From Pseudomonas guariconensis (lineage in GTDB: Bacteria > Pseudomonadota > Gammaproteobacteria > Pseudomonadales > Pseudomonadaceae): 64,000 nucleotides of DNA. Every line of letters begins with the position of its first letter. Position 1 is the first letter of the stretch. The stretch is from assembly GCF_024127895.1 (NCBI RefSeq), contig NZ_JAMYBK010000003.1, positions 62,001-126,000 of the forward strand. Direction: 5' to 3'. Below the pieces are notes generated by a model that had not been told where the DNA came from, ran no database searches, and saw only the letters and a program-made list of their open reading frames with translations. A program made the translations under genes and the position numbers. Positions 1 to 64,000 of this stretch are shown here, in pieces.

Positions 1-347
1 AAGAACTCAACCGGGTCATCCGCGCCCGCGCGCTCAACCCCAAGTGGATCGAAGGCGCCAAGCGCCACGGCTACAAAGGTGCCTTCGAACTGGCAGCGAC
101 GGTCGACAACCTGTTCGCCTTCGATGCCACCACGCACCTGATCGACGACCATCACTATCAGTCCCTGGCCGACGCCTACGTGCTCGACCCGGCGACCCGC
201 GATTTCATGCGCCAGCACAACCCCGACGCCTTGCGCGACCTCACCGAACGCTTGCTGGAGGCCCAGCAGCGTGGCCTCTGGCAGGCTCCGGGCGCGTATC
301 GCGAGGCCCTCGAGGAGCAACTGCTGGACGGCGAGGAACAGGCCTGA
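1..347 (+). CDS. cobN: Cobaltochelatase subunit CobN, C-terminal end (partial)
   Basis: The frame is open from base 3 and ends in TGA at 345-347, so only the last 114 residues of a protein of about 1250 residues are present. CobN is the large subunit that inserts cobalt into hydrogenobyrinate diamide in aerobic cobalamin synthesis. The segment carries the usual CobN/BchH-type tail, with NPKWIEGAKRHGYKGA followed by LFAFDATT and a late DLTERLLEAQQRGLW helix. One base separates its stop from the next start codon, and the next two genes encode AAA+ and VWA partners of such chelatases, which supports the identification. Confidence 0.93.
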   Translation, partial: ELNRVIRARALNPKWIEGAKRHGYKGAFELAATVDNLFAFDATTHLIDDHHYQSLADAYVLDPATRDFMRQHNPDALRDLTERLLEAQQRGLWQAPGAYREALEEQLLDGEEQA

Positions 348-348
348 C

Positions 349-1350
349 ATGAGCGAACCCCTGCAATTTCCACTGGCTGCCGTGGTCGGCGCCGACGACC
401 TCAAGCTGGCCCTGTGCCTGACGGCCATCGACCCGAAGATCGGCGGTGTGCTGATCGAAGGCCCGCGCGGCATGGCCAAGAGCACCCTGGCCCGGGGCCT
501 CGCCGACCTGCTGGGCGAAGGCCCCTTCGTGACCCTGCCGCTGGGGGCGACCGAGGAGCGGCTGGTCGGCACCCTCGACCTGGATGCCGCGCTGGGGCAG
601 GGCAAGGCCCAGTTTTCCCCGGGCGTGCTGGCCCAGGCCGACGGCGGCGTGCTCTACGTCGACGAAGTCAATCTGCTGCCCGACCCCCTGGTGGACCTGC
701 TGCTCGACGTGGCGGCCAGCGGCACCAATCGTATCGAGCGCGACGGCATTTCCCATCGCCATGCGGCGCGCTTCGTGCTGATCGGCACCATGAACCCGGA
801 GGAAGGCGAGCTGCGCCCGCAGTTGCTCGACCGCTTCGGCCTCAACGTCGCCCTCGAAGGGCTGGCGCAACCCGAGGCGCGTCAGCAGATCATCCGCCGG
901 CGCCTGGCCTTCGACAGCGATCCGCAGGCCTTTTGCGCGCAATGGGCCCAGGCCCAGGCGCAATTGCGTGAACGCTGCCACGGCGCGCGCCAGCGCCTGG
1001 AGCGCATCCCGCTGGACGACCAGGCCCTGGCCTGGATCACCGAACGCTGTTTCGCCGCTGGCGTGGACGGCCTGCGCGCCGACCTGGTCTGGCTGCGTGC
1101 GGCCCGGGCCCACGCTGCCTGGCGCGGGGGCGAAACGATCGGGCAAGACGACGTGCAGGCGGTAGCGGAGTTCGCCTTGCGTCACCGGCGCCGCGCCTCG
1201 CCGCCGGACACGCCCCCCCATGCGGCAACCAGTGCCGGCAATGGGCAGACCGAGCTTCAGGGTGGGCCGGGCGATTGGGGGGCGTTGCCGCCGCAGGCCG
1301 TGCCCAGCGGTGCCCGGCGCGAGGTGCCGAACTGGGCAAAAAAGCCCTGA
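349..1350 (+). CDS. AAA+ ATPase subunit of a CobN/magnesium-chelatase-type complex (ChlI-like)
   Basis: The 333-residue product starts at the ATG one base after the cobN stop. It has a Walker A loop GPRGMAKST at about residues 38-46, a Walker B strand VLYVDEVN at about 100-107, and a sensor-like GTMNPEEGELRPQLLDRF segment, all typical of the BchI/ChlI branch of AAA+ proteins. In this family the ATPase ring drives metal insertion by the large subunit. The position behind cobN suggests it replaces or accompanies CobS. The C-terminal 60 residues are low-complexity, rich in Pro, Gly and Ala, and overlap the next gene. A start at 271 is possible on paper but lies inside cobN. Confidence 0.88.
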   Translation: MSEPLQFPLAAVVGADDLKLALCLTAIDPKIGGVLIEGPRGMAKSTLARGLADLLGEGPFVTLPLGATEERLVGTLDLDAALGQGKAQFSPGVLAQADGGVLYVDEVNLLPDPLVDLLLDVAASGTNRIERDGISHRHAARFVLIGTMNPEEGELRPQLLDRFGLNVALEGLAQPEARQQIIRRRLAFDSDPQAFCAQWAQAQAQLRERCHGARQRLERIPLDDQALAWITERCFAAGVDGLRADLVWLRAARAHAAWRGGETIGQDDVQAVAEFALRHRRRASPPDTPPHAATSAGNGQTELQGGPGDWGALPPQAVPSGARREVPNWAKKP

Positions 1351-2018
1351 GCATTCGCCAGCCCGACGCGTTGGCGGCGGATGCCAGGCCCCGCGTCGGA
1401 AAGCTGGCAGGTGCGCCCCGTGGACGAGCGCGGATGGCGGGTGCGGGAAAGGTGGCCTGGTTGCCGACCCTGCTCAAGGGCCGGCCCCGCCAGCGCCAGG
1501 ACCTGTGCTGGCAGCAGCGCCAGGCCCAGGCGCCGGAATTATGGCTGGTGATCGTCGATGCCTCGGCCTCCACCCGTCGTCACCAGGCCTTGGCCCAGGC
1601 CAAGGGGCTGCTGGCCGAACTGTTCGATCAGGCCTACCGCCAGCGTGCACGCCTGGCCCTGGTGACCGCCAGCGGCGGCGCACCGCGCTGGCAGCGCCAG
1701 GGGCTCAAGGCGTCGGGGACATTGCAACCCTGGTTGCAGGCGCTGGGGGCGGGGGGCGGCACACCGCTGATCGCGGCACTGGAGCAGGCGCACCAGTGGC
1801 TGCTGGCCCGGGGCAAGCGTCACCCCCAGGAGACACAGCGCTGCCTGGTGCTCACCGATGGCCGCCTGCAACGCTGGAACGCACCACGGCCGATGCCCTG
1901 CGCGACTGTGCTGGTGGACATGGAGCTGACAGCGGTACGTCTGGGGCGGGCACAGCGGCTGGCCGAACAACTGCAGGCCGAATACCGGCACATCCAGCAG
2001 TTCAGGGTACGTGACTGA
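1275..2018 (+). CDS. VWA-domain partner of the chelatase ATPase (ChlD C-terminal-like)
   Basis: A VWA (von Willebrand A) fold protein of up to 247 residues. The metal-ion-dependent adhesion motif is visible as DASAS in LVIVDASAST, and the conserved LVLTDGR strand follows later. An Arg/Gln-rich linker (LLKGRPRQRQ) precedes the domain, as in the linker between the AAA+ and VWA halves of ChlD/BchD. The frame overlaps the preceding AAA+ gene by 76 bases in another frame, so the two halves of a D-type subunit are encoded by two overlapping genes. The exact start is uncertain: ATG 1275 is the first, but a start inside the overlap is also possible. Confidence 0.8.
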   Translation: MGGVAAAGRAQRCPARGAELGKKALSIRQPDALAADARPRVGKLAGAPRGRARMAGAGKVAWLPTLLKGRPRQRQDLCWQQRQAQAPELWLVIVDASASTRRHQALAQAKGLLAELFDQAYRQRARLALVTASGGAPRWQRQGLKASGTLQPWLQALGAGGGTPLIAALEQAHQWLLARGKRHPQETQRCLVLTDGRLQRWNAPRPMPCATVLVDMELTAVRLGRAQRLAEQLQAEYRHIQQFRVRD

Positions 2019-2137
2019 TTAAAGAAGGGAAGTCGCGCCTGCGGCGCAATGTCGCAATTAAAGAAAGTTGCCAGGCCAGGGCGGTAGAAAGTTGCACAAG
2101 TGCGTGGCTCGGCACGCACTTGCAAGTGGCCGCGATA

Positions 2138-2404
2138 TTACTTGGGCATCGACCAGGGTTGCAGGTCGTAACCTTTTTCGCAAAGTTCGGCGCGTACTTC
2201 CTCGATCAGGCAGGCCCACTGCGCGGGGTCGGAATAGATACGCGAGGAAACTTGCTTGCTGCCGATACGGGTGCTGGTCCGGTCGATCACTGCCAGGCTC
2301 AGCTCACCAGTGCCATTGGGTGCATCCCAGGCTACGCACTGGAAGGGTTCGAAGGCGTGGTCGGCGATCAGCAGTGCTTCGTTGACACGGAGCGGGGCAT
2401 TCAT
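2138..2404 (-). CDS. Conserved small protein of unknown function
   Basis: An 88-residue soluble protein beginning MNAPLRVNEALLIADHAFEP, with an AGAGAGACC stretch just ahead of the ATG that could pair with 16S rRNA. I see no signal peptide, membrane segment or metal motif. The composition is mixed alpha/beta with several Trp and Cys residues (QCVAWDAP, QWACLIEEVRAEL). I recognise the type as a small protein kept in Pseudomonas but can assign no function. It is transcribed towards the chelatase genes and divergently from the sigma-54 activator at 2736. Confidence 0.75.
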   Translation of the reverse strand: MNAPLRVNEALLIADHAFEPFQCVAWDAPNGTGELSLAVIDRTSTRIGSKQVSSRIYSDPAQWACLIEEVRAELCEKGYDLQPWSMPK

Positions 2405-2735
2405 GGTTCGGTCTCTCTATGGTCCCAAACAGCGAAATGAAGTCCGCGTTGCTCAAGGTCGAAGGTAGGCAGCGCGGGGTTACTTGTACTGATGCTCCAT
2501 GTTGGGGGTGAAGTCACAGGGTCGTTGAAATTTTTTTTAGTCTGCAAAAGTGTTGCCGTGGCCTGTGCCGCCTGTGACGTCGATAACTTTGAAAAATTCC
2601 CGGATGACCCGCTGATGACAGCAACCGGCAGACAAACGGTAGTGGGGAGCGTCAGGTTCATTGCTACTGTTAATTCGGGCGCTGCAACTTACTGTTTCTA
2701 CGTGAAAAACCAAAAATTGGCGCCAAGGAACGGTC
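2405..2735. other. Divergent intergenic region, 331 bases
   Basis: The region separates the small gene read leftwards from the sigma-54 activator read rightwards and must hold both promoters. It is more AT-rich than its neighbours, with a run of eight T at about 2530 and an A-rich stretch before the activator start. I found no convincing -24/-12 element, hairpin or small RNA in it. Confidence 0.5.
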
Positions 2736-4061
2736 ATGCTCGAAACCGCCTCTCAACGCCGCTTGCTGATCGTCGATCCCTGCGACGACTGCCACCGTCT
2801 ACTACCGGGCCTGCGAAGCGTCGGCTGGGATGTACACAGCTGTACCCTGGCGGCCGCGCTGGAGCATCGCTGCGATGTCGGCCTGCTGCGTCTGCAGGCC
2901 TCGCACCTGCGTCACCCCGATGCGGTCAAGGACATGATCAAGCGCAGCAACACCGAATGGATCGCCGTGCTCAGCGCCGAGGAGCTGCGCATGCAGAACG
3001 TCGGGGATTTCGTCTGCGAGTGGTTCTTCGATTTCCACACCCTGCCGTTCGATGTGTCGCGGGTCCAGGTCACCTTGGGCCGTGCCTTCGGCATGGCGCG
3101 CCTGCGCGGCAAGGGCTCGGTGCGGGTGGACGAGCCGGAGCACGAGCTGCTGGGCGACAGCCGGCCGATCCGCGAACTGCGCAAGTTGCTGGGCAAGCTG
3201 GCGCCCACCGAGTCGCCGGTGCTGATCCGTGGCGAGAGCGGGACGGGCAAGGAGCTGGTGGCGCGCACCCTGCATCGGCAATCGCTACGGTGTGACAAGC
3301 CCTTCATCGCGATCAACTGCGGCGCCATTCCCGAACACCTGATCCAGTCCGAGCTGTTCGGCCACGAGAAAGGTGCTTTCACCGGTGCCCACCAGCGCAA
3401 GGTGGGACGCATCGAGGCGGCCAACGGCGGCACTTTGTTCCTCGACGAGATCGGCGACCTGCCCCTGGAATTACAGGCCAACCTGCTGCGCTTTCTGCAG
3501 GAGAAGCACATCGAAAGGGTGGGCGGGGACCAGCCGATCCCGGTGGACGTGCGGGTATTGGCCGCGACCCACGTGGACCTGGAGAAAGCCATCGAGCAGG
3601 GACGTTTCCGTGAAGACCTCTATTACCGGCTCAACGTCCTGCAAGTGGTCACCGCACCGCTGCGTGATCGGCATGGCGATTTGTCGATGCTGGCCAGCCA
3701 CTTCGCCCATTTCTACAGCCTGGAGACCGGCCGCCGGCCGCGCTCGTTCAGCGACAGCGCCTTGGCGGCGATGGGCCGGCACGACTGGCCAGGTAACGTG
3801 CGCGAGCTGGCCAACCGGGTGCGGCGCGGGTTGGTGCTGGCCGAGGGGCGGCAGATCGAGGCCCAGGACCTGGGCTTGCAGACCCTGGAGCAGGAAGATC
3901 AGCCGCTGGGCACCCTGGAGGACTACAAGCACCGGGCCGAGCGCCAGGCCCTGTGCGACGTGCTCAGCCGGCACAGCGACAACCTGAGCATCGCCGCCAA
4001 GGTGCTGGGGGTTTCCCGGCCCACCTTCTACCGCTTGCTGCACAAGCACCAGATCCGCTGA
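2736..4061 (+). CDS. Sigma-54-dependent activator with VpsR-type receiver-like N-terminus
   Basis: A 441-residue bacterial enhancer-binding protein. Residues about 8-120 form a divergent receiver-like domain (LLIVDPCDDCHRLLPGLRSV start) of the kind seen in VpsR. It lacks the normal phosphoacceptor context, so it is probably not a classical response regulator. The central AAA+ domain has Walker A GESGTGKE at about 166-173, the sigma-54 contact loop GAFTGA at about 212-217, GGTLFLDEIGDLP and an arginine-rich sensor region. The last 45 residues form a Fis-type helix-turn-helix (LSIAAKVLGVSRPTFYRLLHKH). It stands alone between divergent and convergent genes. VpsR of Vibrio controls biofilm matrix genes, and a sigma-54 promoter heads the fap amyloid operon 2.5 kb away, so fap control is an attractive but unproven role. 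Confidence 0.92.
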   Translation: MLETASQRRLLIVDPCDDCHRLLPGLRSVGWDVHSCTLAAALEHRCDVGLLRLQASHLRHPDAVKDMIKRSNTEWIAVLSAEELRMQNVGDFVCEWFFDFHTLPFDVSRVQVTLGRAFGMARLRGKGSVRVDEPEHELLGDSRPIRELRKLLGKLAPTESPVLIRGESGTGKELVARTLHRQSLRCDKPFIAINCGAIPEHLIQSELFGHEKGAFTGAHQRKVGRIEAANGGTLFLDEIGDLPLELQANLLRFLQEKHIERVGGDQPIPVDVRVLAATHVDLEKAIEQGRFREDLYYRLNVLQVVTAPLRDRHGDLSMLASHFAHFYSLETGRRPRSFSDSALAAMGRHDWPGNVRELANRVRRGLVLAEGRQIEAQDLGLQTLEQEDQPLGTLEDYKHRAERQALCDVLSRHSDNLSIAAKVLGVSRPTFYRLLHKHQIR

Positions 4062-4091
4062 TAGCGTGGGCGGAGCCTGCCTGCGCAGCGT

Positions 4092-6314
4092 TCAGCCAGA
4101 GTGGGCGACTCGCCCGTCCTGGAATTCCTCGACCGTCTCGTCTTCCCCCGGCAACGCAGTGATCACACTGAAGTCGCTGACCTCGACCTTGCCTCCGCCA
4201 TAACCCAGCAGGTGGAAGGAAAACGCCTTGCGCTGGGAAGGGTTGTCGAAGCTGAACTCCAGCACCAGCGGCTTCTTGGTGGTCACTCTCATCTCTTCGG
4301 GCAGCCCGAGCGGCACGTCCTGTTCGAACTCCTTGGCCTTGAGGCGGATGTAGGCCACGTGCCGTGGGTCGAGGGAGCGCACCTTGAGCCGTACGCGGGT
4401 ATGGGAGCCTTCGGGCATCTCCAGGTACTGGGCGCCGATCAGGTTGTCGGCCCAGTCGTCGCGGATGCGCTTGTGCAGTGGGATGGCGGCCGGGCCACCG
4501 AACTGGTAGCGCAGGTTGAGCGGGGTTTGCAGCAGGGACTGGTCCAGTGCGCTGGCCAAGGCCGTGAGCTGCTGGCCTGTGGCTTCGTCACCGCGGCCGA
4601 GGTATTTGGCGCGATCGGCGATGAAGCCTTGGCTGGCATAACGCCGGCAGCGCTGCTGGAAATCGCACTCGGTCAGGGTGCCGTGGCCGTCGTGGTAGCG
4701 CAGCATGCCGTTGGTGAAGGAAATCATCTCGCGGCCGCTGTCGTAGTCGCGAAACAGCGAGCGGCCGCCCAGGGCTGCCGGGATCGGCAGGCTGAAGTAG
4801 TCGAGCAGGGAGGTGGCCAGGTCGACATGGCCATAGGTGCCCTGCTTGATGCGTGGCAACTGCGCCTGTTCCGGGGCCAGGGTCAGGTTGAAACCCCAGG
4901 ACGAGGCCAGGCGTACGCCATCGATGCCGTGGGACTCGTCGGAGGTGATGACCACCAGGGTGTCTTTCAACACGTCCTGGCGCTCCAGGTCGTCGAGGAA
5001 GCGGCCCAGGGCATCGTCCAGGTAGGCCACTGCCGCCTGCTTGGGCGTGGCGTAGCGGCGCAGGTAGTGCGCCGGTGCCGAATAGGGCTGGTGCGTGCCG
5101 ACGGTCAGCAGGGTCAGCATCCAGGGTTGTTTCTGCTTGCGCAGCTTTGCCACGTACGCCTGGGCGCCTTCGAAGAAGGCTCGGTCGTCCTTGCCCCAGG
5201 GGAAGTCGAGGTAGTTGGCGTTGCGGAACCATTCCTGGCCGTGGACCGAGTCGAAGCCGATGTGCGGCATGATCCGGTCCTTGGCCATGAAGCGCAGGCC
5301 CGCGCCTTGCAGGTAGTGGGTGGTGAAGCCGGCCTGGCGCAACTGGGCCGGCAGGCAGGCCTGGTTGCGCAGGTCCTGGGTCAGCAGTTCGACGCCCTTG
5401 GGCGTGCCGTTGGCCATCTTGTCGTAGTCGCCGCAGAGCATGGCGTACAGGCCACGGATGGTCTGGTGGGTGTGCAACACGTAGTCGGGCGTGTTCATGC
5501 CGCGCTCGGCCCAGCGGCTGAGGTTGGGCATGAGCTCTTCGTCGAAGCGGCTGTGCAGGGCCTGGCGGTTGGCGCGTACGTAGGCGCCGGGGATGCCTTC
5601 GAGGGTGATCACCAGCAGGTTGCGGGCCTGACCGGGTGTGGCGAGCAGTTTGCGGCCGTTGAGGTCCGACTGCACCAGGCCGGCGGTGGGCAGGGGGGGG
5701 ACCGTCGGCTCGTCGCCCAGCCAGCCACGGGCCTGGCGCTGCAGGTCGCCGACGCCAGCGGATAGAAGTTGGTGCGGCAGGTTGTACTGGCGCCACTGGT
5801 CGGCCTCGGAGGGGACCAGGTGCTGGCTGGCCCAGTGCGCGCCCAGCAGTAGCAAGGGGATGGCCCAGGCCTTGCGCGACAACGCCATGGCAGGCCGGCC
5901 GCGGCTGCGCCAGACGGCCAGCAGCCAGGCCGCCAGGCCCGCGACCAGGACCCAGGGCAGCCATGGGTGGGCGAGGGCGCCGCCGGTGGAATTCTCCATG
6001 AACTGTGGGTCGAGCAGGTAGGTCAGGTCGGCGCTGGTGGGCAGCCTGCCCACGGCACTGACCAGTTCCGCCGAGCCCACCATCAAGGCGCCCCAGGCCA
6101 ACAGTACCGGCAATGCCAGCCACCAGGCACGGCGGTGCAGCAGCAGGAGCAGCAGGCTGCCGATGGCCAGGTCGGACAGGTAGCCGAGCGGGTCGGACCA
6201 GCCGAGCAGGGCTCGGATGCCCAGGGGAAGCGCCAGTACCAGGCCCGCCAGGGCGAGCAGCCGGGTGCGGGGATGGCCGAGCCTATCGTTCACAAAAAAG
6301 TTCCTTCTTGCCAT
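4092..6314 (-). CDS. LTA-synthase-family membrane sulfatase/phosphoglycerol transferase
   Basis: A 740-residue inner-membrane protein. About five hydrophobic segments in the first 200 residues (LLALAGLVLALPLGIRALL onward) lead into a large periplasmic alkaline-phosphatase/sulfatase fold. Visible metal-site motifs are NLLVITLEGI, with a catalytic Thr expected at HTHQTIRGLYAMLCG, the HIGFDS strand and the VVITSDESHGI strand. Proteins of this class transfer phosphoglycerol or phosphoethanolamine groups to envelope glycans or lipids. The ATG at 6312-6314 (MARRNFF) is chosen over an upstream in-frame ATG because hydrophobic helix 1 follows at a normal distance. It is convergent with the sigma-54 activator and lies just past the end of the fap operon. 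Confidence 0.85.
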   Translation of the reverse strand: MARRNFFVNDRLGHPRTRLLALAGLVLALPLGIRALLGWSDPLGYLSDLAIGSLLLLLLHRRAWWLALPVLLAWGALMVGSAELVSAVGRLPTSADLTYLLDPQFMENSTGGALAHPWLPWVLVAGLAAWLLAVWRSRGRPAMALSRKAWAIPLLLLGAHWASQHLVPSEADQWRQYNLPHQLLSAGVGDLQRQARGWLGDEPTVPPLPTAGLVQSDLNGRKLLATPGQARNLLVITLEGIPGAYVRANRQALHSRFDEELMPNLSRWAERGMNTPDYVLHTHQTIRGLYAMLCGDYDKMANGTPKGVELLTQDLRNQACLPAQLRQAGFTTHYLQGAGLRFMAKDRIMPHIGFDSVHGQEWFRNANYLDFPWGKDDRAFFEGAQAYVAKLRKQKQPWMLTLLTVGTHQPYSAPAHYLRRYATPKQAAVAYLDDALGRFLDDLERQDVLKDTLVVITSDESHGIDGVRLASSWGFNLTLAPEQAQLPRIKQGTYGHVDLATSLLDYFSLPIPAALGGRSLFRDYDSGREMISFTNGMLRYHDGHGTLTECDFQQRCRRYASQGFIADRAKYLGRGDEATGQQLTALASALDQSLLQTPLNLRYQFGGPAAIPLHKRIRDDWADNLIGAQYLEMPEGSHTRVRLKVRSLDPRHVAYIRLKAKEFEQDVPLGLPEEMRVTTKKPLVLEFSFDNPSQRKAFSFHLLGYGGGKVEVSDFSVITALPGEDETVEEFQDGRVAHSG

Positions 6315-6438
6315 GAAGCTGTCACAGAGATGTGCTCCATGATAACAGGCGCTCGGCAGAAGGCGGGGGTTACAGGACGGCCTGCCGCTTGGGCGGGGCG
6401 TGGGTGGGGCAGAGGAACTGCGGGCCAAGCTCCGCTCT

Positions 6439-6501
6439 CCCTGCATAATCGCATCTTCAGACGATCCACTCGGACCTTGTGGGAGCGGGCTTGCCCGCGA
6501 A
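6439..6501 (+). repeat. REP-type palindrome with its upstream repeat arm
   Basis: The segment 6475-6501 reads ccttgtgggagcgggc, TT, gcccgcgaa, with a perfect 6-bp stem at 6485-6498. The same core recurs at 13001-13110 and 16501-16527. The bases before it (6439-6474, beginning ccctgc and containing gatccactcgga) match a longer arm also seen at 13028-13060. This repeat class is typical of the Pseudomonas putida group and sits between genes. Confidence 0.85.
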
Positions 6502-6536
6502 CAAGGGCGAAGCCCTTGCCAGGCACCGGTGGTGTC

Positions 6537-6570
6537 GGGAGGGCCGCTGGCCGGCCAGGCAGGGCCTCCC
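6537..6570 (-). terminator. Hairpin downstream of fapF
   Basis: An inverted repeat pairs gggagg (6537-6542) with cctccc (6565-6570) around a GC-rich inner stem, starting nine bases after the fapF stop. It has no T-run on the fap strand, so it may act as a transcript end-protecting hairpin rather than a clean intrinsic terminator. Confidence 0.45.
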
Positions 6571-6578
6571 GGGCCGGC

Positions 6579-7856
6579 TCAGAAGTAGTACGGGAACTTC
6601 AGGCTGAAGGTGAAATCCGGGGCGTCGTCGGTCAAGCCGATCGCCAGGTTCGGCACGATGGTCAGGTTGTCGGTGGCCGCCAGGGTCATGCCGATGTTGA
6701 AGTAGGCGGCGTTGGCGTCGCTGCTCTTGACGTCGGCCCAGCGGTCGCCGGTTTCCGCCGACTTGATCCGCGAGCGGCGGGCGATCAGGTCGGAGACCGA
6801 GAACGACATGGACATCTTCTCGTTGAGGGCGAAGGCGATACCGGCACCGATCTGGAAGCTGTCGCCGATCTTCACCTTGCCCGGCACTTTCTGGTTGACC
6901 GTGGAGCTGACGTCGCTGAACGACTCCTCGAAGGTGTGGGTATACGACAGGCTGCCGAACAGCACCGCCGGATCGTAGGTCTTGACCAGCGAGATCCCCG
7001 GGGTGATCGACCAGACACCGTTGCCGGTGGGCAGGTCCTCGGGGTAGCTGAGGTTGTCGTTCTCCGCGTCGCGCAGCAGCTTGATGCCGAACGGGTCCTT
7101 GCCGGTGGGCGCCTTGACTCGCACGCTGAACACCGCATCGGGGGTGTTCTCCGACTCGTCGAGGAACTTGTAGGCGATGCCGAAGTTGACGTCGCCCAGG
7201 GTCGGGTCGCGGGTGACGGTGTGCTCGGAAACCCCCTGGGCGTTGCCGCCGACGCCGCCGGATTGGTAGGTCGACTCGCGGTAGACGATCGGCACGTTGA
7301 CGTCAAACTGCCAGCGCTGGTCGTAGTTGTAGCGGGCGGTCAGGTCCAGGGTCCAGTTGTCGGCCTTGATCCGGTCCAGGTTGATGTTGCCCAGGAAGAT
7401 CGAGTCCAGCGCCAGGAAACCGTTGAGGATCAGCTGGCGGGTGTCGTAGCGGGCATAGGTGATGCCAGTCTCGACACTGAACTTGCCGCCGCCGAAGAAG
7501 CCGCTGGCCTCGTCGTACAGGTTGGAAACGCTCTGCGCCGGTTCCGAATCTTCCTTGAGCGACTCACCGTAGGACGAGCCTGTGCCGGAGGCGGCGATGG
7601 CCTGGTTGTTGCGCGGCTGCGAGGCGGGTGAACGGGTCAGGCGTTGGGGTTGCGGCGTGGCGGGCTGTTCCTCCACCTGGCGGACCCGCTGTTCCAGGAC
7701 CATCAGGGCCTGCTGTTGGGCCTCGTAGCGCGCCTTGAGCGCCGCCAGTTCGGCTTTGAGGGCTTCCACCTGGGGATCGGCTGCCGCGTACAGCAGCGAA
7801 GAAGGTAACAGGGTCCCCAGGCAGACAACTGCTTTCAACGACATCGAACGATGCAT
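6579..7856 (-). CDS. fapF: FapF: outer-membrane export porin for functional amyloid
   Basis: A 425-residue protein with a Sec signal peptide (about residues 1-25, ending SLLYAAA), a heptad coiled coil at about 28-62 ([20 protein letters not shown]), a Pro/Gln-rich linker, and then a beta-barrel that ends in the aromatic terminus FSLKFPYYF. FapF is the trimeric barrel through which Fap fibre subunits leave the cell, and the N-terminal coiled coil is characteristic of it. It is the last gene of the six-gene fap operon, 46 bases after fapE. Alternating hydrophobic strands such as [21 protein letters not shown] support the barrel assignment. Confidence 0.92.
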
Positions 7857-7902
7857 AAGTTAGCCGTCCCTTCCAACTGCGATGATTGAGACGAAGCGTA
7901 GA

Positions 7903-8643
7903 TCAATATCCCGAGATCCGTAGGCCCTTGAGCTGATCAAGGTTGCAGTTCAGCGCACCGGCCGAAGGCAGGTTGTCGCGCAGCACCACGTTGAGCTGGG
8001 TCAGGTTGTTGACCGCGTTGCTGCCGCCGAGCAAGGTGGTGGTCTGCAACAGGCCGCCATTGGACAGGCGTTGCAGGCTCTGCCCCTGGTTGTTGTTGGC
8101 CTGGATGGACATCTGGATGCCCTTGCCGGTGTTCGACACGCTGAGGGTGCCGGCGTTGTTGCTGTTGGTCAGGGTGGTGCCGGCGGCCAGGACCTGGCCT
8201 TGCGGCACGGCCGTGGGCGCCTTGCCGCCTTCGCTGACGTTGATGGCCACGTCGTTGTAGGCGCTATTGTTGTCGCCGGCGGCACGTACCGATTGGGTCA
8301 CCCCCTGGGTATTGACCAGCCCGGCGCCGCCGTTGACCAGGCCGTTGCCGCGCCCAGGCGCCGCGCCGCTGCCGTTGTCCCCGGACATGGACACGTAGAA
8401 CTGGGGTTTGAAGGTGTTCTGCTGGACCTGCAAGGTCGTGGTCGCGCCGATACGGTCACCGGCGGCGTTCTGCCAGGTACTGCTCATGACCACGCCGAAA
8501 CTGATGATCCGCCCGGGCATCACATAACGCCCACGCAGCTCGGCCAGTTCCTGGTCCTTGATCTCGATGGGCTTGAACAATTGCGCCTGGGCGGGGAGGC
8601 TGGTGGCCAGGCACGCGGCGACCAGCCAGGTGGTAGTCTTCAT
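7903..8643 (-). CDS. fapE: FapE: fibre-associated accessory protein of the Fap system
   Basis: A 246-residue secreted protein with a clear signal peptide (MKTTTWLVAACLATSLPAQA). The ATG at 8641-8643 is preferred over an upstream in-frame start because ggggagca lies at ribosome-binding distance and the signal peptide begins there. The mature part is rich in Asn, Gly and Gln and contains beta-helix-like stretches (NLTQLNVVLRDNLPSAGAL), consistent with FapE, a minor component of purified fibres. It follows fapD by 35 bases. A single Cys lies near the C-terminus (GALNCNLDQ). Confidence 0.9.
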   Translation of the reverse strand: MKTTTWLVAACLATSLPAQAQLFKPIEIKDQELAELRGRYVMPGRIISFGVVMSSTWQNAAGDRIGATTTLQVQQNTFKPQFYVSMSGDNGSGAAPGRGNGLVNGGAGLVNTQGVTQSVRAAGDNNSAYNDVAINVSEGGKAPTAVPQGQVLAAGTTLTNSNNAGTLSVSNTGKGIQMSIQANNNQGQSLQRLSNGGLLQTTTLLGGSNAVNNLTQLNVVLRDNLPSAGALNCNLDQLKGLRISGY

Positions 8644-8678
8644 CGCTGCTCCCCGGGGCTCCATGCCCCTTGTAATCA

Positions 8679-9359
8679 TTAGAAGAAATCGCTCTGGATG
8701 AAGCCGAACTCCATCAACTGCGCGTCATCCACCGGGTAGAAACCGTTGATACGGTTGCGGGCGGTCACCGGCGCCGGCGGGTCGAGCAGGGCGTTGGCCT
8801 TGTCGTAGCCAGGGCCTATGACGGCGAAGATGATGCCGTTCCAGCCTTTTACGAAATCGTCGAAGGTGTAGCGTTTGTGGCCCAGCACCGGGTCGCCGAT
8901 GTAGACCCAGCCCTTGTCGATGCGCTGCAGCACGACGAAGTGCTTGTAGCCACGGATGTCCATCAGCACCACCACCGGGATGCTCACCCGGTGCAGGCTG
9001 TCGGGGTCGACGCGGTAGCCACGGGCACGCATGCCGATGCTTTCCACGTAGCGCTTCATGTCGAGCATGGAAAAGCCCTGGACCTGGACGGTGTCCTGGT
9101 CGGAATGGGCGAGCATGCCTTCGATGACCTGGTGCTCATCCACGTCCAGCCAGTAGGCCTGCTTGAGGATGGTCGCCAGGGCGGCGGCGCCGCAGCTGAA
9201 ATCGGTCTTCTGTTGCACCAGGTCGGCGAAGCGCCGCTCCCGTATGCTCTGCACCGGCTTGTACACGAGGGTACCGCCAGGCAGTGCTGCGATAGGCATC
9301 TGCGCGGCCTCGACGATGCCGGCAAGGAACACGAGCGTGGCAAGCAGGACAATGCGCAT
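8679..9359 (-). CDS. fapD: FapD: C39-family cysteine peptidase of the Fap system
   Basis: A 226-residue exported protein. After the signal peptide (MRIVLLATLVFLAGIVEA), the C39 peptidase fold shows the catalytic Cys in TDFSCGAAALATILKQ, a His in RGYKHFVVLQR, and an Asp in VYIGDPVLGHKRY, in family order. FapD is required for Fap secretion and probably trims or handles subunits in the periplasm. The start at 9359 is chosen because ggagagg stands just upstream of this ATG, whereas the GTG four codons earlier overlaps that ribosome-binding site. The gene lies between a strong hairpin after fapC and fapE. Confidence 0.92.
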   Translation of the reverse strand: MRIVLLATLVFLAGIVEAAQMPIAALPGGTLVYKPVQSIRERRFADLVQQKTDFSCGAAALATILKQAYWLDVDEHQVIEGMLAHSDQDTVQVQGFSMLDMKRYVESIGMRARGYRVDPDSLHRVSIPVVVLMDIRGYKHFVVLQRIDKGWVYIGDPVLGHKRYTFDDFVKGWNGIIFAVIGPGYDKANALLDPPAPVTARNRINGFYPVDDAQLMEFGFIQSDFF

Positions 9360-9389
9360 GACCCTCTCCACCTGGCAGAGACAGGGAAA

Positions 9390-9407
9390 GGGGCCCCGAA
9401 GGGCCCC
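9390..9407 (-). promoter_or_regulatory. Strong intra-operon hairpin with UUCG-type loop after fapC
   Basis: In the fap transcript the sequence reads GGGGCCC, TTCG, GGGGCCC(C), a 7-bp all-GC stem closed by a UUCG tetraloop, followed by TTTCCC. It starts 12 bases after the fapC stop and about 30 bases before the fapD start. Such a structure could protect the 3' end of fapABC mRNA or stop part of transcription, setting more subunit than export protein. Confidence 0.6.
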
Positions 9408-9419
9408 GATCGACTGGTG

Positions 9420-10397
9420 TTACATGCAGGCTTTGCAACCTGCGGCGATGGACAGCGAGTTGCTCTGCTGGTTGCCGGAACCGGCCGAGACGTTGGCACC
9501 GACGTTGCCCGACACGCCGTTGAGCGAGTTGGACATGACGGCAGTGTTGGTCACAGGGTTTTTCCAGCCGTTGGGGGTCAGGACCTGGTAGGAGGCGACG
9601 CCAGCCAGGCCGAAGGTGCCCTCTTCGTGGAACTTCAGAGGATCCTTGTCGACCTTGCCGCCTTTGTGGCCATGGCCACCGCTGCGTTCGTCTTCCACGT
9701 AGCCCCAGCCGTTACCCTCGTAGCTGCCCCAGGCGGCGAAGCCTGCATGCAGGGTGTCCTTGCTGTAGGTGCGGTCGGCGTTGTTCTGCACGTTCAGGCC
9801 ACTGGTGGTCTGGTTGGCGCCGGCGCTGGCCACGGCTACACGGCCGCCGGACACGGCGATCGCCAGGTTGTTTTTCTGCTGGTTGAAGTCGCCAGCGGTG
9901 ACGTTGACGCCGATGTTGCCCGAGCTGCCATTGGCCGAATTGGTCAGGCTGGCGTTGTTGTAGGTGGAGTAGTTGGCAACGGTGTTGCCGCCGTTGGTCT
10001 GGGTCGCGGTGGACAGGGCCATGGCGCTGCCGAAGATGAAGTTTTCGTCGGCGGTGGCGATGGCGGCGACGTTGTCCTGCTGGTTGCCGTCACCGGCGGC
10101 CACGTTGGCGCCCAGGTTGCCTTGGGAGCCGTTGGCGGAGCTGTCCATCCGGGCATCGTTGCGGGTGGCCTGGTTGAGCACCTGGTTGCCACCATTGCTC
10201 TGGATGTCGGTCACGGTGGCGGCGGAGCCGGCAGTGATCAGCAGTTGCAGGAGCAGGTTGTCGTTGTTGTTGTGGCCGTTATGGCCGCCGTTGTGGCCAC
10301 CGTGGTTGTCGTGACCACGTCCGCCGGCTTGTGCAGCAACTGCCATGACCGCAGCGAGGGCGAATACCAGAGGCTTGAGTGCCATTTTTGGTTTCAT
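9420..10397 (-). CDS. fapC: FapC: major amyloid fibre subunit
   Basis: A 325-residue secreted protein with a signal peptide ending AVAAQA. Three imperfect amyloid repeats of about 35-45 residues are visible, each with an S-A/L-N-G-x-x-GN-x-G-x-NV-x-AG-x-x-NQQ core: about residues 65-115, 125-175 and 275-320. The second linker, between repeats 2 and 3, is long (about 85 residues). The protein ends in a Cys-x-x-Cys motif (GCKACM), a known FapC feature. The mature N-terminus is unusually rich in His, Asn and Gly (about residues 25-50), and the long linker contains a GGHGHKGGKVDKD patch. It forms the extracellular fibre and is third in the operon, preceded by a ggag ribosome site. Confidence 0.92.
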   Translation of the reverse strand: MKPKMALKPLVFALAAVMAVAAQAGGRGHDNHGGHNGGHNGHNNNDNLLLQLLITAGSAATVTDIQSNGGNQVLNQATRNDARMDSSANGSQGNLGANVAAGDGNQQDNVAAIATADENFIFGSAMALSTATQTNGGNTVANYSTYNNASLTNSANGSSGNIGVNVTAGDFNQQKNNLAIAVSGGRVAVASAGANQTTSGLNVQNNADRTYSKDTLHAGFAAWGSYEGNGWGYVEDERSGGHGHKGGKVDKDPLKFHEEGTFGLAGVASYQVLTPNGWKNPVTNTAVMSNSLNGVSGNVGANVSAGSGNQQSNSLSIAAGCKACM

Positions 10398-10443
10398 GGT
10401 GTTTCTCCGCTTTTCGTTGTTAAGTGTTGTGTTGCCACTCGGG

Positions 10444-11022
10444 TCAATCCGCGACCCGTACGCTCAGGGTGTTGGCCATTCGGTTGCCCACCCCGGCGCT
10501 CTGATTCAACTGGATCACTCCGCGGCTGCCGGTGAAGGCCTGGTCACTGGTGGTGACCTGGCGACTGCCGGGTGCGCGATCAGTTGCGTCGGAGCCGTTG
10601 GCCAGCGAGACGTTCTGCTGGCTGAGAAGGTTGTCGTCGATGCTTTGCGGCGCGGCGCTGATGCCGATCCGCACGGCATTGGCCTGTTGCGTGGCGGCAC
10701 CGGCGGACTGGTTGATGCCGAGCATGCCGCTGCCGTGGCTGAAGGCATTGCCGCTGATGCTGGCGCGGGCATCCAGTGCCGGATTGGCCTGGAAGTCGCT
10801 GCGCTGGCGGATCTGCGTCGAGGCGTTGGCCTGGGTGCCGATGGCGATCGCCCGGGCGTTGGCCTGTTGCAGGGCATCGCCGGCGGCCTGGTTGATGCTC
10901 AGGTTGCCCTGGTAAGCGCGGCCACTGGCATCGAGGGTGGCGTTGTCCACCACCGGCGATGCGGCCAAGGCATGGCCTGCGGAGGCAGCCAGGCACAGCA
11001 GGGAGAGGGTGAGTGCGCGCAT
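10444..11022 (-). CDS. fapB: FapB: minor amyloid subunit (likely nucleator)
   Basis: A 192-residue protein with a signal peptide (MRALTLSLLCLAASAGHALA) and three shorter degenerate repeats containing GNLSINQAAGDALQQAN, GMLGINQSAGAATQQAN and GVIQLNQSAGVGNRMAN. This is the FapB pattern: the same N-Q-x-AG core as FapC but shorter spacers. FapB is thought to seed FapC polymerisation. No Cys-x-x-Cys end is present here (it ends LSVRVAD), unlike FapC. The start codon lies one base after the fapA stop, so translation is probably coupled. Confidence 0.9.
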   Translation of the reverse strand: MRALTLSLLCLAASAGHALAASPVVDNATLDASGRAYQGNLSINQAAGDALQQANARAIAIGTQANASTQIRQRSDFQANPALDARASISGNAFSHGSGMLGINQSAGAATQQANAVRIGISAAPQSIDDNLLSQQNVSLANGSDATDRAPGSRQVTTSDQAFTGSRGVIQLNQSAGVGNRMANTLSVRVAD

Positions 11023-11023
11023 G

Positions 11024-11473
11024 TCATTGGCCCCGGGTCAGGATCTGCAGCGGCGCCAGGCCGCGCTGGACGTTCTGGTTGACCGTGTTGGCGATGCTGT
11101 TGCCGCCACTGGCACCGGCGGCCGAACCGCCGGCCATGCCCGGCAGTTGCGACTGGACGGTGCCCATGCCGCGCAGGTTGCCTGAGTGGTCGGGGGTGAG
11201 CATGCGGTTGAAGGTCGAGCCACTGGCCACGTTGGCGAAGTCACCATCGGTCAGCTCGTTGGTCTGGGCGATCACCCGAGGCGACTGGTCGGTGTTGACG
11301 GTGGTGGGGTAGGGGTCGGGTGTGCCGGTCGCTCGGGCGGCCTGGCGGGCCTGGACGTCGCGGGTCAGGACGATGATCCCGTTGCCGCCGGCCTCGGCCG
11401 GAAGAGGAAGGGTTGCGGCGGTCAGGCAACCCAGGACAAGCAGTGCAGGCAGTGTATTGTTCTTGTTCCCCAC
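11024..11473 (-). CDS. fapA: FapA: periplasmic chaperone-like protein of the Fap system
   Basis: A 149-residue protein with a signal peptide (LPALLVLGCLTAATLPLPAEA) and a Gly/Ala/Asn-rich, probably disordered mature part that ends VQRGLAPLQILTRGQ. It is the first gene of the operon, matching FapA in size and position; FapA affects the FapB/FapC ratio in fibres. The likely start is GTG at 11471-11473 with gggag seven bases upstream. A sigma-54-type promoter lies 50-70 bases ahead of it. Confidence 0.85.
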   Translation of the reverse strand: MGNKNNTLPALLVLGCLTAATLPLPAEAGGNGIIVLTRDVQARQAARATGTPDPYPTTVNTDQSPRVIAQTNELTDGDFANVASGSTFNRMLTPDHSGNLRGMGTVQSQLPGMAGGSAAGASGGNSIANTVNQNVQRGLAPLQILTRGQ

Positions 11474-11524
11474 GGCGATGCTCCCTTTCTCTGTACGCTG
11501 GCCCTTGAGCGTTGGCAGAGGTAG

Positions 11525-11541
11525 AGCGAAAGCCGTGCCGC
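11525..11541 (-). promoter_or_regulatory. Sigma-54 (-24/-12) promoter of the fap operon
   Basis: On the minus strand the bases read GCGGCACGGCTTTCGCT. The invariant GG of the -24 element and GC of the -12 element are exactly 12 bases apart, as in the consensus TGGCACG-N4-TTGC. The mismatches are the first base (C for T) and one T in the -12 box. Transcription would start near 11514, giving a leader of about 40 bases before the fapA GTG. Upstream activator sites would lie around 11600-11700, but I cannot identify them. Confidence 0.75.
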
Positions 11542-11768
11542 TTTTGCTTTTTGCTTGTTAATCAATAGCTTGTGGTGTGAACAGGGCGATGCCGGTGTTG
11601 ACCTGTGTCACGGTTGATACACCACGGCCCCCGGTGAGCCGCCAAGCGTTGAAGAACCTGGCCCCGAGGGCTATTCGCAGCGCTGTATCAGCCCTGAGAC
11701 ACTTCCCCCGGATTTGCGCCAGCGGCCCCAGAAATGGGGCTTTGCGTCCCCGTCGCTGTATCAGCGCG
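11542..11768. other. Spacer between the fap promoter and the NadR-type kinase gene
   Basis: This 227-base gap contains no coding frame with convincing codon use. A short hairpin (gcccc at 11725-11729 with ggggc at 11736-11740) might end the kinase transcript that runs in from the right. Any enhancer site for the sigma-54 promoter should fall here. Confidence 0.4.
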
Positions 11769-12320
11769 TTAACACTCGGTGGCACAGGCTGGCAGCTGGC
11801 CATCGAGCAGCTTCGACACCGCGGCCAGGGCCTGGGCCTGACGTTGCGGCCAGCCGCCCTCGATCACCTGTAGCGGCTGGCGGTGGCGGCGTAGCCAGTC
11901 CAGGCTGTCGGCGAAGAACGCCTGGCGCTGCGGCAGGCCTGGCTGGCAGCGCTGGCCGTCGCCGACCCAGTCGACGCCGTGCGGGCTGAGCAGCAGGTGC
12001 AGGTCGTAGCGGCGTGCGAGCAGGGCTTGTTCGATCCAGGGCGGGCAGTCGCCGAACAGCACGCGGCTCCAGAGCAGGTTGCTGAGCAGGTGGGTGTCGA
12101 GGATCAGCAGTTCGGGTGCCTGCTGGCGGGCCAGGTCTTCCCAGGCGAGCTGGCCGCGGGCGATCGTCGGAATATCGGCGTAGCAGGTATCGCGTTGCTC
12201 GCGATCGATGAAGTGACGCACGTACTCGCCCACCACCAGGCCACCGAAATGCGCCTGGAGCTCGCCGCTGAGCCAGCTCTTGCCGCTGGACTCGGGGCCG
12301 CACAGCACCAGGACCTTCAT
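11769..12320 (-). CDS. NadR-type nicotinamide-nucleotide kinase (P-loop ATPase)
   Basis: A 183-residue protein with an immediate P-loop, VLCGPESSGKSWLSGEL at about residues 4-20, then GEYVRHFID, a Walker B-like LLILDTHLL, and a DGQRCQPGLPQRQAFF lid segment. This is the ribosylnicotinamide kinase half of NadR, without the N-terminal helix-turn-helix or adenylyltransferase domains of the enterobacterial protein. It probably phosphorylates nicotinamide riboside brought in by the neighbouring PnuC. The ATG at 12320 overlaps the pnuC stop in ATGA, so the two are translationally coupled. Confidence 0.85.
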   Translation of the reverse strand: MKVLVLCGPESSGKSWLSGELQAHFGGLVVGEYVRHFIDREQRDTCYADIPTIARGQLAWEDLARQQAPELLILDTHLLSNLLWSRVLFGDCPPWIEQALLARRYDLHLLLSPHGVDWVGDGQRCQPGLPQRQAFFADSLDWLRRHRQPLQVIEGGWPQRQAQALAAVSKLLDGQLPACATEC

Positions 12321-12886
12321 GCGGCGCAGGCCAGCGCCGGGTCGCGCCGCCATTCCAGCCAGCCGCGCAAGGCGATGAGGGTGAACAGGGCATAGAGCGC
12401 GGCGGTCAGGTACAGGGCCTTGTGCAGGAACAGGCCGACGAAGACCACGTCCACCACGACCCACAGCGCCCAGCACTGCAGGCGCTTCTGCGCCATCCAC
12501 AGCTGCGCCACCAGGCTCAGGCCGGTCAGGGTGGCATCCAGCCAGGGTTGGGCGGCGTCGGTCCAGTGCGCCATGGCCGCGCCCAGGCCCAGGCCGGCCA
12601 GCAGGCCGATCCCCAGGCCGCCGAGCAACGGCGCGGTGCCGAGGCGGGTCACCTGGCGCGCGTCCTCGACCCGGTCCGGGCGCGTCCATTGCCACCAGCC
12701 ATAGAGCTGCAGCACGGCATAGACCAGTTGCAGGAGCATGTCGGAATACAGCTTCACCTCGTAGAAGACCCAGCTGTAGAGCAACACCATCACCAGGCCG
12801 ATCGGCCAGCACCAGGGGTTCTGCTTGACCGTGAGCCATACGGCGATGACGCCGAGCGCGGCGGCGAAGAGTTCGAGGCCGGACAT
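12317..12886 (-). CDS. pnuC: PnuC-type nicotinamide riboside transporter
   Basis: A 189-residue membrane protein with about seven hydrophobic segments and the PnuC hallmarks: an N-terminal WLTVKQNPWCWPIGL, a YSDMLLQLVYAVLQLYGWWQW helix, and WVVVDVVFVGLFLHKALYLTA near the end. These proteins import nicotinamide riboside by facilitated diffusion, with metabolic trapping by a kinase, which is exactly the next gene. It has the standard length for the family. Upstream lies a REP cluster. Confidence 0.93.
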   Translation of the reverse strand: MSGLELFAAALGVIAVWLTVKQNPWCWPIGLVMVLLYSWVFYEVKLYSDMLLQLVYAVLQLYGWWQWTRPDRVEDARQVTRLGTAPLLGGLGIGLLAGLGLGAAMAHWTDAAQPWLDATLTGLSLVAQLWMAQKRLQCWALWVVVDVVFVGLFLHKALYLTAALYALFTLIALRGWLEWRRDPALACAA

Positions 12887-13000
12887 CGGCGATCCTTGGG
12901 GGAGGGAAAGGGCGCGATTGTAGCTTGTGGGGCGGGGAAGGTGAATCGTGGGGCTGCTTCGAGGTGATCGCCTTATGCAGGAGGTGTTCGGTCTGGCCTA

Positions 13001-13110
13001 TTCGCGGGCAAGCCCGCACCCACATGGCCCTGCAAGCCGCATCATACGCGATCCACTCGGAACCTGTGACGGTTGACGCAGGACCCTGTGGGAGCGGGCT
13101 TGCCCGCGAA
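13001..13110. repeat. Inverted pair of REP palindromes (BIME-like)
   Basis: One REP copy, ttcgcgggcaagcccgc, lies at 13001-13017, and an inverted copy, gtgggagcgggcttgcccgcgaa, at 13088-13110 (stem 13094-13107). Between them, 13028-13060 is a repeat arm (ccctgcaagccgcatcat followed by gatccactcgga) shared with 6439-6474 and partly with 16529, 16625-16643 and 27640. Confidence 0.85.
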
Positions 13111-13127
13111 GGGCCGCAGAGCGGCCC
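13111..13127 (-). terminator. Hairpin after the chemoreceptor gene
   Basis: A perfect gggccgc/gcggccc stem with a 3-base loop, 14 bases beyond the receptor stop. It has no T-run and is directly joined to a REP core. Confidence 0.5.
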
Positions 13128-13140
13128 CAGGCTACAAGGC

Positions 13141-14775
13141 TCAGACCCGAAACTGGCGCAGCAACTGCTCCAGCTCCTCGCTCAGCCGCGCCAGGGCCGC
13201 CCCGGCATCGCGCGACTGCAACGCCGCCTCGGCGGTCTGCTGGGACAACCCGGCGGTATCGAGGACATTGCGGTTGATCTCTTCGACCACATGGGACTGC
13301 TGCAAGGTCGCGCTGGCGATCGAGGCATTGAGCGCGGTCAGGTTGTGCAGCGCCTGGCTGATCGCGTCCAGGCTGCTGCCGGCTTCGCGGGCCTGCTCGA
13401 CGGTCTGGCGCGAGGCCTCGGCGCTGGTGTCGATGGCCCTGACCGCCGCTTCCGACTGGCCTTGCAGGTGCTCGATCATGGTCTGGATCTCGGCGGTCGA
13501 CTGCGCGGTGCGCTGGGCCAGCAGGCGCACCTCGTCGGCGACCACGGCGAAGCCACGGCCCTGCTCGCCGGCGCGAGCCGCCTCGATGGCGGCATTGAGG
13601 GCGAGCAGGTTGGTCTGTTCGGCGATCGAGCGGATCACTTCCAGCACGCCGCCGATCCGGGTGCTGTGCCCGGCCAGTTCACGGATCACCTGGACTGCCT
13701 GGTCGATCGTGGTCGAAAGCCGGTCGATCTGCTGCAGGCTGCCGTGGATCGCCTGCTGGCCGTGGCCGACCTGCTGCTGCGCGGCGCGCATCTCGCTGGC
13801 GGCCTGTTCGGCGGTCTTGGCCACGTCCTGCACGGCGTAGGTGACTTCGTTGACAGCGGTGGCGACCTGGTCCATCTGCAGCGACTGCTGGGCGCTGCGC
13901 TCCTGGGCGGAGCCTGCGTTGTCGCCGACGTGGCTGGCGGACTGGGCCAGGGCATGGGCGGCCCCCTGCAGTTGGCCGACCACGCCCTGCAGCTTGCCGT
14001 TGAAGCGATTGAAGTGCTCGCCCAGGTGGGTGATCTCGTCGCGGCCATGGGTGTCCAGGCGCCGGGTCAGGTCGCTCTCGCCGCTGGCGATGTTGCCCAT
14101 GGCGTGCACCGCCTCCTGCAACGGGCGGGCGATGCTGCGGGCGATGAGCACGACCAGCAGGGCCATCAGCAGGGCGATCCCCAGGCCCACCAGGGACGCA
14201 TCGCGCACCTGGCGGGCGAATTCGGCCTGCACGTCATCGATGTACACGCCCGAGCCGATGATCCAGCCCCAAGGCTCGAACAGTTGGATGTAGGAGGTCT
14301 TGGCCACGGCCTCGCTGGCGCCGGGCTTGGGCCAGCGGTAGTCGACCGGGCCTGCGCCCTGGCTGCGGGCCAGGGCGACCATCTCGTTGAACACGGCAAA
14401 GCCGTCGGGGTCGCGGACGGCGGAGAGGTCCTGGCCGTCGAGCTTGGGGTTGACGGGATGCATGACCATCCTCGGCCCCAGGTCATTGATCCAGAAATAG
14501 TCGTCCTTGTCGTAGCGCAGGCCGCGTATCACCTGCAACGCCTGTTGCTGGGCGGCCTCGCGGCCCAGCGTGCCGGCCGCTTCCAGGCCCTGGTAGTAGG
14601 CCAGCACGCCGGCGGCGGTCTGCACCACGTGGCGGGTCTTCTCGGCCTTGGCCTGGTACAGGCTGCCGTGCAACTGGCGCAACATCAGCAGGCCGAGGAT
14701 CACCAGCATGGCCACCGCCACCACCAGGATCAACGACAGACGCCGGCTGATCGACATCGACCTCAGGGTCTTCAT
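13141..14775 (-). CDS. mcpP: Methyl-accepting chemotaxis receptor with single-Cache sensor domain
   Basis: A 544-residue protein with a first membrane helix at about 12-33, a periplasmic sCache_2 domain ([20 protein letters not shown] and the later [14 protein letters not shown] signatures), a second helix at about 190-212, a HAMP domain, and a long signalling coiled coil. The coil tip is the conserved [32 protein letters not shown] near residue 395. The architecture and the uppP neighbour match McpP of Pseudomonas putida, which senses C2/C3 carboxylates such as acetate, pyruvate and lactate; the ligand is inferred from that match. The ATG at 14775 has gggag at the right distance, and the longer upstream frame lacks a plausible start. 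Confidence 0.88.
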
Positions 14776-15076
14776 GAGGCTCACTCCCGTATTCGTTCTT
14801 GTTATCAGGCGCATCCAAGCACGCTTTCGCGGCGGCCACACACTCGACCAAGGGCTAAGTGCCTGGCGCGGCGATCCGTGTTGCATGCGGCACAAGCCAT
14901 TGGCAGGCCGCTCTGATAGGATCTCGGCCGCGCAAGATGAAACCTTTAGGCTCGCCGAACTTTTCCACTGGCTTGGCGATCGACTGTCGCTGTAATACAG
15001 CCGGGCCGTGCGCGGCAATTCATAAGCAAATCAAGAACAAGGGGCCTGCACGCCGCAGCGCCCCATTGGGGGAACG
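14776..15076. other. Divergent region between mcpP and uppP
   Basis: A 301-base gap holding the promoters of both flanking genes. I see no hairpin, repeat or small open frame that stands out. A weak ttggc/taatac pair near 14980-15000 could be part of the uppP promoter but its spacing is poor. Confidence 0.4.
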
Positions 15077-15907
15077 ATGGATTTTTGGAATGCCTTCCAG
15101 GCAATCATCTTGGGGATCGTCGAGGGATTGACGGAGTTTCTGCCGATCTCCAGTACCGGCCACCAGATCATCGTGGCCGACCTGATCGGCTTCGGTGGCG
15201 AGCGCGCCATGGCCTTCAACATCATCATCCAGCTGGGAGCGATCCTGGCGGTGGTGTGGGAGTTTCGCCGCAAGATCTTCGACGTGGTGCTTGGCCTGTC
15301 GAGCCAGCCCACGGCGCGCCGTTTCACCAGCAACCTGCTGCTGGCCTTCCTGCCGGCGGTGGTGCTGGGGGTGCTGTTCGCCGACCTGATTCACGCCTAC
15401 CTGTTCAACCCGATCACCGTGGCCGCGGCCCTGGTGCTGGGCGGGGTGATCATGCTCTGGGCCGAGCGACGCGAGCATCGCATCGAGGTCGACCATGTCG
15501 ACGACATGCGTTGGAGCCACGCCTTGAAGATCGGCTTCGTCCAGTGCCTGGCCATGATCCCGGGGACCTCGCGCTCGGGCTCGACGATCATCGGCGGGCT
15601 GCTGTTCGGCCTGTCGCGCAAGGCCGCCACCGAGTTCTCGTTCTTCCTGGCGATGCCGACCATGGTCGGCGCCGCAGTGTATTCGGGCTACAAGTACCGC
15701 GAGCTGTTCCAGCCGGACGACCTGCCGGTGTTCGCCATCGGCTTCGTGGTCTCGTTCATCTTCGCCATGATCGCCGTGCGTGGCCTGCTCAAGTTCATCG
15801 CCAACCACAGCTATGCGGTGTTCGCCTGGTACCGTATCGTCTTCGGCCTGCTGATCCTGGCGACCTGGCAGTTCGGCTGGGTCGACTGGGCCACGGCGCA
15901 GGGCTGA
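15077..15907 (+). CDS. uppP: Undecaprenyl-diphosphatase UppP (BacA)
   Basis: A 276-residue polytopic membrane protein with the two family signatures: [18 protein letters not shown] at about residues 16-33 and [16 protein letters not shown] at about 158-173, which carry the catalytic Glu, Ser and Arg. It dephosphorylates undecaprenyl diphosphate to recycle the lipid carrier of peptidoglycan synthesis and gives bacitracin resistance when abundant. It has the usual length. A ggggga stretch precedes the ATG, and the DUF1294 gene follows after one base. Confidence 0.96.
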
Positions 15908-15908
15908 C

Positions 15909-16352
15909 ATGGCGCGGGTGCAGAGTGCGGCACGGCGGGGCGCCGGCCGCGAGGCAGCGGGCGTGCGTAACCTGCGCCTGAAGCTGCTGGCGTTGGCCGG
16001 ATTGTGCCTGCTGCCGGGGCTGGGCGCGGCGCAGATGGCCTGGAGTGGGCAGTCCTGGTTGCCGCTGGCGCTCTATCCAGCGGTGAGCCTGGTCAGCCTG
16101 CTGCTCTACTGGCAGGACAAGCACCAGGCCCGTACCCAGGCCTGGCGTACGCCGGAGAAGGTGTTGCATGCCAGTGAGCTGTGCGGCGGCTGGCCGGGGG
16201 CTCTGCTGGCCCAGCAACTGTTCCGCCACAAGACGCGCAAGCTGTCGTATCAGTTGACCTTCTGGGGCATCGTTGGCTTGCACCAGGTGTTTTGGATCGA
16301 CCATCTGGTGCTGGGCGGGCGCTGGCTGGGGTTCATGGGCGTTAGTGGTTGA
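15909..16352 (+). CDS. DUF1294 membrane protein
   Basis: A 147-residue protein with a basic N-terminal stretch and four predicted hydrophobic segments. The DUF1294 pattern is clear: YWQDKHQARTQAWRTPEKVLHASELCGGWPGALLAQQLFRHKTRKLSYQ followed by a final aromatic helix. Function is unknown; relatives are sometimes fused to cold-shock domains. It starts one base after the uppP stop and is probably cotranscribed with it. The first 20 residues are very basic, so a later start at GTG near 15961 cannot be excluded. Confidence 0.88.
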   Translation: MARVQSAARRGAGREAAGVRNLRLKLLALAGLCLLPGLGAAQMAWSGQSWLPLALYPAVSLVSLLLYWQDKHQARTQAWRTPEKVLHASELCGGWPGALLAQQLFRHKTRKLSYQLTFWGIVGLHQVFWIDHLVLGGRWLGFMGVSG

Positions 16353-16428
16353 GCTGGCGTCGTCCCCATCGCCGACAAGCCCCCACAGATTTCTGTGCAT
16401 GGCGCAGATTCGGGAACACCGCTGGCCC

Positions 16429-16527
16429 GTGTGGGAGCCGGCTTGCCGGCGAATGGGCCGGCTCTGACAGCATCGGTGTATGGCAAGGGCTGCGCCCTTG
16501 TTCGCGGGCAAGCCCGCTCCCACACGG
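16429..16527. repeat. REP palindrome pair
   Basis: The first unit, gtgtgggagccggcttgccggcgaatggg (stem 16437-16450), is a variant with compensating changes in both stem arms. The second, ttcgcgggcaagcccgctcccac at 16501-16523, is a canonical copy in the opposite direction. The compensating changes point to selection on the stem. Confidence 0.85.
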
Positions 16528-16528
16528 G

Positions 16529-16683
16529 CCCTGCAAGCCACCCATGCGTGATCGGCTTGGCGCCACAGTGGCACAGGGCTCGGATTTGCGAGCAGCACTG
16601 CTTCACCGGGGTGAGTCGAGCACACATGATGCGGTTTGCAGGGACCTGTGGGGGCTTGCTGGCGATGGGCTGCAAAGCAGCCC
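16529..16683. repeat. Divergent copies of the REP-linked arm and a GGGCTGC hairpin
   Basis: The arm ccctgcaagcc begins at 16529, and an inverted copy (catgatgcggtttgcaggg) lies at 16625-16643. A hairpin gggctgc-aaa-gcagccc at 16667-16683 follows, placed to end the transcript of the YjbR-type gene. The same hairpin occurs at 27690-27706 and, in longer form, at 47956-47982. Confidence 0.7.
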
Positions 16684-16693
16684 GCAAGTCCCC

Positions 16694-17053
16694 TCACTCG
16701 ATCAGCAATCCCACCTGCAACCGCCTGGGCAGCCGCCTCACCACCAACTGGTGCGAGCGCTGCAACAGCTCGCACAGCTCTTCGCGCCCCATGGGGTAGG
16801 GCGGTGCCATGCTGATCCAGCGTGCCCGTGCCAGGTAGGGCGCCGGGCGGATGCCAGGGCGGTCGCAGTAGCCGAGGAACAGGTCGTCGGCCACCTTGAA
16901 CGACAACCCCGCTCCCGCCAGGTCGAGCACCGCGAACATCTTGTTGCCTGCCACCGAGAACACCCGGATACCGCCCCACTTGTAGTCTTCCCGTGCCCCG
17001 GGCAGCCCCAGGCAGAAGGCCGCCACTTCGTCCGGTGTCATCTTCCTAGACAT
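16694..17053 (-). CDS. MmcQ/YjbR-family protein
   Basis: A 119-residue protein with the CyaY-like/YjbR fold pattern: MTPDEVAAFCLGLPGAREDYKWG, FSVAGNKMFAVLDL, LSFKVADD and a RARWISMAPP strand. Members bind DNA or are of unknown role. The ATG at 17053 is chosen because the family N-terminus begins there; it overlaps the end of the LysR gene by eight bases, so the two are probably cotranscribed. A hairpin follows the stop. Confidence 0.88.
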   Translation of the reverse strand: MSRKMTPDEVAAFCLGLPGAREDYKWGGIRVFSVAGNKMFAVLDLAGAGLSFKVADDLFLGYCDRPGIRPAPYLARARWISMAPPYPMGREELCELLQRSHQLVVRRLPRRLQVGLLIE

Positions 17054-17948
17054 AGCGCTCTCCACAACCCTCGAACGACGCCGCCAGGTGGTCGATCCAC
17101 ACGCGCATCGCCGGCAGCAGCCCACGCCGGTGAGGGTAGACCGCCTGCAGCCACCCGCCTGGCAGCGACCAGTCAGGCAGCAGGCGTACCAGTTCGCCAC
17201 GCTCCAGTTCCTCTTCGCAGAACATGCTCGGCAGGGCCGTGAAACCCAGCCCGGCGCGCACGGCCGCCTTGCGCACGACGAAGTCGTCGATGGCCAGGCG
17301 TGGCTCCAGCGCCACTTCCTGTTGCTGGTCATTTGGCCCGATCAGGCGAAAATGCACCAGCCGATCGGCCTCGGTCGCCCCCAGCACCGGCAGGCTGGCC
17401 AGCTCCGACGGGTCTTGCAGGTGGTCGGCGAAGCCCGGGGCGGCCACCAGTTGCATCTGTGCCTGGCGCAACCGGCGGGTGACCAGGGCCGGTTCTTCGT
17501 CCCCCAGGTCACGCACCCGCAGGGCCACGTCGATGCCCTCGGAAATCAGGTCGACCCGGCGGTTGAGCAAGACCATGTCCAGCTGTACCAGCGGATACTG
17601 TGCGAGGAAGCGGCTGATGATCTCTGGCAGGAAGGCATGGGCCAGGGCCACCGGGCACGACACCCGCAGGCGCCCGCGCGGCTCGCTGCTCATGCTCGCC
17701 ACCACTTCGTCGGCGGCCTCTGCCTCCAGCAGCATCGCCTGGCAATGGTGCAAGTAGCGCTCGCCCACGACGGTCAGCTTCAGTTGCCGGGTGGTGCGCT
17801 GCAGCAGGCGGGTGCCCAGGCGCTCCTCCAACTCGGCGATACGCCGCGACAGGCGCGACTTGGGGATGCCCAACTGGCGGCCGGCGGCGGCGAAGCCACC
17901 GGCCTCAACCACCTTGGCGAAGTAGAACAGGTCATTGAAGTCTTGCAT
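17046..17948 (-). CDS. LysR-type regulator divergent from azoR
   Basis: A 300-residue protein with an N-terminal winged helix-turn-helix (FAAAGRQLGIPKSRLSRRIAELEERLG) and a periplasmic-binding-like effector domain from about residue 90. It belongs to the subfamily with a LLQRTTRQLKLT wing. The gene is divergent from the azoreductase gene, the usual arrangement for a LysR regulator and its target, and the 133-base gap contains an AT-rich stretch at about 17960-17995 where binding would be expected. Quinone-like or electrophilic effectors are likely but inferred. Confidence 0.9.
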   Translation of the reverse strand: MQDFNDLFYFAKVVEAGGFAAAGRQLGIPKSRLSRRIAELEERLGTRLLQRTTRQLKLTVVGERYLHHCQAMLLEAEAADEVVASMSSEPRGRLRVSCPVALAHAFLPEIISRFLAQYPLVQLDMVLLNRRVDLISEGIDVALRVRDLGDEEPALVTRRLRQAQMQLVAAPGFADHLQDPSELASLPVLGATEADRLVHFRLIGPNDQQQEVALEPRLAIDDFVVRKAAVRAGLGFTALPSMFCEEELERGELVRLLPDWSLPGGWLQAVYPHRRGLLPAMRVWIDHLAASFEGCGERYV

Positions 17949-18081
17949 TGGCGTATCTCATCGTTCCATACATAGGACAAACTAATGCATTTTTGCAGGC
18001 TTATCAGCCATTCGATGGGCCTATAGGATTCTCTCCATCGTGATCGCCCACCGCCGCGGTCTTCATTCACAGGAGAGTCCC

Positions 18082-18693
18082 ATGAAACTGTTGCATATCG
18101 ATTCGAGCATCCTGGGCGACAATTCCGCCTCCCGCCAGCTCAGCCGCGAAGTGGTCGAGGCCTGGAAAGCCGCCGACCCGAGCATCGAGGTGGTCTATCG
18201 CGATTTGGCCGCCGACGCCATCGCCCACTTCTCCGCCGCCACCCTGGTCGCCGCCGGCACCCCCGAGGACATGCGCGACGCCGCCCAGGCCTTCGAGGCC
18301 AAGCTGAGCCAGGAAACCCTGGACGAATTCCTCGCCGCCGACGCCGTGGTGATCGGTGCGCCGATGTACAACTTCACCGTGCCGACCCAGCTCAAGGCCT
18401 GGATCGACCGCATCGCCGTCGCCGGCAAGACCTTCCGCTACACCGAAGCCGGCCCGGAGGGCCTGTGCGGCGACAAGAAGGTGATCCTGGTCTCCACCTC
18501 CGGTGGCCTGCACCATGGCCAGCCAACTGGCGTCGGCCACGAGGAGTTCCTCAAGGTCCTGCTTGGCTTCATCGGCATCACCGACCTGGAGATCGTCCGC
18601 GCCCATGGCCTGGCCTACGGCCCGGAGCAGCGCAGCCAGGCCATCGACGCCGCCCAGGCGCGGATCGCCAACGAGCTGTTCGCCGCCGCGTGA
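18082..18693 (+). CDS. azoR: FMN-dependent NADH:quinone/azo reductase AzoR
   Basis: A 203-residue flavodoxin-fold enzyme. It has the phosphate loop region [19 protein letters not shown], the flavin-contact [27 protein letters not shown] and the VSTSGG turn before [13 protein letters not shown], all standard for AzoR. It reduces quinones and azo compounds by two-electron transfer with NADH. The ATG at 18082 follows aggagag at ideal spacing. An intrinsic terminator follows, so it is a single-gene unit, probably controlled by the divergent LysR. Confidence 0.95.
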
Positions 18694-18712
18694 TCGTGGT
18701 CTTGTAGAAAAC

Positions 18713-18744
18713 CGGCTGGCGCCTCGTGCGTCAGCCGATTTTTT
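18713..18744 (+). terminator. Rho-independent terminator of azoR
   Basis: The stem cggctggcgc pairs with gcgtcagccg (one bulge), followed at once by atttttt. It lies 20 bases after the azoR stop and touches the end of the convergent MFS gene. Confidence 0.85.
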
Positions 18745-19943
18745 CATGGGGCTTGCAAGCGTCGGCCACGGCGGGCGAGCAACAGGCTCAGGCCCACCCC
18801 TGCCAGGGCGAGCAGGGCGGCGGCACAGAAGATCGAGGCATAGCCCAGGTGCACGGCCACCGCGCCCATCACCGGGCCGGCGATGGCCAGGGCCAGGTCG
18901 AAGAACACCGCATAGGCGCCGAGCCCCGCACCTCGGCTGCTGCTGGGCACCTGCCTGATCGCCTCCACGCCCAGGGCCGGATACACCAGCGACAGGCCGA
19001 AGCCGGTGAGGCCGGCGCCGAGCAGCGCCCAGGCCGGCGAAGGCGCCAGCCACAGCAAGGTCAGCCCCAGCACCTCGGTGGCCATGCAGGCGATGGCCAC
19101 GTTGTAGCCGCCGAAGCGGTTGACCGCGTTGACGAACAGCAGCCGGGAGAGGATGAAGCACAGGCCGAAGGCGCTCAGGCACCAGGCCGCGCCAACCCAG
19201 CCGCGTTCCAGGTAATAGAGGGTGACGAAGGTGGTCAGGGTGCCATAGCCGATCGACGCCAGGGTCAGCCCCAGGCCACAGGGCGCCACCCGGCCGAAAG
19301 CCGACCAGAAGGGCAGCCGCTCGCCCTGCACGACCACCGCGTTCGGCCGGGTACGCAGCACTAGCAAGGCGAGCAGGGCCAGTGCCAGCAGGGCCGGGCC
19401 GAGTGCACTGAAGCCCAGCCCGTCCACCAGCAGCACGCCTGCCGGCGCGCCAATGGCGATGGCGCCATAGGAGGCGATGCCGTTCCAGGAGATCACCCGC
19501 GCCGTGTGCTCGCTGCCCACCTGGCCGATCCCCCAACTCAAGGTGGCCACGCCGATCAGCCCCTGGGCGATGCCTAGCAGCAGCCGCCCACCCAGCAGCA
19601 GCAACAGGCTCAGCCAGGGCAGGGCGAGGGTCCAGGCCGAGAGCAGGGTCAGCACGCCGCAACCGGCGATGCCGTACAAGCCATAACGGATCGCCCGCTT
19701 GCCGCCCAGGCCGTCCGCCACCCGTCCGGCGAAAGGCCGGCTGAGCAGGGTGGTCAGGTATTGCAGGCCAATGGTCAGCCCGGCGATCACCGCACCGAAA
19801 CCCAGTCGGTCGTGCACGTAGCTGGGCAGCACGGCGATCGGCAGGCCGATGCAGAGGAAGGCGATGAAGGTATAGAAGACGATCGAAAGGATCTGCTGGG
19901 TGATGCCGAAGGTGCTGCTGGGGGCGGGCTGATGCGCGGTCAT
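18744..19943 (-). CDS. MFS transporter, YhhS/YfcJ type
   Basis: A 399-residue carrier with 12 predicted transmembrane helices. The MFS loop 2-3 motif is seen as GRVADGLGGKRAIRYGLYG, and the domain pattern matches the YhhS/YfcJ branch of putative sugar or drug effluxers (LPSYVHDRLGFGAVIAGLTIGLQYLTTLLSRPFAG). Substrate unknown. It is convergent with azoR and shares its terminator region. A C-terminal basic tail (RRGRRLQAP) is cytoplasmic. Confidence 0.88.
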   Translation of the reverse strand: MTAHQPAPSSTFGITQQILSIVFYTFIAFLCIGLPIAVLPSYVHDRLGFGAVIAGLTIGLQYLTTLLSRPFAGRVADGLGGKRAIRYGLYGIAGCGVLTLLSAWTLALPWLSLLLLLGGRLLLGIAQGLIGVATLSWGIGQVGSEHTARVISWNGIASYGAIAIGAPAGVLLVDGLGFSALGPALLALALLALLVLRTRPNAVVVQGERLPFWSAFGRVAPCGLGLTLASIGYGTLTTFVTLYYLERGWVGAAWCLSAFGLCFILSRLLFVNAVNRFGGYNVAIACMATEVLGLTLLWLAPSPAWALLGAGLTGFGLSLVYPALGVEAIRQVPSSSRGAGLGAYAVFFDLALAIAGPVMGAVAVHLGYASIFCAAALLALAGVGLSLLLARRGRRLQAP

Positions 19944-20060
19944 GGGCTCGTTCGCGGGTGGGCGGTGGGGCAGGAGCCCATCATGGCGGGTGCCGGATGG
20001 AAAAGAAAGCAGGCTAACGATTTTTTCGTCTGCCGGTCAGTCGGGTGGGGCTTGAGGCCT

Positions 20061-20080
20061 TGGGGCCGCAAGCGGCCCCA
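20061..20080 (-). terminator. GC hairpin after ybiT
   Basis: A perfect 9-bp stem, tggggccgc with gcggcccca, with a two-base loop, about 30 bases beyond the ybiT stop. It has no T-run on that strand. The same stem type recurs after other genes in the window. Confidence 0.55.
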
Positions 20081-20107
20081 GGCACGACCAAGCGATGCCG
20101 GACGAGG

Positions 20108-21694
<1,587 letters not shown>

Positions 21695-22567
21695 GTGCTT
21701 GTCCTGCGGGGGTTCCAGAGGTGTATTTAGGCCCCTCTCGTGCGTTTTGGGCCAATTTCGGGCCAATTCGACTCGGGGCGGCAGCTTCTCCAGCTCCCTC
21801 CAGTCCGAGGAGGAGCTGATCCATTTCGCGTAGGTAGAGAGCAACATCTCGACGCAGTGGCTGAGCGGGTTGGCGATGAACGCGAGGTTCATTCCAGCTA
21901 TCAGGCACAGGGGTGCGTAGGTGTGGCGGGTGTCGTACTGCCGGCGTTCACGGATGTCCAGCGCCTTGGGCGCTGCTTTGAAGGGGCGGATTGTAACACT
22001 TGGCTCGTTGATCCACAGCCCACCTTTGCTTGGCTGGAAGACGAAGGGGCTGACCGGATTGGCCGATTTGGAAGCCATGCGCTTCAAGTTTGCCACTCGC
22101 CGGGCCTGGCTGACGGCATTGAGCGCCCGCTCGTTGAGCAGGATGGTTCGGTGATTCTTGGTCTTGGTGCGCTCTTGTGGCGCTCGATTGATGATGATCC
22201 GGCGTATGACTGCAGTTCGCTCCTCCAGATCGACGTCATCCCACTGAAGGCCCATTGCCTCACCAGGCCGAACCCCCGTGAAGAAGCAGAACTCGAAGAA
22301 GGCTGCGTAGATTTGGGAGTACTTGCGCAGGCTGCCGTAAAGGTGAGCAATGATCGCTTCCGCCTCGGTCCTGGTGTATGGATCGACGACCTTCTTTACG
22401 GCCTTTGGCTTGTCCAGGGAAGCAGTCGGGTTCTTGGCGATCAGCCCGTCCAGCACGGCCGTTTTGAATACGCTCGACAACTTGATGATCGCGTTTCGCT
22501 TCACACCTACTGAAGTCCACTGAATCTGCGAGATGACGCTGCGGAGCAGAGTCGTTGCGAGTGGTCG
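21695..22567 (-). pseudogene. Tyrosine-recombinase remnant reading in frame into ybiT
   Basis: About 290 codons match the middle and C-terminal catalytic part of a phage integrase. The N-terminal arm-binding domain is missing, and the frame begins directly after the stop of an upstream phage gene. Visible active-site elements are the first Arg in TGVRPGE, a Lys in RTKTKNHRT, the RH of YDTRHTY, a His in SHCVEM, and the nucleophile Tyr in STYAKW. The usual LGH motif is LSH here, and nearby residues look drifted. No stop separates it from the ybiT TTG. It is almost certainly inactive and marks one end of a former prophage or island. Confidence 0.85.
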
Positions 22568-22585
22568 AGTAAAACATGCATCGGT

Positions 22586-22756
22586 TTAAGAGAAATCTTT
22601 CATGCTTCGGGCCGAGACGAGGTGATCGGGCTCTACCTCCAGTACCTCAACTCGACCATTACGCGAGCTGGTCACCTCAATCGTGTAGCTCGCGATCGTG
22701 CCGTCGACGCGCTCAGTGTGGCCGAGGCATTTGAAGGTGAGGGTGGGTTCGGTCAT
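22586..22756 (-). pseudogene. Small phage-type gene, probably frameshifted near its 3' end
   Basis: The frame starts at ATG 22756 (tctggagcccagc upstream) and encodes 56 residues, MTEPTLTFKCLGHTERVDGT onward, with SRNGRVEVLEVEPDHLVSARSMK near its end, then stops at TAA 22586. One base out of phase, the reading continues with [13 protein letters not shown]. That looks like the natural continuation and implies loss of one A in an AAAA run at about 22608. The stop and the integrase remnant share a frame, so a deletion seems to have joined the two genes. Function unknown. Confidence 0.55.
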
Positions 22757-22792
22757 GCTGGGCTCCAGAGGCTGCCGTAGGGCTGGCCGTGT

Positions 22793-22841
22793 ATACACAT
22801 GGACCCCATTCTATAAGCTATAGAATGGGGTCCATGTGTAT
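22793..22841. repeat. Perfect 23-bp inverted repeat with 3-base loop
   Basis: The left arm 22793-22815 begins atacacatggacccc and ends ctata. The right arm 22819-22841 is its exact reverse complement, separated by agc. A 46-of-46 paired hairpin is unusual here. It overlaps no well-supported gene and sits between the small phage gene and the antitoxin gene, so it could serve as a bidirectional terminator, a cruciform, or the scar of a palindromic insertion. Confidence 0.9.
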
Positions 22842-22895
22842 GGGGCGAGTGGGAAAGATCCGGCGCTTGACCGGGCTCACTGGAGCAGGGCGAGG

Positions 22896-23198
22896 TTATG
22901 CGTGAGCAGCCTCTTGCTCCGGCACCAGTCGCACCTCAACGCGTTGGCCCAGTGCACGAGCGGCGCTGGCTAGGGTCGCCAGCGTCATGCCTGGGTCGTC
23001 TTGGTCTAGTGCGCGGTCCACTGCGGTACGACTGGTGTGCATGCGCGCAGCCAGGGCTTTCTTTGTCACCTTCTGGCTTTTCATGGCTTCAGCGATTTGC
23101 CAAGAGATGACTCGCTTGAGGGCAGCAGCGGACACTTCCTCTGCGAGACCTTGCTCTGCAAGGAAATCGTCGAAATCGGAGCCGATGTGCTGGTTCAT
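22896..23198 (-). CDS. XRE-family antitoxin (HigA-like)
   Basis: A 100-residue protein whose centre is a helix-turn-helix (KKALAARMHTSRTAVDRALDQDDPGMTLATLASAARALG). It overlaps the upstream toxin gene by four bases (ATGA), the normal toxin-first order of HigBA-type modules. The N-terminal part, MNQHIGSDFDDFLAEQGLAEEV, is acidic and would contact the toxin. It should repress its own promoter and neutralise the partner. The flanking genes are decayed phage sequence but this frame looks intact. Confidence 0.85.
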   Translation of the reverse strand: MNQHIGSDFDDFLAEQGLAEEVSAAALKRVISWQIAEAMKSQKVTKKALAARMHTSRTAVDRALDQDDPGMTLATLASAARALGQRVEVRLVPEQEAAHA

Positions 23199-23551
23199 TG
23201 CTTGTTCCTCTCTAGTGTTGCTTTGCGTTGCCTGGCGGTTTCCAAGTCAGACGCGGGTGTTTTCTGGCTCTTCTTGATGAAGCCGTGAAGCAGAACCATG
23301 ACGTTCCCGTCCACGGTGAAGAGCACGCGGGCGATGGTATCGACTAGGTTGACCCTGACCTCCCAGAGGCCTTTATCAAGCTTTCTGACAACTGGCATTC
23401 CGATTGGCCAGCCGATCTGGACCGTTTTGATTTCTGTTCCGATCATCCGCTTGTGATCGCGAGGCAGGTCGGTCAGCCATTCGCGCACCGGCTCATTGCC
23501 CGCTTCCGTGCGATAAAAACTGACGTGCAATGTTGGTGGGATTTCACTCAT
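23195..23551 (-). CDS. RelE/HigB-type toxin (Gp49-like)
   Basis: A 118-residue basic protein of the phage-derived Gp49/HigB-like group. It has the pattern SFYRTEAGNEPVREWLTDLP, the middle VRKLDKGLWEVRVNL and LFTVDGNVMVLLHGFIKKSQKTP, which is the typical beta-sheet and C-terminal FxKKxxKTP end of ribosome-dependent mRNA interferases. The antitoxin gene follows with a 4-base overlap. An AT-rich promoter region with a tgagtgtaccaaaaatgg stretch lies just upstream of the ATG (about 23552-23575). Confidence 0.87.
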   Translation of the reverse strand: MSEIPPTLHVSFYRTEAGNEPVREWLTDLPRDHKRMIGTEIKTVQIGWPIGMPVVRKLDKGLWEVRVNLVDTIARVLFTVDGNVMVLLHGFIKKSQKTPASDLETARQRKATLERNKQ

Positions 23552-23845
23552 GTGTTGAGTGTACCAAAAATGGTGCGTTACGCAACGTTCGGCGGGAGTT
23601 CGTCAAGGATATGGGTGGATTCGGCAGGAGCAGGGCGGCCCGGCGCTTGGCCGGGCTTGGGGTTACCGGAAATTTCTCTCGACAATCAGGTCGTAACAGC
23701 GGCGAGCGACGGTCGCGAAGTACAGGCCGCTTAGCCAGAGCAGACCTACAAAGCCAGCGGCAAGCAATGCACCGAGGCTTTGTCCACCTCCGGTCCGAAA
23801 GGACGGCGGTGGCAGGCTCGGGTCGCTCCCGAAAGTGAACGCGAC
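23552..23845. other. Gap in the mobile remnant, possibly holding a gene tail
   Basis: The first 30 bases are the toxin promoter. A minus-strand frame ends at TAA 23663-23665 and its last 55 codons read like a real protein end: GALLAAGFVGLLWLSGLYFA as a membrane segment, then RRCYDLIVERNFR. No start codon with a ribosome site is visible, so it may be the surviving 3' part of a phage gene. Confidence 0.35.
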
Positions 23846-24082
23846 ATGGCCAGCCCTAGCCAGGCCGATGCTGATCCGACCATCCAGCTGGCCGACGAGA
23901 TCATGGCTCGCGTTGAGGATATTCGGCTGCCAACGGGGGCGCTGGACAATGAAGGACTGCCGGTCACTGTCTCTGCCCGCGAGCTGCTGGTCCAGGCCGA
24001 CGAAAACATCAAGGCTGCCCAGCAGGATGCCCGAGGATTAGCCGCTGCCGCCGCCTGCTTCCTGCAGCGTGGTTTAGACTGA
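23846..24082 (+). CDS. Small phage-type protein of unknown function
   Basis: A 78-residue acidic, Ala-rich protein, MASPSQADADPTIQLADEIM onward, ending in a predicted helix NIKAAQQDARGLAAAAACFLQRG. Composition and size resemble small prophage or island proteins with helical ends. The ATG at 23846 is preferred over 23780 because the residues before it look non-coding. The ribosome site is weak. Function not recognised. An opposite-strand frame overlaps it, so one of the two is spurious. Confidence 0.5.
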   Translation: MASPSQADADPTIQLADEIMARVEDIRLPTGALDNEGLPVTVSARELLVQADENIKAAQQDARGLAAAAACFLQRGLD

Positions 24083-24116
24083 GCTCAATCTGCCACCACA
24101 ATGAGAAGAAACCATC

Positions 24117-24488
24117 ATGAAATGGCTTCCGCTGCTAATGCTCCCGCTCATGGTGTCCGGGTGCGCTACGACCGGTAAATATGAGAAGGTTCTACAAAGC
24201 TGGGTTGGCTCTAGTGAGCTGGATTTGGTGCGAAGCTGGGGGCCGCCGCAGCAAACATATGAAGCAAGTGACAGGAAATTTCTGATCTACTCGAGTAGCA
24301 ATGACATGTATCTGCCAGGTAGTGCGCCTACGTACCAGACCACGGTCGTGGGCAACACCGCATACACCAACTCGTATGGCGGAACCCCCGCTATGAATAT
24401 TCAGCTGTCCTGCACCACTACATTTGAGATCACCGCCGATGTCATTACCAGCTGGCAGTGGCGGGGTAACAATTGCGTATCCAGGTAG
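24117..24488 (+). CDS. Small outer-membrane-type lipoprotein
   Basis: A 123-residue protein with a lipoprotein signal peptide: basic start, hydrophobic run LPLLMLPLMVSG, and lipobox VSGC with Cys at residue 16. The mature part has an SSELDLVRSWGPPQQTY segment, a repeated Tyr/Ser-rich middle and two Cys (LSCTTT and NNCVSR) that may pair. The fold resembles small SmpA/OmlA-like lipoproteins in its WGPPQ turn, but this is a weak resemblance. A gaagaaa stretch precedes the ATG. GC content is lower than in the core genes, in line with acquired DNA. Confidence 0.75.
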   Translation: MKWLPLLMLPLMVSGCATTGKYEKVLQSWVGSSELDLVRSWGPPQQTYEASDRKFLIYSSSNDMYLPGSAPTYQTTVVGNTAYTNSYGGTPAMNIQLSCTTTFEITADVITSWQWRGNNCVSR

Positions 24489-24520
24489 CTAAATAGTTGG
24501 GAAACCGTCTACTTCCGACC

Positions 24521-24557
24521 CATAGGCTTGCCCCATCCACAAAGGAGCAAGCCTATG
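24521..24557 (+). promoter_or_regulatory. Hairpin enclosing a ribosome-binding site and start codon
   Basis: The arms cataggcttgc (24521-24531) and gcaagcctatg (24547-24557) are perfectly complementary over 11 bp. The loop contains aaagga, and the right arm ends in the ATG of a 31-codon frame. The fold would bury the start codon while exposing the purine run in the loop, a layout that could gate translation. Confidence 0.55.
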
Positions 24558-24650
24558 CGTTTCGAATGCATCAAGGCTGTCGTTCAGGCAGCTGTACCAC
24601 ACTTTCTGACCCTTCTCTTGTCCGCGCCCCATCGCTGGGCGCCGCAGTAG
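24555..24650 (+). CDS. 31-residue open frame behind a hairpin
   Basis: The frame ATG 24555 to TAG 24650 encodes 31 residues starting MRFECIKAVVQAAVPHF and ending with HRWAPQ. An aaggag lies eight bases upstream. It contains a short hydrophobic stretch (VPHFLTLLLSAP). It precedes the truncated HNH gene, whose ribosome site (aggagg) overlaps its stop codon, so coupling is likely. It could be a small membrane peptide or a leader. No family recognised. Confidence 0.4.
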   Translation: MRFECIKAVVQAAVPHFLTLLLSAPHRWAPQ

Positions 24651-24662
24651 GAGGCCGTTGAT

Positions 24663-24776
24663 ATGTTGACCGCACAACGCCTGCGCGAACTCCTGCACTA
24701 CGACCCCATCACTGGCATTTTCACTAACATCGCTCCGCGCAAGAAGGTGGTGGTGGGCAGTGTTGCTGGATCAGGT
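24663..24776 (+). pseudogene. HNH endonuclease, N-terminal fragment
   Basis: From ATG 24663 (taggagg upstream) the first 38 codons, MLTAQRLRELLHYDPITGIF then TNIAPRKKVVVGSVAGSG, match the start of phage HNH homing-type endonucleases, in which this segment is followed by a Tyr/Gly-rich strand and the HNH core. Here the reading passes into unrelated sequence after GSG (about 24776) and ends at 24893 with no His-Asn-His residues. The gene is therefore truncated, probably by the rearrangement that brought in the IS5-type end. Confidence 0.65.
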
Positions 24777-24889
24777 GCGCTATTACCAGAGCGAAGCTGG
24801 GGGGCGCTGCGTCTCTCCCGGCCTGGTCAAGGGGATAGCCACGGTGACGGTGAGTTATCAGTGAAATTTGTCAAATGTCACTGGCAAGT

Positions 24890-25153
24890 TTAATAGGGCG
24901 ATAGGCATGGATGGAGGAAGGCACTTGCCTGTCGTAGACACCGCCGCCAGCAGGCTAGCGTGACCATTGCGGCATAGCTTTTCGCAAGCTTGCAGTAACG
25001 GGTTGCCAGGCGGCGATGCTCCTTCAGCCAGCCGAACAGCCGCTCGATAACGTTCCGTTCCCTGTAACCGCTTCGTCCTGTTTTCTGCCACATCGGCACG
25101 AGACGAGGTGGTCGAACGTATCTATTGCGTTCGGCGCGTCGCCGGCTAGGCGT
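24890..25153 (-). mobile_element. IS5-family transposase, C-terminal remnant
   Basis: About 88 codons ending at TAA 24890 carry the C-terminal part of a DDE transposase: RERNVIERLFGWLKEHRRLATRY contains the catalytic Glu in the Y-(2)-R-(3)-E context, followed by KLAKSYAAMVTLACWRRCLRQ. The N-terminal Asp-containing parts are missing and the reading upstream of about 25153 is not coding. I could not find a matching pair of terminal inverted repeats. It is a dead fragment that forms the right border of the mobile remnant. Confidence 0.8.
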
Positions 25154-25239
25154 TGCAACGACGGCCCAGGCCATCACCATCGCCATTGGCAACGGGGATC
25201 TGGAGCGCTGAGCAGGCAAGCAGGGCTGCTGAGTCGCTT

Positions 25240-25674
25240 TCAGGCTTCGATGGAGGAATGATGGCCGGTAATCAGCCACTGCTGTTCGATCCGCTCGAAG
25301 GTGAAGAGAAAGCGGGCGGGCACGATCCGCTGCTCGCCCGCCTCGCGGAATACGAACGTGTACTGGCCGCCGACGACCACGGTGCCCAGCTTGCGGCTGA
25401 CGCGTTTCTTGAAGAAGCGGATGTCGCAGACCAGCCCTTCGTTGGCGAAGAAACTTTCGAAATAACTGCGCCGGCTATCGTCGCAGTCGCGGACCTCGTT
25501 GGACAGGGTCGGTACAAGGATCGCGTCCGGGGCGTAAAGCGCCAGGACTTTGTCCACATCCCGCGAGGCCACGGTGGCAGCCCATCGATAGAGCGCAGCC
25601 TTGGCGCCTGCCAGGCAGGCCAGTTCGACGTCGGCGTAGGGCTGAGTGTTGGCTGAGGTTTGGGCTTCATTCAT
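25240..25674 (-). CDS. SgcJ/EcaC-type NTF2-fold protein
   Basis: A 144-residue protein with an NTF2-like (DUF4440) cone fold: AALYRWAATVASRDVDKVLALYAPDAILVPTLSNEVR is the family hallmark, followed by strands VVGGQYTFVF and PARFLFTFERIEQQWLITGHHSS. Members are small enzymes or binding proteins of mostly unknown substrate. The ATG at 25674 is preferred to the GTG five codons earlier, since caggtatcc serves as its ribosome site. It is divergent from the dihydroorotase block across a Zur-like operator, so it may also answer to zinc. Confidence 0.85.
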   Translation of the reverse strand: MNEAQTSANTQPYADVELACLAGAKAALYRWAATVASRDVDKVLALYAPDAILVPTLSNEVRDCDDSRRSYFESFFANEGLVCDIRFFKKRVSRKLGTVVVGGQYTFVFREAGEQRIVPARFLFTFERIEQQWLITGHHSSIEA

Positions 25675-25719
25675 GGCGGATACCTGCACAGGCGGAAAGC
25701 GGTGGTCTATTTTTAATTT

Positions 25720-25739
25720 ATGTTACGTTATAACGAAAT
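25720..25739. promoter_or_regulatory. Zur-like operator between the SgcJ-type gene and the pyrC paralogue
   Basis: The bases atgttacgttataacgaaat contain a perfect 10-bp palindrome, cgttataacg. They match the element before rpmJ (27441-27460) at 17 of 20 positions. AT-rich palindromes of the GTTAT-AAC kind are typical Zur sites in proteobacteria, and both downstream genes are known classes of zinc-starvation paralogues. Confidence 0.75.
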
Positions 25740-25757
25740 TATTCAGGACGCCATCCC

Positions 25758-25880
25758 ATGTTTTCAATGCTCGAACAGGTAGCAGCAGGCCCCCGCTTTG
25801 TCGGCCATATCGGCCGTCGAAGCGGCTTTTACAACGTCATCCAGGCCGATCACGTTGTGGGGAGCGGGGTGAAGGCATGA
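25758..25880 (+). CDS. 40-residue frame coupled to the dihydroorotase paralogue
   Basis: ATG 25758 has caggacgc upstream and encodes 40 residues (MFSMLEQVAAGPRFVGHIGR onward) ending ADHVVGSGVKA. Its TGA overlaps the ATG of the next gene in ATGA, so ribosomes translating it would feed the dihydroorotase start. It follows the Zur-like operator directly. No known family is recognised. It may be a leader, or a remnant of a longer protein. Confidence 0.45.
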   Translation: MFSMLEQVAAGPRFVGHIGRRSGFYNVIQADHVVGSGVKA

Positions 25881-27226
25881 GTAGCGTCATCATTCGCAAC
25901 GCTCGCCTGGTCAACGAAGGGGCGGTCGAGGATGCCGATGTACTGGTCGTCCACGGCCGGATCGAAAAGATCGGCCGCAGTATCGAAGGCATCAATGCAT
26001 CCACTGAAATCGATGCCTGTGGCCAGTGGCTCGTGCCCGGCATGATCGATGATCAAGTGCATTTCCGCGAGCCTGGCGCTGCGCACAAGGGGACGATCGC
26101 CAGTGAATCGCGCGCAGCGGTCGCCGGAGGCATTACCAGTTTCATGGACATGCCCAACACCAGCCCACCCACCCTGGACCTTGCCGCGCTGCAGGAGAAA
26201 AAAGCGCGCGCCGCCGCGACCTCCGTTGCCAACTACGGTTTTCACTTCGGGGTAAGCAAGGACAACCTCGATATCGTGGCATCGCTCGATCCAGGTTCCG
26301 TGGCGGGGGTGAAGGTGTTCATGGGGGCATCCACCGGGGACATGCTGGTGGATGACCCGAGAACCCTCGAACGGCTGTTCGCCAACGTGCCGACGATCCT
26401 GTTGGCGCATTGCGAGCACACGCCGTCGATCCTGGCCAACGAGGCGCGACTGCGCGAGCGATACGGTGATTTCATCCCACCGGCCATGCACCCACTCATT
26501 CGGGACGCTGCCGCGTGCCTACGTTCCTCGACACTGGCCGTTCAACTTGCCAGGCAATTCGGCACCCGCTTGCACGTGCTGCACCTGACCACAGCACAGG
26601 AACTGCAACTGTTCGAACCTGGCCCCGTGGCAGGGAAGCGGATCACCGCGGAAGTGTGCGTGCATCATCTGCTGTTCGATGACCGCGACTATGCAAGCCT
26701 CGGGCACCTGATCAAATGCAACCCCGCCATCAAGACCCGGGCAGACCGCGATGCCCTGCGCCAGGCGCTGCAGTGCGACCGTATCGATGTCATCGGGACC
26801 GATCATGCACCGCACACACTGACGCAGAAGCAACGCTCCTACGCGTTGGCGCCCGCTGGATTGCCGCTGGTCCAGCATGCATTACCGGCACTGTTGGAGT
26901 TGGTCGAGGAGGGCGTGCTGTCGGTTGCCCAACTGGTGCGCAAGACCAGTCACTCGGTCGCTGACCTGTTCGCAATCCAGGGCAGGGGATATTTGCGCGA
27001 AGGCTACTGGGCAGACCTGGTCTTGATCGAACGCCTGCCCGAGCCTCGGGCCGTCACCCTCGATCCGGTGCTGGCCCACTGTCAGTGGACGCCGTTCATC
27101 CAGCATCGGTTTCATCATCGGGTGACCACCACCCTGGTGTCCGGTCAGCTTGCCTGGCATGGCGGCCGGGTGGTCGACAGCTGCCAGGGGTTGCCGTTGG
27201 TGTTCCACTCGCAACGGTCTGGTTGA
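25877..27226 (+). CDS. pyrC: Dihydroorotase paralogue of the zinc-starvation type
   Basis: A 449-residue amidohydrolase-fold protein of class I dihydroorotases. The first metal motif reads DDQVHFREPG, where most zinc enzymes have D-x-H-x-H, so Gln replaces the first His. Other landmarks are present: the VKVFMGASTG Lys strand, LAHCEHTP, LHVLHLTTAQE and VIGTDHAPHT. The reaction would be cyclisation of carbamoyl-aspartate to dihydroorotate in pyrimidine synthesis. Behind a Zur-like operator, it is best read as the backup enzyme used when zinc is scarce. The start is the ATG overlapping the preceding frame. Confidence 0.88.
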   Translation: MSSVIIRNARLVNEGAVEDADVLVVHGRIEKIGRSIEGINASTEIDACGQWLVPGMIDDQVHFREPGAAHKGTIASESRAAVAGGITSFMDMPNTSPPTLDLAALQEKKARAAATSVANYGFHFGVSKDNLDIVASLDPGSVAGVKVFMGASTGDMLVDDPRTLERLFANVPTILLAHCEHTPSILANEARLRERYGDFIPPAMHPLIRDAAACLRSSTLAVQLARQFGTRLHVLHLTTAQELQLFEPGPVAGKRITAEVCVHHLLFDDRDYASLGHLIKCNPAIKTRADRDALRQALQCDRIDVIGTDHAPHTLTQKQRSYALAPAGLPLVQHALPALLELVEEGVLSVAQLVRKTSHSVADLFAIQGRGYLREGYWADLVLIERLPEPRAVTLDPVLAHCQWTPFIQHRFHHRVTTTLVSGQLAWHGGRVVDSCQGLPLVFHSQRSG

Positions 27227-27440
27227 GGTTGCACAAGGGACGGTCTTCCTCGAGGGCGCGAACATGGGCGAAGCCCGTGCCATACAGCTCGGTGTCCTCT
27301 TCGCGGGTAATTCAGATAAAAAATGCTTCTAAATCAATTAAGTATTCAAAGTTCTATAGAAAGTAGTTGAAGATTGGATCTTGCAATGGCAAAGGATGCG
27401 CTGTGACGGGGTGATTGCGAGATGGGAATGATTTGCGTTA
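27227..27440. other. Spacer before rpmJ
   Basis: A gap of about 210 bases, AT-rich from 27310 on. A 60-codon frame runs into it from pyrC but shows no start site or conserved look. No terminator with a clear stem was found after the dihydroorotase gene. Confidence 0.4.
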
Positions 27441-27460
27441 ATGTTATGTTATTACGTAAT
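27441..27460 (+). promoter_or_regulatory. Zur-like operator before rpmJ
   Basis: The bases atgttatgttattacgtaat contain a perfect palindrome, attacgtaat, and agree with the site at 25720-25739 at 17 of 20 positions. The site ends at the ribosome-binding sequence cggaga, so a bound repressor would cover the transcription start region. Confidence 0.78.
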
Positions 27461-27471
27461 CGGAGACTCCC

Positions 27472-27618
27472 ATGCAAGTACTGTCGTCACTCAAGCAAGC
27501 CAAGCGCCGTCATCGTGATTGCCAGGTAGTCAAACGCCGCGGAAGGATCTATGTGATCTGCAAATCCAATCCTCGTTTCAAGGCGCGACAGGGAGGAGTG
27601 AAGAAGAAGCGGGGCTAG
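27472..27618 (+). CDS. rpmJ: Ribosomal protein L36, zinc-free paralogue (YkgO type)
   Basis: A 48-residue basic protein, [20 protein letters not shown] onward, ending [13 protein letters not shown]. The normal L36 binds zinc through a CxxC pair plus Cys and His. Here only two isolated Cys (17 and 30) remain and the His is absent, so this is the C-minus form. Such paralogues replace the zinc protein in ribosomes during starvation and free zinc. The preceding Zur-like operator fits that role. It is intact, and longer than the 38-residue standard L36, as expected for YkgO. Confidence 0.93.
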
Positions 27619-27639
27619 CCGATGGGCCGCCCGTTTTGG

Positions 27640-27706
27640 CCCTGCAAACCGCATCATGCGTGATCGACTCAGACCCTGTGGGTCGCGATGGGCTGCAAAG
27701 CAGCCC
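27640..27706. repeat. REP-linked arm plus GGGCTGC hairpin
   Basis: The arm ccctgcaaaccgcatcatgc at 27640-27659 is followed by gatcgactcagaccctgtggg, then the hairpin gggctgc-aaa-gcagccc at 27690-27706. It lacks a proper REP core (gtgggtcgcgatggg in its place), so it is a decayed or short version of the composite element at 13028-13110. Confidence 0.7.
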
Positions 27707-27741
27707 CAATGCCGCTCGGCGGGCAGGCATTGGGGCCACCG

Positions 27742-28119
27742 TCACGCCGCACGGCGCAGCGCCTCGACCAGCGCCGCCTTGCGCATGGTCGAGCGTCCGG
27801 CGATGTTCTGCTTGCGCGCCCGGTCCATCAGCTCGGCCTTGCTCATGTCCTCCAGGCGCTGGCCGGGCCGTGGCACGCCGCGGCGGGTGGCGGCGGCGCG
27901 CTTGGCCGAGGACTCACGAGCCTTCTCCTTGGCCTGCGGGCTTTTCTTCTGCCCGGAGCCGCCCTTGCGCTCGCCACCGCCGGACTGCTTGTTGACCGTC
28001 GCCCAGGCCCGCGCCTCGGCTTCGTCCTTGGGCACGCCCTTGGCCTCGTAGCTTTCCTCGATGTGCTCGGCCTTGCGTTTTTGCTTGTCGGTGTACTTGT
28101 CTTTGTCTCCACGTGGCAT
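27742..28119 (-). CDS. Small basic stress-type protein with SAP/Rho-N-like tail
   Basis: A 125-residue, Lys/Arg-rich protein. The N-terminal half (KDKYTDKQKRKAEHIEESYE, then GVPKDEAEARAWATVNKQSGGG) resembles ChaB-like or so-called plasmid-stabilisation proteins of Pseudomonas. The C-terminal 35 residues, MSKAELMDRARKQNIAGRSTMRKAALVEALRR, have the helix-extended-helix look of SAP or Rho N-terminal domains that bind nucleic acid. The ATG at 28119 is used; the longer upstream frame is non-coding. Plasmid stabilisation is a historical label with no local support. Confidence 0.8.
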   Translation of the reverse strand: MPRGDKDKYTDKQKRKAEHIEESYEAKGVPKDEAEARAWATVNKQSGGGERKGGSGQKKSPQAKEKARESSAKRAAATRRGVPRPGQRLEDMSKAELMDRARKQNIAGRSTMRKAALVEALRRAA

Positions 28120-28136
28120 GGTCGTTCTCCTTCGGT

Positions 28137-28565
28137 TCAATGGGGCTGCCAGATGCCGTCGTTGCGCTCGCAGTCGGTGCGGGCCTGAGCCAGGCTCGGG
28201 GTGTCGTAGTAGTAGGTGATGACCCGGGCGTCCTTGGGCACCGCCGGGTGGGTCGGGGGCTGGTCGCGACCGATGGATTTCGGGTTGGCCAGCGATTCCT
28301 GGGTCAAGGGCGCGATGCAACTGCCGACGCTGCCATCGGCGCAGCGCGAAACCGGGTGCTTGCGGGTATTGACCATCTCCTTGCTCTCGTTGCTGCACGA
28401 CCAGGCGATGGCCTCGGCGGGCATGTCGCTGAAGCTGTAGCAGGTGCGCCGCTCCACGGGCGTCACCGCATCGCTGGAGGAGCGGGTGAAGACCTCGCAG
28501 GCCTCGGCCAGCACCTGGGTGCTGACCAGGCTGCCCAGCATCAGCAGCAGAACGGGAAAACGCAT
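28137..28565 (-). CDS. Secreted Cys-containing protein of unknown function
   Basis: A 142-residue protein with a clean signal peptide (MRFPVLLLMLGSLVSTQVLA, cleavage after LAEA). The mature part contains six Cys (ACEVF, RTCYSF, WSCSN, RCADG, SCIAP, TDCER), an even number suggesting disulfides in the periplasm. A Tyr-rich ITYYYDTPSLAQARTDCERN end is notable. No family recognised. The spacing (17 bases) suggests cotranscription with the small basic protein downstream. Confidence 0.75.
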   Translation of the reverse strand: MRFPVLLLMLGSLVSTQVLAEACEVFTRSSSDAVTPVERRTCYSFSDMPAEAIAWSCSNESKEMVNTRKHPVSRCADGSVGSCIAPLTQESLANPKSIGRDQPPTHPAVPKDARVITYYYDTPSLAQARTDCERNDGIWQPH

Positions 28566-28593
28566 GGCACACCTCCTGGCCTCGCGGCCGTCG

Positions 28594-29553
28594 TCAGGTC
28601 TTGCGCAATGTCGCTTTGCCGCGCCGGCGCATGGCCTTGGCGCGCTTTTCCAGCACCAGGTAGACCAGCACCGCCAGCAACAGCGGAATCAGGTAGTACA
28701 ACGTGCGGTAACCCAGCAACGCGGCCACCAGGCTGCCCTGGCCGAGCTGGCCGTGGAGCAGGGCGAGGAACACCGCCTCCAGCACCCCGAGCCCGGCGGG
28801 AATGTGCGCCACCACCCCGGCCACGCAACTGATCAGCAGGATGCCCAGGATCGATGGGAAGAACAGCTCTTGGGGCAGCAGCCAGTGGATCAACGCCGCC
28901 ATCAGCGCCCAGTTGCTCGCGCCCAAGGTCACCTGGCAGAGCGCCAGGCGCAGCGACGGCAGGGTGATTTCATGCGCGCGCAAGCGCCAGGTGCGCCGCT
29001 TGGCGAAACCGCAGGCCAGCAGGTAGCCCAGCGCCACGGCCAGCAACAGGAAACCGATGAGTTGCAGGCCGACGACGCCCACCGCCCAGTCGTCCGGAAG
29101 CTTGACCAGGCGCAGGGCGAACACCGTGCCCGCCAGCAGCATGTAGCCGACCCAGTTGGTCAACAGCCCCAGGGTCAGGATCCGCGTGATGGTCGGCGTG
29201 TCCAGGCCCAGGCGGCTGTACAGCCGGTAGCGCAGGGCCACGCCGCCGACCCAGGTGGTGAAGTTGAGGTTGAAGGCATAGCAGACGAACGCCACCGGCA
29301 ATACCTGGCGCACGGGCAAATGGTGGCCGGTATAGGCACGGCCGAGCAGGTCGTAGCTGGCGAACACCAGGTAGCTGGCCAGGGCCAGGGCCAGGCCCAC
29401 CGCCAGAGTCGCGGGCTTGTAGGCCAGCAGCGACTGGCGCACTTCGCTCCAGTCCAGGTTGCGCGCCAGCATGTACAGCAGCGCCGGCACCAGCACCAGG
29501 AACGCCAGGGTGAGCAGGCGCTTGCCCCAGGTCTGCCATGGTTTTCGCTCCAT
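28594..29553 (-). CDS. ybhN: YbhN-type flippase-like membrane protein (UPF0104)
   Basis: A 319-residue inner-membrane protein with about eight helices and the lysyl-phosphatidylglycerol-synthase-TM pattern (NFTTWVGGVALRYRLYSRLG, PAGLGVLEAVFLALLHG, YRTLYYLIPLLLAVLVYL). Family members move lipids across the inner membrane. Its start overlaps the stop of the cardiolipin synthase gene in TGATG, and the gene order ybhP-clsB-ybhN is the same as in enterobacteria, so it probably handles cardiolipin or a related lipid. A basic tail (RAKAMRRRGKATLRKT) is cytoplasmic. Confidence 0.9.
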   Translation of the reverse strand: MERKPWQTWGKRLLTLAFLVLVPALLYMLARNLDWSEVRQSLLAYKPATLAVGLALALASYLVFASYDLLGRAYTGHHLPVRQVLPVAFVCYAFNLNFTTWVGGVALRYRLYSRLGLDTPTITRILTLGLLTNWVGYMLLAGTVFALRLVKLPDDWAVGVVGLQLIGFLLLAVALGYLLACGFAKRRTWRLRAHEITLPSLRLALCQVTLGASNWALMAALIHWLLPQELFFPSILGILLISCVAGVVAHIPAGLGVLEAVFLALLHGQLGQGSLVAALLGYRTLYYLIPLLLAVLVYLVLEKRAKAMRRRGKATLRKT

Positions 29554-30755
29554 CAGGTCTTGCCCTCGTGGTAGGTGGACTCGTCTTCCTGGGTCGGGCG
29601 CAGCGATTGCAGTTCCTGGCGATGGGCCGGGAACCAGCCGGCGATCCGCGGGAAATGGCGGATGATGTGGAAGCACAGGAAGATCAGCGGCGCCCGCCAC
29701 CAGTAGCCACGGATCATCCGCTCCAGGGTGACCGCCCTGCATTGCTGGCTGGCCAGTTCGCTCAGGCGCCGATACAGCTGCTGGTTGAACGCGCGGTCGC
29801 GGATCAGCAGGTTGGCCTCCAGGTTGAATGACAGGCTCAACGGGTCGAGGTTGCTCGAACCCACCGTGGCCCACTCTTCGTCCACCAGCGCGACCTTGCC
29901 GTGCAAGGGGCGCTGGCAATATTCGTGGATGCGCACGCCGTCGCGCAGCAGGTAGTTGTACAGCAATCGCGACAGGGCCCTGACCCAGCGCATGTCTGGC
30001 TGCCCCTGGAGGATCAAGGTCACCTCCACGCCCCGTCGGGCGGCATTGCGCAGTTCGCGCATCAACCGGTAGCCGGGGAAGAAGTAGGCGTTGGCCACCA
30101 GGATGCGCCGGCGCGCCAGGCGAAAGCCCTCCAGGTAATAGGCCTCGATGTCGTTGCGATGACGGCCGTTGTCGCGTTCGGCCAACACGGCGCTGGCCTG
30201 GCCGCAGGGCTGGGTGACCGGGCGCACCTGGCTCGGCGGCTGCAGTACTGGCGCCAACAGGCGGCGGCTGGAGGCATGCAACTGGGCGACCACCGGGCCG
30301 GTGACTTCCACGGCATAGTCCTGCTTGGCCATCGGGCCATAGTCGCCGAGGTGGTCGGCGCTGTAGTTGATGCCGCCGATGAATGCCCGCTTGCCGTCGA
30401 TCACCACGATCTTGCGGTGCAGGCGGCGGAACAGGTTGGTGCGCATGCCCGCCAGGCGCGGGTGCGGGTCGAAGGCATGGAAGCGGATGCCGACCTCGGT
30501 CATGGCCGAGACGAAGCTATCCGGCAGGTCGGCGGTGCCGTAGCCGTCGGCGGCCACCTCGACCCGTACACCTCGCCGGGCGGCATCGATCAGCACCTGC
30601 TGCAGCTGTTGGCCGACCTTGTCGTCGTAGATGATGAAGGTTTCCAGCAGGATCTCTTCCCGCGCCTGGGCCATGGCCTCGAACACGCGCGGGTAGTACT
30701 GCTCGCCGTTGATCAGCAGCTCGACATGGTTGCCATCCACCCAGGGTCTGTTCAC
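29553..30755 (-). CDS. clsB: Cardiolipin synthase ClsB (phospholipase-D superfamily)
   Basis: A 400-residue protein with two HKD motifs: HRKIVVIDGKRAFIGGINYS at about residues 131-150 and HGKVALVDEEWATVGSSNLDPLS at about 285-307. The short N-terminus without membrane helices is typical of ClsB rather than ClsA. It forms cardiolipin by phosphatidyl transfer, and ClsB can also make phosphatidylglycerol. The start is GTG 30755, overlapping the ybhP stop in GTGA with agaggtgag upstream. The C-terminal amphipathic, aromatic stretch (RMIRGYWWRAPLIFLCFHII) may attach it to the membrane. Confidence 0.93.
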   Translation of the reverse strand: MNRPWVDGNHVELLINGEQYYPRVFEAMAQAREEILLETFIIYDDKVGQQLQQVLIDAARRGVRVEVAADGYGTADLPDSFVSAMTEVGIRFHAFDPHPRLAGMRTNLFRRLHRKIVVIDGKRAFIGGINYSADHLGDYGPMAKQDYAVEVTGPVVAQLHASSRRLLAPVLQPPSQVRPVTQPCGQASAVLAERDNGRHRNDIEAYYLEGFRLARRRILVANAYFFPGYRLMRELRNAARRGVEVTLILQGQPDMRWVRALSRLLYNYLLRDGVRIHEYCQRPLHGKVALVDEEWATVGSSNLDPLSLSFNLEANLLIRDRAFNQQLYRRLSELASQQCRAVTLERMIRGYWWRAPLIFLCFHIIRHFPRIAGWFPAHRQELQSLRPTQEDESTYHEGKT

Positions 30756-31537
30756 AGGCTCACCTCTGCCGCCAAGGGCGCATGGTCGGAGAGGTGCGAC
30801 CAGGGGTACTTGGACAGGACCTGGGCCGCGCACGGCATGGCGTTGCGCAGGTAGATGCGGTCCAGGCGCAGTAGCGGCAGGCGCGACGGGAAGCTGCGCG
30901 CCGGTGTGCCGAAGTGTTCCCCGAAGGCTTCCACCAGGCGCTGGGACAGCACTGCATCGGCCTTCAGCCGCCAGTCGTTGAAGTCACCGGCGACGATCAC
31001 CGGGGCCTTGGGCGGCAGGCTGTCGAGCAGCTCCAGCAGCAGGCGTACCTGGCTCTGCCGGTGGGCCTCGCGCAAGCCCAGGTGCACGCAGACGGCATGC
31101 ACTTGCTCGTGCCCGGGCACCTCCAGCCGGCAATGCAACAGGCCGCGCTGCTCGTTGCCTTGGATCGACACGTCGAGATTGTGGTGCTCGGCGATGGGAA
31201 ACTTCGACAGCAGGGCATTGCCGTGGTCGCCGTGGGGGTACACGGCGTTGCGCCCATAGGCGAACTGCGGCCACATGCTGTCGGCGAGGAACTCGTACTG
31301 GGGGGTGGCCGGCCAGGCCGGATGGCGCAGGGCGTGTTCCTGGTGGCTACCGTGTACCTCCTGGAGAAACACCAGGTCGGCGCCGGTGGCACGCACCGCC
31401 TCGCGCAGCTCGGGCAGGATGAAGCGTCGGTTGAACAGGGTGAAGCCCTTATGCACGTTGATGGTCAGCACGTTCAGCCGATGCACGGCGGTGACCCGGT
31501 CGATGATGCAGCGGGGGGCGGGCAGGGTCTTGTTCAC
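30752..31537 (-). CDS. ybhP: Endonuclease/exonuclease/phosphatase-family protein YbhP
   Basis: A 261-residue soluble protein with the EEP fold: LTINVHKGF, DLVFLQEVHG (metal Glu), GDHGNALLSKFPI, VHLGLREAHRQSQVR, VIVAGDFNDW and a final HLSDHAPLAAEV with the catalytic Asp-His. Substrate unknown; it may act on a phospholipid head group given its partners. It overlaps both neighbours by four bases (ATGA with the DUF72 gene, GTGA with clsB), forming a tight four-gene unit. Confidence 0.9.
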   Translation of the reverse strand: MNKTLPAPRCIIDRVTAVHRLNVLTINVHKGFTLFNRRFILPELREAVRATGADLVFLQEVHGSHQEHALRHPAWPATPQYEFLADSMWPQFAYGRNAVYPHGDHGNALLSKFPIAEHHNLDVSIQGNEQRGLLHCRLEVPGHEQVHAVCVHLGLREAHRQSQVRLLLELLDSLPPKAPVIVAGDFNDWRLKADAVLSQRLVEAFGEHFGTPARSFPSRLPLLRLDRIYLRNAMPCAAQVLSKYPWSHLSDHAPLAAEVSL

Positions 31538-32451
31538 AGCTCGACCTCCGGTTCCACGCCCGGCTCGGTGAGCAGCTCGCCGTCCAGCTTGAGCCTTTCC
31601 AGCAAGCGCCGGGCGTCGTAGGGCGCGTGGACTTTCTGGTCGTTGTCGAAATAGCAGTAGACGTCCCGCGAGGCCCGCTTGCGCGGGGCGCGCTGGACGA
31701 CCAGCTGGGCATCGTCGGGCTGTCCGCCCCGGCTCCAGGCTTCGATGCGCGCCTGCCAGCGGCGCAGGGCACGGGCGGTATAGCCGCTACTGTAGAGCTC
31801 GACGTCGCCGTGCAGGCGCAGGTAGACGAAATCGGCCGTCACATCCTCGACATAGGGCCACTTGCCTGCACTGTCGGCCACCACCAGGGCGACGTTGTGG
31901 CGGCGCAACAGCTCGACGAAGGCCGTACAACAGAAGCTGTCGTGGCGGATCTCCACGGCATGGCGCAGGGCCCCGTCACCCTTGAGCGCGGTGGCGCCGT
32001 TGCCCTTCAGCTGTTCGCTGCACTGCTCGGCGCAAGCCCGTGCGGCCTTGCGCCGGTGCGGCAGCAACTCGAGGAAATGGCTGAAGCTCGCCTCGTCGTA
32101 CCTGAGGCTCGGCGGAAACTGCCAGAGGATCGGCCCCAACTTGTCGCCCAGCAGCAGCGGCCCGGAGGCGAAGAAGTTGGCCAGCGGCTGCTCGATCTCC
32201 TTGAGCCGTCGCACATGGGTGATGTAGCGCGGCGCCTTGACCGAGAAGACGAAGCCCTCGGGTGTCTGGTCGTGCCAATTGCGGTAGCGCTCGGGTGTTT
32301 GCAGGGCGTAGAACGAGCCGTTGATCTCGATACTGTTGACCGCCCGCGAGGCGAACGCCAGTTCGTCGTCCTGGCGCAGGCCGGTGGGGTAGAAATCCTT
32401 GCGCCAGGGGCCATAGCGCCAACCGGAAATGCCAATGCGGATCTCGCTCAC
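31534..32451 (-). CDS. DUF72 (YecE-like) protein
   Basis: A 305-residue TIM-barrel-type protein with DUF72 signatures: IRIGISGWRYGPWRKDFYP at the start, FSVKAPRYITHVRRLKE, ILWQFPPSLRYD, AVEIRHDSF and the end YCYFDNDQKVHAPYDARRL. Function unknown; the family has been linked to nucleic acid or metal processing. It is the first gene of the unit that continues with ybhP, clsB and ybhN (ATGA overlap). A Cys-rich bend (RACAEQCSEQ) and a loop with GNGATALKGDGALRHAVE are slightly longer than usual. Confidence 0.9.
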   Translation of the reverse strand: MSEIRIGISGWRYGPWRKDFYPTGLRQDDELAFASRAVNSIEINGSFYALQTPERYRNWHDQTPEGFVFSVKAPRYITHVRRLKEIEQPLANFFASGPLLLGDKLGPILWQFPPSLRYDEASFSHFLELLPHRRKAARACAEQCSEQLKGNGATALKGDGALRHAVEIRHDSFCCTAFVELLRRHNVALVVADSAGKWPYVEDVTADFVYLRLHGDVELYSSGYTARALRRWQARIEAWSRGGQPDDAQLVVQRAPRKRASRDVYCYFDNDQKVHAPYDARRLLERLKLDGELLTEPGVEPEVEL

Positions 32452-32720
32452 GGTGCCTTCCTTCGCTCGTGGAGGATATCGCCCGCGTCCTGGAAAACCT
32501 GGCCACGGATGCGGGCAGCTCTTGAATGTGCGACTGGGCAGGCGTGGCCAGGTTCAGCAGGATTGACGAGTGGCCTTTCGGTCGTGGCTTGGGGTTGAGC
32601 TGCAAAGCAGCCCCTGGGTTTCAACCACGGCGCTCACAATTGGAACTTTGCCGTGGCCTGTCTCTCCACCGGATGCCGGGGCCGCGAAACCGCGCCTCGT
32701 CAGCCAGAGGAGAACCTGCG
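32452..32720. other. Divergent gap between the DUF72 unit and the small acidic gene
   Basis: A 269-base gap carrying promoters for both sides. The sequence gagctgcaaagcagcccc near 32597-32614 is a partial copy of the GGGCTGC hairpin found elsewhere. No small gene or clear operator was found. Confidence 0.4.
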
Positions 32721-32861
32721 ATGAAGACCGACGACGCTTTCGACGAACTGCACGAACTGCCCGGTACGACCCAGCCGCAGCCGATCGACGACGAGCCGGA
32801 GGTCCTGCCGGACGACCCCGACCTGCAAGGCCTGCCCGGCGAGGACAAGCTGCCGGGCTGA
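32721..32861 (+). CDS. 46-residue acidic Pro-rich peptide
   Basis: The frame has agaggagaacctgcg before its ATG, a strong ribosome site, and encodes a peptide with net negative charge (DDAFDELHELPGTTQ, then DDEPEVLPDDPDLQGLP). No hydrophobic segment is present; it is probably disordered. It lies 29 bases before the iron-permease-type gene and is likely cotranscribed. I have seen peptides of this look in Pseudomonas stress loci but cannot name a function. Confidence 0.65.
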   Translation: MKTDDAFDELHELPGTTQPQPIDDEPEVLPDDPDLQGLPGEDKLPG

Positions 32862-32890
32862 GGCCCAGGCAGCGCGGGAGGACCGCCAAC

Positions 32891-33286
32891 ATGAAATTCG
32901 ACCGCTTCGCCCAATGGCTGGCCAACTGGTCCGGCCGCCCGCTGACCTTCGCCATCGCCCTCGTAGTGATCCTGGCCTGGGGCGTGAGCGGGCCGTTGTT
33001 CGACTTCAATGACACCTGGCAACTGGTGATCAACACCTCGACCACCATCGTCACCTTCCTCATGGTGTTCCTGATCCAGAACACCCAGAACCGCGACAAC
33101 GACGAACTGCACATCAAGATCGACGAGCTGCTGCGCACCACCCGCAAGGCGCACAAGGCCTTGCTCGACCTGGAAGACATGGACCCGGCCCAGCTGCATG
33201 CACTGCGCAAGCAGTACCAGCGCCTGGGCGAGCAGGGCGAGCGAAACGATGCGGCCCACCCGCCTCGCGATGGCGAAGCGGGCTGA
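32891..33286 (+). CDS. Low-affinity iron permease-family small membrane protein
   Basis: A 131-residue protein with two hydrophobic segments (FAIALVVILAWGVSGPLF and LVINTSTTIVTFLMVFLIQ), then an amphipathic helix with QNTQNRDNDELHIKIDELLR and a charged tail. This is the low-affinity iron permease (Fet4-like) domain in its bacterial single-unit form; iron transport by these short proteins is not established. The start is ATG 32891 with gggagga upstream; the longer frame from 32570 is not used. It is probably in one unit with the acidic peptide and the ClpP-like gene. Confidence 0.85.
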   Translation: MKFDRFAQWLANWSGRPLTFAIALVVILAWGVSGPLFDFNDTWQLVINTSTTIVTFLMVFLIQNTQNRDNDELHIKIDELLRTTRKAHKALLDLEDMDPAQLHALRKQYQRLGEQGERNDAAHPPRDGEAG

Positions 33287-33333
33287 AGGCCAGCCCGTTC
33301 CACTGGAATGATCTGCCAACCCTGGAGGCACGC

Positions 33334-33885
33334 ATGGCCAGACACATCATCCATTACACCGGCCCGATCAACTCATCCACCTGCGGCAACCTGATCAACA
33401 CCTGTTCCCGTGCCCTGCAGCAGGGCGCCGAGGTGCTGCAGGTCAACATCGCCACCATGGGCGGGGAGTGCAGCTACGGTTTCACCCTGTACAACTTCCT
33501 GCGCTCGCTGCCGGTGCCGGTGCACACCCACAACCTGGGCACGGTGGAGTCCATGGGCAACATCCTGTTCCTGGCCGGCGAGCGCCGTACCGCCTGCGCC
33601 ATGAGCAAGTTCCTGTTCCATCCGTTCCACTGGACCCTGCATGGCTCGGTGGACCATGCCCGGATGGCCGAATACGCCATGAGCCTGGACTACGACCTGC
33701 AGCTCTACGCGCAGATCGTCGCCGAGCGCACCGAGGGCGCCACCGAGGTGCTCGACGTGCCCCGCTACCTGATGGCCTATCCGCGTATCCTCGGGGCCAA
33801 GGAAGCGTTGCAGAGCGGGATGATCCATGCCATCGACGAGATGCCGATCGCAGCGGATGCCTGCCAGTGGAGCGTGCATGCCTAG
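33334..33885 (+). CDS. ClpP-like (S14-type) serine peptidase homologue
   Basis: A 183-residue protein of the ClpP/crotonase fold. The strand IATMGGECSYGFTLYNFLRSL precedes a turn TVESMGNILFLAG, whose Ser is in the catalytic position, and FLFHPFHWTLHG supplies the His. The third residue expected near the end is Asp or Asn in the DYDLQLYAQIV region, not certain. It is shorter than the main ClpP and no ClpX-type partner is nearby, so it may be a separate protease of uncertain substrate. A gaggcacgc stretch precedes the ATG. Confidence 0.8.
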   Translation: MARHIIHYTGPINSSTCGNLINTCSRALQQGAEVLQVNIATMGGECSYGFTLYNFLRSLPVPVHTHNLGTVESMGNILFLAGERRTACAMSKFLFHPFHWTLHGSVDHARMAEYAMSLDYDLQLYAQIVAERTEGATEVLDVPRYLMAYPRILGAKEALQSGMIHAIDEMPIAADACQWSVHA

Positions 33886-34042
33886 GGGCCTCGGGAGTTC
33901 ATTCTCGGGCCGCGCCCATCGCATCCTGTGCCTTGGGCTCGCGAACTCGGAGTCGCTTGTGGGTTTTCTTGCCATGACGGCAGATGACGGTGGCGCGATG
34001 CCCTGAATGTCGTGCCCGATCCGCCACCGGCCGGATGAGCGG

Positions 34043-37000
34043 TCAGTAGGGCACCGAGCCGCTCAATGCCTCGATCGCCTCCACCAGTTCGTCATAACCC
34101 ACCGGCTTGTTCAGGTGGCGGTCGAAGCCAGATTGCCGCGACTTGTACTGGTCGGCGCTGGCGCCATAGCCGGTCAGGGCGATGGCTGGCGTGTAGCGCA
34201 GGTGGGCATGGCCGCGTAGCGCCTTGATCAGGGCGTGGCCGTCCATGCCCGGCATGCCGATGTCAGAGAGGATGATGTCGTAGCGCTCGCCCCCGGCGGC
34301 TTCCAGCGCCGCGCGTGGGTCGCTGTAGGCCTGCACGTCGGCGCTCTCCATTTCCAGCAACTGCTGCATCACCTCCAGCACCTCGATCGAGTCGTCCACC
34401 AGTAGCACCCGGATACCGCTCAAGCGGCCCTCGGCCTGCTGCTCGCCGGCCGGGGCACAGGCGGGTTGGTCGGCGTCGCACAACGGCAGGCACACGACGA
34501 AGGTGCAGCCCTTGCCGAGCCCCGCCGAGCTGGCCTGGACGCTGCCGCCATGGGCCTGCACCAGCTGGCGCACCAGCGAAAGGCCAATCCCCAGCCCCTC
34601 GCGGCTGTGGCCGACCGGTTGCGGGACCCCCTGGTTGAACAGGTCGAAGATGCACTCCAGGCTCTGCTCGCTCAGGCCGATGCCCTGGTCGATCACCTGC
34701 AGGCAGGCCTGCTCGCCCTGGCGGCCCAGCACCAGGCGGATGTCGCTGCCAGTGGGGCTGAACTTCAAGGCATTGTTGAGCAGGTTCCAGATGATTTGTT
34801 CCAGGCGCGTGCTGTCGCCCTCGATGAACAGCGCCTGGTCATCGGCCGGCATCTCCAGCACCACGTTGCAGGGGTGCTGTTCGCTGACCACCACCGCATG
34901 GATGCCCCGCAGGATGGCGCACAGGTCCACCGGCTCGGTCTTGAGCTTGAGCTTGCCGGTGCGGATGCGTGCCACGTCGAGCAGGTCGTCGATGATCCGC
35001 GCCTGGCTGGACACCGCGTCGCAGATGGTGCCAACCGCCTTGCTGGCGGCGCTGGTGTGCTTCACCGACGGCAGGCGGCGGAGGATCTCGGCGTTGAGCT
35101 GGATCAGGTTCAGCGGGTGCTTGAGCTCATGGGACATGATGGCGAAGAACTCGTCCTTCATGTGGCTGGTGTTCTGCGACTCGGCCAGTTGCTTGCTCTG
35201 CTCGTCGTGCAGGCGCTTGTGCCCGGTCAGGTCGCGGGCGATCTTGACGTAGCCGCGCAAGCTGCTGCCCTTGAGCAGGGAGATCTCGCCGCTGCAGTAG
35301 AACCGGCTGCCATCCTTGCGCACCTGCCAGCGCTCGTCCTGGCCGCGACCGTTGAGCCGGGCCGCGCGCAGCTCACGCTCCGGCACGCCCTCGCGGCGGT
35401 CCTGCTCGGTGAAGATCAATGCGTAGTGGCGGCCGATCACCTCGGCCTTGGCGTAGCCGAAGATCAGCGTCGCGCCGGTGTTCCAGTCGGTGACCAGGCC
35501 GTGCTCGTCGAGCAGGATGATGGCGAAGTCATGGGTGCTCTCGGCCACCAGGCGCATGCGTTCCTCGCCCAGGCGCAACCGCTCCTCGGCGGCGCGGCCC
35601 TTGCTGATGTCGATGAAGGTCAGCACCGTGCCGTCGATCTTCTGCTCGCTGGAGCGGTAGGGCAGCAGGCGTGCCAGGTACCAGCGCTGGTTCTCGCCGC
35701 CCACCTCGCGCTCGATGGTGGTCTCGCCCTGGGCCACGGCGCGGGCGTCGTCGGCCAGCTCCGGGTAGTCCAGGCGGTGGGTGATGTCGAGCAGGGAGCG
35801 GCCGGTGTCGACCGGCAGCATGTTGAAGATGTCGGTGGCGCGTGGGGTGAACCAGCGGATGTGCAGGTTGCGGTCGACGAACACCGTGGCGATGGCGGTG
35901 GAGGCGATCAGGTTGCTCAGGTAGTCGTTGACCTTGTCGGTTTCCTCGACCTTGTTCTTGAGTTCGTAGTTGACCGTCAGCAGCTCTTCGTTGATCGACT
36001 GCAGCTCTTCCTTGCTGGTCTCCAGCTCCTCGCTGGCCGAGCGCAACTCCTCGTTGATGGCTTGCATCTCTTCGTTGGAGGCGGTCAGCTCCTCGCTGGA
36101 GATCTCCGACTGCTCGATGGTTTCCTGCAATTGCAGGCGGGTGCGTTGCAGCTCGCGCTCCAGGTTGGCCAGGACCATGCTGTCGGTCTGGCGGATGCCG
36201 CTGGCCGGCAGCAGTGATGGGTCTGGCAGGCGCTCCTCGAAGACCACCAGCAGGTACTCGCTGGCACTGGGCTCGTCCTTGTGCGGCTGGACCACCACTT
36301 CCACCTGCAGCCTGCGCTCGCCCTCGACCAGCTCCACCGGCCGCGAGGTGACCGCCTGGGAGCCCTGGCGGGCCTGGAACAGCGTGCTGCGCAAGGCCAG
36401 GCGCAGGGGTGGCAGGACCAGGTTGAGCAGGTTGCGGCTGGGTTCGCCGCCTACCAGGTGCAGGAAACGGCCGACCCCTTCGCTCATGTGCAGGATGTTG
36501 CCGTCGCCGTCGACGATCAGGCTCGGAGGCGTGCGCCGGGCCAGGGCACGGTGGTGCACCTCGGCGTAGGACAGCTTGCGCCCGGGGCGGGCCTTGGTGC
36601 GGTTGTCCGGGATCGGTGCCTGCACCTCGGCGCCGGGCAACTCGCGCCCGGAGCGCCGGCTGGCGGGGTTGGTCGCACGGGCCCGGAAGATCCGGTTGCG
36701 CTTGTCCACCGGGGTGAACAGCTCGCCGGCCACGTCGGCCGACTCGGACGAACCGAGGAACAGGTAACCGCCAGGGCGCAGGGCGAAATGGAACATCTGC
36801 AGGATGTCGTGCTGCACCTCGCGGTCCAGGTAGATCAGCAGGTTGCGGCAGACCACCAGGTCGATCTGCGAGAAGGGCGGGTCGGACAGCAGGTTGTGGC
36901 GGGCGAACAGGACCTTCTCGCGGATTTCCTTGCGTACCCGGTAGTGCTGGTCTTCCTTGACGAAGAACTGGCGCAGCCGTGCCGGCGGCACGTCGGTGAC

Positions 37001-38185
37001 GATCGCCTCGGGGTAGCTGCCACTGCGGGCGAAGGTGATGGCGCGTTCGTCCAGGTCGGTGGCGAACACCTGCACTTTGGCCGCGCGCTGCTCCACGGCC
37101 AGTTGCTCGCAGACCAGCATGGCCAGGCTGTAGGCCTCTTCGCCGGTGGAGCAGCCAGCCGACCAGACGCGGATCTCGGCCGGGCCGTCGCCGCTTTCGC
37201 CGTCGCTGACCAGCTCGGGCAGCACATGGCGCTCCAGCGCCTCGAAGGCTTCGCGGTCGCGGAAGAAGTTGGTCACGCCGATCAGCATGTCGGCCAGCAG
37301 CGCCGCGGACTCCTCCGGGTGCTGCTCCAGGTAGCGGTAGTAGGCGGCAAGGTCGGCCTGGCCGGTGACGTGCAAGCGCCGCTCGAGGCGGCGCAGCACG
37401 GTGGCGCGCTTGTAGTGCTGGAAGTCGTGGCCGGTATTGGTGCGCAACAGCAGCAGGATCTCCTCCAGCAGCGGCTCGGCCTGACGCGCGTCGCCACGGC
37501 GGCTGCCCAGCGCCGGCGGCAGGGTGTCGTCCTCGATTTCCGGCAGCCGGACCTGGCGGGCGTTGTGCCACAGTTCCATGAGCTTCTGTGGCATGTCGGC
37601 CACCGGCAGCACCAGGTCGACCATGCCGGTCTCCAGCGCCGCGCGGGGCATGCCATCGTACTGGGCATCGTCCGGCGCCTGCACCAGGGTCACGCCGCCT
37701 TGCTCCTTGATCCGCGACAGGCCCACCGCGCCATCGGCACCGGTGCCCGAAAGCACCACGCAGAAGGCGTGGTCCTTGTGCACGTCGGCCAGGTCGCGGA
37801 AGAACAGGTCGATGGCCACATGGTCGCCACGTCGGCGGTTGGCCGGGCTGACCCGCAGGTAGCCGTCGTTGGTGGACAGGCGGTTGGCCGGGGAAATCAC
37901 ATAGACATGGTTGCGCTCGATGGGCACCGGCTCGCTGACCTGGCGCACCGGCATGGCGGTGGTTTCCTGGATGATGCGGTCGGCCACGCTCTGGTGGTCG
38001 GGAGACAGGTGCAGCACCACGACGAAGGCCATGCCGCAGTCGGCAGGCATCTGCCGGAAGAAGGTGCAGATGGCCTCGAGGCCACCTGCCGAGGCGCCGA
38101 TGCCAACCACCGGGAAGTCCAGGTGGCTGGGGCTCAGCGCTGGGTTCTGCGGGGCGGCTGGGGACTGCTTGGAGGACGACTTCAT
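34043..38185 (-). CDS. CheB-CheR-PAS hybrid histidine kinase with C-terminal receiver
   Basis: A 1380-residue protein. Order: CheB methylesterase (catalytic Ser in GIGASAGG at about 27, His in LHLSPDH, Asp in SGTGADGA at about 150), then CheR methyltransferase with its N-terminal helices and SAM site VWSAGCSTGEEA at about 342. A long Glu/Ser-rich coiled coil at about 650-740 follows, then two PAS domains at about 770 and 890, HisKA with phosphoacceptor His in MSHELKHPLN at about 1017, HATPase_c, and a receiver with Asp in LSDIGMPG at about 1307. Such proteins couple methylation-type sensing to phosphorelay. No chemoreceptor or output partner is adjacent. Start ATG 38185 with aaggctcc upstream. 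Confidence 0.93.
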   Translation of the reverse strand: MKSSSKQSPAAPQNPALSPSHLDFPVVGIGASAGGLEAICTFFRQMPADCGMAFVVVLHLSPDHQSVADRIIQETTAMPVRQVSEPVPIERNHVYVISPANRLSTNDGYLRVSPANRRRGDHVAIDLFFRDLADVHKDHAFCVVLSGTGADGAVGLSRIKEQGGVTLVQAPDDAQYDGMPRAALETGMVDLVLPVADMPQKLMELWHNARQVRLPEIEDDTLPPALGSRRGDARQAEPLLEEILLLLRTNTGHDFQHYKRATVLRRLERRLHVTGQADLAAYYRYLEQHPEESAALLADMLIGVTNFFRDREAFEALERHVLPELVSDGESGDGPAEIRVWSAGCSTGEEAYSLAMLVCEQLAVEQRAAKVQVFATDLDERAITFARSGSYPEAIVTDVPPARLRQFFVKEDQHYRVRKEIREKVLFARHNLLSDPPFSQIDLVVCRNLLIYLDREVQHDILQMFHFALRPGGYLFLGSSESADVAGELFTPVDKRNRIFRARATNPASRRSGRELPGAEVQAPIPDNRTKARPGRKLSYAEVHHRALARRTPPSLIVDGDGNILHMSEGVGRFLHLVGGEPSRNLLNLVLPPLRLALRSTLFQARQGSQAVTSRPVELVEGERRLQVEVVVQPHKDEPSASEYLLVVFEERLPDPSLLPASGIRQTDSMVLANLERELQRTRLQLQETIEQSEISSEELTASNEEMQAINEELRSASEELETSKEELQSINEELLTVNYELKNKVEETDKVNDYLSNLIASTAIATVFVDRNLHIRWFTPRATDIFNMLPVDTGRSLLDITHRLDYPELADDARAVAQGETTIEREVGGENQRWYLARLLPYRSSEQKIDGTVLTFIDISKGRAAEERLRLGEERMRLVAESTHDFAIILLDEHGLVTDWNTGATLIFGYAKAEVIGRHYALIFTEQDRREGVPERELRAARLNGRGQDERWQVRKDGSRFYCSGEISLLKGSSLRGYVKIARDLTGHKRLHDEQSKQLAESQNTSHMKDEFFAIMSHELKHPLNLIQLNAEILRRLPSVKHTSAASKAVGTICDAVSSQARIIDDLLDVARIRTGKLKLKTEPVDLCAILRGIHAVVVSEQHPCNVVLEMPADDQALFIEGDSTRLEQIIWNLLNNALKFSPTGSDIRLVLGRQGEQACLQVIDQGIGLSEQSLECIFDLFNQGVPQPVGHSREGLGIGLSLVRQLVQAHGGSVQASSAGLGKGCTFVVCLPLCDADQPACAPAGEQQAEGRLSGIRVLLVDDSIEVLEVMQQLLEMESADVQAYSDPRAALEAAGGERYDIILSDIGMPGMDGHALIKALRGHAHLRYTPAIALTGYGASADQYKSRQSGFDRHLNKPVGYDELVEAIEALSGSVPY

Positions 38186-38271
38186 GGAACGGAGCCTTGT
38201 ACAGACCTGAAGGTTCGGCCCTTGGAAGCATCGCCGGGCGTGTGATGCGCGATTATAGGCCGCCCTTCGGC

Positions 38272-38529
38272 TCAGCGGCGAGCGATCGCCGGTGAACGCG
38301 CGCCAAAGCTCTGGTCGATCAGCGCCAGGTGCTCCAGGGCCTCCTCGTAGCGTTCGGCGGCCTTGCGCCGCAGCGACTGGTAGTGGTCGAAGCGACCGGC
38401 ATCCAGGCCGGGGCGCTCGAGCAGGGCGAAGGCCGCGTGGTCGAGCTGGTAGGCCTGGGCGAACAGGCGCTGGTTCTGCTCCAGGGCGAGCTGGCGGCAG
38501 GCCTGGCGGGTGGCGTGGGTCGGTGTCAT
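38272..38529 (-). CDS. Small helical protein of unknown function
   Basis: An 85-residue protein rich in Ala, Arg and Gln with three predicted helices (ATRQACRQLALEQNQRLFAQ, FDHYQSLRRKAAERYEEALE, then LALIDQSFGARSP). No signal peptide or known motif. The ATG at 38529 has aggaag seven bases upstream. It lies 86 bases before the large kinase gene on the same strand and may be cotranscribed with it. Confidence 0.7.
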   Translation of the reverse strand: MTPTHATRQACRQLALEQNQRLFAQAYQLDHAAFALLERPGLDAGRFDHYQSLRRKAAERYEEALEHLALIDQSFGARSPAIARR

Positions 38530-38816
38530 GACGGTCTTCCTGGTGTTGGGGGAACGGCATCCTGAGGTGTGACAGCGGCTGGGGCGGGGAAGTGCGAAAA
38601 AACTGCGGGCAAGCCATTCGGGGCCGCTGCGCGCCCCATCGCCGGCAAGCGTCCCTGCGCCAGACGCTGGCGCACAAGCTTTTGGCCAAGCGGGCGTTTG
38701 GCGCCACTCGTCAGCCCTGGGCCATGTCGATTGAGCAGAGGCCGCCAGCGCCGGTTCGGAAGTACTGCATGGCGCAATTCCGTGCCAAGCCAATTCCACT
38801 AGCAAGGAGAAACGAC
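38530..38816. other. Divergent gap before the KGG gene
   Basis: A 287-base gap with a perfect 7-bp hairpin (gcgccag at 38657-38663 and ctggcgc at 38667-38673) and a second GC-rich stem around 38620. It holds promoters for the small helical gene and the KGG gene; I could not pick out individual elements. Confidence 0.4.
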
Positions 38817-39026
38817 ATGGCGCGTGACCAAGAGCGATCCGGCCAACGTGGCGGCACCAAGGAAACCAACCCGGGCAATTTCGCCAACGACCGCGAAAAA
38901 GCCTCCCGCGCCGGCCACAAAGGCGGCCAGAACTCCGGGGGCAACTTCGCCAATGACCGTGAGCGCGCTTCCGAGGCCGGCCGCAAGGGTGGCCAGCACA
39001 GCCACGGCGGCGGCCACAACCGGTGA
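38817..39026 (+). CDS. KGG-repeat stress protein
   Basis: A 69-residue Gly/Asn/Arg-rich protein with two copies of the KGG (con-10/YciG) repeat: NPGNFANDREKASRAGHKGG and GGNFANDRERASEAGRKGG, and a His-rich end (HSHGGGHNR). Such proteins are small, hydrophilic, and usually induced in stationary phase or osmotic stress. The ATG follows aaggagaaacgac, a strong ribosome site. Role in the cell unknown. Confidence 0.88.
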   Translation: MARDQERSGQRGGTKETNPGNFANDREKASRAGHKGGQNSGGNFANDRERASEAGRKGGQHSHGGGHNR

Positions 39027-39227
39027 AGGCCTGCGTTCGCTGAGGCCCGGCGCTGAACCGGCCGGGCAGCGATCCGGGGTGGTGGCCAGGGGCCGCCGCC
39101 CCGGATCGATCCATACCCTCCTGGCACAGGGATGCAGGCCGCGGCGAGGGTTTCAGCCCACTCATTCACATTGTTCGACAATCTTTTGAATCTTCACGGA
39201 AAACCCCGATCAATCAGGAAGTCATCC

Positions 39228-39578
39228 ATGGAGAAGAGGAGGGCCCCTACGATGCCAACCCCACAGCTGTACATCATCGACTATCGACTGCATGGCGAGC
39301 AGCGCAGCTTCATCATTCGCCTGGAACGCATGGACAACGCCGAGGCCTGGCATTGGGCCAGCTGTGATGCCGGGGTCGGGATCATTCCGAAATTCGGGCG
39401 GGAGCGGATCAGGAAAGTGAGCCGGCCGATGGCCGAGCGCTACGGGATCACCGAGGTGAGTTGGCGCTTGTCGGGCAGCGGGGCGCAGTTCGTGCCGAAG
39501 TCCGGGCCCGGGGTGGCGGCAGCCTTGCCGGGCGATTCGCCGTTGCCAGGGGAGGGGGAAGCTGCGGTCATTGCCTGA
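39228..39578 (+). CDS. Conserved Pseudomonas small protein (DUF6555-like)
   Basis: A protein of about 116 residues whose core is QLYIIDYRLHGEQRSFIIRL, ERMDNAEAWHWASCDAGVGI and GRERIRKVSRPMAERYGITE. That core is conserved in Pseudomonas in my recollection and fits the DUF6555 type. ATG 39228 has aggaag upstream; ATG 39252 with gaggagg is a close rival. The C-terminal 30 residues are low-complexity (Pro/Gly/Ala). No membrane or signal region. Confidence 0.7.
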   Translation: MEKRRAPTMPTPQLYIIDYRLHGEQRSFIIRLERMDNAEAWHWASCDAGVGIIPKFGRERIRKVSRPMAERYGITEVSWRLSGSGAQFVPKSGPGVAAALPGDSPLPGEGEAAVIA

Positions 39579-39767
39579 TCGTCGATTGTCTTGTTTGTCT
39601 GTACCAGCCCTATCCTCCCACAGGTACTCCATCGCGTCTGAGGGCAGTGGGAAACCTGTGGAAGCCGGCGCGAAGCGGCCGCAAAACTGGCAGCAAGGCT
39701 TGCCCGAGAAGGGGCCACCCCCCGCATAATGGCGGCTGCCTTCTCTAATCCGGTTCAGGGAGAACAC

Positions 39768-40643
39768 ATGCTGGCTTCGCTGTTCGCCGTCCTGGCGCCT
39801 GTCTTCATCGTCGCCGGCATCGGCTATGCCTGGGCCCGCCGCGGGCTCGACTACCCGACCGAGTTCATCGCCGGGATCGTCATGACGGTCGGCACTCCGT
39901 CCCTGGTGCTGTCGACCCTGAGCCGCACCGACCTCGACCCGACGGCTTTCGCCAGCATGGCCCTGGGCTGCGTGCTGTGCATGCTCGGCATGGCCCTGGC
40001 CGGCCTGTTGGTCTGCCGTGCGTCGGGCCAGCACTGGCGAGTGCTGCTGCCGGCCTTCATGTTCCCCAACACCGGCAACATGGGGCTGCCGATCAGCCTG
40101 TATGCCTTCGGCGAACACGGGCTGGCCCTGGCCGTGGCGTTCTTCCTGACCCTGTCGATCTTCCAGTTCACCGTGGGCCTGGCCATGTCCGGCAGCGCTG
40201 CGTCGTTCAAGGCGTTGCTGCGCAACCCGATCGTGATCAGCCTGGTCGGGGCCATGCCGATCATCTTCCTCGACCTGGAGCTGCCGCGCTGGCTGGCCAA
40301 CACCGTCGACCTGCTGGGCGGCATGACCATCCCGCTGATGCTGCTGACCCTGGGCGTGTCACTGGCCAGCATCCGCCTGCGCCATGTAGGCAACGGCCTG
40401 CTGCTCGGCGGGCTGCGCATCGTGCTGGGGGCGGCGGTGGGTTGGGGCGTGGGCGCGGCGCTCGGCCTGGAGCCGCTGGAGCGGGCGGTGCTGGTGGTGC
40501 AGTCGTCGATGCCGGTGGCGGTGTTCAACTACCTGCTGGCGGTGCGGGCGAACCGTTCGCCGGAGCAGGTGGCCAACCTGGTGATGTGCTCGACGGTGCT
40601 GTCGTTCGCCTGGTTGCCGGCAGTGCTGGCCTGGTGGTTGTAG
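39768..40643 (+). CDS. AEC-family (auxin-efflux-carrier type) permease
   Basis: A 291-residue membrane protein with about ten helices split in two halves. Family signs are FIVAGIGYAWARRGLDYPTEF near the start, FMFPNTGNMGLPISLYAFG in the first discontinuous helix region, and SSMPVAVFNYLLAVRANR in the second half. Substrates of bacterial AEC proteins include malate and other organic acids; here it is unknown. The ATG at 39768 has cagggag before it, rather than the longer frame from 39729. Confidence 0.9.
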   Translation: MLASLFAVLAPVFIVAGIGYAWARRGLDYPTEFIAGIVMTVGTPSLVLSTLSRTDLDPTAFASMALGCVLCMLGMALAGLLVCRASGQHWRVLLPAFMFPNTGNMGLPISLYAFGEHGLALAVAFFLTLSIFQFTVGLAMSGSAASFKALLRNPIVISLVGAMPIIFLDLELPRWLANTVDLLGGMTIPLMLLTLGVSLASIRLRHVGNGLLLGGLRIVLGAAVGWGVGAALGLEPLERAVLVVQSSMPVAVFNYLLAVRANRSPEQVANLVMCSTVLSFAWLPAVLAWWL

Positions 40644-40672
40644 ACGCAGGGCGGGCCCTGCGCCTCGGATGG

Positions 40673-41305
40673 CTACTTGCCGAACAGCCGCTCGTGCACC
40701 CAGCCCTTGTTGGTCAGGACCATGGCACGGGTTTCCTTCAGCGGCGTCTGGGCGCTGGCGACGATCTTGTCCAGGCCCGAGATGCCGGCCTTGACGTTGT
40801 CATCGCCGGCCCACGCGGGCAGGTCGGTGACCTTGTAGGCGTAGGTCACGCGGGAGATCTGCTGGCCCATCATCTCGCCCGGCTCGCTGAACCGCTCGAT
40901 GGCGGTGACCTGGGCCTTGCCGAAGCACAGGCCGCCAGAGGTGGTGCCGTTCATCCTCTGCTGCGCATCGGCCTTGTAGTACTTGCGGCCTTCGTCGGTC
41001 AGGTCGTAGGCGTAGTAGATGTCGGTGCGGGCCGGCTGCCACAGGCGCTCGGGCACTTGCGTGCGGGAGATCTCCTTTTCGCTGACCACGCCGACCTGGG
41101 CCAGGGCATGCAGCGCCTTGTTGGTGCCGTTGAGGTCGAAGTCGCGGGTCTTGGTCGGGAACGAGGTGATCACGAAGCAGCGGGGGTACTGGGTGTCGAG
41201 GTAGGCCTGGGCGGCCTTCTGGAAATTGGCCTCGCTGGCATCCTTGGTATCCGAGCAGCCGGCCAAGGTGGCCAGCAGTGCCAGCGGTACGATCTTCCTG
41301 TGCAT
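40673..41305 (-). CDS. Lipoprotein of unknown function
   Basis: A 210-residue protein with a lipoprotein signal (MHRKIVPLALLATLAGCSDT, lipobox LAGC, Cys at 17). The mature domain contains ISRTQVPERLWQPARTDIYYAYDLTDEGRKYY and GGLCFGKAQVTAIERF, a mixed alpha/beta pattern with an internal Cys. Position +2 after the Cys is Ser, not Asp, favouring the outer membrane. It is single-gene, convergent with the AEC permease. Family not identified. Confidence 0.85.
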   Translation of the reverse strand: MHRKIVPLALLATLAGCSDTKDASEANFQKAAQAYLDTQYPRCFVITSFPTKTRDFDLNGTNKALHALAQVGVVSEKEISRTQVPERLWQPARTDIYYAYDLTDEGRKYYKADAQQRMNGTTSGGLCFGKAQVTAIERFSEPGEMMGQQISRVTYAYKVTDLPAWAGDDNVKAGISGLDKIVASAQTPLKETRAMVLTNKGWVHERLFGK

Positions 41306-41426
41306 GGTAAAGCGTCCTTGATTGCGAAGGTAAGGCTCCGGCGTGGCCGGCGGGCAGAATTAGAACCCGCGGGCCAGAGGGTGCGCAATCATGGCAGGAC
41401 GGCATCTGCGCAATCGGCGGGCCCCA

Positions 41427-42758
41427 TCACTGATGGGGCACATCCCGCGTGCGCAGCTTCTGCGGCAGGGCGAACAGCACCAGGGCGACGGTGACCAGGC
41501 AGGTCAGGGCGATCAGGTACAGCGCCGGGGTGGTACTGCCGGTCAGGTCGCGGATGCGCCCCACCAGCACCGGGCTGACGATGCCGCCCAACTGGCCAAG
41601 GGTGTTGATCAGGGCGATACCACCGGCAGCCCCGGCGCCAGCGCCGGCCAGCAGTTTCGGCGGCAGCGCCCAGAAGCTCGGGATCGAGGCCACCACGCCA
41701 GCCCCGAGCAGGCCCAGGGAGAGGATCAGCAGCGGCGTGTTGTCATCGAACAGCCCGGCGCAGAGGAAACCCAGCGCCCCGAGGGCGCCCAGCCCGGCGG
41801 TGAACCAGCGGCGTTCGCCGGTGGCGTCCGACAGCCTGCCGCAGATCACCATGGCAATGGCGCCGCAGATATAGGGCACCGCGGTGAGCAGGCCGATCAT
41901 CGACGGGTTCTCGGTACCCGCGCTGCGGATCAGCTGTGGTGCCCAGAAGTTCAGGCCATAGGAGGCGATCTGGATCAGGAAGTAGATCAGCCCCAAGGTC
42001 AGGAAGCCGGGAATACGGATCGCTTGCAGCAGCGAGCCCTGGCCGTGGGCGGCCTGGGGCGGGTCGATGCGCGAGAGCAGCAGTTGTTTCTCCCGGGCGT
42101 CCAGCCAGCCGGCATCCTCGACACGGTCCTTGAGCAGGGTCAGCACCAGCAGGCCGAGGCCGACGCAGGGCAGGCCGCCGAGCAGGAACAGCCAGTGCCA
42201 GCCGCGGATCTGCATCACCCCGTCGAGGTGGTCGAGCACGAGCCCCGAGAAGGGGGCGCCGAACAACCCGGCGAAGGCCGAGGCGAGAAACAGCAGCGAG
42301 GTGATGCGGCCCCGGTAGTGACGCGGGAACCACAGGGTCAGGTAGTACAGCACGCCCGGCGCGAAGCCGGCTTCCATGGCGCCGATGATGAAGCGCAGGG
42401 CATAGAACTGCCACTCGCTGGTGACGAACACCATGGCCGCGGTGGCCAGGCCCCAGGAGATCATGATGCGGGCGATCCAGCGGCGCGCGCCGACCTTGTA
42501 CAGCATCAGGTTGCTGGGCACCTCGAACAGCACATAGCCGACCACGAACAGGCTGGCGCCCAGGCCGTAGGCGGTATCGCTGAAGCCAAGGTCGGTTTGC
42601 AACTGGAACTTGGCGAAGCTGATGTTGATGCGGTCGAAGAAGGCGAACAGGTAGCAGACCATGATCAGCGGCATCAGCCGCCAGGCGACCTTGCGCACCA
42701 GGGCTTTTTCGCTGTCGGCGCCATCGCTGGCGCCCAGTTGCAGGGCGGAAAGACTCAT
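41427..42758 (-). CDS. MFS transporter of the anion:cation symporter family
   Basis: A 443-residue carrier with 12 helices. It shows the ACS signature VCYLFAFFDRINISFAKFQL in helix 1 and SLFVVGYVLFEVPSNLMLYKVGARRWIARIMISWG in the helix 2-3 region. ACS carriers import organic acids such as hexuronates, tartrate or phthalate together with protons. As the last gene of the lyase block, it probably imports the dicarboxylic acid that the CoA-transferase and lyase use. It starts 88 bases after the lyase stop. Confidence 0.9.
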   Translation of the reverse strand: MSLSALQLGASDGADSEKALVRKVAWRLMPLIMVCYLFAFFDRINISFAKFQLQTDLGFSDTAYGLGASLFVVGYVLFEVPSNLMLYKVGARRWIARIMISWGLATAAMVFVTSEWQFYALRFIIGAMEAGFAPGVLYYLTLWFPRHYRGRITSLLFLASAFAGLFGAPFSGLVLDHLDGVMQIRGWHWLFLLGGLPCVGLGLLVLTLLKDRVEDAGWLDAREKQLLLSRIDPPQAAHGQGSLLQAIRIPGFLTLGLIYFLIQIASYGLNFWAPQLIRSAGTENPSMIGLLTAVPYICGAIAMVICGRLSDATGERRWFTAGLGALGALGFLCAGLFDDNTPLLILSLGLLGAGVVASIPSFWALPPKLLAGAGAGAAGGIALINTLGQLGGIVSPVLVGRIRDLTGSTTPALYLIALTCLVTVALVLFALPQKLRTRDVPHQ

Positions 42759-42846
42759 CGTTCATTCTCCAGTCGGCCGCACTACAGGCGGCCCTGTTGT
42801 TCTTGTTGTCTGGTGGGGGCCGGGGGCCCCCGGATGGCGCGGTGTT

Positions 42847-43785
42847 TCAGCCGGGCAGGTGCTCCGGCAACGGGTGCAGGTCGCAATTGCGTCCGGCCTT
42901 GGCCAGTTGCCCGGGCACCTCGTGGCCGAGCAGCGCCGGCAGGCTGCGTGACAGGCTCAGCAGGCCGTCCAGATCGATGCCGGTGGGGATGCCGGTTTCG
43001 GCGCACAGGTTGACCAGGTCCTCGCTGCAGATGTTGCCCGAGGCGCCTGGGGCGAAGGGGCAGCCACCGAGCCCGCCGAGGGCCGCGTCGAAACGCCGGG
43101 CCCCGGCTTCGTAGGCGGCCAGTACGTTGCACAGGCCCAGGCCACGGGTGTTATGAAAGTGCAGGGTGAGCATGGCCGCGGGCAGGCGTTCCAGGCTACG
43201 CCGCACCAGGCGCGCGACCTGGCGCGGGTTGGCCATGCCGGTGGTATCGGCCAGGGTCACGCCTTGCACGCCCAGTTCGAGGTAGGCATCGAGCAGGCGC
43301 AGCACCAGGTCTTCGTCGATATGCCCTTCGAACGGGCAGCCGAAGGCGGTGGCGACCGTGGCATTGAGGCTGACCGAGCGCCCGTGCACCGCCTGGACGA
43401 TGTCGCCGAAACCGGCCAGGGACTGCTCGCGGCGCATGCGCATGTTCGCCAGGTTGTGCGACTGGCTGGCCGAGAGCACCAGGTTCAGCTCGTCGGCGCC
43501 GGCGGCCAGGGCGCGTTCGGCACCCTTGAGGTTGGGCACCAGGGCGACGTAGACCACCCCGGGCTGGCGGCGGATGCCACGGAACACCTCGTCGCCGTCG
43601 CGCAGCGCCGGGATCGCCTTGGGCGAGACGAACGAGCCCGCCTCGATACGCGAGAACCCCAGGCCCGAGAGACCGTCAATGAGCTCGATCTTCTCTTCGG
43701 TGGGCACCCAGGTCGGTTCGATCTGCAGGCCGTCGCGGGGGGCGACTTCCTGGATCAGCATGAAGTCGGGATTGGCCGGGATCAT
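42847..43785 (-). CDS. mvaB: Hydroxymethylglutaryl-CoA lyase
   Basis: A 312-residue DRE-TIM (HMGL-like) enzyme. The active-site series is present: QEVAPRDGLQIEP (catalytic Arg-Asp), GSFVSPKAIP, VSLNATVATAFGCPFEG, DTTGMANP and HFHNTRGLGLCN, plus the signature GLGGCPFAPGASGN with the catalytic Cys. It splits 3-hydroxy-3-methylglutaryl-CoA into acetyl-CoA and acetoacetate. Its start overlaps the CoA-transferase stop in ATGA, so the two act together. A related substrate is possible, since the family also cleaves other 3-hydroxyacyl-CoAs. Confidence 0.92.
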   Translation of the reverse strand: MIPANPDFMLIQEVAPRDGLQIEPTWVPTEEKIELIDGLSGLGFSRIEAGSFVSPKAIPALRDGDEVFRGIRRQPGVVYVALVPNLKGAERALAAGADELNLVLSASQSHNLANMRMRREQSLAGFGDIVQAVHGRSVSLNATVATAFGCPFEGHIDEDLVLRLLDAYLELGVQGVTLADTTGMANPRQVARLVRRSLERLPAAMLTLHFHNTRGLGLCNVLAAYEAGARRFDAALGGLGGCPFAPGASGNICSEDLVNLCAETGIPTGIDLDGLLSLSRSLPALLGHEVPGQLAKAGRNCDLHPLPEHLPG

Positions 43786-44975
43786 TGCACCACCCCCTCG
43801 GTACGCAGGCGGGCGATGTCGTCCTCGCCCAGGCCGATGCCCGCGAGCAGGGCATCGGTGTGTTCACCCAGCGCCGGGCCTTGCCAGTCGACCCGCCCCG
43901 GGGTGGCGGACAGCTTGGGCACGATGCCCGGCATGCGCACCGGGGTACCATCTGGCAGTTGGCTGTCGAGCAGCATGCCGCGCGCCTGGTAGTGCGGGTC
44001 GGCGACGATGTCGGCGACCGAGTAGATGCGCCCGGCAGGAACCTCGGCGGCCTCCAGCGCGGCCAGCACCTGCGCGATGGGATGGCGACGGGTCCAGCCC
44101 TCGATCGCCTCGTCGAGCAGCGCGGCCTGGGCGGCGCGGCCATCGTTGTGGGCGAACTCGGCGGCCTCGGCCAGGTCCGGACGGCCAATGGTGTGCATCA
44201 GGCGGCGGAAGATCGGGTCGCTGTTGCCGGCGATGACCACGAAGGCGCCGTCGGCGGTGCGGTAGGTGTTCGACGGTGCGATGCCGGGCAGGGCACCGCC
44301 GCTGCGCTCACGTACATGGCCGAGCAGGTCGTATTCGGGGACCAGGCTCTCCATCAGGTTGAACACGCTTTCCACCAGCGACACATCCACCACCTGGCCT
44401 TCGCCACCGTTGGCACGCACGTTGAACAGCGAGAGCAGGGCGCCCATGACGGCGTGCAGCGAGGCCAGCGAATCACCCAGGCTGACGCCGGCGCGGGCCG
44501 GGGCCGAGCCCGGTTCGCCGGTGGTGTAGCGGATGCCGCCCATGGCCTCGCCGATGGCGCCGAAGCCCGGGCGGTCGCGGTAGGGACCGCTCTGGCCGTA
44601 GCCAGAGATGCGCACCAGGGTCAGCCTGGGGTTCAGCGCGTGCAGCACGTCCCAGCCCAGGCCGAGTTTCTCCAGGGCGCCGGGGCGCAGGTTCTCGATC
44701 AGTACATCGGTGTCTTGCAACAGGCGCTTGACGATCTCCAGGCCTTCGGCGGCCTTGAGGTCGAGCGCCAGGGATTTCTTGTTGCGCGACTGCAGGTACC
44801 ACCAGAGCGAGGTGCCCTGGTGCAGCTTTCGCCACTTGCGAAGGGGATCGCCTTGGCCGAGGGCTTCGATCTTGATTACTTCGGCACCGAACTCACCGAG
44901 CAGGCGAGCGGCGAACGGGGCGGCGATCAGTGTGCCTATTTCCAGGACCCTGATACCTTCGAGTGGGGCGGGCAT
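43782..44975 (-). CDS. CaiB/BaiF family CoA-transferase
   Basis: A 397-residue family III CoA-transferase. It has PLEGIRVLEIGTLIAAPFAARLLGEFGAEVIKIE at the start, NKKSLALDLKA, DVLIENLRPGALEKLGLG with the catalytic Asp region, and ISGYGQSGPYRDRPGFG. It moves CoA from a donor such as succinyl-CoA or acetyl-CoA to a carboxylate; from context, to the 3-hydroxy-3-methylglutarate-type acid that the next enzyme cleaves. The ATG at 44975 has aagaggtacg upstream. It is the first structural gene after the LysR regulator. Confidence 0.9.
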   Translation of the reverse strand: MPAPLEGIRVLEIGTLIAAPFAARLLGEFGAEVIKIEALGQGDPLRKWRKLHQGTSLWWYLQSRNKKSLALDLKAAEGLEIVKRLLQDTDVLIENLRPGALEKLGLGWDVLHALNPRLTLVRISGYGQSGPYRDRPGFGAIGEAMGGIRYTTGEPGSAPARAGVSLGDSLASLHAVMGALLSLFNVRANGGEGQVVDVSLVESVFNLMESLVPEYDLLGHVRERSGGALPGIAPSNTYRTADGAFVVIAGNSDPIFRRLMHTIGRPDLAEAAEFAHNDGRAAQAALLDEAIEGWTRRHPIAQVLAALEAAEVPAGRIYSVADIVADPHYQARGMLLDSQLPDGTPVRMPGIVPKLSATPGRVDWQGPALGEHTDALLAGIGLGEDDIARLRTEGVVQ

Positions 44976-45109
44976 GGTGCGTACCTCTTGTTCTTGGACT
45001 ATGTGCCAGAGGCTACGGCGACGCGGGCGAGGGCACCAATCCTGTGTCGGCAACTACCGTTCGCCAAATGCGAACGGTCGAGGTGTCCGGTGAGCCTGTC
45101 AGCCCATTC

Positions 45110-46021
45110 TCAACCCCTGTCACCGCGCAAATGCTCGAACAGCAGCCGGCTGACCGGCGACAGCGAGTCGAGGTCGCGCGCCACCAGCAGCAGCTCGCGC
45201 TCGGCCCAGTCGTCGCTGAGCGCCACGGCCTGGAGCCCCAGCGCACCGCCGAACAGTTCGAAGGCCTGGCGCGGCAGGATGCCCACGCCCATGTCTGCCT
45301 GCACCATGCGGCACACGGCATCGAAGCTCGGCACATGGATACGCAGGCGCAGCACCTTGCCGGCACGGCGCGCCGCCTCATGGGTGCGCATGTTGATGGA
45401 ACTGGCCGCGTGCAGGCCGACGAAGTCGTTGTCCAGGGCATCGACGAAGGCCACCTGGCCATGCCCTGCCAGCGGGTGCCCGGCGCGCAGCACCAGCACC
45501 AGCTGGTCGCGCTTGTAGCGCACCTTGAGCAGCTCGCGGGTGTCGCTGTCGCTGGAGCAGATCCCCAGGTCGGCGACCCCGTCGAGCAGGCCCTGGATCA
45601 CGCCGTTGCTCGGCCGCTCCTCCAGGTCCACCTTGATCCGCTCGTGGTGCGCGCAGAACAGCGCCAGGTCCTCGGGCAGGAACTGGATGATCGCCGACAG
45701 GTTGGCGAGCATGCGCACGTAGCCGCGCACGCCCTGCAGGTGCTCACCCAGCTCCAGGCCGATCTTCTCCAGGTTGAACAGCATGCGCCGGGCATGGTGG
45801 AGCAGGGTCTCGCCGGCTGGGGTCAACTGCATGCCACGGGCCTGGCGGACGAACAGTGGCGAGCCCAGGGCCCCCTCGAGCTCGTTCAGGCGCTTGCTCG
45901 CCGCCGAGACCGCGATAGCCTCGCGGGTGGCGGCGCGGGTCAGGCTGCCTTCCTCGTGGATGGCCACGAACAGTTGCAGGGTGACCAGGTCGAGGCGGCG
46001 GATCAGGTTGTTCAGTTGCAT
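45110..46021 (-). CDS. LysR-type regulator of the CoA-transferase/lyase block
   Basis: A 303-residue LysR protein: winged helix-turn-helix with SLTRAATREAIAVSAASKRLNELEGALG, and an effector domain beginning near residue 92. It is read in the same direction as, and ahead of, the CoA-transferase gene with a 134-base gap, so the target promoter most likely lies in that gap rather than in a divergent region. The inducer is unknown. Its own promoter faces the SulP gene across about 170 bases. Confidence 0.9.
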   Translation of the reverse strand: MQLNNLIRRLDLVTLQLFVAIHEEGSLTRAATREAIAVSAASKRLNELEGALGSPLFVRQARGMQLTPAGETLLHHARRMLFNLEKIGLELGEHLQGVRGYVRMLANLSAIIQFLPEDLALFCAHHERIKVDLEERPSNGVIQGLLDGVADLGICSSDSDTRELLKVRYKRDQLVLVLRAGHPLAGHGQVAFVDALDNDFVGLHAASSINMRTHEAARRAGKVLRLRIHVPSFDAVCRMVQADMGVGILPRQAFELFGGALGLQAVALSDDWAERELLLVARDLDSLSPVSRLLFEHLRGDRG

Positions 46022-46192
46022 GGGGACAACTCCGGCAGGCAGGGCGTGCGTGCGCGACAGTAAACGCTGGGGCGATGTTTGTCATGGCCTGCGCGTGAGC
46101 CGGCAAGGCGCCGTGCGTCATCCATACTGCAGTGATCGGCGGCCTGGAAGCTCTTCGGGGGGGAGGGGCCGCGCTTCTGAGCCAGGGGGCCC

Positions 46193-47953
46193 ATGGACAA
46201 TCGCTCACCGAGCCGGCAGGACCCGCCGCCACCGTACAAGGCCGCTGCGCCAGCCGGCGGCTGGCAGCGCTGGTTGCCCGGCCTGCGCCTGTTGCGCCAC
46301 TACCCGCCGGGCTGCCTGCCCCGGGACCTGCTCGCCGGCCTGGTGCTGACGGCCATGCTGGTGCCGGTCGGTATCGCCTACGCACAGGCCGCGGGCGTGC
46401 CGGGCATCTACGGCCTGTACGCCACCATCGTCCCCTTGCTCGCCTATGCGCTGTTCGGGCCCAGCCGCATCCTGGTGCTGGGGCCGGACTCGGCGCTGGT
46501 GCCCATCATCCTGGCCGTCGTGCTACCCTTGGCCGCCGGCGACCCGATGCGCGCGATCGCCCTGGCCAGTGCCATGGCCCTGGTGTCGGGGCTGATCTGC
46601 ATCGCTGCCGGCCTGCTGCGGCTGGGGTTCGTCACCGAGCTGTTGTCCAAGCCGATCCGCTACGGCTACATGAACGGCATCGCCCTCACGGTACTGATCA
46701 GCCAGACGCCCAAGTTGTTCGGTATCTCCAGCCAGAGCAGCGGCCCGCTGGGCGATACCACGCAACTGCTGCGCGCCTTGCTCGATGGCGCGGCCAACTG
46801 GCACGCCTTCGCGTTGGGCGCCGCGACCCTGGCAATCATCCTCGCGTGCAAGCGCTACGAGCGGGTGCCGGGCATTCTCATCGCCGTGCTGCTCGCGACC
46901 CTGGCCACTGGTGGACTGGGCCTGGAGGCCAGTCATGGGGTGGCGGTGGTCGGCGCGCTGCCCGAGGGGCTGCCGGGGTTCTCCCTGCCTTCGATCGGCC
47001 TGGATGACCTGGCCACCGTGCTGATCGGCGGTGCCGCGGTGGCGCTGGTGTCGTTCGCCGATACCAGCGTGCTGTCGCGGACCTACGCCGCCCGGACCCG
47101 CACCCAGGTCGACCCCAACCAGGAAATGCTCGGCCTGGGCCTGGCGAACCTCGCGACCGGGTTGTTCCAGGGCATTCCGGTCAGCAGCAGTTCGTCACGC
47201 ACGCCGGTGGCCGAGGCGGCAGGGGCGAAGACCCAACTGGCCGGTGTGGTCGGTGCGCTGGGCGTGGCGCTGCTGCTGTTGCTGGCGCCCGACCTGCTGC
47301 ACCACCTGCCGGAAAGCGCCCTGGCGGCGGTGGTCATCGCGGCGGCGATTGGCTTGTTCGAATTCAAGGACCTGCGGCGCATCTACCGCATTCAGCGCTG
47401 GGAGTTCTGGCTGTCGATCACCTGCTTCGTCGGCGTGGCGGTGTTCGGTGCGGTCCCAGGCATTGGCCTGGCGGTGGTCATCGCGGTGATCGAGTTCCTC
47501 TGGGATGGCTGGCGCCCGCACTATGCCGTGCTTGGCCGGGTCGCCGGCATTCGCGGCTACCACGACGTGTCGCGCTACCCCCATGCCCGACGGGTGCCGG
47601 GGCTGGTGCTGTTTCGCTGGGATGCGCCGTTGTTCTTCGCCAATGCCGAGCTGTTCCAGCGCTGCGTGCTGGACGCCGTCGCCGACGCCGGGGCCGGGGT
47701 GCGGCGGGTGGTGGTGGCGGCGGAGCCGGTCACCAGCGTGGACGTGACCTCGGCCGACATGCTCGTCGAGCTGGAGCAATTGCTGCGCAATGCGGGCATC
47801 GAGCTGCACCTGGCGGAGGTGAAAGACCCGGTGAAGGACAAGCTGCTGCGCCTGGAGGTGCTCAGCCATATCGGCACCGACATCTTCCACCCAACGGTGG
47901 GGGCGGCGGTGGATGACTACCTGGATGACCATGGCGTGGACTGGACGCCCTGA
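46193..47953 (+). CDS. SulP-family anion transporter with STAS domain
   Basis: A 586-residue protein: SulP membrane domain (LPRDLLAGLVLTAMLVPVGIAYAQAAGVPGIYGLYATIVP signature in the first helices, VSFADTSVLSRTYAARTRTQVDPNQEMLGLGLANLATG later) and a C-terminal STAS domain from about residue 450 (GLVLFRWDAPLFFANAELFQ, then SVDVTSADMLVELEQ). Bacterial SulP proteins carry sulfate, bicarbonate or dicarboxylates; the substrate is not evident. The start at 46193 lies in a GC-rich region with ggggggaggggcc upstream. A strong hairpin follows the stop. Confidence 0.9.
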   Translation: MDNRSPSRQDPPPPYKAAAPAGGWQRWLPGLRLLRHYPPGCLPRDLLAGLVLTAMLVPVGIAYAQAAGVPGIYGLYATIVPLLAYALFGPSRILVLGPDSALVPIILAVVLPLAAGDPMRAIALASAMALVSGLICIAAGLLRLGFVTELLSKPIRYGYMNGIALTVLISQTPKLFGISSQSSGPLGDTTQLLRALLDGAANWHAFALGAATLAIILACKRYERVPGILIAVLLATLATGGLGLEASHGVAVVGALPEGLPGFSLPSIGLDDLATVLIGGAAVALVSFADTSVLSRTYAARTRTQVDPNQEMLGLGLANLATGLFQGIPVSSSSSRTPVAEAAGAKTQLAGVVGALGVALLLLLAPDLLHHLPESALAAVVIAAAIGLFEFKDLRRIYRIQRWEFWLSITCFVGVAVFGAVPGIGLAVVIAVIEFLWDGWRPHYAVLGRVAGIRGYHDVSRYPHARRVPGLVLFRWDAPLFFANAELFQRCVLDAVADAGAGVRRVVVAAEPVTSVDVTSADMLVELEQLLRNAGIELHLAEVKDPVKDKLLRLEVLSHIGTDIFHPTVGAAVDDYLDDHGVDWTP

Positions 47954-47955
47954 GT

Positions 47956-47982
47956 ATTGGGGGCTGCAAAGCAGCCCCCAAT
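47956..47982. terminator. Bidirectional terminator hairpin
   Basis: The arms attgggggctgc (47956-47967) and gcagcccccaat (47971-47982) are perfectly complementary with an aaa loop. The hairpin sits between the converging SulP and HlyD-type genes, three bases after one stop and nine before the other, and so can end both transcripts. No long T-run follows. Confidence 0.75.
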
Positions 47983-47991
47983 GGCCAGCCG

Positions 47992-49122
47992 TCACTGCTC
48001 CCGCGTATCGATACTGACCACCACCGACATCCCCGGCCGCAGCCGCTGTGCCTCGGGCTGGTCGGGGTCGACGGTGATCCGTACCGGGATCCGCTGGGCG
48101 ATCTTGACGAAGTTGCCGGTGGCGTTGTCCGCCTGCAACAGGGCGAACTCCGAGCCGGTGGCCGGCGAGATCTGCTGCACGTGGCCGCGCAACCGCAAAT
48201 GATCGAGGGCATCGACGGTGAAGGTCGCCGGCTGGCCGATGCGCACGTTGGCCATCTGCGTTTCCTTCATGTTGGCGATCACCCACAGGGTATCGGGCAC
48301 CAGCGCCATCAGTTGCGCGCCCGGGTTGACGTAGGCCCCCAGGCGGGTGCCGATCTGCCCCAGCTGGCCATCGCGCGGGGCCGTCACCCGGGTGTTGTCC
48401 AGGTCGATGCGGGCCAGCTCCACGGCGGCCTTGGCATTCTCCACCGCCGCTTCCAGGGCAGCGCGGTTGACGATCACCGTCTCCCGGTCCTGGCGGGCGA
48501 TCTCCAGCGCCGCCCTGGCCTGGGCCAGGCTGGCGATCGCCGCGGCATGGCTGGCCCGGCTCAGGTCCAGTTCACGCTGGGACACCGAGCCATCGCTGAC
48601 CAGCGCCTCGTTGCGCCGCAGGTCGGCCTGGGCCTTGGCGGCCTGCGCCGCAGCATCGTCGATGGCCGCCTGGCGCTGGGCGATGGTGGCCAAGGCGCTC
48701 TTGCGCTGCTGCAGGTTGTTGGCCAGTGCCGCCTGCTGCTGTTGCAACTGGGCGATGGACTGGGCCAGGCGCTGCGTGTAGATGCGGTCGTCCAGGCGCA
48801 CCAGCAGGTCGCCAGCCTTGACGAACTGGAAGTCGTGCACCGGCACCTCGACGATATAGCCGCCCAGCTGTGGGCCGATGATCGTCACCTGGCCACGCAC
48901 CAGGGCGTTCTCGGTACTTTCGATGGCGCTGCTGAACGGCGGCAGGCGCCAGGCATAGAGCACCAGCAGGATGCCGGCCAGGGCCACGCAGGCGAAGCTG
49001 ACCGACGAGAGGATGCGCACGCGCCGCGAGCGTACCGGGCTGCTCGGCTCGCTGGGTGGCGTGGTGCCTTCCGGGGTCTCGGCGATGGCGGTGGTGGTCG
49101 TGGACTGGGTCGGTTGGGTCAT
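47992..49122 (-). CDS. HlyD/EmrA-type membrane fusion protein
   Basis: A 376-residue protein with a disordered Thr/Pro-rich N-terminus, one transmembrane segment (ILSSVSFACVALAGILLVLYAW), a beta-barrel/lipoyl unit (GQVTIIGPQLGGYIVEVPV), and a long Gln/Ala-rich coiled-coil hairpin at about residues 120-240. The second lipoyl half is TRVTAPRDGQLGQIGTRLGAYV. It links the MFS pump encoded upstream to an outer-membrane channel. The 4-base overlap (ATGA) with that gene marks one unit. Confidence 0.92.
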   Translation of the reverse strand: MTQPTQSTTTTAIAETPEGTTPPSEPSSPVRSRRVRILSSVSFACVALAGILLVLYAWRLPPFSSAIESTENALVRGQVTIIGPQLGGYIVEVPVHDFQFVKAGDLLVRLDDRIYTQRLAQSIAQLQQQQAALANNLQQRKSALATIAQRQAAIDDAAAQAAKAQADLRRNEALVSDGSVSQRELDLSRASHAAAIASLAQARAALEIARQDRETVIVNRAALEAAVENAKAAVELARIDLDNTRVTAPRDGQLGQIGTRLGAYVNPGAQLMALVPDTLWVIANMKETQMANVRIGQPATFTVDALDHLRLRGHVQQISPATGSEFALLQADNATGNFVKIAQRIPVRITVDPDQPEAQRLRPGMSVVVSIDTREQ

Positions 49123-50768
49123 CGGGTCGAAGCGCCACTGGTGGTGTCGGGGGAGGGGGCCTGCCGGGTCGCGTACTTGACCCAGCTGCCGCGGATGAGG
49201 ATCCAGATCATGGTCGCGACGGCAACGGCGCCGATCAGCATGAAGACATCGTTATAGGCGAGGATATTGGCCTCGCGGGTGGCCGCGTTGGCCAGCAGGC
49301 GCATGCCGACCTCGTTGCGCAGGGCCGGGTCATGGATGATGCCGGCGTAGCTGGCGCCGCCACCTTGGACCCGCGCCGCGACCAACGGTTCGAGGGCGCT
49401 CAGCTGGTCGACCAGGTTGCTGGAGTGGAACTTCTCGCGCACGGTCTGGAAGGTGCCCAGCAGGGCCGAGCCGATCAAGCCGCCGAGGTTGTTGCAGATC
49501 CCGAACATCACCGAGAAGCTCACCAGATTGCGCGGGTTGGTGCGCACATGGCTGATGCCCAGGGCCATGGACGGGCCGAGGAAGAAGGTGCTGCCGAAGG
49601 CCAGCATGAACTGGCTCAGGTACATCTGCCCGGGGCGCGTCAGGTTGCTCGAGGCACTGTCCATGAAGGCCCCGGTGGCCATCGCCGCCAGCGAGATGAA
49701 CAGCGGCGTGACCAGGTGCGCGGGGTTGATGGTCAGGGCGCTGGTGACCAGCCCGCAGACCGCGCCCAGCAGCATGATCGCGTACAGGGTGCGCATCTGC
49801 TCGCTGCCCATGTTCAACCCCTGCAGGAAGCCCACCGCGCCGGTGGACTGTTCCGAGGTGACCATGCGGATCAGGATCACGCACAGGGCCAGGCGGATCA
49901 CCGCGGCGCTGCCCAGCCAGCGGGTCATCAGCAAGGGGTTGCGGCGGTTGTGCTCGATGGCCAGCCCCGAGCACACCAGGGCGATGGACGCAGCCAGGGC
50001 CACGCCGATCCACGGCGCGTCCAGCCACCAGTCGATGCGTCCCAGCGACAGCACGGCGCAGAGCAGGGCGGTGCCGCTGGCCATCAGCGAGAAGGTCAGG
50101 AAGTCCAGCGGTTCGAAGGTCTTGAAGCGGTCGCCCGGCGGCAGCTTGAGCAGCAGCACGCAGCCCAGCGCGGCCAGCGCCAGGCCCAGCTCGAACAGGT
50201 ACAGGCCGCGCCACTCGGCGATCTGCAGCAAGTCCTCGGAGAACACCCGGGCCAGCGGTACCGCCAGCTGCGAGGCACCCAGGCCCAGCACCATGGCCTT
50301 CAGGCGCCACTGCGCGGGGAAGGCCTGGATCATGTAGTACAGGCCCAGCGAGCTCAGCGCCGCCCCGACCATGCCGTGGGCCGCGCGCACGGCGATGGCC
50401 GAGTTCAGGTCGTTGACGAACAGGTGGGCGAAGGTCACCAGGGCATAGAGCACCAGGAACACTTCGGTGAAGGCGCGCAGGCCGAACTCCTGGCGGAACT
50501 TCACCAGCAGCAGGTTCATCGACACGTTGGTCATCACGAAGGCGGCGGGCAGCCAGGCCATTTCCGCGCTGGTCGCGCCCAGGGCGCCTTGCAGGAACGG
50601 CAGGTTGGCGACCACCAGGGCGTTGCCCAAACCACCGGTGATGGCCACCAGCAGGCCGACCACGCCAAAGGCCAGGCGCTTGGCCGGGGCATGCAAAGGG
50701 GTCGATGGCGAGCCGGGCAGGCTGGGCTTTTCGTGGGGAAACCACTGGCGTGGCGCGTATTTGTCCAT
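49119..50768 (-). CDS. DHA2-type MFS drug exporter (EmrB-like)
   Basis: A 549-residue transporter with 14 predicted helices, consistent with the DHA2 group. Helix 1 region: LAFGVVGLLVAITGGLGNALVVANLPFLQGALG. Motif C-like GLGASQLAVPLARVFSEDL follows. It lacks the standard RxxD loop signature of typical EmrB, so its membership in a divergent branch is likely. It works with the membrane fusion protein encoded next. A signal for a TetR-type regulator is not seen nearby. Confidence 0.9.
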   Translation of the reverse strand: MDKYAPRQWFPHEKPSLPGSPSTPLHAPAKRLAFGVVGLLVAITGGLGNALVVANLPFLQGALGATSAEMAWLPAAFVMTNVSMNLLLVKFRQEFGLRAFTEVFLVLYALVTFAHLFVNDLNSAIAVRAAHGMVGAALSSLGLYYMIQAFPAQWRLKAMVLGLGASQLAVPLARVFSEDLLQIAEWRGLYLFELGLALAALGCVLLLKLPPGDRFKTFEPLDFLTFSLMASGTALLCAVLSLGRIDWWLDAPWIGVALAASIALVCSGLAIEHNRRNPLLMTRWLGSAAVIRLALCVILIRMVTSEQSTGAVGFLQGLNMGSEQMRTLYAIMLLGAVCGLVTSALTINPAHLVTPLFISLAAMATGAFMDSASSNLTRPGQMYLSQFMLAFGSTFFLGPSMALGISHVRTNPRNLVSFSVMFGICNNLGGLIGSALLGTFQTVREKFHSSNLVDQLSALEPLVAARVQGGGASYAGIIHDPALRNEVGMRLLANAATREANILAYNDVFMLIGAVAVATMIWILIRGSWVKYATRQAPSPDTTSGASTR

Positions 50769-50853
50769 GCGTGATGCGGTGCCTTGGTTCGCGTGGGGAA
50801 ACTCTACGCGACAACCCAGGCCAAGGAAAACACCTACGCGACCACGATCAGGG

Positions 50854-51429
50854 CTACGCCCCGCTGCGCTTGTTCTCCAACCAGGGGGCGAACCAGCGTG
50901 TGACCTGGGGCATGAAGATATACACCACCAGCAGCACGATGCTGAGCGTGATCAGCACGTTGCTGGCCACATAACCCCCCAGCCAGGGCCAGCGGGCGAA
51001 CAGCGGCTGCCACAGCAGCGGCACGCCCAGGCTCAGGGGTAGGATCACCAGGAAGGTGACGCAGGCCTGCTTCCAGCGCACCGGCGCGCTGCCTTGCTCG
51101 GAGGGCGTGAACCAGAACTCGCGGTCGGCGTTCGCCTCGGTGCGGTCGCCATCGACCAGCAGCGGGGCCACTTGCGCGACCAGTTGGCGACGCTCGTCGG
51201 AGTCGAGCCAGCCCTGCAGTTGGGCAGTGCTGGCGAAGCGAATGACGGAGGTGAATTGATGCTGGCCGGCGTCGCGGTTACGCATCACATCGACGCCGAG
51301 GTGGCCCGGGTAGCGCTTGGCCGTGGCCACGGTGCGGCGCAGCCACTGCTCATAGTCCTGTTCCGCGCCTTGTTTCACACAGTGGCGTACCAGCAATGTC
51401 GCGACATCTTGAGACAGGTCATGGGTCAT
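50854..51429 (-). CDS. Antibiotic-biosynthesis-monooxygenase-fold protein with two membrane helices
   Basis: A 191-residue protein: an ABM (dimeric alpha/beta barrel) domain at residues about 10-110 (TLLVRHCVKQGAEQDYEQWLRRTVATAKRYPGHLGVDVMR is diagnostic) followed by two hydrophobic segments (ACVTFLVILPLSLGVPLLWQPLF and ASNVLITLSIVLLVVYIFM). The combination is a common membrane form in Pseudomonas, annotated only by fold. No catalytic role can be read from the sequence. Confidence 0.88.
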   Translation of the reverse strand: MTHDLSQDVATLLVRHCVKQGAEQDYEQWLRRTVATAKRYPGHLGVDVMRNRDAGQHQFTSVIRFASTAQLQGWLDSDERRQLVAQVAPLLVDGDRTEANADREFWFTPSEQGSAPVRWKQACVTFLVILPLSLGVPLLWQPLFARWPWLGGYVASNVLITLSIVLLVVYIFMPQVTRWFAPWLENKRSGA

Positions 51430-51513
51430 CGGGCCGCCCTCGGTTTGCGGTGCTGGTGACTACGCTAGCCTCGTCCGTGCGAGGTTTCTTGAATGAATGT
51501 GCCGGCTTTGCAC

Positions 51514-52413
51514 CTATGTGCCCTGCTCGTCGTTGCCGTGTCGCTGGGCGCGACGCCAGCTGGCCGGCGCGACGCCAACCTGTTTGAGGAACACCCGGGA
51601 AAGGTGCGACTGGTCGGCGAAACCGCATTCCAGGCCGATCTGCGACAGGGGCAGGTGGCTCTGCGTCATCAGCGTCTTGGCCTTGTCGATACGCAGCTTC
51701 ATCAGCCATTCATGGGGAGACAGGCCGGTGCTGCGCTTGAAGGCCCGGGTGAAATAGCTGCGCGACAGCGAGCATTACTGCGCCAGGCGTTCGACCGAAA
51801 GGCCCTCGACCAAGTGGCTGGCGATCATCTCCTTGGCCCGGCGCAACTGCCAAGGGCACAGTCCCTTGCCGTTCTCGTTGGCCAGCACGGCCTTGCCGTA
51901 GCGATCGTCGAGGTGGGTGAGCAGGGCGAGCACCACCTGGTCGATGAACAGCTGGTTGGCTTCGCCGGGCTGGGTCATCGCTGGCAGCAAGGCTTGGGAC
52001 AGGTAGTAGCTGACCGGATCGACCTGGCTCAGGACCCGCTCCAGCCCTTGGTCCGTCGGGCTGCCAGCTTCGTAGAACAACGAGCGGATCGTGTGGCGTG
52101 GCACGGTGAACCTGATGTTGTCGTAGGCCGCCAGGTGCTGGCAGCGCAACTCATCGCCCAGGTTGGCGATGGACACGCTCTGGCGTGCGTGGCCGCCGAC
52201 AAAGGCCAGGTCGCGGCCACGCCACAGCTTGTGCGCGGCGAAATCCTGAAGCTGGACGATGACGGTGTAGGCGTCGGCACAGGGAATGTCCAAGCGAAGC
52301 TCGGGGTCGGGGTGATCTTCGCGATTGCGCACGATCGAGTAGTTCCCTGGTTGCGCCATATGAGAAGCCTTCCCCGGGTTCGTCGGGCGCTTGGCTGGCA
52401 ACGTAAAGCGCAT
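51514..52413 (-). pseudogene. AraC-type regulator interrupted by an in-frame stop
   Basis: Starting at ATG 52413 (aagggaaggagcacgccc upstream), the reading gives an N-terminal sensor domain (YTVIVQLQDFAAHKLWRGRD, ANLGDELRCQHLAAY) and then the first helix-turn-helix, LVEGLSVERLAQ. At 51775-51777 a TAA stop follows, after which the same frame continues without shift as CSLSRSYFTRAFKRSTGLSPHEWLMKLRI to its natural TAG at 51514. One substitution at a codon between Gln and Cys would explain it. The truncated form lacks most of the DNA-binding domain and should not activate its targets. Confidence 0.9.
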
Positions 52414-52540
52414 GGGCGTGCTCCTTCCCTTCAGAGTTCCAGTCAGGGCCAAGGGGCTGGGTGGCAGCCTCGCTTGGCCAAGGCCTGCCAAGCATAGTAT
52501 TGAGAACCGCCGATACGCTGAATAGAATGAATGGCATTTC

Positions 52541-53494
52541 ATGCATGCCATTTTTTCGATGAAAAACCTTCCAGACTTGGAAGCCTGGGCGATCTTCGCC
52601 CAGGTCGCCAACAGTGGTTCATTCGCCGGTGCCGCGCAGGTGCTGGGCATCTCCCAGCCGACGGTGTCCAAGGCCATCGGCCGGCTGGAGCGGCGCCTGG
52701 GCGCCGCGCTGCTGCATCGCACCTCGCGCCGCCTGGAGCTGACCAGCACGTGCCAGCAGGCTTGGGAGCGTGCCCAGCGCATCCTGGAGGAGGGGCGCGC
52801 CACCGAAGCGCAGGCCTCCCTGCAGGCCAACGTGGCGAAGGGGCGGATACGCCTGGCGGCGCCCATGTCGTTCGGCCTGAAGTACCTCGCAGCGTTGCTG
52901 CCGGTCTTTCAACAGCGCTACCCGCAGATCGAGCTCGACCTGTCCCTGGACGATCGCATCGTCGACGTGGTGGCTGGCCGTTACGATGTCGCGCTGCGCA
53001 TCGCCGAGCTGCCGGACTCCACGCTCAGGTCTCGCCGGCTTTGCGCCGTGCGCCGCCCCTTGGTGGCCACGCCGGCCTACCTGGCGCGCCACGGGCGACC
53101 GCAGCACCCGCGGGACCTGGGGCAGCACCAGTGCCTGATCTACACCAACCTGCCCACGCCCGAGCGCTGGACGTTTCGCCATGCGACCCAGGGTGATTTC
53201 AGCGTGCCGGTGCAGGGGAGCCTGCGCAGCAACAATGCCGACCTGCTGGGGCCTGCCTTGCTCGCCAGCCAGGGCCTGGCCCTGCAGCCGGAGTTCATCG
53301 TCTGGGAGGCGCTGCAGGCGGGTGTGCTGGAAGAGGTGCTGCCCGACTGGCGATTCGCCGATATCGCCATCCACCTGGTCACACCGCCCGGCAGCTTCCG
53401 GCCCGCTCGTGTCACGCTGCTGCTGGAGTTTCTGGCGGCTCATCTGTCCATCGCGCCTTGGGCCCGGGCCGGGCAGTTGAGTGGCGATTTGTAG
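52541..53494 (+). CDS. LysR-type regulator ahead of the amidohydrolase block
   Basis: A 317-residue LysR protein with a winged helix-turn-helix ([27 protein letters not shown]) and substrate-binding domain from about residue 100. It is read in the same direction as the isochorismatase-type gene 143 bases on and divergent from the AraC pseudogene. It belongs to the subgroup in which the domain begins [16 protein letters not shown]. It is the natural candidate to control the 53.6-59.4 kb block, given that the AraC neighbour is broken. Confidence 0.88.
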
Positions 53495-53525
53495 CCCTGG
53501 GGCGCGAAGCGGCCCCCAGCGCTGG
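53495..53525 (+). terminator. Hairpin after the LysR gene
   Basis: The sequence ccctggggcgc-gaa-gcggcccccagcgc after the LysR stop forms a mismatched GC stem. It lies before the isochorismatase-type gene, so that gene may have its own promoter at 53530-53630. Confidence 0.4.
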
Positions 53526-53637
53526 CCGACATTGCCACCAGGGCACAAACATACAAATCAGGATCATTCGTACAAGAAGCTGCCAAGGCACATGCCACAC
53601 AGTCTGGGCTCGACAACACAACCAGAGGCTGTATCCC

Positions 53638-54291
53638 ATGGCTATCGCAAAAGCTGCGCCTGGCAAGACCCTGCTCGATCCGAGCAACCACACCCTGATC
53701 ATGATCGATCATCAGTCGCAGATGTCCTTCGCCACCAAGTCGATCGATGCGGTGACGCTGCGCAACAACGCCGCGCTGGTGTCCAAGGCCGCCAGGGAGT
53801 TCAAGGTGTCGACGATCCTCACCACCGTGGCGGAAAAAAGCTTCTCCGGGCCGATTTTCGATGAGATCCGCTCGGTATTCCCCGAACACAAGGTGATCGA
53901 CCGCACCACCATGAATACCTGGGAAGATGAACGCATCGCCGTCGAGGTCAATGCATTCGGCAAGAACAAGATCGTTCTCGCCGGCCTGTGGACCTCGGTG
54001 TGCATCGTCGGTCCGGCCCTGTCGGCGCTGGACCAGGGCTTCGAGGTCTATGTCATCGCCGATGCCTGTGGCGATGTCTCCAACGAAGCGCACCAGCACG
54101 CCATGGAGCGCATGATCCAGCTGGGCGCGCGTCCCATGACGTCGCTGCAATACCTGCTCGAGCTGCAGCGCGACTGGGCCCGGGGCGAAACCTATAACGA
54201 GACCGTGCAGACCTCCATCGCCCATGGCGGCGCCTATGGCCTGGGCCTGATCTACGCCAAGACCATGTTCAACGCCTCCGAAGGCCACTGA
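53638..54291 (+). CDS. Isochorismatase-fold hydrolase (YcaC-like)
   Basis: A 217-residue cysteine hydrolase of the isochorismatase superfamily. Catalytic Asp is in TLIMIDHQSQM, Lys in VAEKSFSGPI, and Cys in TSVCIVGPAL, in the required order. The family hydrolyses amides, imines or carbamates, and YcaC relatives have no agreed substrate. The start at 53638 is ATG after a weak ribosome site. It begins the forward run that continues with the amidohydrolase, porin and MFS genes, so a small amide or imide substrate is plausible. Confidence 0.9.
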   Translation: MAIAKAAPGKTLLDPSNHTLIMIDHQSQMSFATKSIDAVTLRNNAALVSKAAREFKVSTILTTVAEKSFSGPIFDEIRSVFPEHKVIDRTTMNTWEDERIAVEVNAFGKNKIVLAGLWTSVCIVGPALSALDQGFEVYVIADACGDVSNEAHQHAMERMIQLGARPMTSLQYLLELQRDWARGETYNETVQTSIAHGGAYGLGLIYAKTMFNASEGH

Positions 54292-54463
54292 TCGGAACAG
54301 GCTCGCCGGTGGCGCCATGGGCGCTGCCGCGGGCCGTTCATTCCAGCGATGGCGGGCTATGCTGACTCCGACCCGTGCGGCCTGCGAACCGCTTGCCGTC
54401 TGCTTGGAGCGGCCGTGCCACGCCATCGGTGCCGACCTGTGTCGGCCTTGCGAGTAGAACGCC

Positions 54464-56443
54464 ATGAACCAGGACCCACCCAACGACAGCCGTCGCCACT
54501 TCCTTGCCGCTACCACCGTACTCGGGGCCGCGGGCGCGCTCTGGTCCTCGTTGCCTTTCGCCAGCGCCAGCGACCCGGCCCATGCCAACCATTCAGGGGG
54601 TTCCATGACCGCCGATCTGATTCTTTTCAATGGCCGTTTGCATACCGTCGATCCCGAAAAACCCAGTGCCACGGCCGTGGCCATCAAGGATGGCCGCTTC
54701 ATCGCGGTCGGCAGCGATGCCGAGGCGATGGCCTTGCGCGGCGCCGCGACCCGCACCATCGACCTTAACCGGCGCACCGTGGTTCCCGGCCTGAACGACT
54801 CCCACCTGCACCTGATCCGCGGGGGGCTCAACTACAACCTCGAGCTGCGCTGGGAGGGCGTGCCGTCCCTGGCCGATGCCCTGCGCATGCTCAAGGACCA
54901 GGCCGACCGCACCCCCGCACCGCAGTGGGTGAGGGTGGTCGGTGGCTGGACCGAGTTCCAGTTCGCCGAGAAACGCATGCCGACGCTGGAGGAACTGAAC
55001 AAGGCGGCGCCCGACACGCCGGTGTTCGTGCTCCACCTGTACGACCGCGCCTTGCTCAACCGTGCAGCGCTCAAGGTCGTCGGCTACGACCGCAACACGC
55101 CGAACCCGCCCGGCGGCGAGATCCAGCGCGATGCCAGCGGCGAGCCGACCGGCATGCTGATCGCCCGCCCCAACGCGATGATCCTCTACGCCACCCTGGC
55201 CAAGGGGCCGAAGTTGCCATTGGAGTACCAGGTCAACTCCACCCGCCAGTTCATGCGCGAACTGAACCGTCTTGGCCTCACCAGCGCCATCGATGCCGGC
55301 GGTGGTTTCCAGAACTATCCCGACGACTACCAGGTCATCCAGGAACTGGCCGACAAAGGCCAGTTGACCGTGCGCATCGCCTACAACCTGTTCACCCAGA
55401 AGCCCAAGGAAGAACTGGCCGACTTCCAGAACTGGAGCAAGCTGGTCAAGCCCGGCGACGGCTCCGACTTCTTCCGCCACAACGGCGCAGGGGAGATGCT
55501 GGTGTTCTCCGCCGCCGACTTCGAGGACTTCCTCGAACCGCGCCCGGACCTGCCGGCGACCATGGAGCAGGAACTGGAGCCGGTGGTTCGCCACCTGGTG
55601 GAGCAGCGCTGGCCGTTCCGCCTGCACGCGACCTACGACGAGTCCATCTCGCGCATGCTCGATGTGTTCGAGAAGGTCGATCGCGATATCCCGTTCAATG
55701 GCCTGCCATGGTTCTTCGACCATGCCGAAACGGTCAGCCCGAGGAACATCGAGCGCATCCGGGCGCTGGGCGGCGGTATCGCCATCCAGCATCGCATGGC
55801 CTTCCAGGGCGAGTACTTCGTCGACCGCTACGGCGCCAAGGCCGCAGAGACGACGCCGCCGATCCAGCGCATGCTCGCCGAAGGCGTGCCGGTGGGGGCG
55901 GGGACCGACGCCACCCGGGTGGCCAGCTACAACCCCTGGACCGCCCTGTACTGGCTGGTCAGCGGCAAGACCGTGGGTGGCCTTGAGTTGTACCCCCAGG
56001 GCCTTGGGCGCGATACCGCCCTGCAGCTGTTCACCCAGGGCAGCGCCTGGTTCTCCAGCGAACAGGGCAAGAAGGGGCAGATCAAGGTCGGCCAGTTCGC
56101 CGACCTGATCGCGCTATCCGCCGACTACTTCAGCGTCGAGGAAGAGGCGATCAAGTGGCTGGAGTCGGTGCTCACGGTGGTGGATGGCAAGGTCGTCCAT
56201 GCCGCGGCGGAGTTCGACAAGCTGGCACCGCCGGCCCTGCCGGTGATGCCGGACTGGTCCCCGGTGAACAAGGTGCCAGGGCACTGGAAACCGGCGGCGC
56301 CGCTGACGGCGCAGGTGCACCAGTGCGTAGGCGCCTGCGCGGTGCATGCGCACCAGCACGACAGGGCGCGGCGCGCCAATGTACCGGTCAGCGACTACCA
56401 GGGCTTCTGGGGCGCGTTCGGCTGCTCTTGCTTCGCCTTCTGA
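54464..56443 (+). CDS. Tat-exported YtcJ-type amidohydrolase
   Basis: A 659-residue protein with a twin-arginine signal (DSRRHFLAATTVLGAAGALW, cleavage near FASASDPA). The metal-dependent amidohydrolase fold follows: VVPGLNDSHLHLIRGG (His-x-His), LHATYDES, FFDHAETVS, and VPVGAGTDATRVASYNPW. YtcJ-type enzymes hydrolyse formamides, hydantoin-like or ester bonds; the substrate is not evident. Two Cys close to the C-terminus (CVGACAVHAHQHD, then GAFGCSCF) give an unusual extra tail of about 50 residues with paired Cys. The enzyme would act in the periplasm. Confidence 0.88.
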   Translation: MNQDPPNDSRRHFLAATTVLGAAGALWSSLPFASASDPAHANHSGGSMTADLILFNGRLHTVDPEKPSATAVAIKDGRFIAVGSDAEAMALRGAATRTIDLNRRTVVPGLNDSHLHLIRGGLNYNLELRWEGVPSLADALRMLKDQADRTPAPQWVRVVGGWTEFQFAEKRMPTLEELNKAAPDTPVFVLHLYDRALLNRAALKVVGYDRNTPNPPGGEIQRDASGEPTGMLIARPNAMILYATLAKGPKLPLEYQVNSTRQFMRELNRLGLTSAIDAGGGFQNYPDDYQVIQELADKGQLTVRIAYNLFTQKPKEELADFQNWSKLVKPGDGSDFFRHNGAGEMLVFSAADFEDFLEPRPDLPATMEQELEPVVRHLVEQRWPFRLHATYDESISRMLDVFEKVDRDIPFNGLPWFFDHAETVSPRNIERIRALGGGIAIQHRMAFQGEYFVDRYGAKAAETTPPIQRMLAEGVPVGAGTDATRVASYNPWTALYWLVSGKTVGGLELYPQGLGRDTALQLFTQGSAWFSSEQGKKGQIKVGQFADLIALSADYFSVEEEAIKWLESVLTVVDGKVVHAAAEFDKLAPPALPVMPDWSPVNKVPGHWKPAAPLTAQVHQCVGACAVHAHQHDRARRANVPVSDYQGFWGAFGCSCFAF

Positions 56444-56499
56444 CCTTGCACCGCGGGCCGGGTCTCCGGCCCGCGTGTTTCCCTGGAGATCCTCTGCAA

Positions 56500-57804
56500 A
56501 TGGCAATCATGGCCCGGCGCATGGCCAGCGGCGCGCTCGTGCTCGCGAGCCTGCACGCCAGCGCAGAACCTGCCGTGCCCGGCACGGAGCAGGGCACGTG
56601 GTCGCTGCTCAGCCGGAACTTCTTTCTTCACAACGACTTTCGCCATGCCCCAGGCGCGCCCCAGGGCTACCAGCGGGAATGGGCCCAAGGCTTCATCGCA
56701 ACGCTCGAGTCCGGCTTCACGCCCGGGACGGTTGGCCTGGGCATCGATGCCCATGGCTTTCTCGGGATCAAGCTCGATGGCGGGCGAGGGCATGCCGGTA
56801 CCGGTCTGCTGCCTCACGACAGCGGGGGAGACAATGCCGACGACTATGCCGATGCGGGGGCTGCAGTGAAGCTGCGCGTGGGCCAGAGCCTGCTCAGCTA
56901 CGGCGAGATGACGGTGCAGACCCCCGTGCTCGATACCGGCGACAAGCGCCTGCAACCGGAATATGCCACCGGCGTGCTGCTCGATAGCCAAGAACGCGAA
57001 GGCCTGCGCTTGCAGGCCGGGCGTTTTACCCGCTTCAAGCGGCAGAACGGCAGTTCGGGGCATGATGACTTCGCCGGCTACGGGGCAACGACCGAAGGGG
57101 CCGCCCTCGGTTTTGCCGGGGCCACCTTCGCGCCTGGCAACGGCCTGGGCACGGCGGTCTACCTGGCGCAACTGGACGACACCTGGCGCCAGGGCTACCT
57201 GAACCTGAATCTCGCCCAGGGCCCGTGGAGCCTGGACGGCAATCTCTACAAGACCCTCGACCAAGGCCGCGCCCGGGCCGGGGCCATCGACACCCTGGCC
57301 TACAGCCTGCAGGCCCGCTATGCCTTCAGCGGCCAGGCGCTGTCGGTGGCGTACCAGCACATCCACGGCGACACGCCGTTCGACTTCATCGGTGGCGACT
57401 CGATCTACCTGGCCAACTCGATCAAGTACGCTGACTTCAACGGCCCGCAAGAGCGCTCCTGGCAACTGCGCTACGACCTCGACCTGGCGGCATTCGCCAT
57501 CCCTGGGCTGACCTTCATGGCCCGTTATGTCAGCGGCCGCAACATCGACGGCAGCCACGCCCCGGCGGGCGGCGCCTACAATCCCTGGGACCGGTCGAGC
57601 GACAGCTACCAGCCTTTGCAAGGCAAGGGCGGGCGCCACTGGGAGCGCGACCTCGACCTGCGCTACACCTTCAGTGCCGGCGTGGCGAAGGACCTGTCCC
57701 TGTCCGTGTCGCACGTCAGCCACCGGGGCAACCGGGCACAGGGCGGCGATGACATCGATCGCTTGTACCTGGTTGTCGAATATCCACTCAACGGTTGGTT
57801 CTGA
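56500..57804 (+). CDS. OprD-family outer-membrane porin
   Basis: A 434-residue protein with a signal peptide and the OprD barrel pattern: LLSRNFFLHNDFRH near residue 35, REWAQGFIATLESGFTPGTVGLGIDAHGFLGIKLDGG, NGSSGHDDFAGYG, and the final aromatic strand LYLVVEYPLNGWF. OprD members are substrate-specific channels for small carboxylates or amides. The ATG at 56500 is used; a tggagat stretch upstream serves as ribosome site. As third gene in the run, it probably admits the substrate of the amidohydrolase or its product. Confidence 0.93.
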   Translation: MAIMARRMASGALVLASLHASAEPAVPGTEQGTWSLLSRNFFLHNDFRHAPGAPQGYQREWAQGFIATLESGFTPGTVGLGIDAHGFLGIKLDGGRGHAGTGLLPHDSGGDNADDYADAGAAVKLRVGQSLLSYGEMTVQTPVLDTGDKRLQPEYATGVLLDSQEREGLRLQAGRFTRFKRQNGSSGHDDFAGYGATTEGAALGFAGATFAPGNGLGTAVYLAQLDDTWRQGYLNLNLAQGPWSLDGNLYKTLDQGRARAGAIDTLAYSLQARYAFSGQALSVAYQHIHGDTPFDFIGGDSIYLANSIKYADFNGPQERSWQLRYDLDLAAFAIPGLTFMARYVSGRNIDGSHAPAGGAYNPWDRSSDSYQPLQGKGGRHWERDLDLRYTFSAGVAKDLSLSVSHVSHRGNRAQGGDDIDRLYLVVEYPLNGWF

Positions 57805-57807
57805 CCC

Positions 57808-59400
57808 ATGAACGCACCTGTCCCGAGCGCCTGGAGCCCCTTGCGCCAAACCACCTTCCGCTGGCTATGGCTGGCCAGCATCGCCTCGAACATCGGCACC
57901 TGGATGCACGAAGTCGGTGCCGGCTGGCTGATGACGTCCCTGTCCGCCAACCCGCTGCATGTCGCCCTGGTCCAGGTCGCCGGCGCCTTGCCGATGTTCT
58001 TCCTGGCATTGCCGGCTGGCGCGTTGGCCGACATCGTCGACAAACGCAGGTATCTGTTGGGGGTGCAGCTGTGGATGGCGACCATCGCCGTGCTGCTGGC
58101 GGGGTTGAGCCTGTCGGGGTTGATCGGGGTCTGGCTGCTGCTGACGCTGACCCTGTGCATGGGCATCGGCACGGCGCTGATGATGCCCGCCTGGAGCGCG
58201 ACGACGCCTGAGTTGGTGGACAAGGCCGACCTGCCGGCGGCCGTCGCGCTCTCCAGCGTGGGCGTCAACCTGGCACGAGCCATCGGCCCTGCCATCGCCG
58301 GCGCCTTGGTCAGCCTGGTTGGCCCCTGGCTGACCTTCGCACTCAATGGCGTGTCGTTCTTCGCGGTGATCCTGGTGTTGCTGACCTGGAAGCGCGAGCC
58401 GTCGCCCAGCGTCCTGCCGGCCGAACGGTTGTTCGGCGCGCTGCGCGCCGGCTGGCGCTACAGCCGCAGTTCGCGCCCGCTGCAGGCGGTCCTGGTACGG
58501 GCGTTCGCCTTCTTCGTCGGGGCCAGCGCCGGTACCTCGTTGTTGCCGCTGGTGGTGCGCACGCAGATGCAAGGCGATGCCACCGTGTTCGGCCTGCTGC
58601 TGGCCAGTGTCGGTGTCGGCGCCGTGCTGGGCGCGATGAAACTGCCCGACTTGCGCGCTCGTCTGGGCACCGAACGCCTGGTCATGCTGGCCACTGTGCT
58701 CTACGTCCTGGTGCTGCTGGCGCTGGCGACCTTCCGCAGCCTGTACGTGCTGGTGCCGGTGATGTTCCTCAGCGGCGTGGCGTGGATCGCCGTGTTGTCC
58801 AGCTTCCAGGTCGCGGCCCAGACCTCGGTGCCGGCCTGGGTACGTGCGCGGGGCCTGGCCGTGTACATCCTGGTGTTCTTCGGCAGCATGGCCGCCGGCG
58901 GCACGCTCTGGGGCGTCGTTGCCAGCCACGCGGGGATTTCCCTGGCACTGGTGGTCGCCGGTGGCGTCCTGCTGCTCGGGTTGCTGGCCAACCTCCGTTA
59001 CCGGCTGCCGAGCACCGAGGCCGATGACGTGGCGCCTTCGCTGCACTGGCCCGCTCCGATCCTTGCGCAAGGGATGGACCAGGAGCGTGGCCCGGTCATG
59101 GTCACCCTCGACTATGACATCGACCCCGACCACGCGGCCGCCTTCCAGGCTGCGATGCAGGAGGTGCGCGGCATGCGCAAACGCAATGGCGCGGTGTCCT
59201 GGGGGCTGGTCCAGGACAGCGAGAACCCGCGCCATTGGCTGGAGTTCTTCGTCGACGAGTCCTGGCTCGAACACCTTCGGCATCACCAGCGGGTGACCCG
59301 CGCGGAGCTGAAGATCGAGGCGGCTGCCCGGCGGTTCCAGGCTGCCGGGGTCGAGGTGCGGATCCGGCATTTCATCCATGGGGCGGGGAAGGGGGATTGA
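57808..59400 (+). CDS. EntS-like MFS carrier with C-terminal ABM-fold domain
   Basis: A 530-residue protein. Residues about 1-410 form a 12-helix MFS carrier of the EntS/DUF894 type (LWLASIASNIGTWMHEVGAGWLMTSLS, LALPAGALADIVDKRRYLLG). A soluble C-terminal domain of about 105 residues follows (VMVTLDYDIDPDHAAAFQAA, WLEFFVDESWLEHLRHHQR), with the dimeric alpha/beta barrel pattern. This combination is known in the DUF894 branch. It starts four bases after the porin stop and closes the run. Confidence 0.9.
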   Translation: MNAPVPSAWSPLRQTTFRWLWLASIASNIGTWMHEVGAGWLMTSLSANPLHVALVQVAGALPMFFLALPAGALADIVDKRRYLLGVQLWMATIAVLLAGLSLSGLIGVWLLLTLTLCMGIGTALMMPAWSATTPELVDKADLPAAVALSSVGVNLARAIGPAIAGALVSLVGPWLTFALNGVSFFAVILVLLTWKREPSPSVLPAERLFGALRAGWRYSRSSRPLQAVLVRAFAFFVGASAGTSLLPLVVRTQMQGDATVFGLLLASVGVGAVLGAMKLPDLRARLGTERLVMLATVLYVLVLLALATFRSLYVLVPVMFLSGVAWIAVLSSFQVAAQTSVPAWVRARGLAVYILVFFGSMAAGGTLWGVVASHAGISLALVVAGGVLLLGLLANLRYRLPSTEADDVAPSLHWPAPILAQGMDQERGPVMVTLDYDIDPDHAAAFQAAMQEVRGMRKRNGAVSWGLVQDSENPRHWLEFFVDESWLEHLRHHQRVTRAELKIEAAARRFQAAGVEVRIRHFIHGAGKGD

Positions 59401-59488
59401 GTGGGGCGCGAGCGGATCGTCTTTACGATGGGCGGCGCCTGATAGATCCTGAGGCTGCGCGGCAGCCATGGATGGCCGTTGAAATGGC

Positions 59489-60079
59489 CTATTCCTTCAG
59501 AACACCTGCCGTCAGTTCCAGTGCCCCGCGCCCCCCTCGGCGCAGGCACGCAAGCAACCCAAGCCAGGGGATATCGGTGATCTGTACCAGCGCCTTGGGC
59601 ATCACACGCACTTCGCCTGCCGTGCCCCCGGCAGGCCCACCGTCCGGCAGGTACACCAGCAGCCACTCGTCGAGGGCTTCGAGCACCAGGCAGAAACGGT
59701 AGCCATCGTTTTCCGCAAGCAACCCGACCTTCGCCCCGTCGATGTTCTCCATGCCAGTGAGGCGGGCCGTTGCATCCTTGAGCAACTGGTAGCCAGGCAG
59801 GTTACCCAGGACGCGGTTTTCCAGCCCTTGCAGGACCCTGGCAGCAAATGCGGTGCGCGCCAGCAGCCCGGCAACGAAGCACAGGCAGCCCAGGGCGATG
59901 ACAGCGACGATCGAAACCGCGGTGACGCCCGCGATGCTGAAGCCGGCGAAGAACGGCAGCACCTTCTGCAAGGGCGCGCTCAGCAAATGGATCGCCTTCT
60001 CGATCAGCACCACCACCAGCACCAGGGGGAGAATGAACAGTACGCCGCCCGCTATCGTGGTCTTGACGAATTGGAACAT
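59489..60079 (-). CDS. DUF502 membrane protein
   Basis: A 196-residue protein with two membrane segments (TTIAGGVLFILPLVLVVVLIE and AGVTAVSIVAVIALGCLCFVAGLLA) and the DUF502 features VLENR-type GLENRVLGNLPGYQLLKDATARL and a final FCLVLEALDEWLLVYLPDGG. Function unknown; the family occurs widely in bacteria and plants. It is convergent with the MFS gene. The start at 60079 follows ggaggcc. Confidence 0.88.
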   Translation of the reverse strand: MFQFVKTTIAGGVLFILPLVLVVVLIEKAIHLLSAPLQKVLPFFAGFSIAGVTAVSIVAVIALGCLCFVAGLLARTAFAARVLQGLENRVLGNLPGYQLLKDATARLTGMENIDGAKVGLLAENDGYRFCLVLEALDEWLLVYLPDGGPAGGTAGEVRVMPKALVQITDIPWLGLLACLRRGGRGALELTAGVLKE

Positions 60080-60115
60080 GGTGGCCTCCAGGGCAGGGTC
60101 CAGGGGAAAGCGGTA

Positions 60116-61156
60116 TCAGTCTTCAGGTGCCTTTTCGTCGCCCACGAGCCTGGCGATCGGCGGGTCGCCATATTCCTTGCGATGTTCCGAAGGGGTCATG
60201 TCGAACCAGCGTTGATGGGCACGGCAGAACGAGGTGGTGCGCCGATAGCCCAGCTCGCTGGCGATCTGGCCGACGCTCAGGCTGGTCGTGCGCAGCATGT
60301 GCTCGGCCTGGCGGCGGCGGATACGGTCCAGGTGCGCCTCGAAGTCCACGCCATCGCGGGCCAGCCGTCGCTGGAGCGTGCGCGGGTGCAGGTCGAGCGC
60401 TTGCGCCACCTGCTCCAAGGTGCAGCGGTGGCTGGGCAACATCGTCTGGATCCGGCGCTCGACCTGTGCGCACAGGTCGTCGGCCTGGCTGTCGTGGGTC
60501 TCGAGGTAGAAGCGCACGATCGAATGCAGCACCGCGTCATGGCGGATGCACGGCTCACGCAGGATTTCCGGGGGCAAGAACAGGCAGTTGTGCTCCTGTT
60601 GGAACATCACCGGGCAGTCGAAGTAACGCTGGTAGCCGTCTGGTTCGCCCAGCGGCGCATGCCGGAAGGTCACCGCTCGCGGGCGGAACACCGTGCCGCG
60701 CAGCTCGCCGACCAGCAGCCGCGCCGCCAGCACCGATTTCTCGACGATCTGCGGTGTCTCTTCGGAGCCGGGCAGGGCGTTGTGGAAATACAGCAGGGCC
60801 TGGCCTGGGCGATGCTCGAGCCGATAGTGGATCGATGGGCTGTAGTTGCGCATGTAGCGGATCACGGCGACCAGGGCCTGGCCGATGGTAGGTGCCGAAG
60901 TGGCCAGGTGGCGGAGCGGCCCCATGAGCGTGGAGCCCTGGCGCTTGCCGAGCTCCAGGCCGAACTGGGGCAGGCTCAAGGCATGTGCGCTGCCTTCGAA
61001 GAGCTGCACCAGGTTTTTGTAGGGCAGGGTTTTCTCGTAGCTTCCGACGACGTCGAGGTCGATGCGCAGCGGGCGCAGGAAGTCACGCTGCGACCTGCCG
61101 TATTCGGCCAGGAGCTCGCCAAATTGAAGCAATGCGGTACCGCGGATGCTGTCCAT
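60116..61156 (-). CDS. AraC-type regulator (OruR/ArgR-like N-terminus)
   Basis: A 346-residue regulator: an N-terminal Arabinose_bd-like domain (YKNLVQLFEGSAHALSLPQFGLELGKRQG, RYMRNYSPSIHYRLEHRPG) and a C-terminal AraC helix-turn-helix (CTLEQVAQALDLHPRTLQRRLARDG, LSVGQIASELGYRRTTSFCRAHQRWFDMTPSEHRK). It is read in line with the DUF3313 and FadL-type genes. Its first 17 codons recur almost unchanged at 63908-63970, which suggests that a relative of this gene once stood at the other end of the FadL gene. Family members answer to organic ligands such as carnitine derivatives or ornithine. Confidence 0.9.
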   Translation of the reverse strand: MDSIRGTALLQFGELLAEYGRSQRDFLRPLRIDLDVVGSYEKTLPYKNLVQLFEGSAHALSLPQFGLELGKRQGSTLMGPLRHLATSAPTIGQALVAVIRYMRNYSPSIHYRLEHRPGQALLYFHNALPGSEETPQIVEKSVLAARLLVGELRGTVFRPRAVTFRHAPLGEPDGYQRYFDCPVMFQQEHNCLFLPPEILREPCIRHDAVLHSIVRFYLETHDSQADDLCAQVERRIQTMLPSHRCTLEQVAQALDLHPRTLQRRLARDGVDFEAHLDRIRRRQAEHMLRTTSLSVGQIASELGYRRTTSFCRAHQRWFDMTPSEHRKEYGDPPIARLVGDEKAPED

Positions 61157-61242
61157 GATTCATCACGCCTGAGTTGTCATTCCCTGGAGGAAGGCGAGGT
61201 GCCGGCCCGCTGCGACCACCGGCGCGCAGCGGGCTGCACAGT

Positions 61243-61911
61243 TTATTTCTTCAGGGCCTGGAAGGACTTGACCATGTCCTGTGCCCAGCCATCGAGCACG
61301 GCCCGTGCATCCTTGGCCTGCATGACCTGGGACGAGTTATCCAGGTCGGCCCCGGCGCCTTTGCGCACGACCTCGGCAACCACCTCGTTGGTGTTGCCGT
61401 CGAGGAACGCCGCCTCGGTGGCGATGCTGGTGTCCTGGTCACGAATGCCCGTCGCCGTGCTGATGCCCGCCGCCACCAGGGCGATCGGGATGACCTCGTA
61501 AGGACGCAGCCCTTTGGTGGAGGCACTGACCCCGGTGATCGCCGGGCGTACGACCAGCACGCCGTGACCCGGGCTCTGCGCCAGGGGCAGGACCTTGGAG
61601 AACTGGGTCTTCAGCGCCTGGTCGTAGTACTGGGTGATGCCCTGCAAGGTCGATTGGGGTATTTTCTCGGTCGGTTGCGGCCTCGGATAGAGCTGGCTGG
61701 GTTCGATGTAGATGCTGGTATAGCTGTTCACATCGACGCCTGGCTTGATCCAGCGCATGACCGGGGCGCCACTGGGCGATTTCTCTTCCTTCAGGATGCT
61801 GTAGTCCTTGAGGAAGCCAGAGTATTGATCGGGCTCCACGTACTTACTCGCGCAACCGGAAAGCAGTAACGAGGAAAGGCACAGGGTTGAAGCGATCGAC
61901 TTGAGTTTCAT
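61243..61911 (-). CDS. DUF3313 lipoprotein
   Basis: A 222-residue protein with a lipoprotein signal (IASTLCLSSLLLSGCAS, Cys near residue 20) and the DUF3313 pattern: VEPDQYSGFLKDYSILKEEKSP, PGVDVNSYTSIYIEPS and RPAITGVSASTKGLRPYEVIPIALV. Such proteins probably form small envelope assemblies of unknown role. The ATG at 61911 is chosen because the lipoprotein signal begins there, not at the longer frame start. It lies 86 bases ahead of the AraC gene and 65 bases after the FadL gene. Confidence 0.88.
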   Translation of the reverse strand: MKLKSIASTLCLSSLLLSGCASKYVEPDQYSGFLKDYSILKEEKSPSGAPVMRWIKPGVDVNSYTSIYIEPSQLYPRPQPTEKIPQSTLQGITQYYDQALKTQFSKVLPLAQSPGHGVLVVRPAITGVSASTKGLRPYEVIPIALVAAGISTATGIRDQDTSIATEAAFLDGNTNEVVAEVVRKGAGADLDNSSQVMQAKDARAVLDGWAQDMVKSFQALKK

Positions 61912-61976
61912 GGGGTTTCTCCTGATGACAGTCAGCATTCTCTGCAGCCATGCGTAGTGCGTGTTGGGTCTCGCTC

Positions 61977-63350
61977 TCAAAAGCGCCAGGTCGCTCCACC
62001 TCCGATGATGTGCAAGGCACTGTTGTCGTAGCTGCCTGACAGCGTGTTGCCCGAGCGTGCCTTGGTTTGCTCCACGTCCATGTCGCCCAGCCAGATCAGG
62101 GTATAGGCCAGGTGCAGGTCGAGGCCTTCGTCGACCTGGTAGTTGATGCCGGTCGCCAGGCGCCAGGCCTCGCCCATGGGGTTGTCGACCGTGCGGTCGT
62201 CATCGTCCACCGCGGAGCTGTCGTACCCCAGCCCCAGGCTCCAGCGAACCCGGGGCGTGGCCTGGTACATGGCACCGATCGAGGCATGCCAGGTGTCCTT
62301 GTACTTGCGATCGACCGTACGGCTGACGCCACCGCCGTTGGCGTCCACGTCGACCCCGACATCGCCGAAGTCGCTCCAGTCCTGCCAGCCGAGGCTGCCG
62401 AGCAGTTTCCATTGCTCGTCGAGGTCGTGCGCCACGCTGAAGGTCACGGTCTGCGGCACGTTGAGGTCCAGCTCCAGGGAGTCGAGGCGACGCAAGCCGG
62501 CATTGAGGAGCGGGTTGCTGATGTTGCGCACATGAGGGCTGTCCTCGAACTCCAGCTTGATCTTGCTGGTGTAGGCCAGGCCCACGGTCGTGCGCGGGGA
62601 CAGTTGGTAGAGCACGCCGAGGTTGACGCCGGTACCGACGTCGGTGTCCTGGTATTCCAGCTGGCCGTCCGGGCGGTTCCGCAGGCCCAGCAGGTTGTTG
62701 TTGATCGCCATTTCGGTGCGGTAGTAGCCATACATGATGCGTGGACCGATACCGACGGAAAGCTCGTCGGTGAACTTGTACGCCAGGGTCGGCTGGAACG
62801 AGACACCGATGACCGCAGCCTCCTGGGTGAAGTAGCGACCGGCCCAGTCATCATCGTAGTCCAGTGCCAGGCCGAAGTTCCCGTACATGCCGAAGCCGAT
62901 CGCCGCCCGGTCGTCGAGCTGATGGCTGATGAACAGGCTTGCGCCGGGCAGGTACTCCAGGCCATTGCCCCCTTCGTTGCCCTCGAACTGATTGTCGCCA
63001 CCGCGCGAGAAGCGCAGGTCGCCGAGGATCACCTGGGCGTTGGCACTGACCTGGGTGCCTTGCAGCTGGGTGATGCCTGCCGGGTTGTTCATCAATACGC
63101 TGGGGTCGGTGGCCAGTGCGGCGGATCCGGCATTGGCCAGGCCGTTCCCTTCCTGCCCGGTTTCATAGATGAAGATGCCACCGGCGGACGCGTGGCTGGC
63201 GGTGAGCAGGAGTGCGCAGGCCAGTGCCCGGCGCAAGGCCGGGCAGGGCGATAGGGGGCCGGGAACCGGCGTGCAAGCAGCGTCCAGCGACGTGTCGTCC
63301 TTCGCGCTGTTGGCTACAGGTGCCCTGTGGGCTCGGTGCTTGTTCGTCAT
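61977..63350 (-). CDS. FadL/TodX-type outer-membrane channel
   Basis: A 457-residue protein with the FadL barrel pattern: NGLANAGSAALATDPSVLMNNPAGITQLQGTQVSANAQV (hatch/first strands with the NPAG motif), then repeated strands, and an end ALHIIGGGATWRF with C-terminal Phe. FadL-type channels take up fatty acids or aromatic hydrocarbons. A long N-terminal leader of about 55 residues, with the hydrophobic part ALRRALACALLLTASHASA, suggests the real start may be later (GTG or ATG near 63250) than the ATG at 63350. It faces an odd region at the window end. Confidence 0.88.
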   Translation of the reverse strand: MTNKHRAHRAPVANSAKDDTSLDAACTPVPGPLSPCPALRRALACALLLTASHASAGGIFIYETGQEGNGLANAGSAALATDPSVLMNNPAGITQLQGTQVSANAQVILGDLRFSRGGDNQFEGNEGGNGLEYLPGASLFISHQLDDRAAIGFGMYGNFGLALDYDDDWAGRYFTQEAAVIGVSFQPTLAYKFTDELSVGIGPRIMYGYYRTEMAINNNLLGLRNRPDGQLEYQDTDVGTGVNLGVLYQLSPRTTVGLAYTSKIKLEFEDSPHVRNISNPLLNAGLRRLDSLELDLNVPQTVTFSVAHDLDEQWKLLGSLGWQDWSDFGDVGVDVDANGGGVSRTVDRKYKDTWHASIGAMYQATPRVRWSLGLGYDSSAVDDDDRTVDNPMGEAWRLATGINYQVDEGLDLHLAYTLIWLGDMDVEQTKARSGNTLSGSYDNSALHIIGGGATWRF

Positions 63351-63907
63351 GTCGTTTCAGTCCGCTCTTGTCCGTGGTGAAATGACAGGGTCTCGTCGGG
63401 TGGTGGAAAGAGAAGTCAATCGAGAAACAAGACGTTGACCAGCCCGCCCGAGCATCGCTTGCCGCCGGACTGCGTCAATGGAGCAATCAGGGCATTACGC
63501 CGGGGAGCCAGAATTCGAAGCTGTCCATGTCGTTCATCAACTCATCGAGTTTGCCTTGCGCACCCTCGATTCCAGGCAATAGCGTTCTTGTCGATTCAAC
63601 GGTGTAGCGAGGGCGATCATGACAAGCTCCTTTCGATAGGGTGCGCTCTACCGTTGTCGGTAACTGCCAGCGGTATGTTTCGTACTGCTGGGCAAGGGTA
63701 GCTGCATTTCCTGGCGTCCATGCAGGCCCGGGCTGTCTTTTCGCGACAGGATCGGCGGAAGGCAAAAACGTTCAAAAAGATGCGTACGGACCATCAACTT
63801 TAGACGACAGGTTCCGCCACGCCCCATTCGATGGAAAAACCCGCAAATACTCGGCAAAACACTTGGCGGGATGAACGGCACACGCCTGGCATGCAGGCCC
63901 AGTAGCA
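63351..63907. other. Scar-like region with remnants only
   Basis: This 557-base stretch carries no convincing intact gene. It includes a possible broken small gene on the minus strand at 63487-63620 and, to its right, sequence with mixed GC content without conserved frames. It separates the FadL gene from a fragment of an AraC gene, so a deletion or rearrangement is likely. Confidence 0.5.
63487..63620 (-). pseudogene. Possible broken small gene
   Basis: A strong aaggag site precedes ATG 63620, but that frame ends after 27 codons. A +1 frame through the same DNA gives a plausible protein end (TVESTRTLLPGIEGAQGKLD then DELMNDMDSFEFWLPG), stopping at 63487. A one-base indel near 63600 could reconcile the two. 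Family unknown; the call is tentative. Confidence 0.3.
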
Positions 63908-63970
63908 GTGCGACTTGCTGGCGAGCAACTCGCCGAACTGCAGGAATGCGGTACCGCGAATGCTATCCAT
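63908..63970 (-). pseudogene. AraC gene 5'-end fragment
   Basis: From ATG 63970, the frame reads MDSIRGTAFLQFGELLA and then diverges. The first 17 residues match the start of the AraC regulator at 61156 with one difference (Leu to Phe). The following reading (SKSHCYWAC) is unrelated and meets a stop by about 63800. It is a remnant of a duplicated or recombined regulator gene. Confidence 0.8.
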
Positions 63971-64000
63971 ATCTTTGTCTTGCCTTTATATGACAGGGGT

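Follow-up and report, generated by a model that had tools for sequence, protein, structure and literature searches.

A conserved phage control hairpin, probably of the terminator or insulator type, upstream of a small accessory gene in Pseudomonas

The palindrome and its surroundings

The window, the whole 64,000-nucleotide stretch of Pseudomonas guariconensis DNA that was analysed, contains what looks like a prophage remnant in which a palindrome lies between a HigA-like antitoxin gene and a small phage open reading frame, both read on the minus strand. The features of this region are as follows.

22586-22756, minus strand: small phage gene that follows the hairpin, 56 amino acids, shortened relative to the approximately 87 of most relatives
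22757-22792, minus strand: 36-nt tail from the hairpin to the start codon, with a ribosome-binding site (GGAG, 22763-22766) assigned by eye
22793-22841, minus strand: perfect palindrome with loop AGC at 22816-22818, from the repeat search and covariance model
22804-22830, no strand assigned: conserved core CCCCATTCTATA-nnn-TATAGAATGGGG, with a central ATA-nnn-TAT that is invariant in 12 of 12 aligned copies
22853-22878, minus strand: imperfect terminator-like stem after higA, aligned by eye with GCCCGGCCAAGCGCCGGGCTTTT in locus L026
22896-23198, minus strand: HigA-like antitoxin, with an HTH_37 match just under the cut-off (E = 1.1e-5)
23195-23551, minus strand: HigB-like toxin of the Gp49 family (E = 3.4e-22)

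The repeat search recovers the two arms (22793-22815 and 22819-22841) exactly as the initial annotation gave them, with all 23 nucleotides of each complementary (23/23, 100%) across 3 nt. A 49-base palindrome of this kind is far beyond chance. The second-best perfect arms in the 64-kb window are 12 long, the longest in 12 Markov simulations of 64 kb are 9-11, and about 8e-8 arms of at least 23 (loops 0-10) are expected per 64 kb, in agreement with the earlier argument that random or decaying DNA would not keep such a sequence; the palindrome has been kept, and it is phage-borne. It is present once in its own genome. A covariance model that was built with the window copy included scores this copy at 79.1 bits on the minus strand. 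The assembly fold-back that had been named as a possible artefact is ruled out by copies in other genomes and in phage contigs.

Also in the window, an open reading frame at 20108-22504 joins an integrase domain in frame to an ABC-transporter-type ATPase, which we take to be EttA-like. This fusion suggests a prophage insertion at the 5' end of the ATPase gene.

A family of hairpins

The palindrome belongs to a family with the form [C]ATACACA-n3/4-CCCCATTCTATA-nnn-TATAGAATGGGG-n3/4-TGTGTAT[G], and a one-off, recent inverted duplication, as had been suggested, is consequently unsupported. In a first homology search, a 341-base stretch around the palindrome had matches in 9 of 298 same-genus genomes, and some of these matches spanned the palindrome itself. 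Sequence extraction revealed the hairpin in three genomes (G209, G188 and G269) as well as in phage record MT836437, and pattern scanning brought in further copies from five phage contigs and from Pseudomonas marginalis. When up to three mismatches are allowed, the pattern occurs in 10 of the 298 genomes, of which four (G000, G188, G209 and G269) carry family members and six have matches that look unrelated. An exact 18-mer of the window variant, the first one used, found 0 viral stretches. The core pattern is present in 5 viral stretches, or 6 with a wider pattern, and in two genome contigs, one from P. marginalis and one from Yersinia that has an 11-bp arm only and looks unrelated. Patterns for one arm gave 3 and 1 stretches, every one a contig with the small gene. 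On these results a dispersed repeat was rejected.

The covariance-model search of 398 genomes gave matches at E = 0.001 in 57, and 30 loci were read among the matches in these 57 genomes, with those in the remaining genomes left out. Strong matches (at least 64 bits, on the strand of the gene) occur in 6 of the 398 (G000, G188, G209, G269, G303 and G363), in one place per genome and always at the small gene. One weaker locus (45.7 bits) was found in G318. When the model was run on a set of 54 loci that did not include this one, it detected no further copies except weak matches in L028, L074 and L095. The G318 locus (L109, 1429-1567) has two hairpins in tandem that share the core, and one of them carries a symmetric CCGC/GCGG change; the pair follows a terminator and precedes a lipoprotein-like gene, and the element is therefore nearly, yet not wholly, bound to one gene. 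Both sites recur in an IMG/VR contig (L134), which probably represents the same phage. In the literature searched, words for the motif occur only in papers that are unrelated by title.

Three other identities were considered and set aside. Rfam searches found no family at the hairpin within window positions 21700-25900, up to E = 5, or at gathering score in four loci. The palindrome is not an operator of the type II toxin-antitoxin operon higBA, which is the control site that the initial annotation had offered, since it lies 3' of higA rather than 5' of the operon, and the same hairpin occurs beside other upstream genes; by eye, higBA adjoins the hairpin only in the window among 12 hairpin neighborhoods. 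A telomere-resolution site was evaluated by comparison with stretches of N15, phiKO2 and PY54. The telRL palindromes of N15 and phiKO2 are also long and loosely similar in their letters, but they have no unpaired center, whereas the symmetry of the window palindrome is broken by three central bases. Shuffle p-values per half are 0.075-0.36 for N15, 0.021-0.094 for phiKO2 and 0.54-0.73 for PY54, so that 1 of 15 uncorrected half-comparisons falls below 0.05 (p = 0.021). Protelomerase (PF16684) was found in 0 of 9 genomes or records, including three possibly fragmentary virus records, and as far as telomere resolution is concerned the recombination or replication signal proposed earlier gains no support.

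Position upstream of the small gene

Searches for the small gene located it at 38 viral loci and, within the genus, in 14 of 398 genomes. Beyond the genus, it occurs in 1 of 194 genomes of the order, namely its own genome, and among relatives of G363 it occurs in 5 of 293, all within one genus of 81. The hairpin is carried by 13 of 48 distinct upstream regions of this gene that were compared. This count combines 12 labelled rows with L025, which differs from L021 by a one-base deletion and which the script had placed in the other group; it is favorable to the hairpin in that L022 entered through the hairpin pattern alone, and at three of the 48 (L074, L090 and L091) the small gene is present in pieces only. 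The small gene also occurs in a second phage record, MT836498, which was left out of the reading.

From the end of the hairpin to the start codon is 31-46 bp in 13 loci (the window, L021, L022, L023, L025, L026, L027, L044, L051, L079, L081, L085 and L092), with the distance in L025, L026 and L044 measured from the core only. The 36-nt tail in the window resembles those of L092 and L026, and the region upstream of the small gene in G303 is that of the P. marginalis locus, an identity on which the assignment of the searched genus to Pseudomonas is based. Related prophages, which had been suggested as a check, thus have the hairpin at the same spot.

The genes upstream of the hairpin are of several kinds, and one and the same kind can occur with or without it. 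One type, which looks like a membrane protein, is separated from the small gene by 82-85 nt from stop to start in the five loci with a hairpin (L021, L022, L025, L079 and L085) and by 14-15 nt in the four loci without (L046, L055, L063 and L066). A second type has the hairpin in L027 and L081 and lacks it in L042, L047 and L084; by eye, L047 and L084 have the look of deletion scars. The same upstream gene is shared by L023, which has the hairpin, and L071, which has a plain terminator instead. On a gene tree with 45 rows, 12 of them with the hairpin, its presence needs 11 changes against a mean of 10.9 for shuffled labels (352 of 500 shuffles as low) and is therefore unclustered, on a tree that has few columns and weak support. 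Well-supported branches alone force four changes of hairpin state.

Two other features of these loci were seen by eye. Six of them (L048, L050, L052, L054, L056 and L062) have no hairpin and share a different conserved leader of approximately 70 nt. The small gene of L051 looks mosaic, with an N-terminal part like one clade and a C-terminal part like another, which may be a sign of recombination.

Pairing and sequence conservation

Pairing was evaluated in 12 aligned copies against 500 shuffles. Several of these copies are close relatives, and kinship among rows can raise values above those of shuffles even where no structure exists. Paired bases fill 93.6% of cells (0 of 500 shuffles), nine cells are double-changed (0/500) in four pairs (7/500), the covariation score is 0.120 (0/500), and there are eight further pair types (49/500). 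The n3/4 bases vary among copies as AAG/CTT, TGGA/TCCA, TAGA/TCTA and TAT/ATA, plus one change in an outer pair, and complementarity is mostly kept, with at least one broken pair in L021, L026, L044, L051, L079, L081 and L085. The best copies have 21-23 perfect pairs, and folding z-scores range from -7.3 to -8.1 in the four copies that were folded. The inner 12 bp, in contrast to the n3/4 bases, hardly vary. These paired changes support symmetry but are no proof of an RNA structure, because template switching also yields symmetric change. In 6 of 12 copies the two outer bases of the loop complement each other, which is a weak hint of symmetry at the level of DNA.

Long palindromes as probable terminators in the genus

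The initial annotation had passed over a terminator on the ground that the palindrome is longer than ordinary ones. This distinction holds poorly in Pseudomonas, where the other 23 genome loci read from the covariance-model search (L110-L132) have palindromes whose arms span 16-21 bp, at times with a mismatch, and whose flanks are mostly A-rich and T-rich; one example is built as AAACACAAAACCCCATGA-nnnn-TCATGGGGTTTTGTGTTT. Pfam searches on chosen open reading frames in 4 of the 23 loci gave matches on both sides in three (L111, L114 and L118), all between convergent genes, but not in the fourth (L115). These three palindromes are probably bidirectional terminators, and the dismissal by length was premature. 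A strand census of the 23 palindromes from naive open reading frames (6 divergent, 11 tandem, 5 convergent and 1 unclear) does not favor a convergent arrangement and was set aside because of shadow frames.

The phage hairpin shares with these three palindromes a C-rich/G-rich anchor, an A-rich left flank and a T-rich right flank, and it is like them in arm and loop size (16-21-bp arms and a 3-4-nt loop in the latter). It differs from them in that it lies 5' of a gene instead of between convergent genes, has a nearly fixed inner sequence, and is followed by a weaker T-tract, which is weakest in the window copy. In Pseudomonas, a long and nearly perfect palindrome can thus be an ordinary terminator-type signal, and such sequences should be interpreted with this in mind.

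Function of the hairpin

The hairpin is a real, conserved phage control element that is probably of the terminator or insulator type. In its specific form, as a symmetric, two-way terminator or insulator that delimits a cassette with a phage accessory gene on its 5' side, this is our tentative preference and is held with reserve. The hairpin would be a cis-acting transcription-control element that marks the 5' border of a small accessory-gene ("moron") cassette. RNA made across the palindrome in either direction would fold into an extended stem-loop with a CCCC/GGGG closure and a T-rich sequence behind it, and RNA polymerase would be released at this combination. The small gene would thereby be shielded from its neighbors, chiefly from antisense transcription. 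The conservation of the element, its position, the paired changes in its outer arms, the terminator-like build of 8 of 12 hairpin loci and the plain terminators at the equivalent spot in two relatives are shown, and from these we infer termination and this shielding role.

The 12-bp core stem, closed by CCCC/GGGG and capped by a 3-nt loop, provides the short-looped, GC-anchored stem of a terminator. A terminator definition is passed on at least one strand by 8 of 12 hairpin loci, compared with 14 of 480 letter-shuffled upstream regions and 4 of 35 hairpin-free regions; the window, L092, L044 and L051 fail it, and separate terminator scans did not flag the hairpin copies in the window, L092 and L026. 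Two loci without the hairpin (L071 and L078) have an antisense-direction terminator 46-47 bp before the start codon, which is the same spot that the hairpin occupies elsewhere. One copy in L109 is flagged as terminator-like, and by eye a terminator-like stem follows the stop codon of the small gene in several loci. In L026, a stem like that at 22853-22878 precedes the hairpin, and by eye it is decayed in the window; no terminator scan flagged it in either locus. The window copy has at most three T in 8 bases on either side, which bears out the earlier remark that it lacks a T-run. Given the prophage remnant around it, the truncated gene that follows and this poor T-tract, the window copy is probably a weak or dead remnant.

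Besides the copies that fail these tests, further observations count against a terminator. The inner 12 bp are nearly fixed even though a terminator needs no fixed sequence, and in L109 a flagged terminator is already present ahead of the hairpins. In L092 the hairpin separates two divergent genes whose start codons are 18 and 36 nt away, so that promoters would not fit in if the hairpin did nothing but terminate. The arrangements in L092 and L109 and the invariant center could be accommodated if the hairpin were a dyad-symmetric promoter or operator, at which RNA polymerase or a dimeric regulator binds DNA and from which transcription proceeds towards the small gene and perhaps both ways. Bidirectional promoters with a shared -10 element have been described (PMC10268837, PMC12825309); they have an odd-centered dyad in which an A and a T face each other at the center at a distance of three bases, and divergent start sites 7-25 bp apart (PMC10268837). 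The invariant ATA-nnn-TAT has this same A-nnn-T geometry (PMC10268837). The hairpin stands alone between the divergent start codons of L092, the left gene of which resembles a gene in L026 by eye. It also follows a flagged terminator in L109, so that the gene beyond must have its own promoter. Furthermore, the hairpin lies within a narrow range of distances from the start codon and is missing where the small gene starts 14-15 nt past an upstream stop. However, no -10/-35 pair was found on both strands in the four regions scanned, which have the TAnnnT center only; sigma-70 matches number 0 of 4, and no -35-like hexamer is visible by eye. The symmetry is also far longer and more perfect than in the shared -10 promoters. 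A promoter would have no need of paired changes in the outer arms, and the strong likeness to terminators also speaks against it. We therefore regard a promoter or operator as possible but somewhat doubtful. The two functions are not mutually exclusive.

The 21-23 perfect pairs of the best copies, the paired changes, and the location of the hairpin after co-directional genes in several loci are also compatible with a role in the mRNA leader of the small gene, where the hairpin would serve RNA processing or stabilization, for instance as a site for RNase III. This is improbable, as there is little room for a promoter upstream of the hairpin in L092 or after the terminator in L109, and the inner sequence is conserved beyond what pairing requires. 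An element that inserts itself before phage genes as a selfish or mobile palindrome, or one that is symmetric through template switching only, could explain why loci with one and the same upstream gene differ in the hairpin and in their spacing, why its presence is scattered on the gene tree, and why L109 has two copies. Against this, the strong matches occupy one place per genome at the same small gene, with the weaker G318 locus in addition; no consistent target duplication is visible by eye, and L047 and L084 look like deletion scars and not like empty sites. We consider this explanation very unlikely.

The small protein and implications

In most relatives the protein has approximately 87 amino acids and begins MTEPTLTFKCLGHT. 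It matches no Pfam family at E = 0.001, and the matches that appear when the limit is raised to E = 10 are weak and unrelated. PHROGs matches are likewise weak and do not agree, with 3 of 29 members matching DNA primase and 4 an isomerase family. AlphaFold2 modelling with 29 phage homologues predicts three strands followed by helices, with a pLDDT of 85. Among viral models, the two best Foldseek matches are to a DNA primase from a phage and to a Toprim protein (TM-scores on the query 0.73 and 0.72, rmsd 1.8 and 2.2, E = 0.022), and a DUF927 protein appears at rank 46. Among PDB entries ranked by E-value, the first two are tyrosine phosphatases that fit poorly (TM-score 0.35), and the third is 8tch, the SaPIBov1 replication initiator helicase (TM-score 0.61), which presumably carries a DUF927-type domain. 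The same entry is first with VIA-align (Z = 7.0 over 79 residues; next 5.3), a level that according to the tool may mean a common arrangement only. The predicted fold therefore resembles a domain of phage and satellite replication helicases as a lead, given that no match passes E = 0.001 and that the sequence searches are weak.

If this resemblance is true, a stand-alone helicase domain encoded by a phage accessory gene could interfere with the replication of satellites or rival phages. A more elaborate scheme, in which a symmetric promoter or operator serves both as a two-way start signal and as the cassette border, with selection acting on the symmetry of the DNA and with the driven gene encoding a helicase domain that jams satellites or rival phages, seems to us a long shot.

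The hairpin is a sequence-defined control element at the border of a phage accessory gene, and it is scattered over the tree of that gene. It may consequently offer a testable case of how such genes gain independence from phage operons or come to be joined with them.
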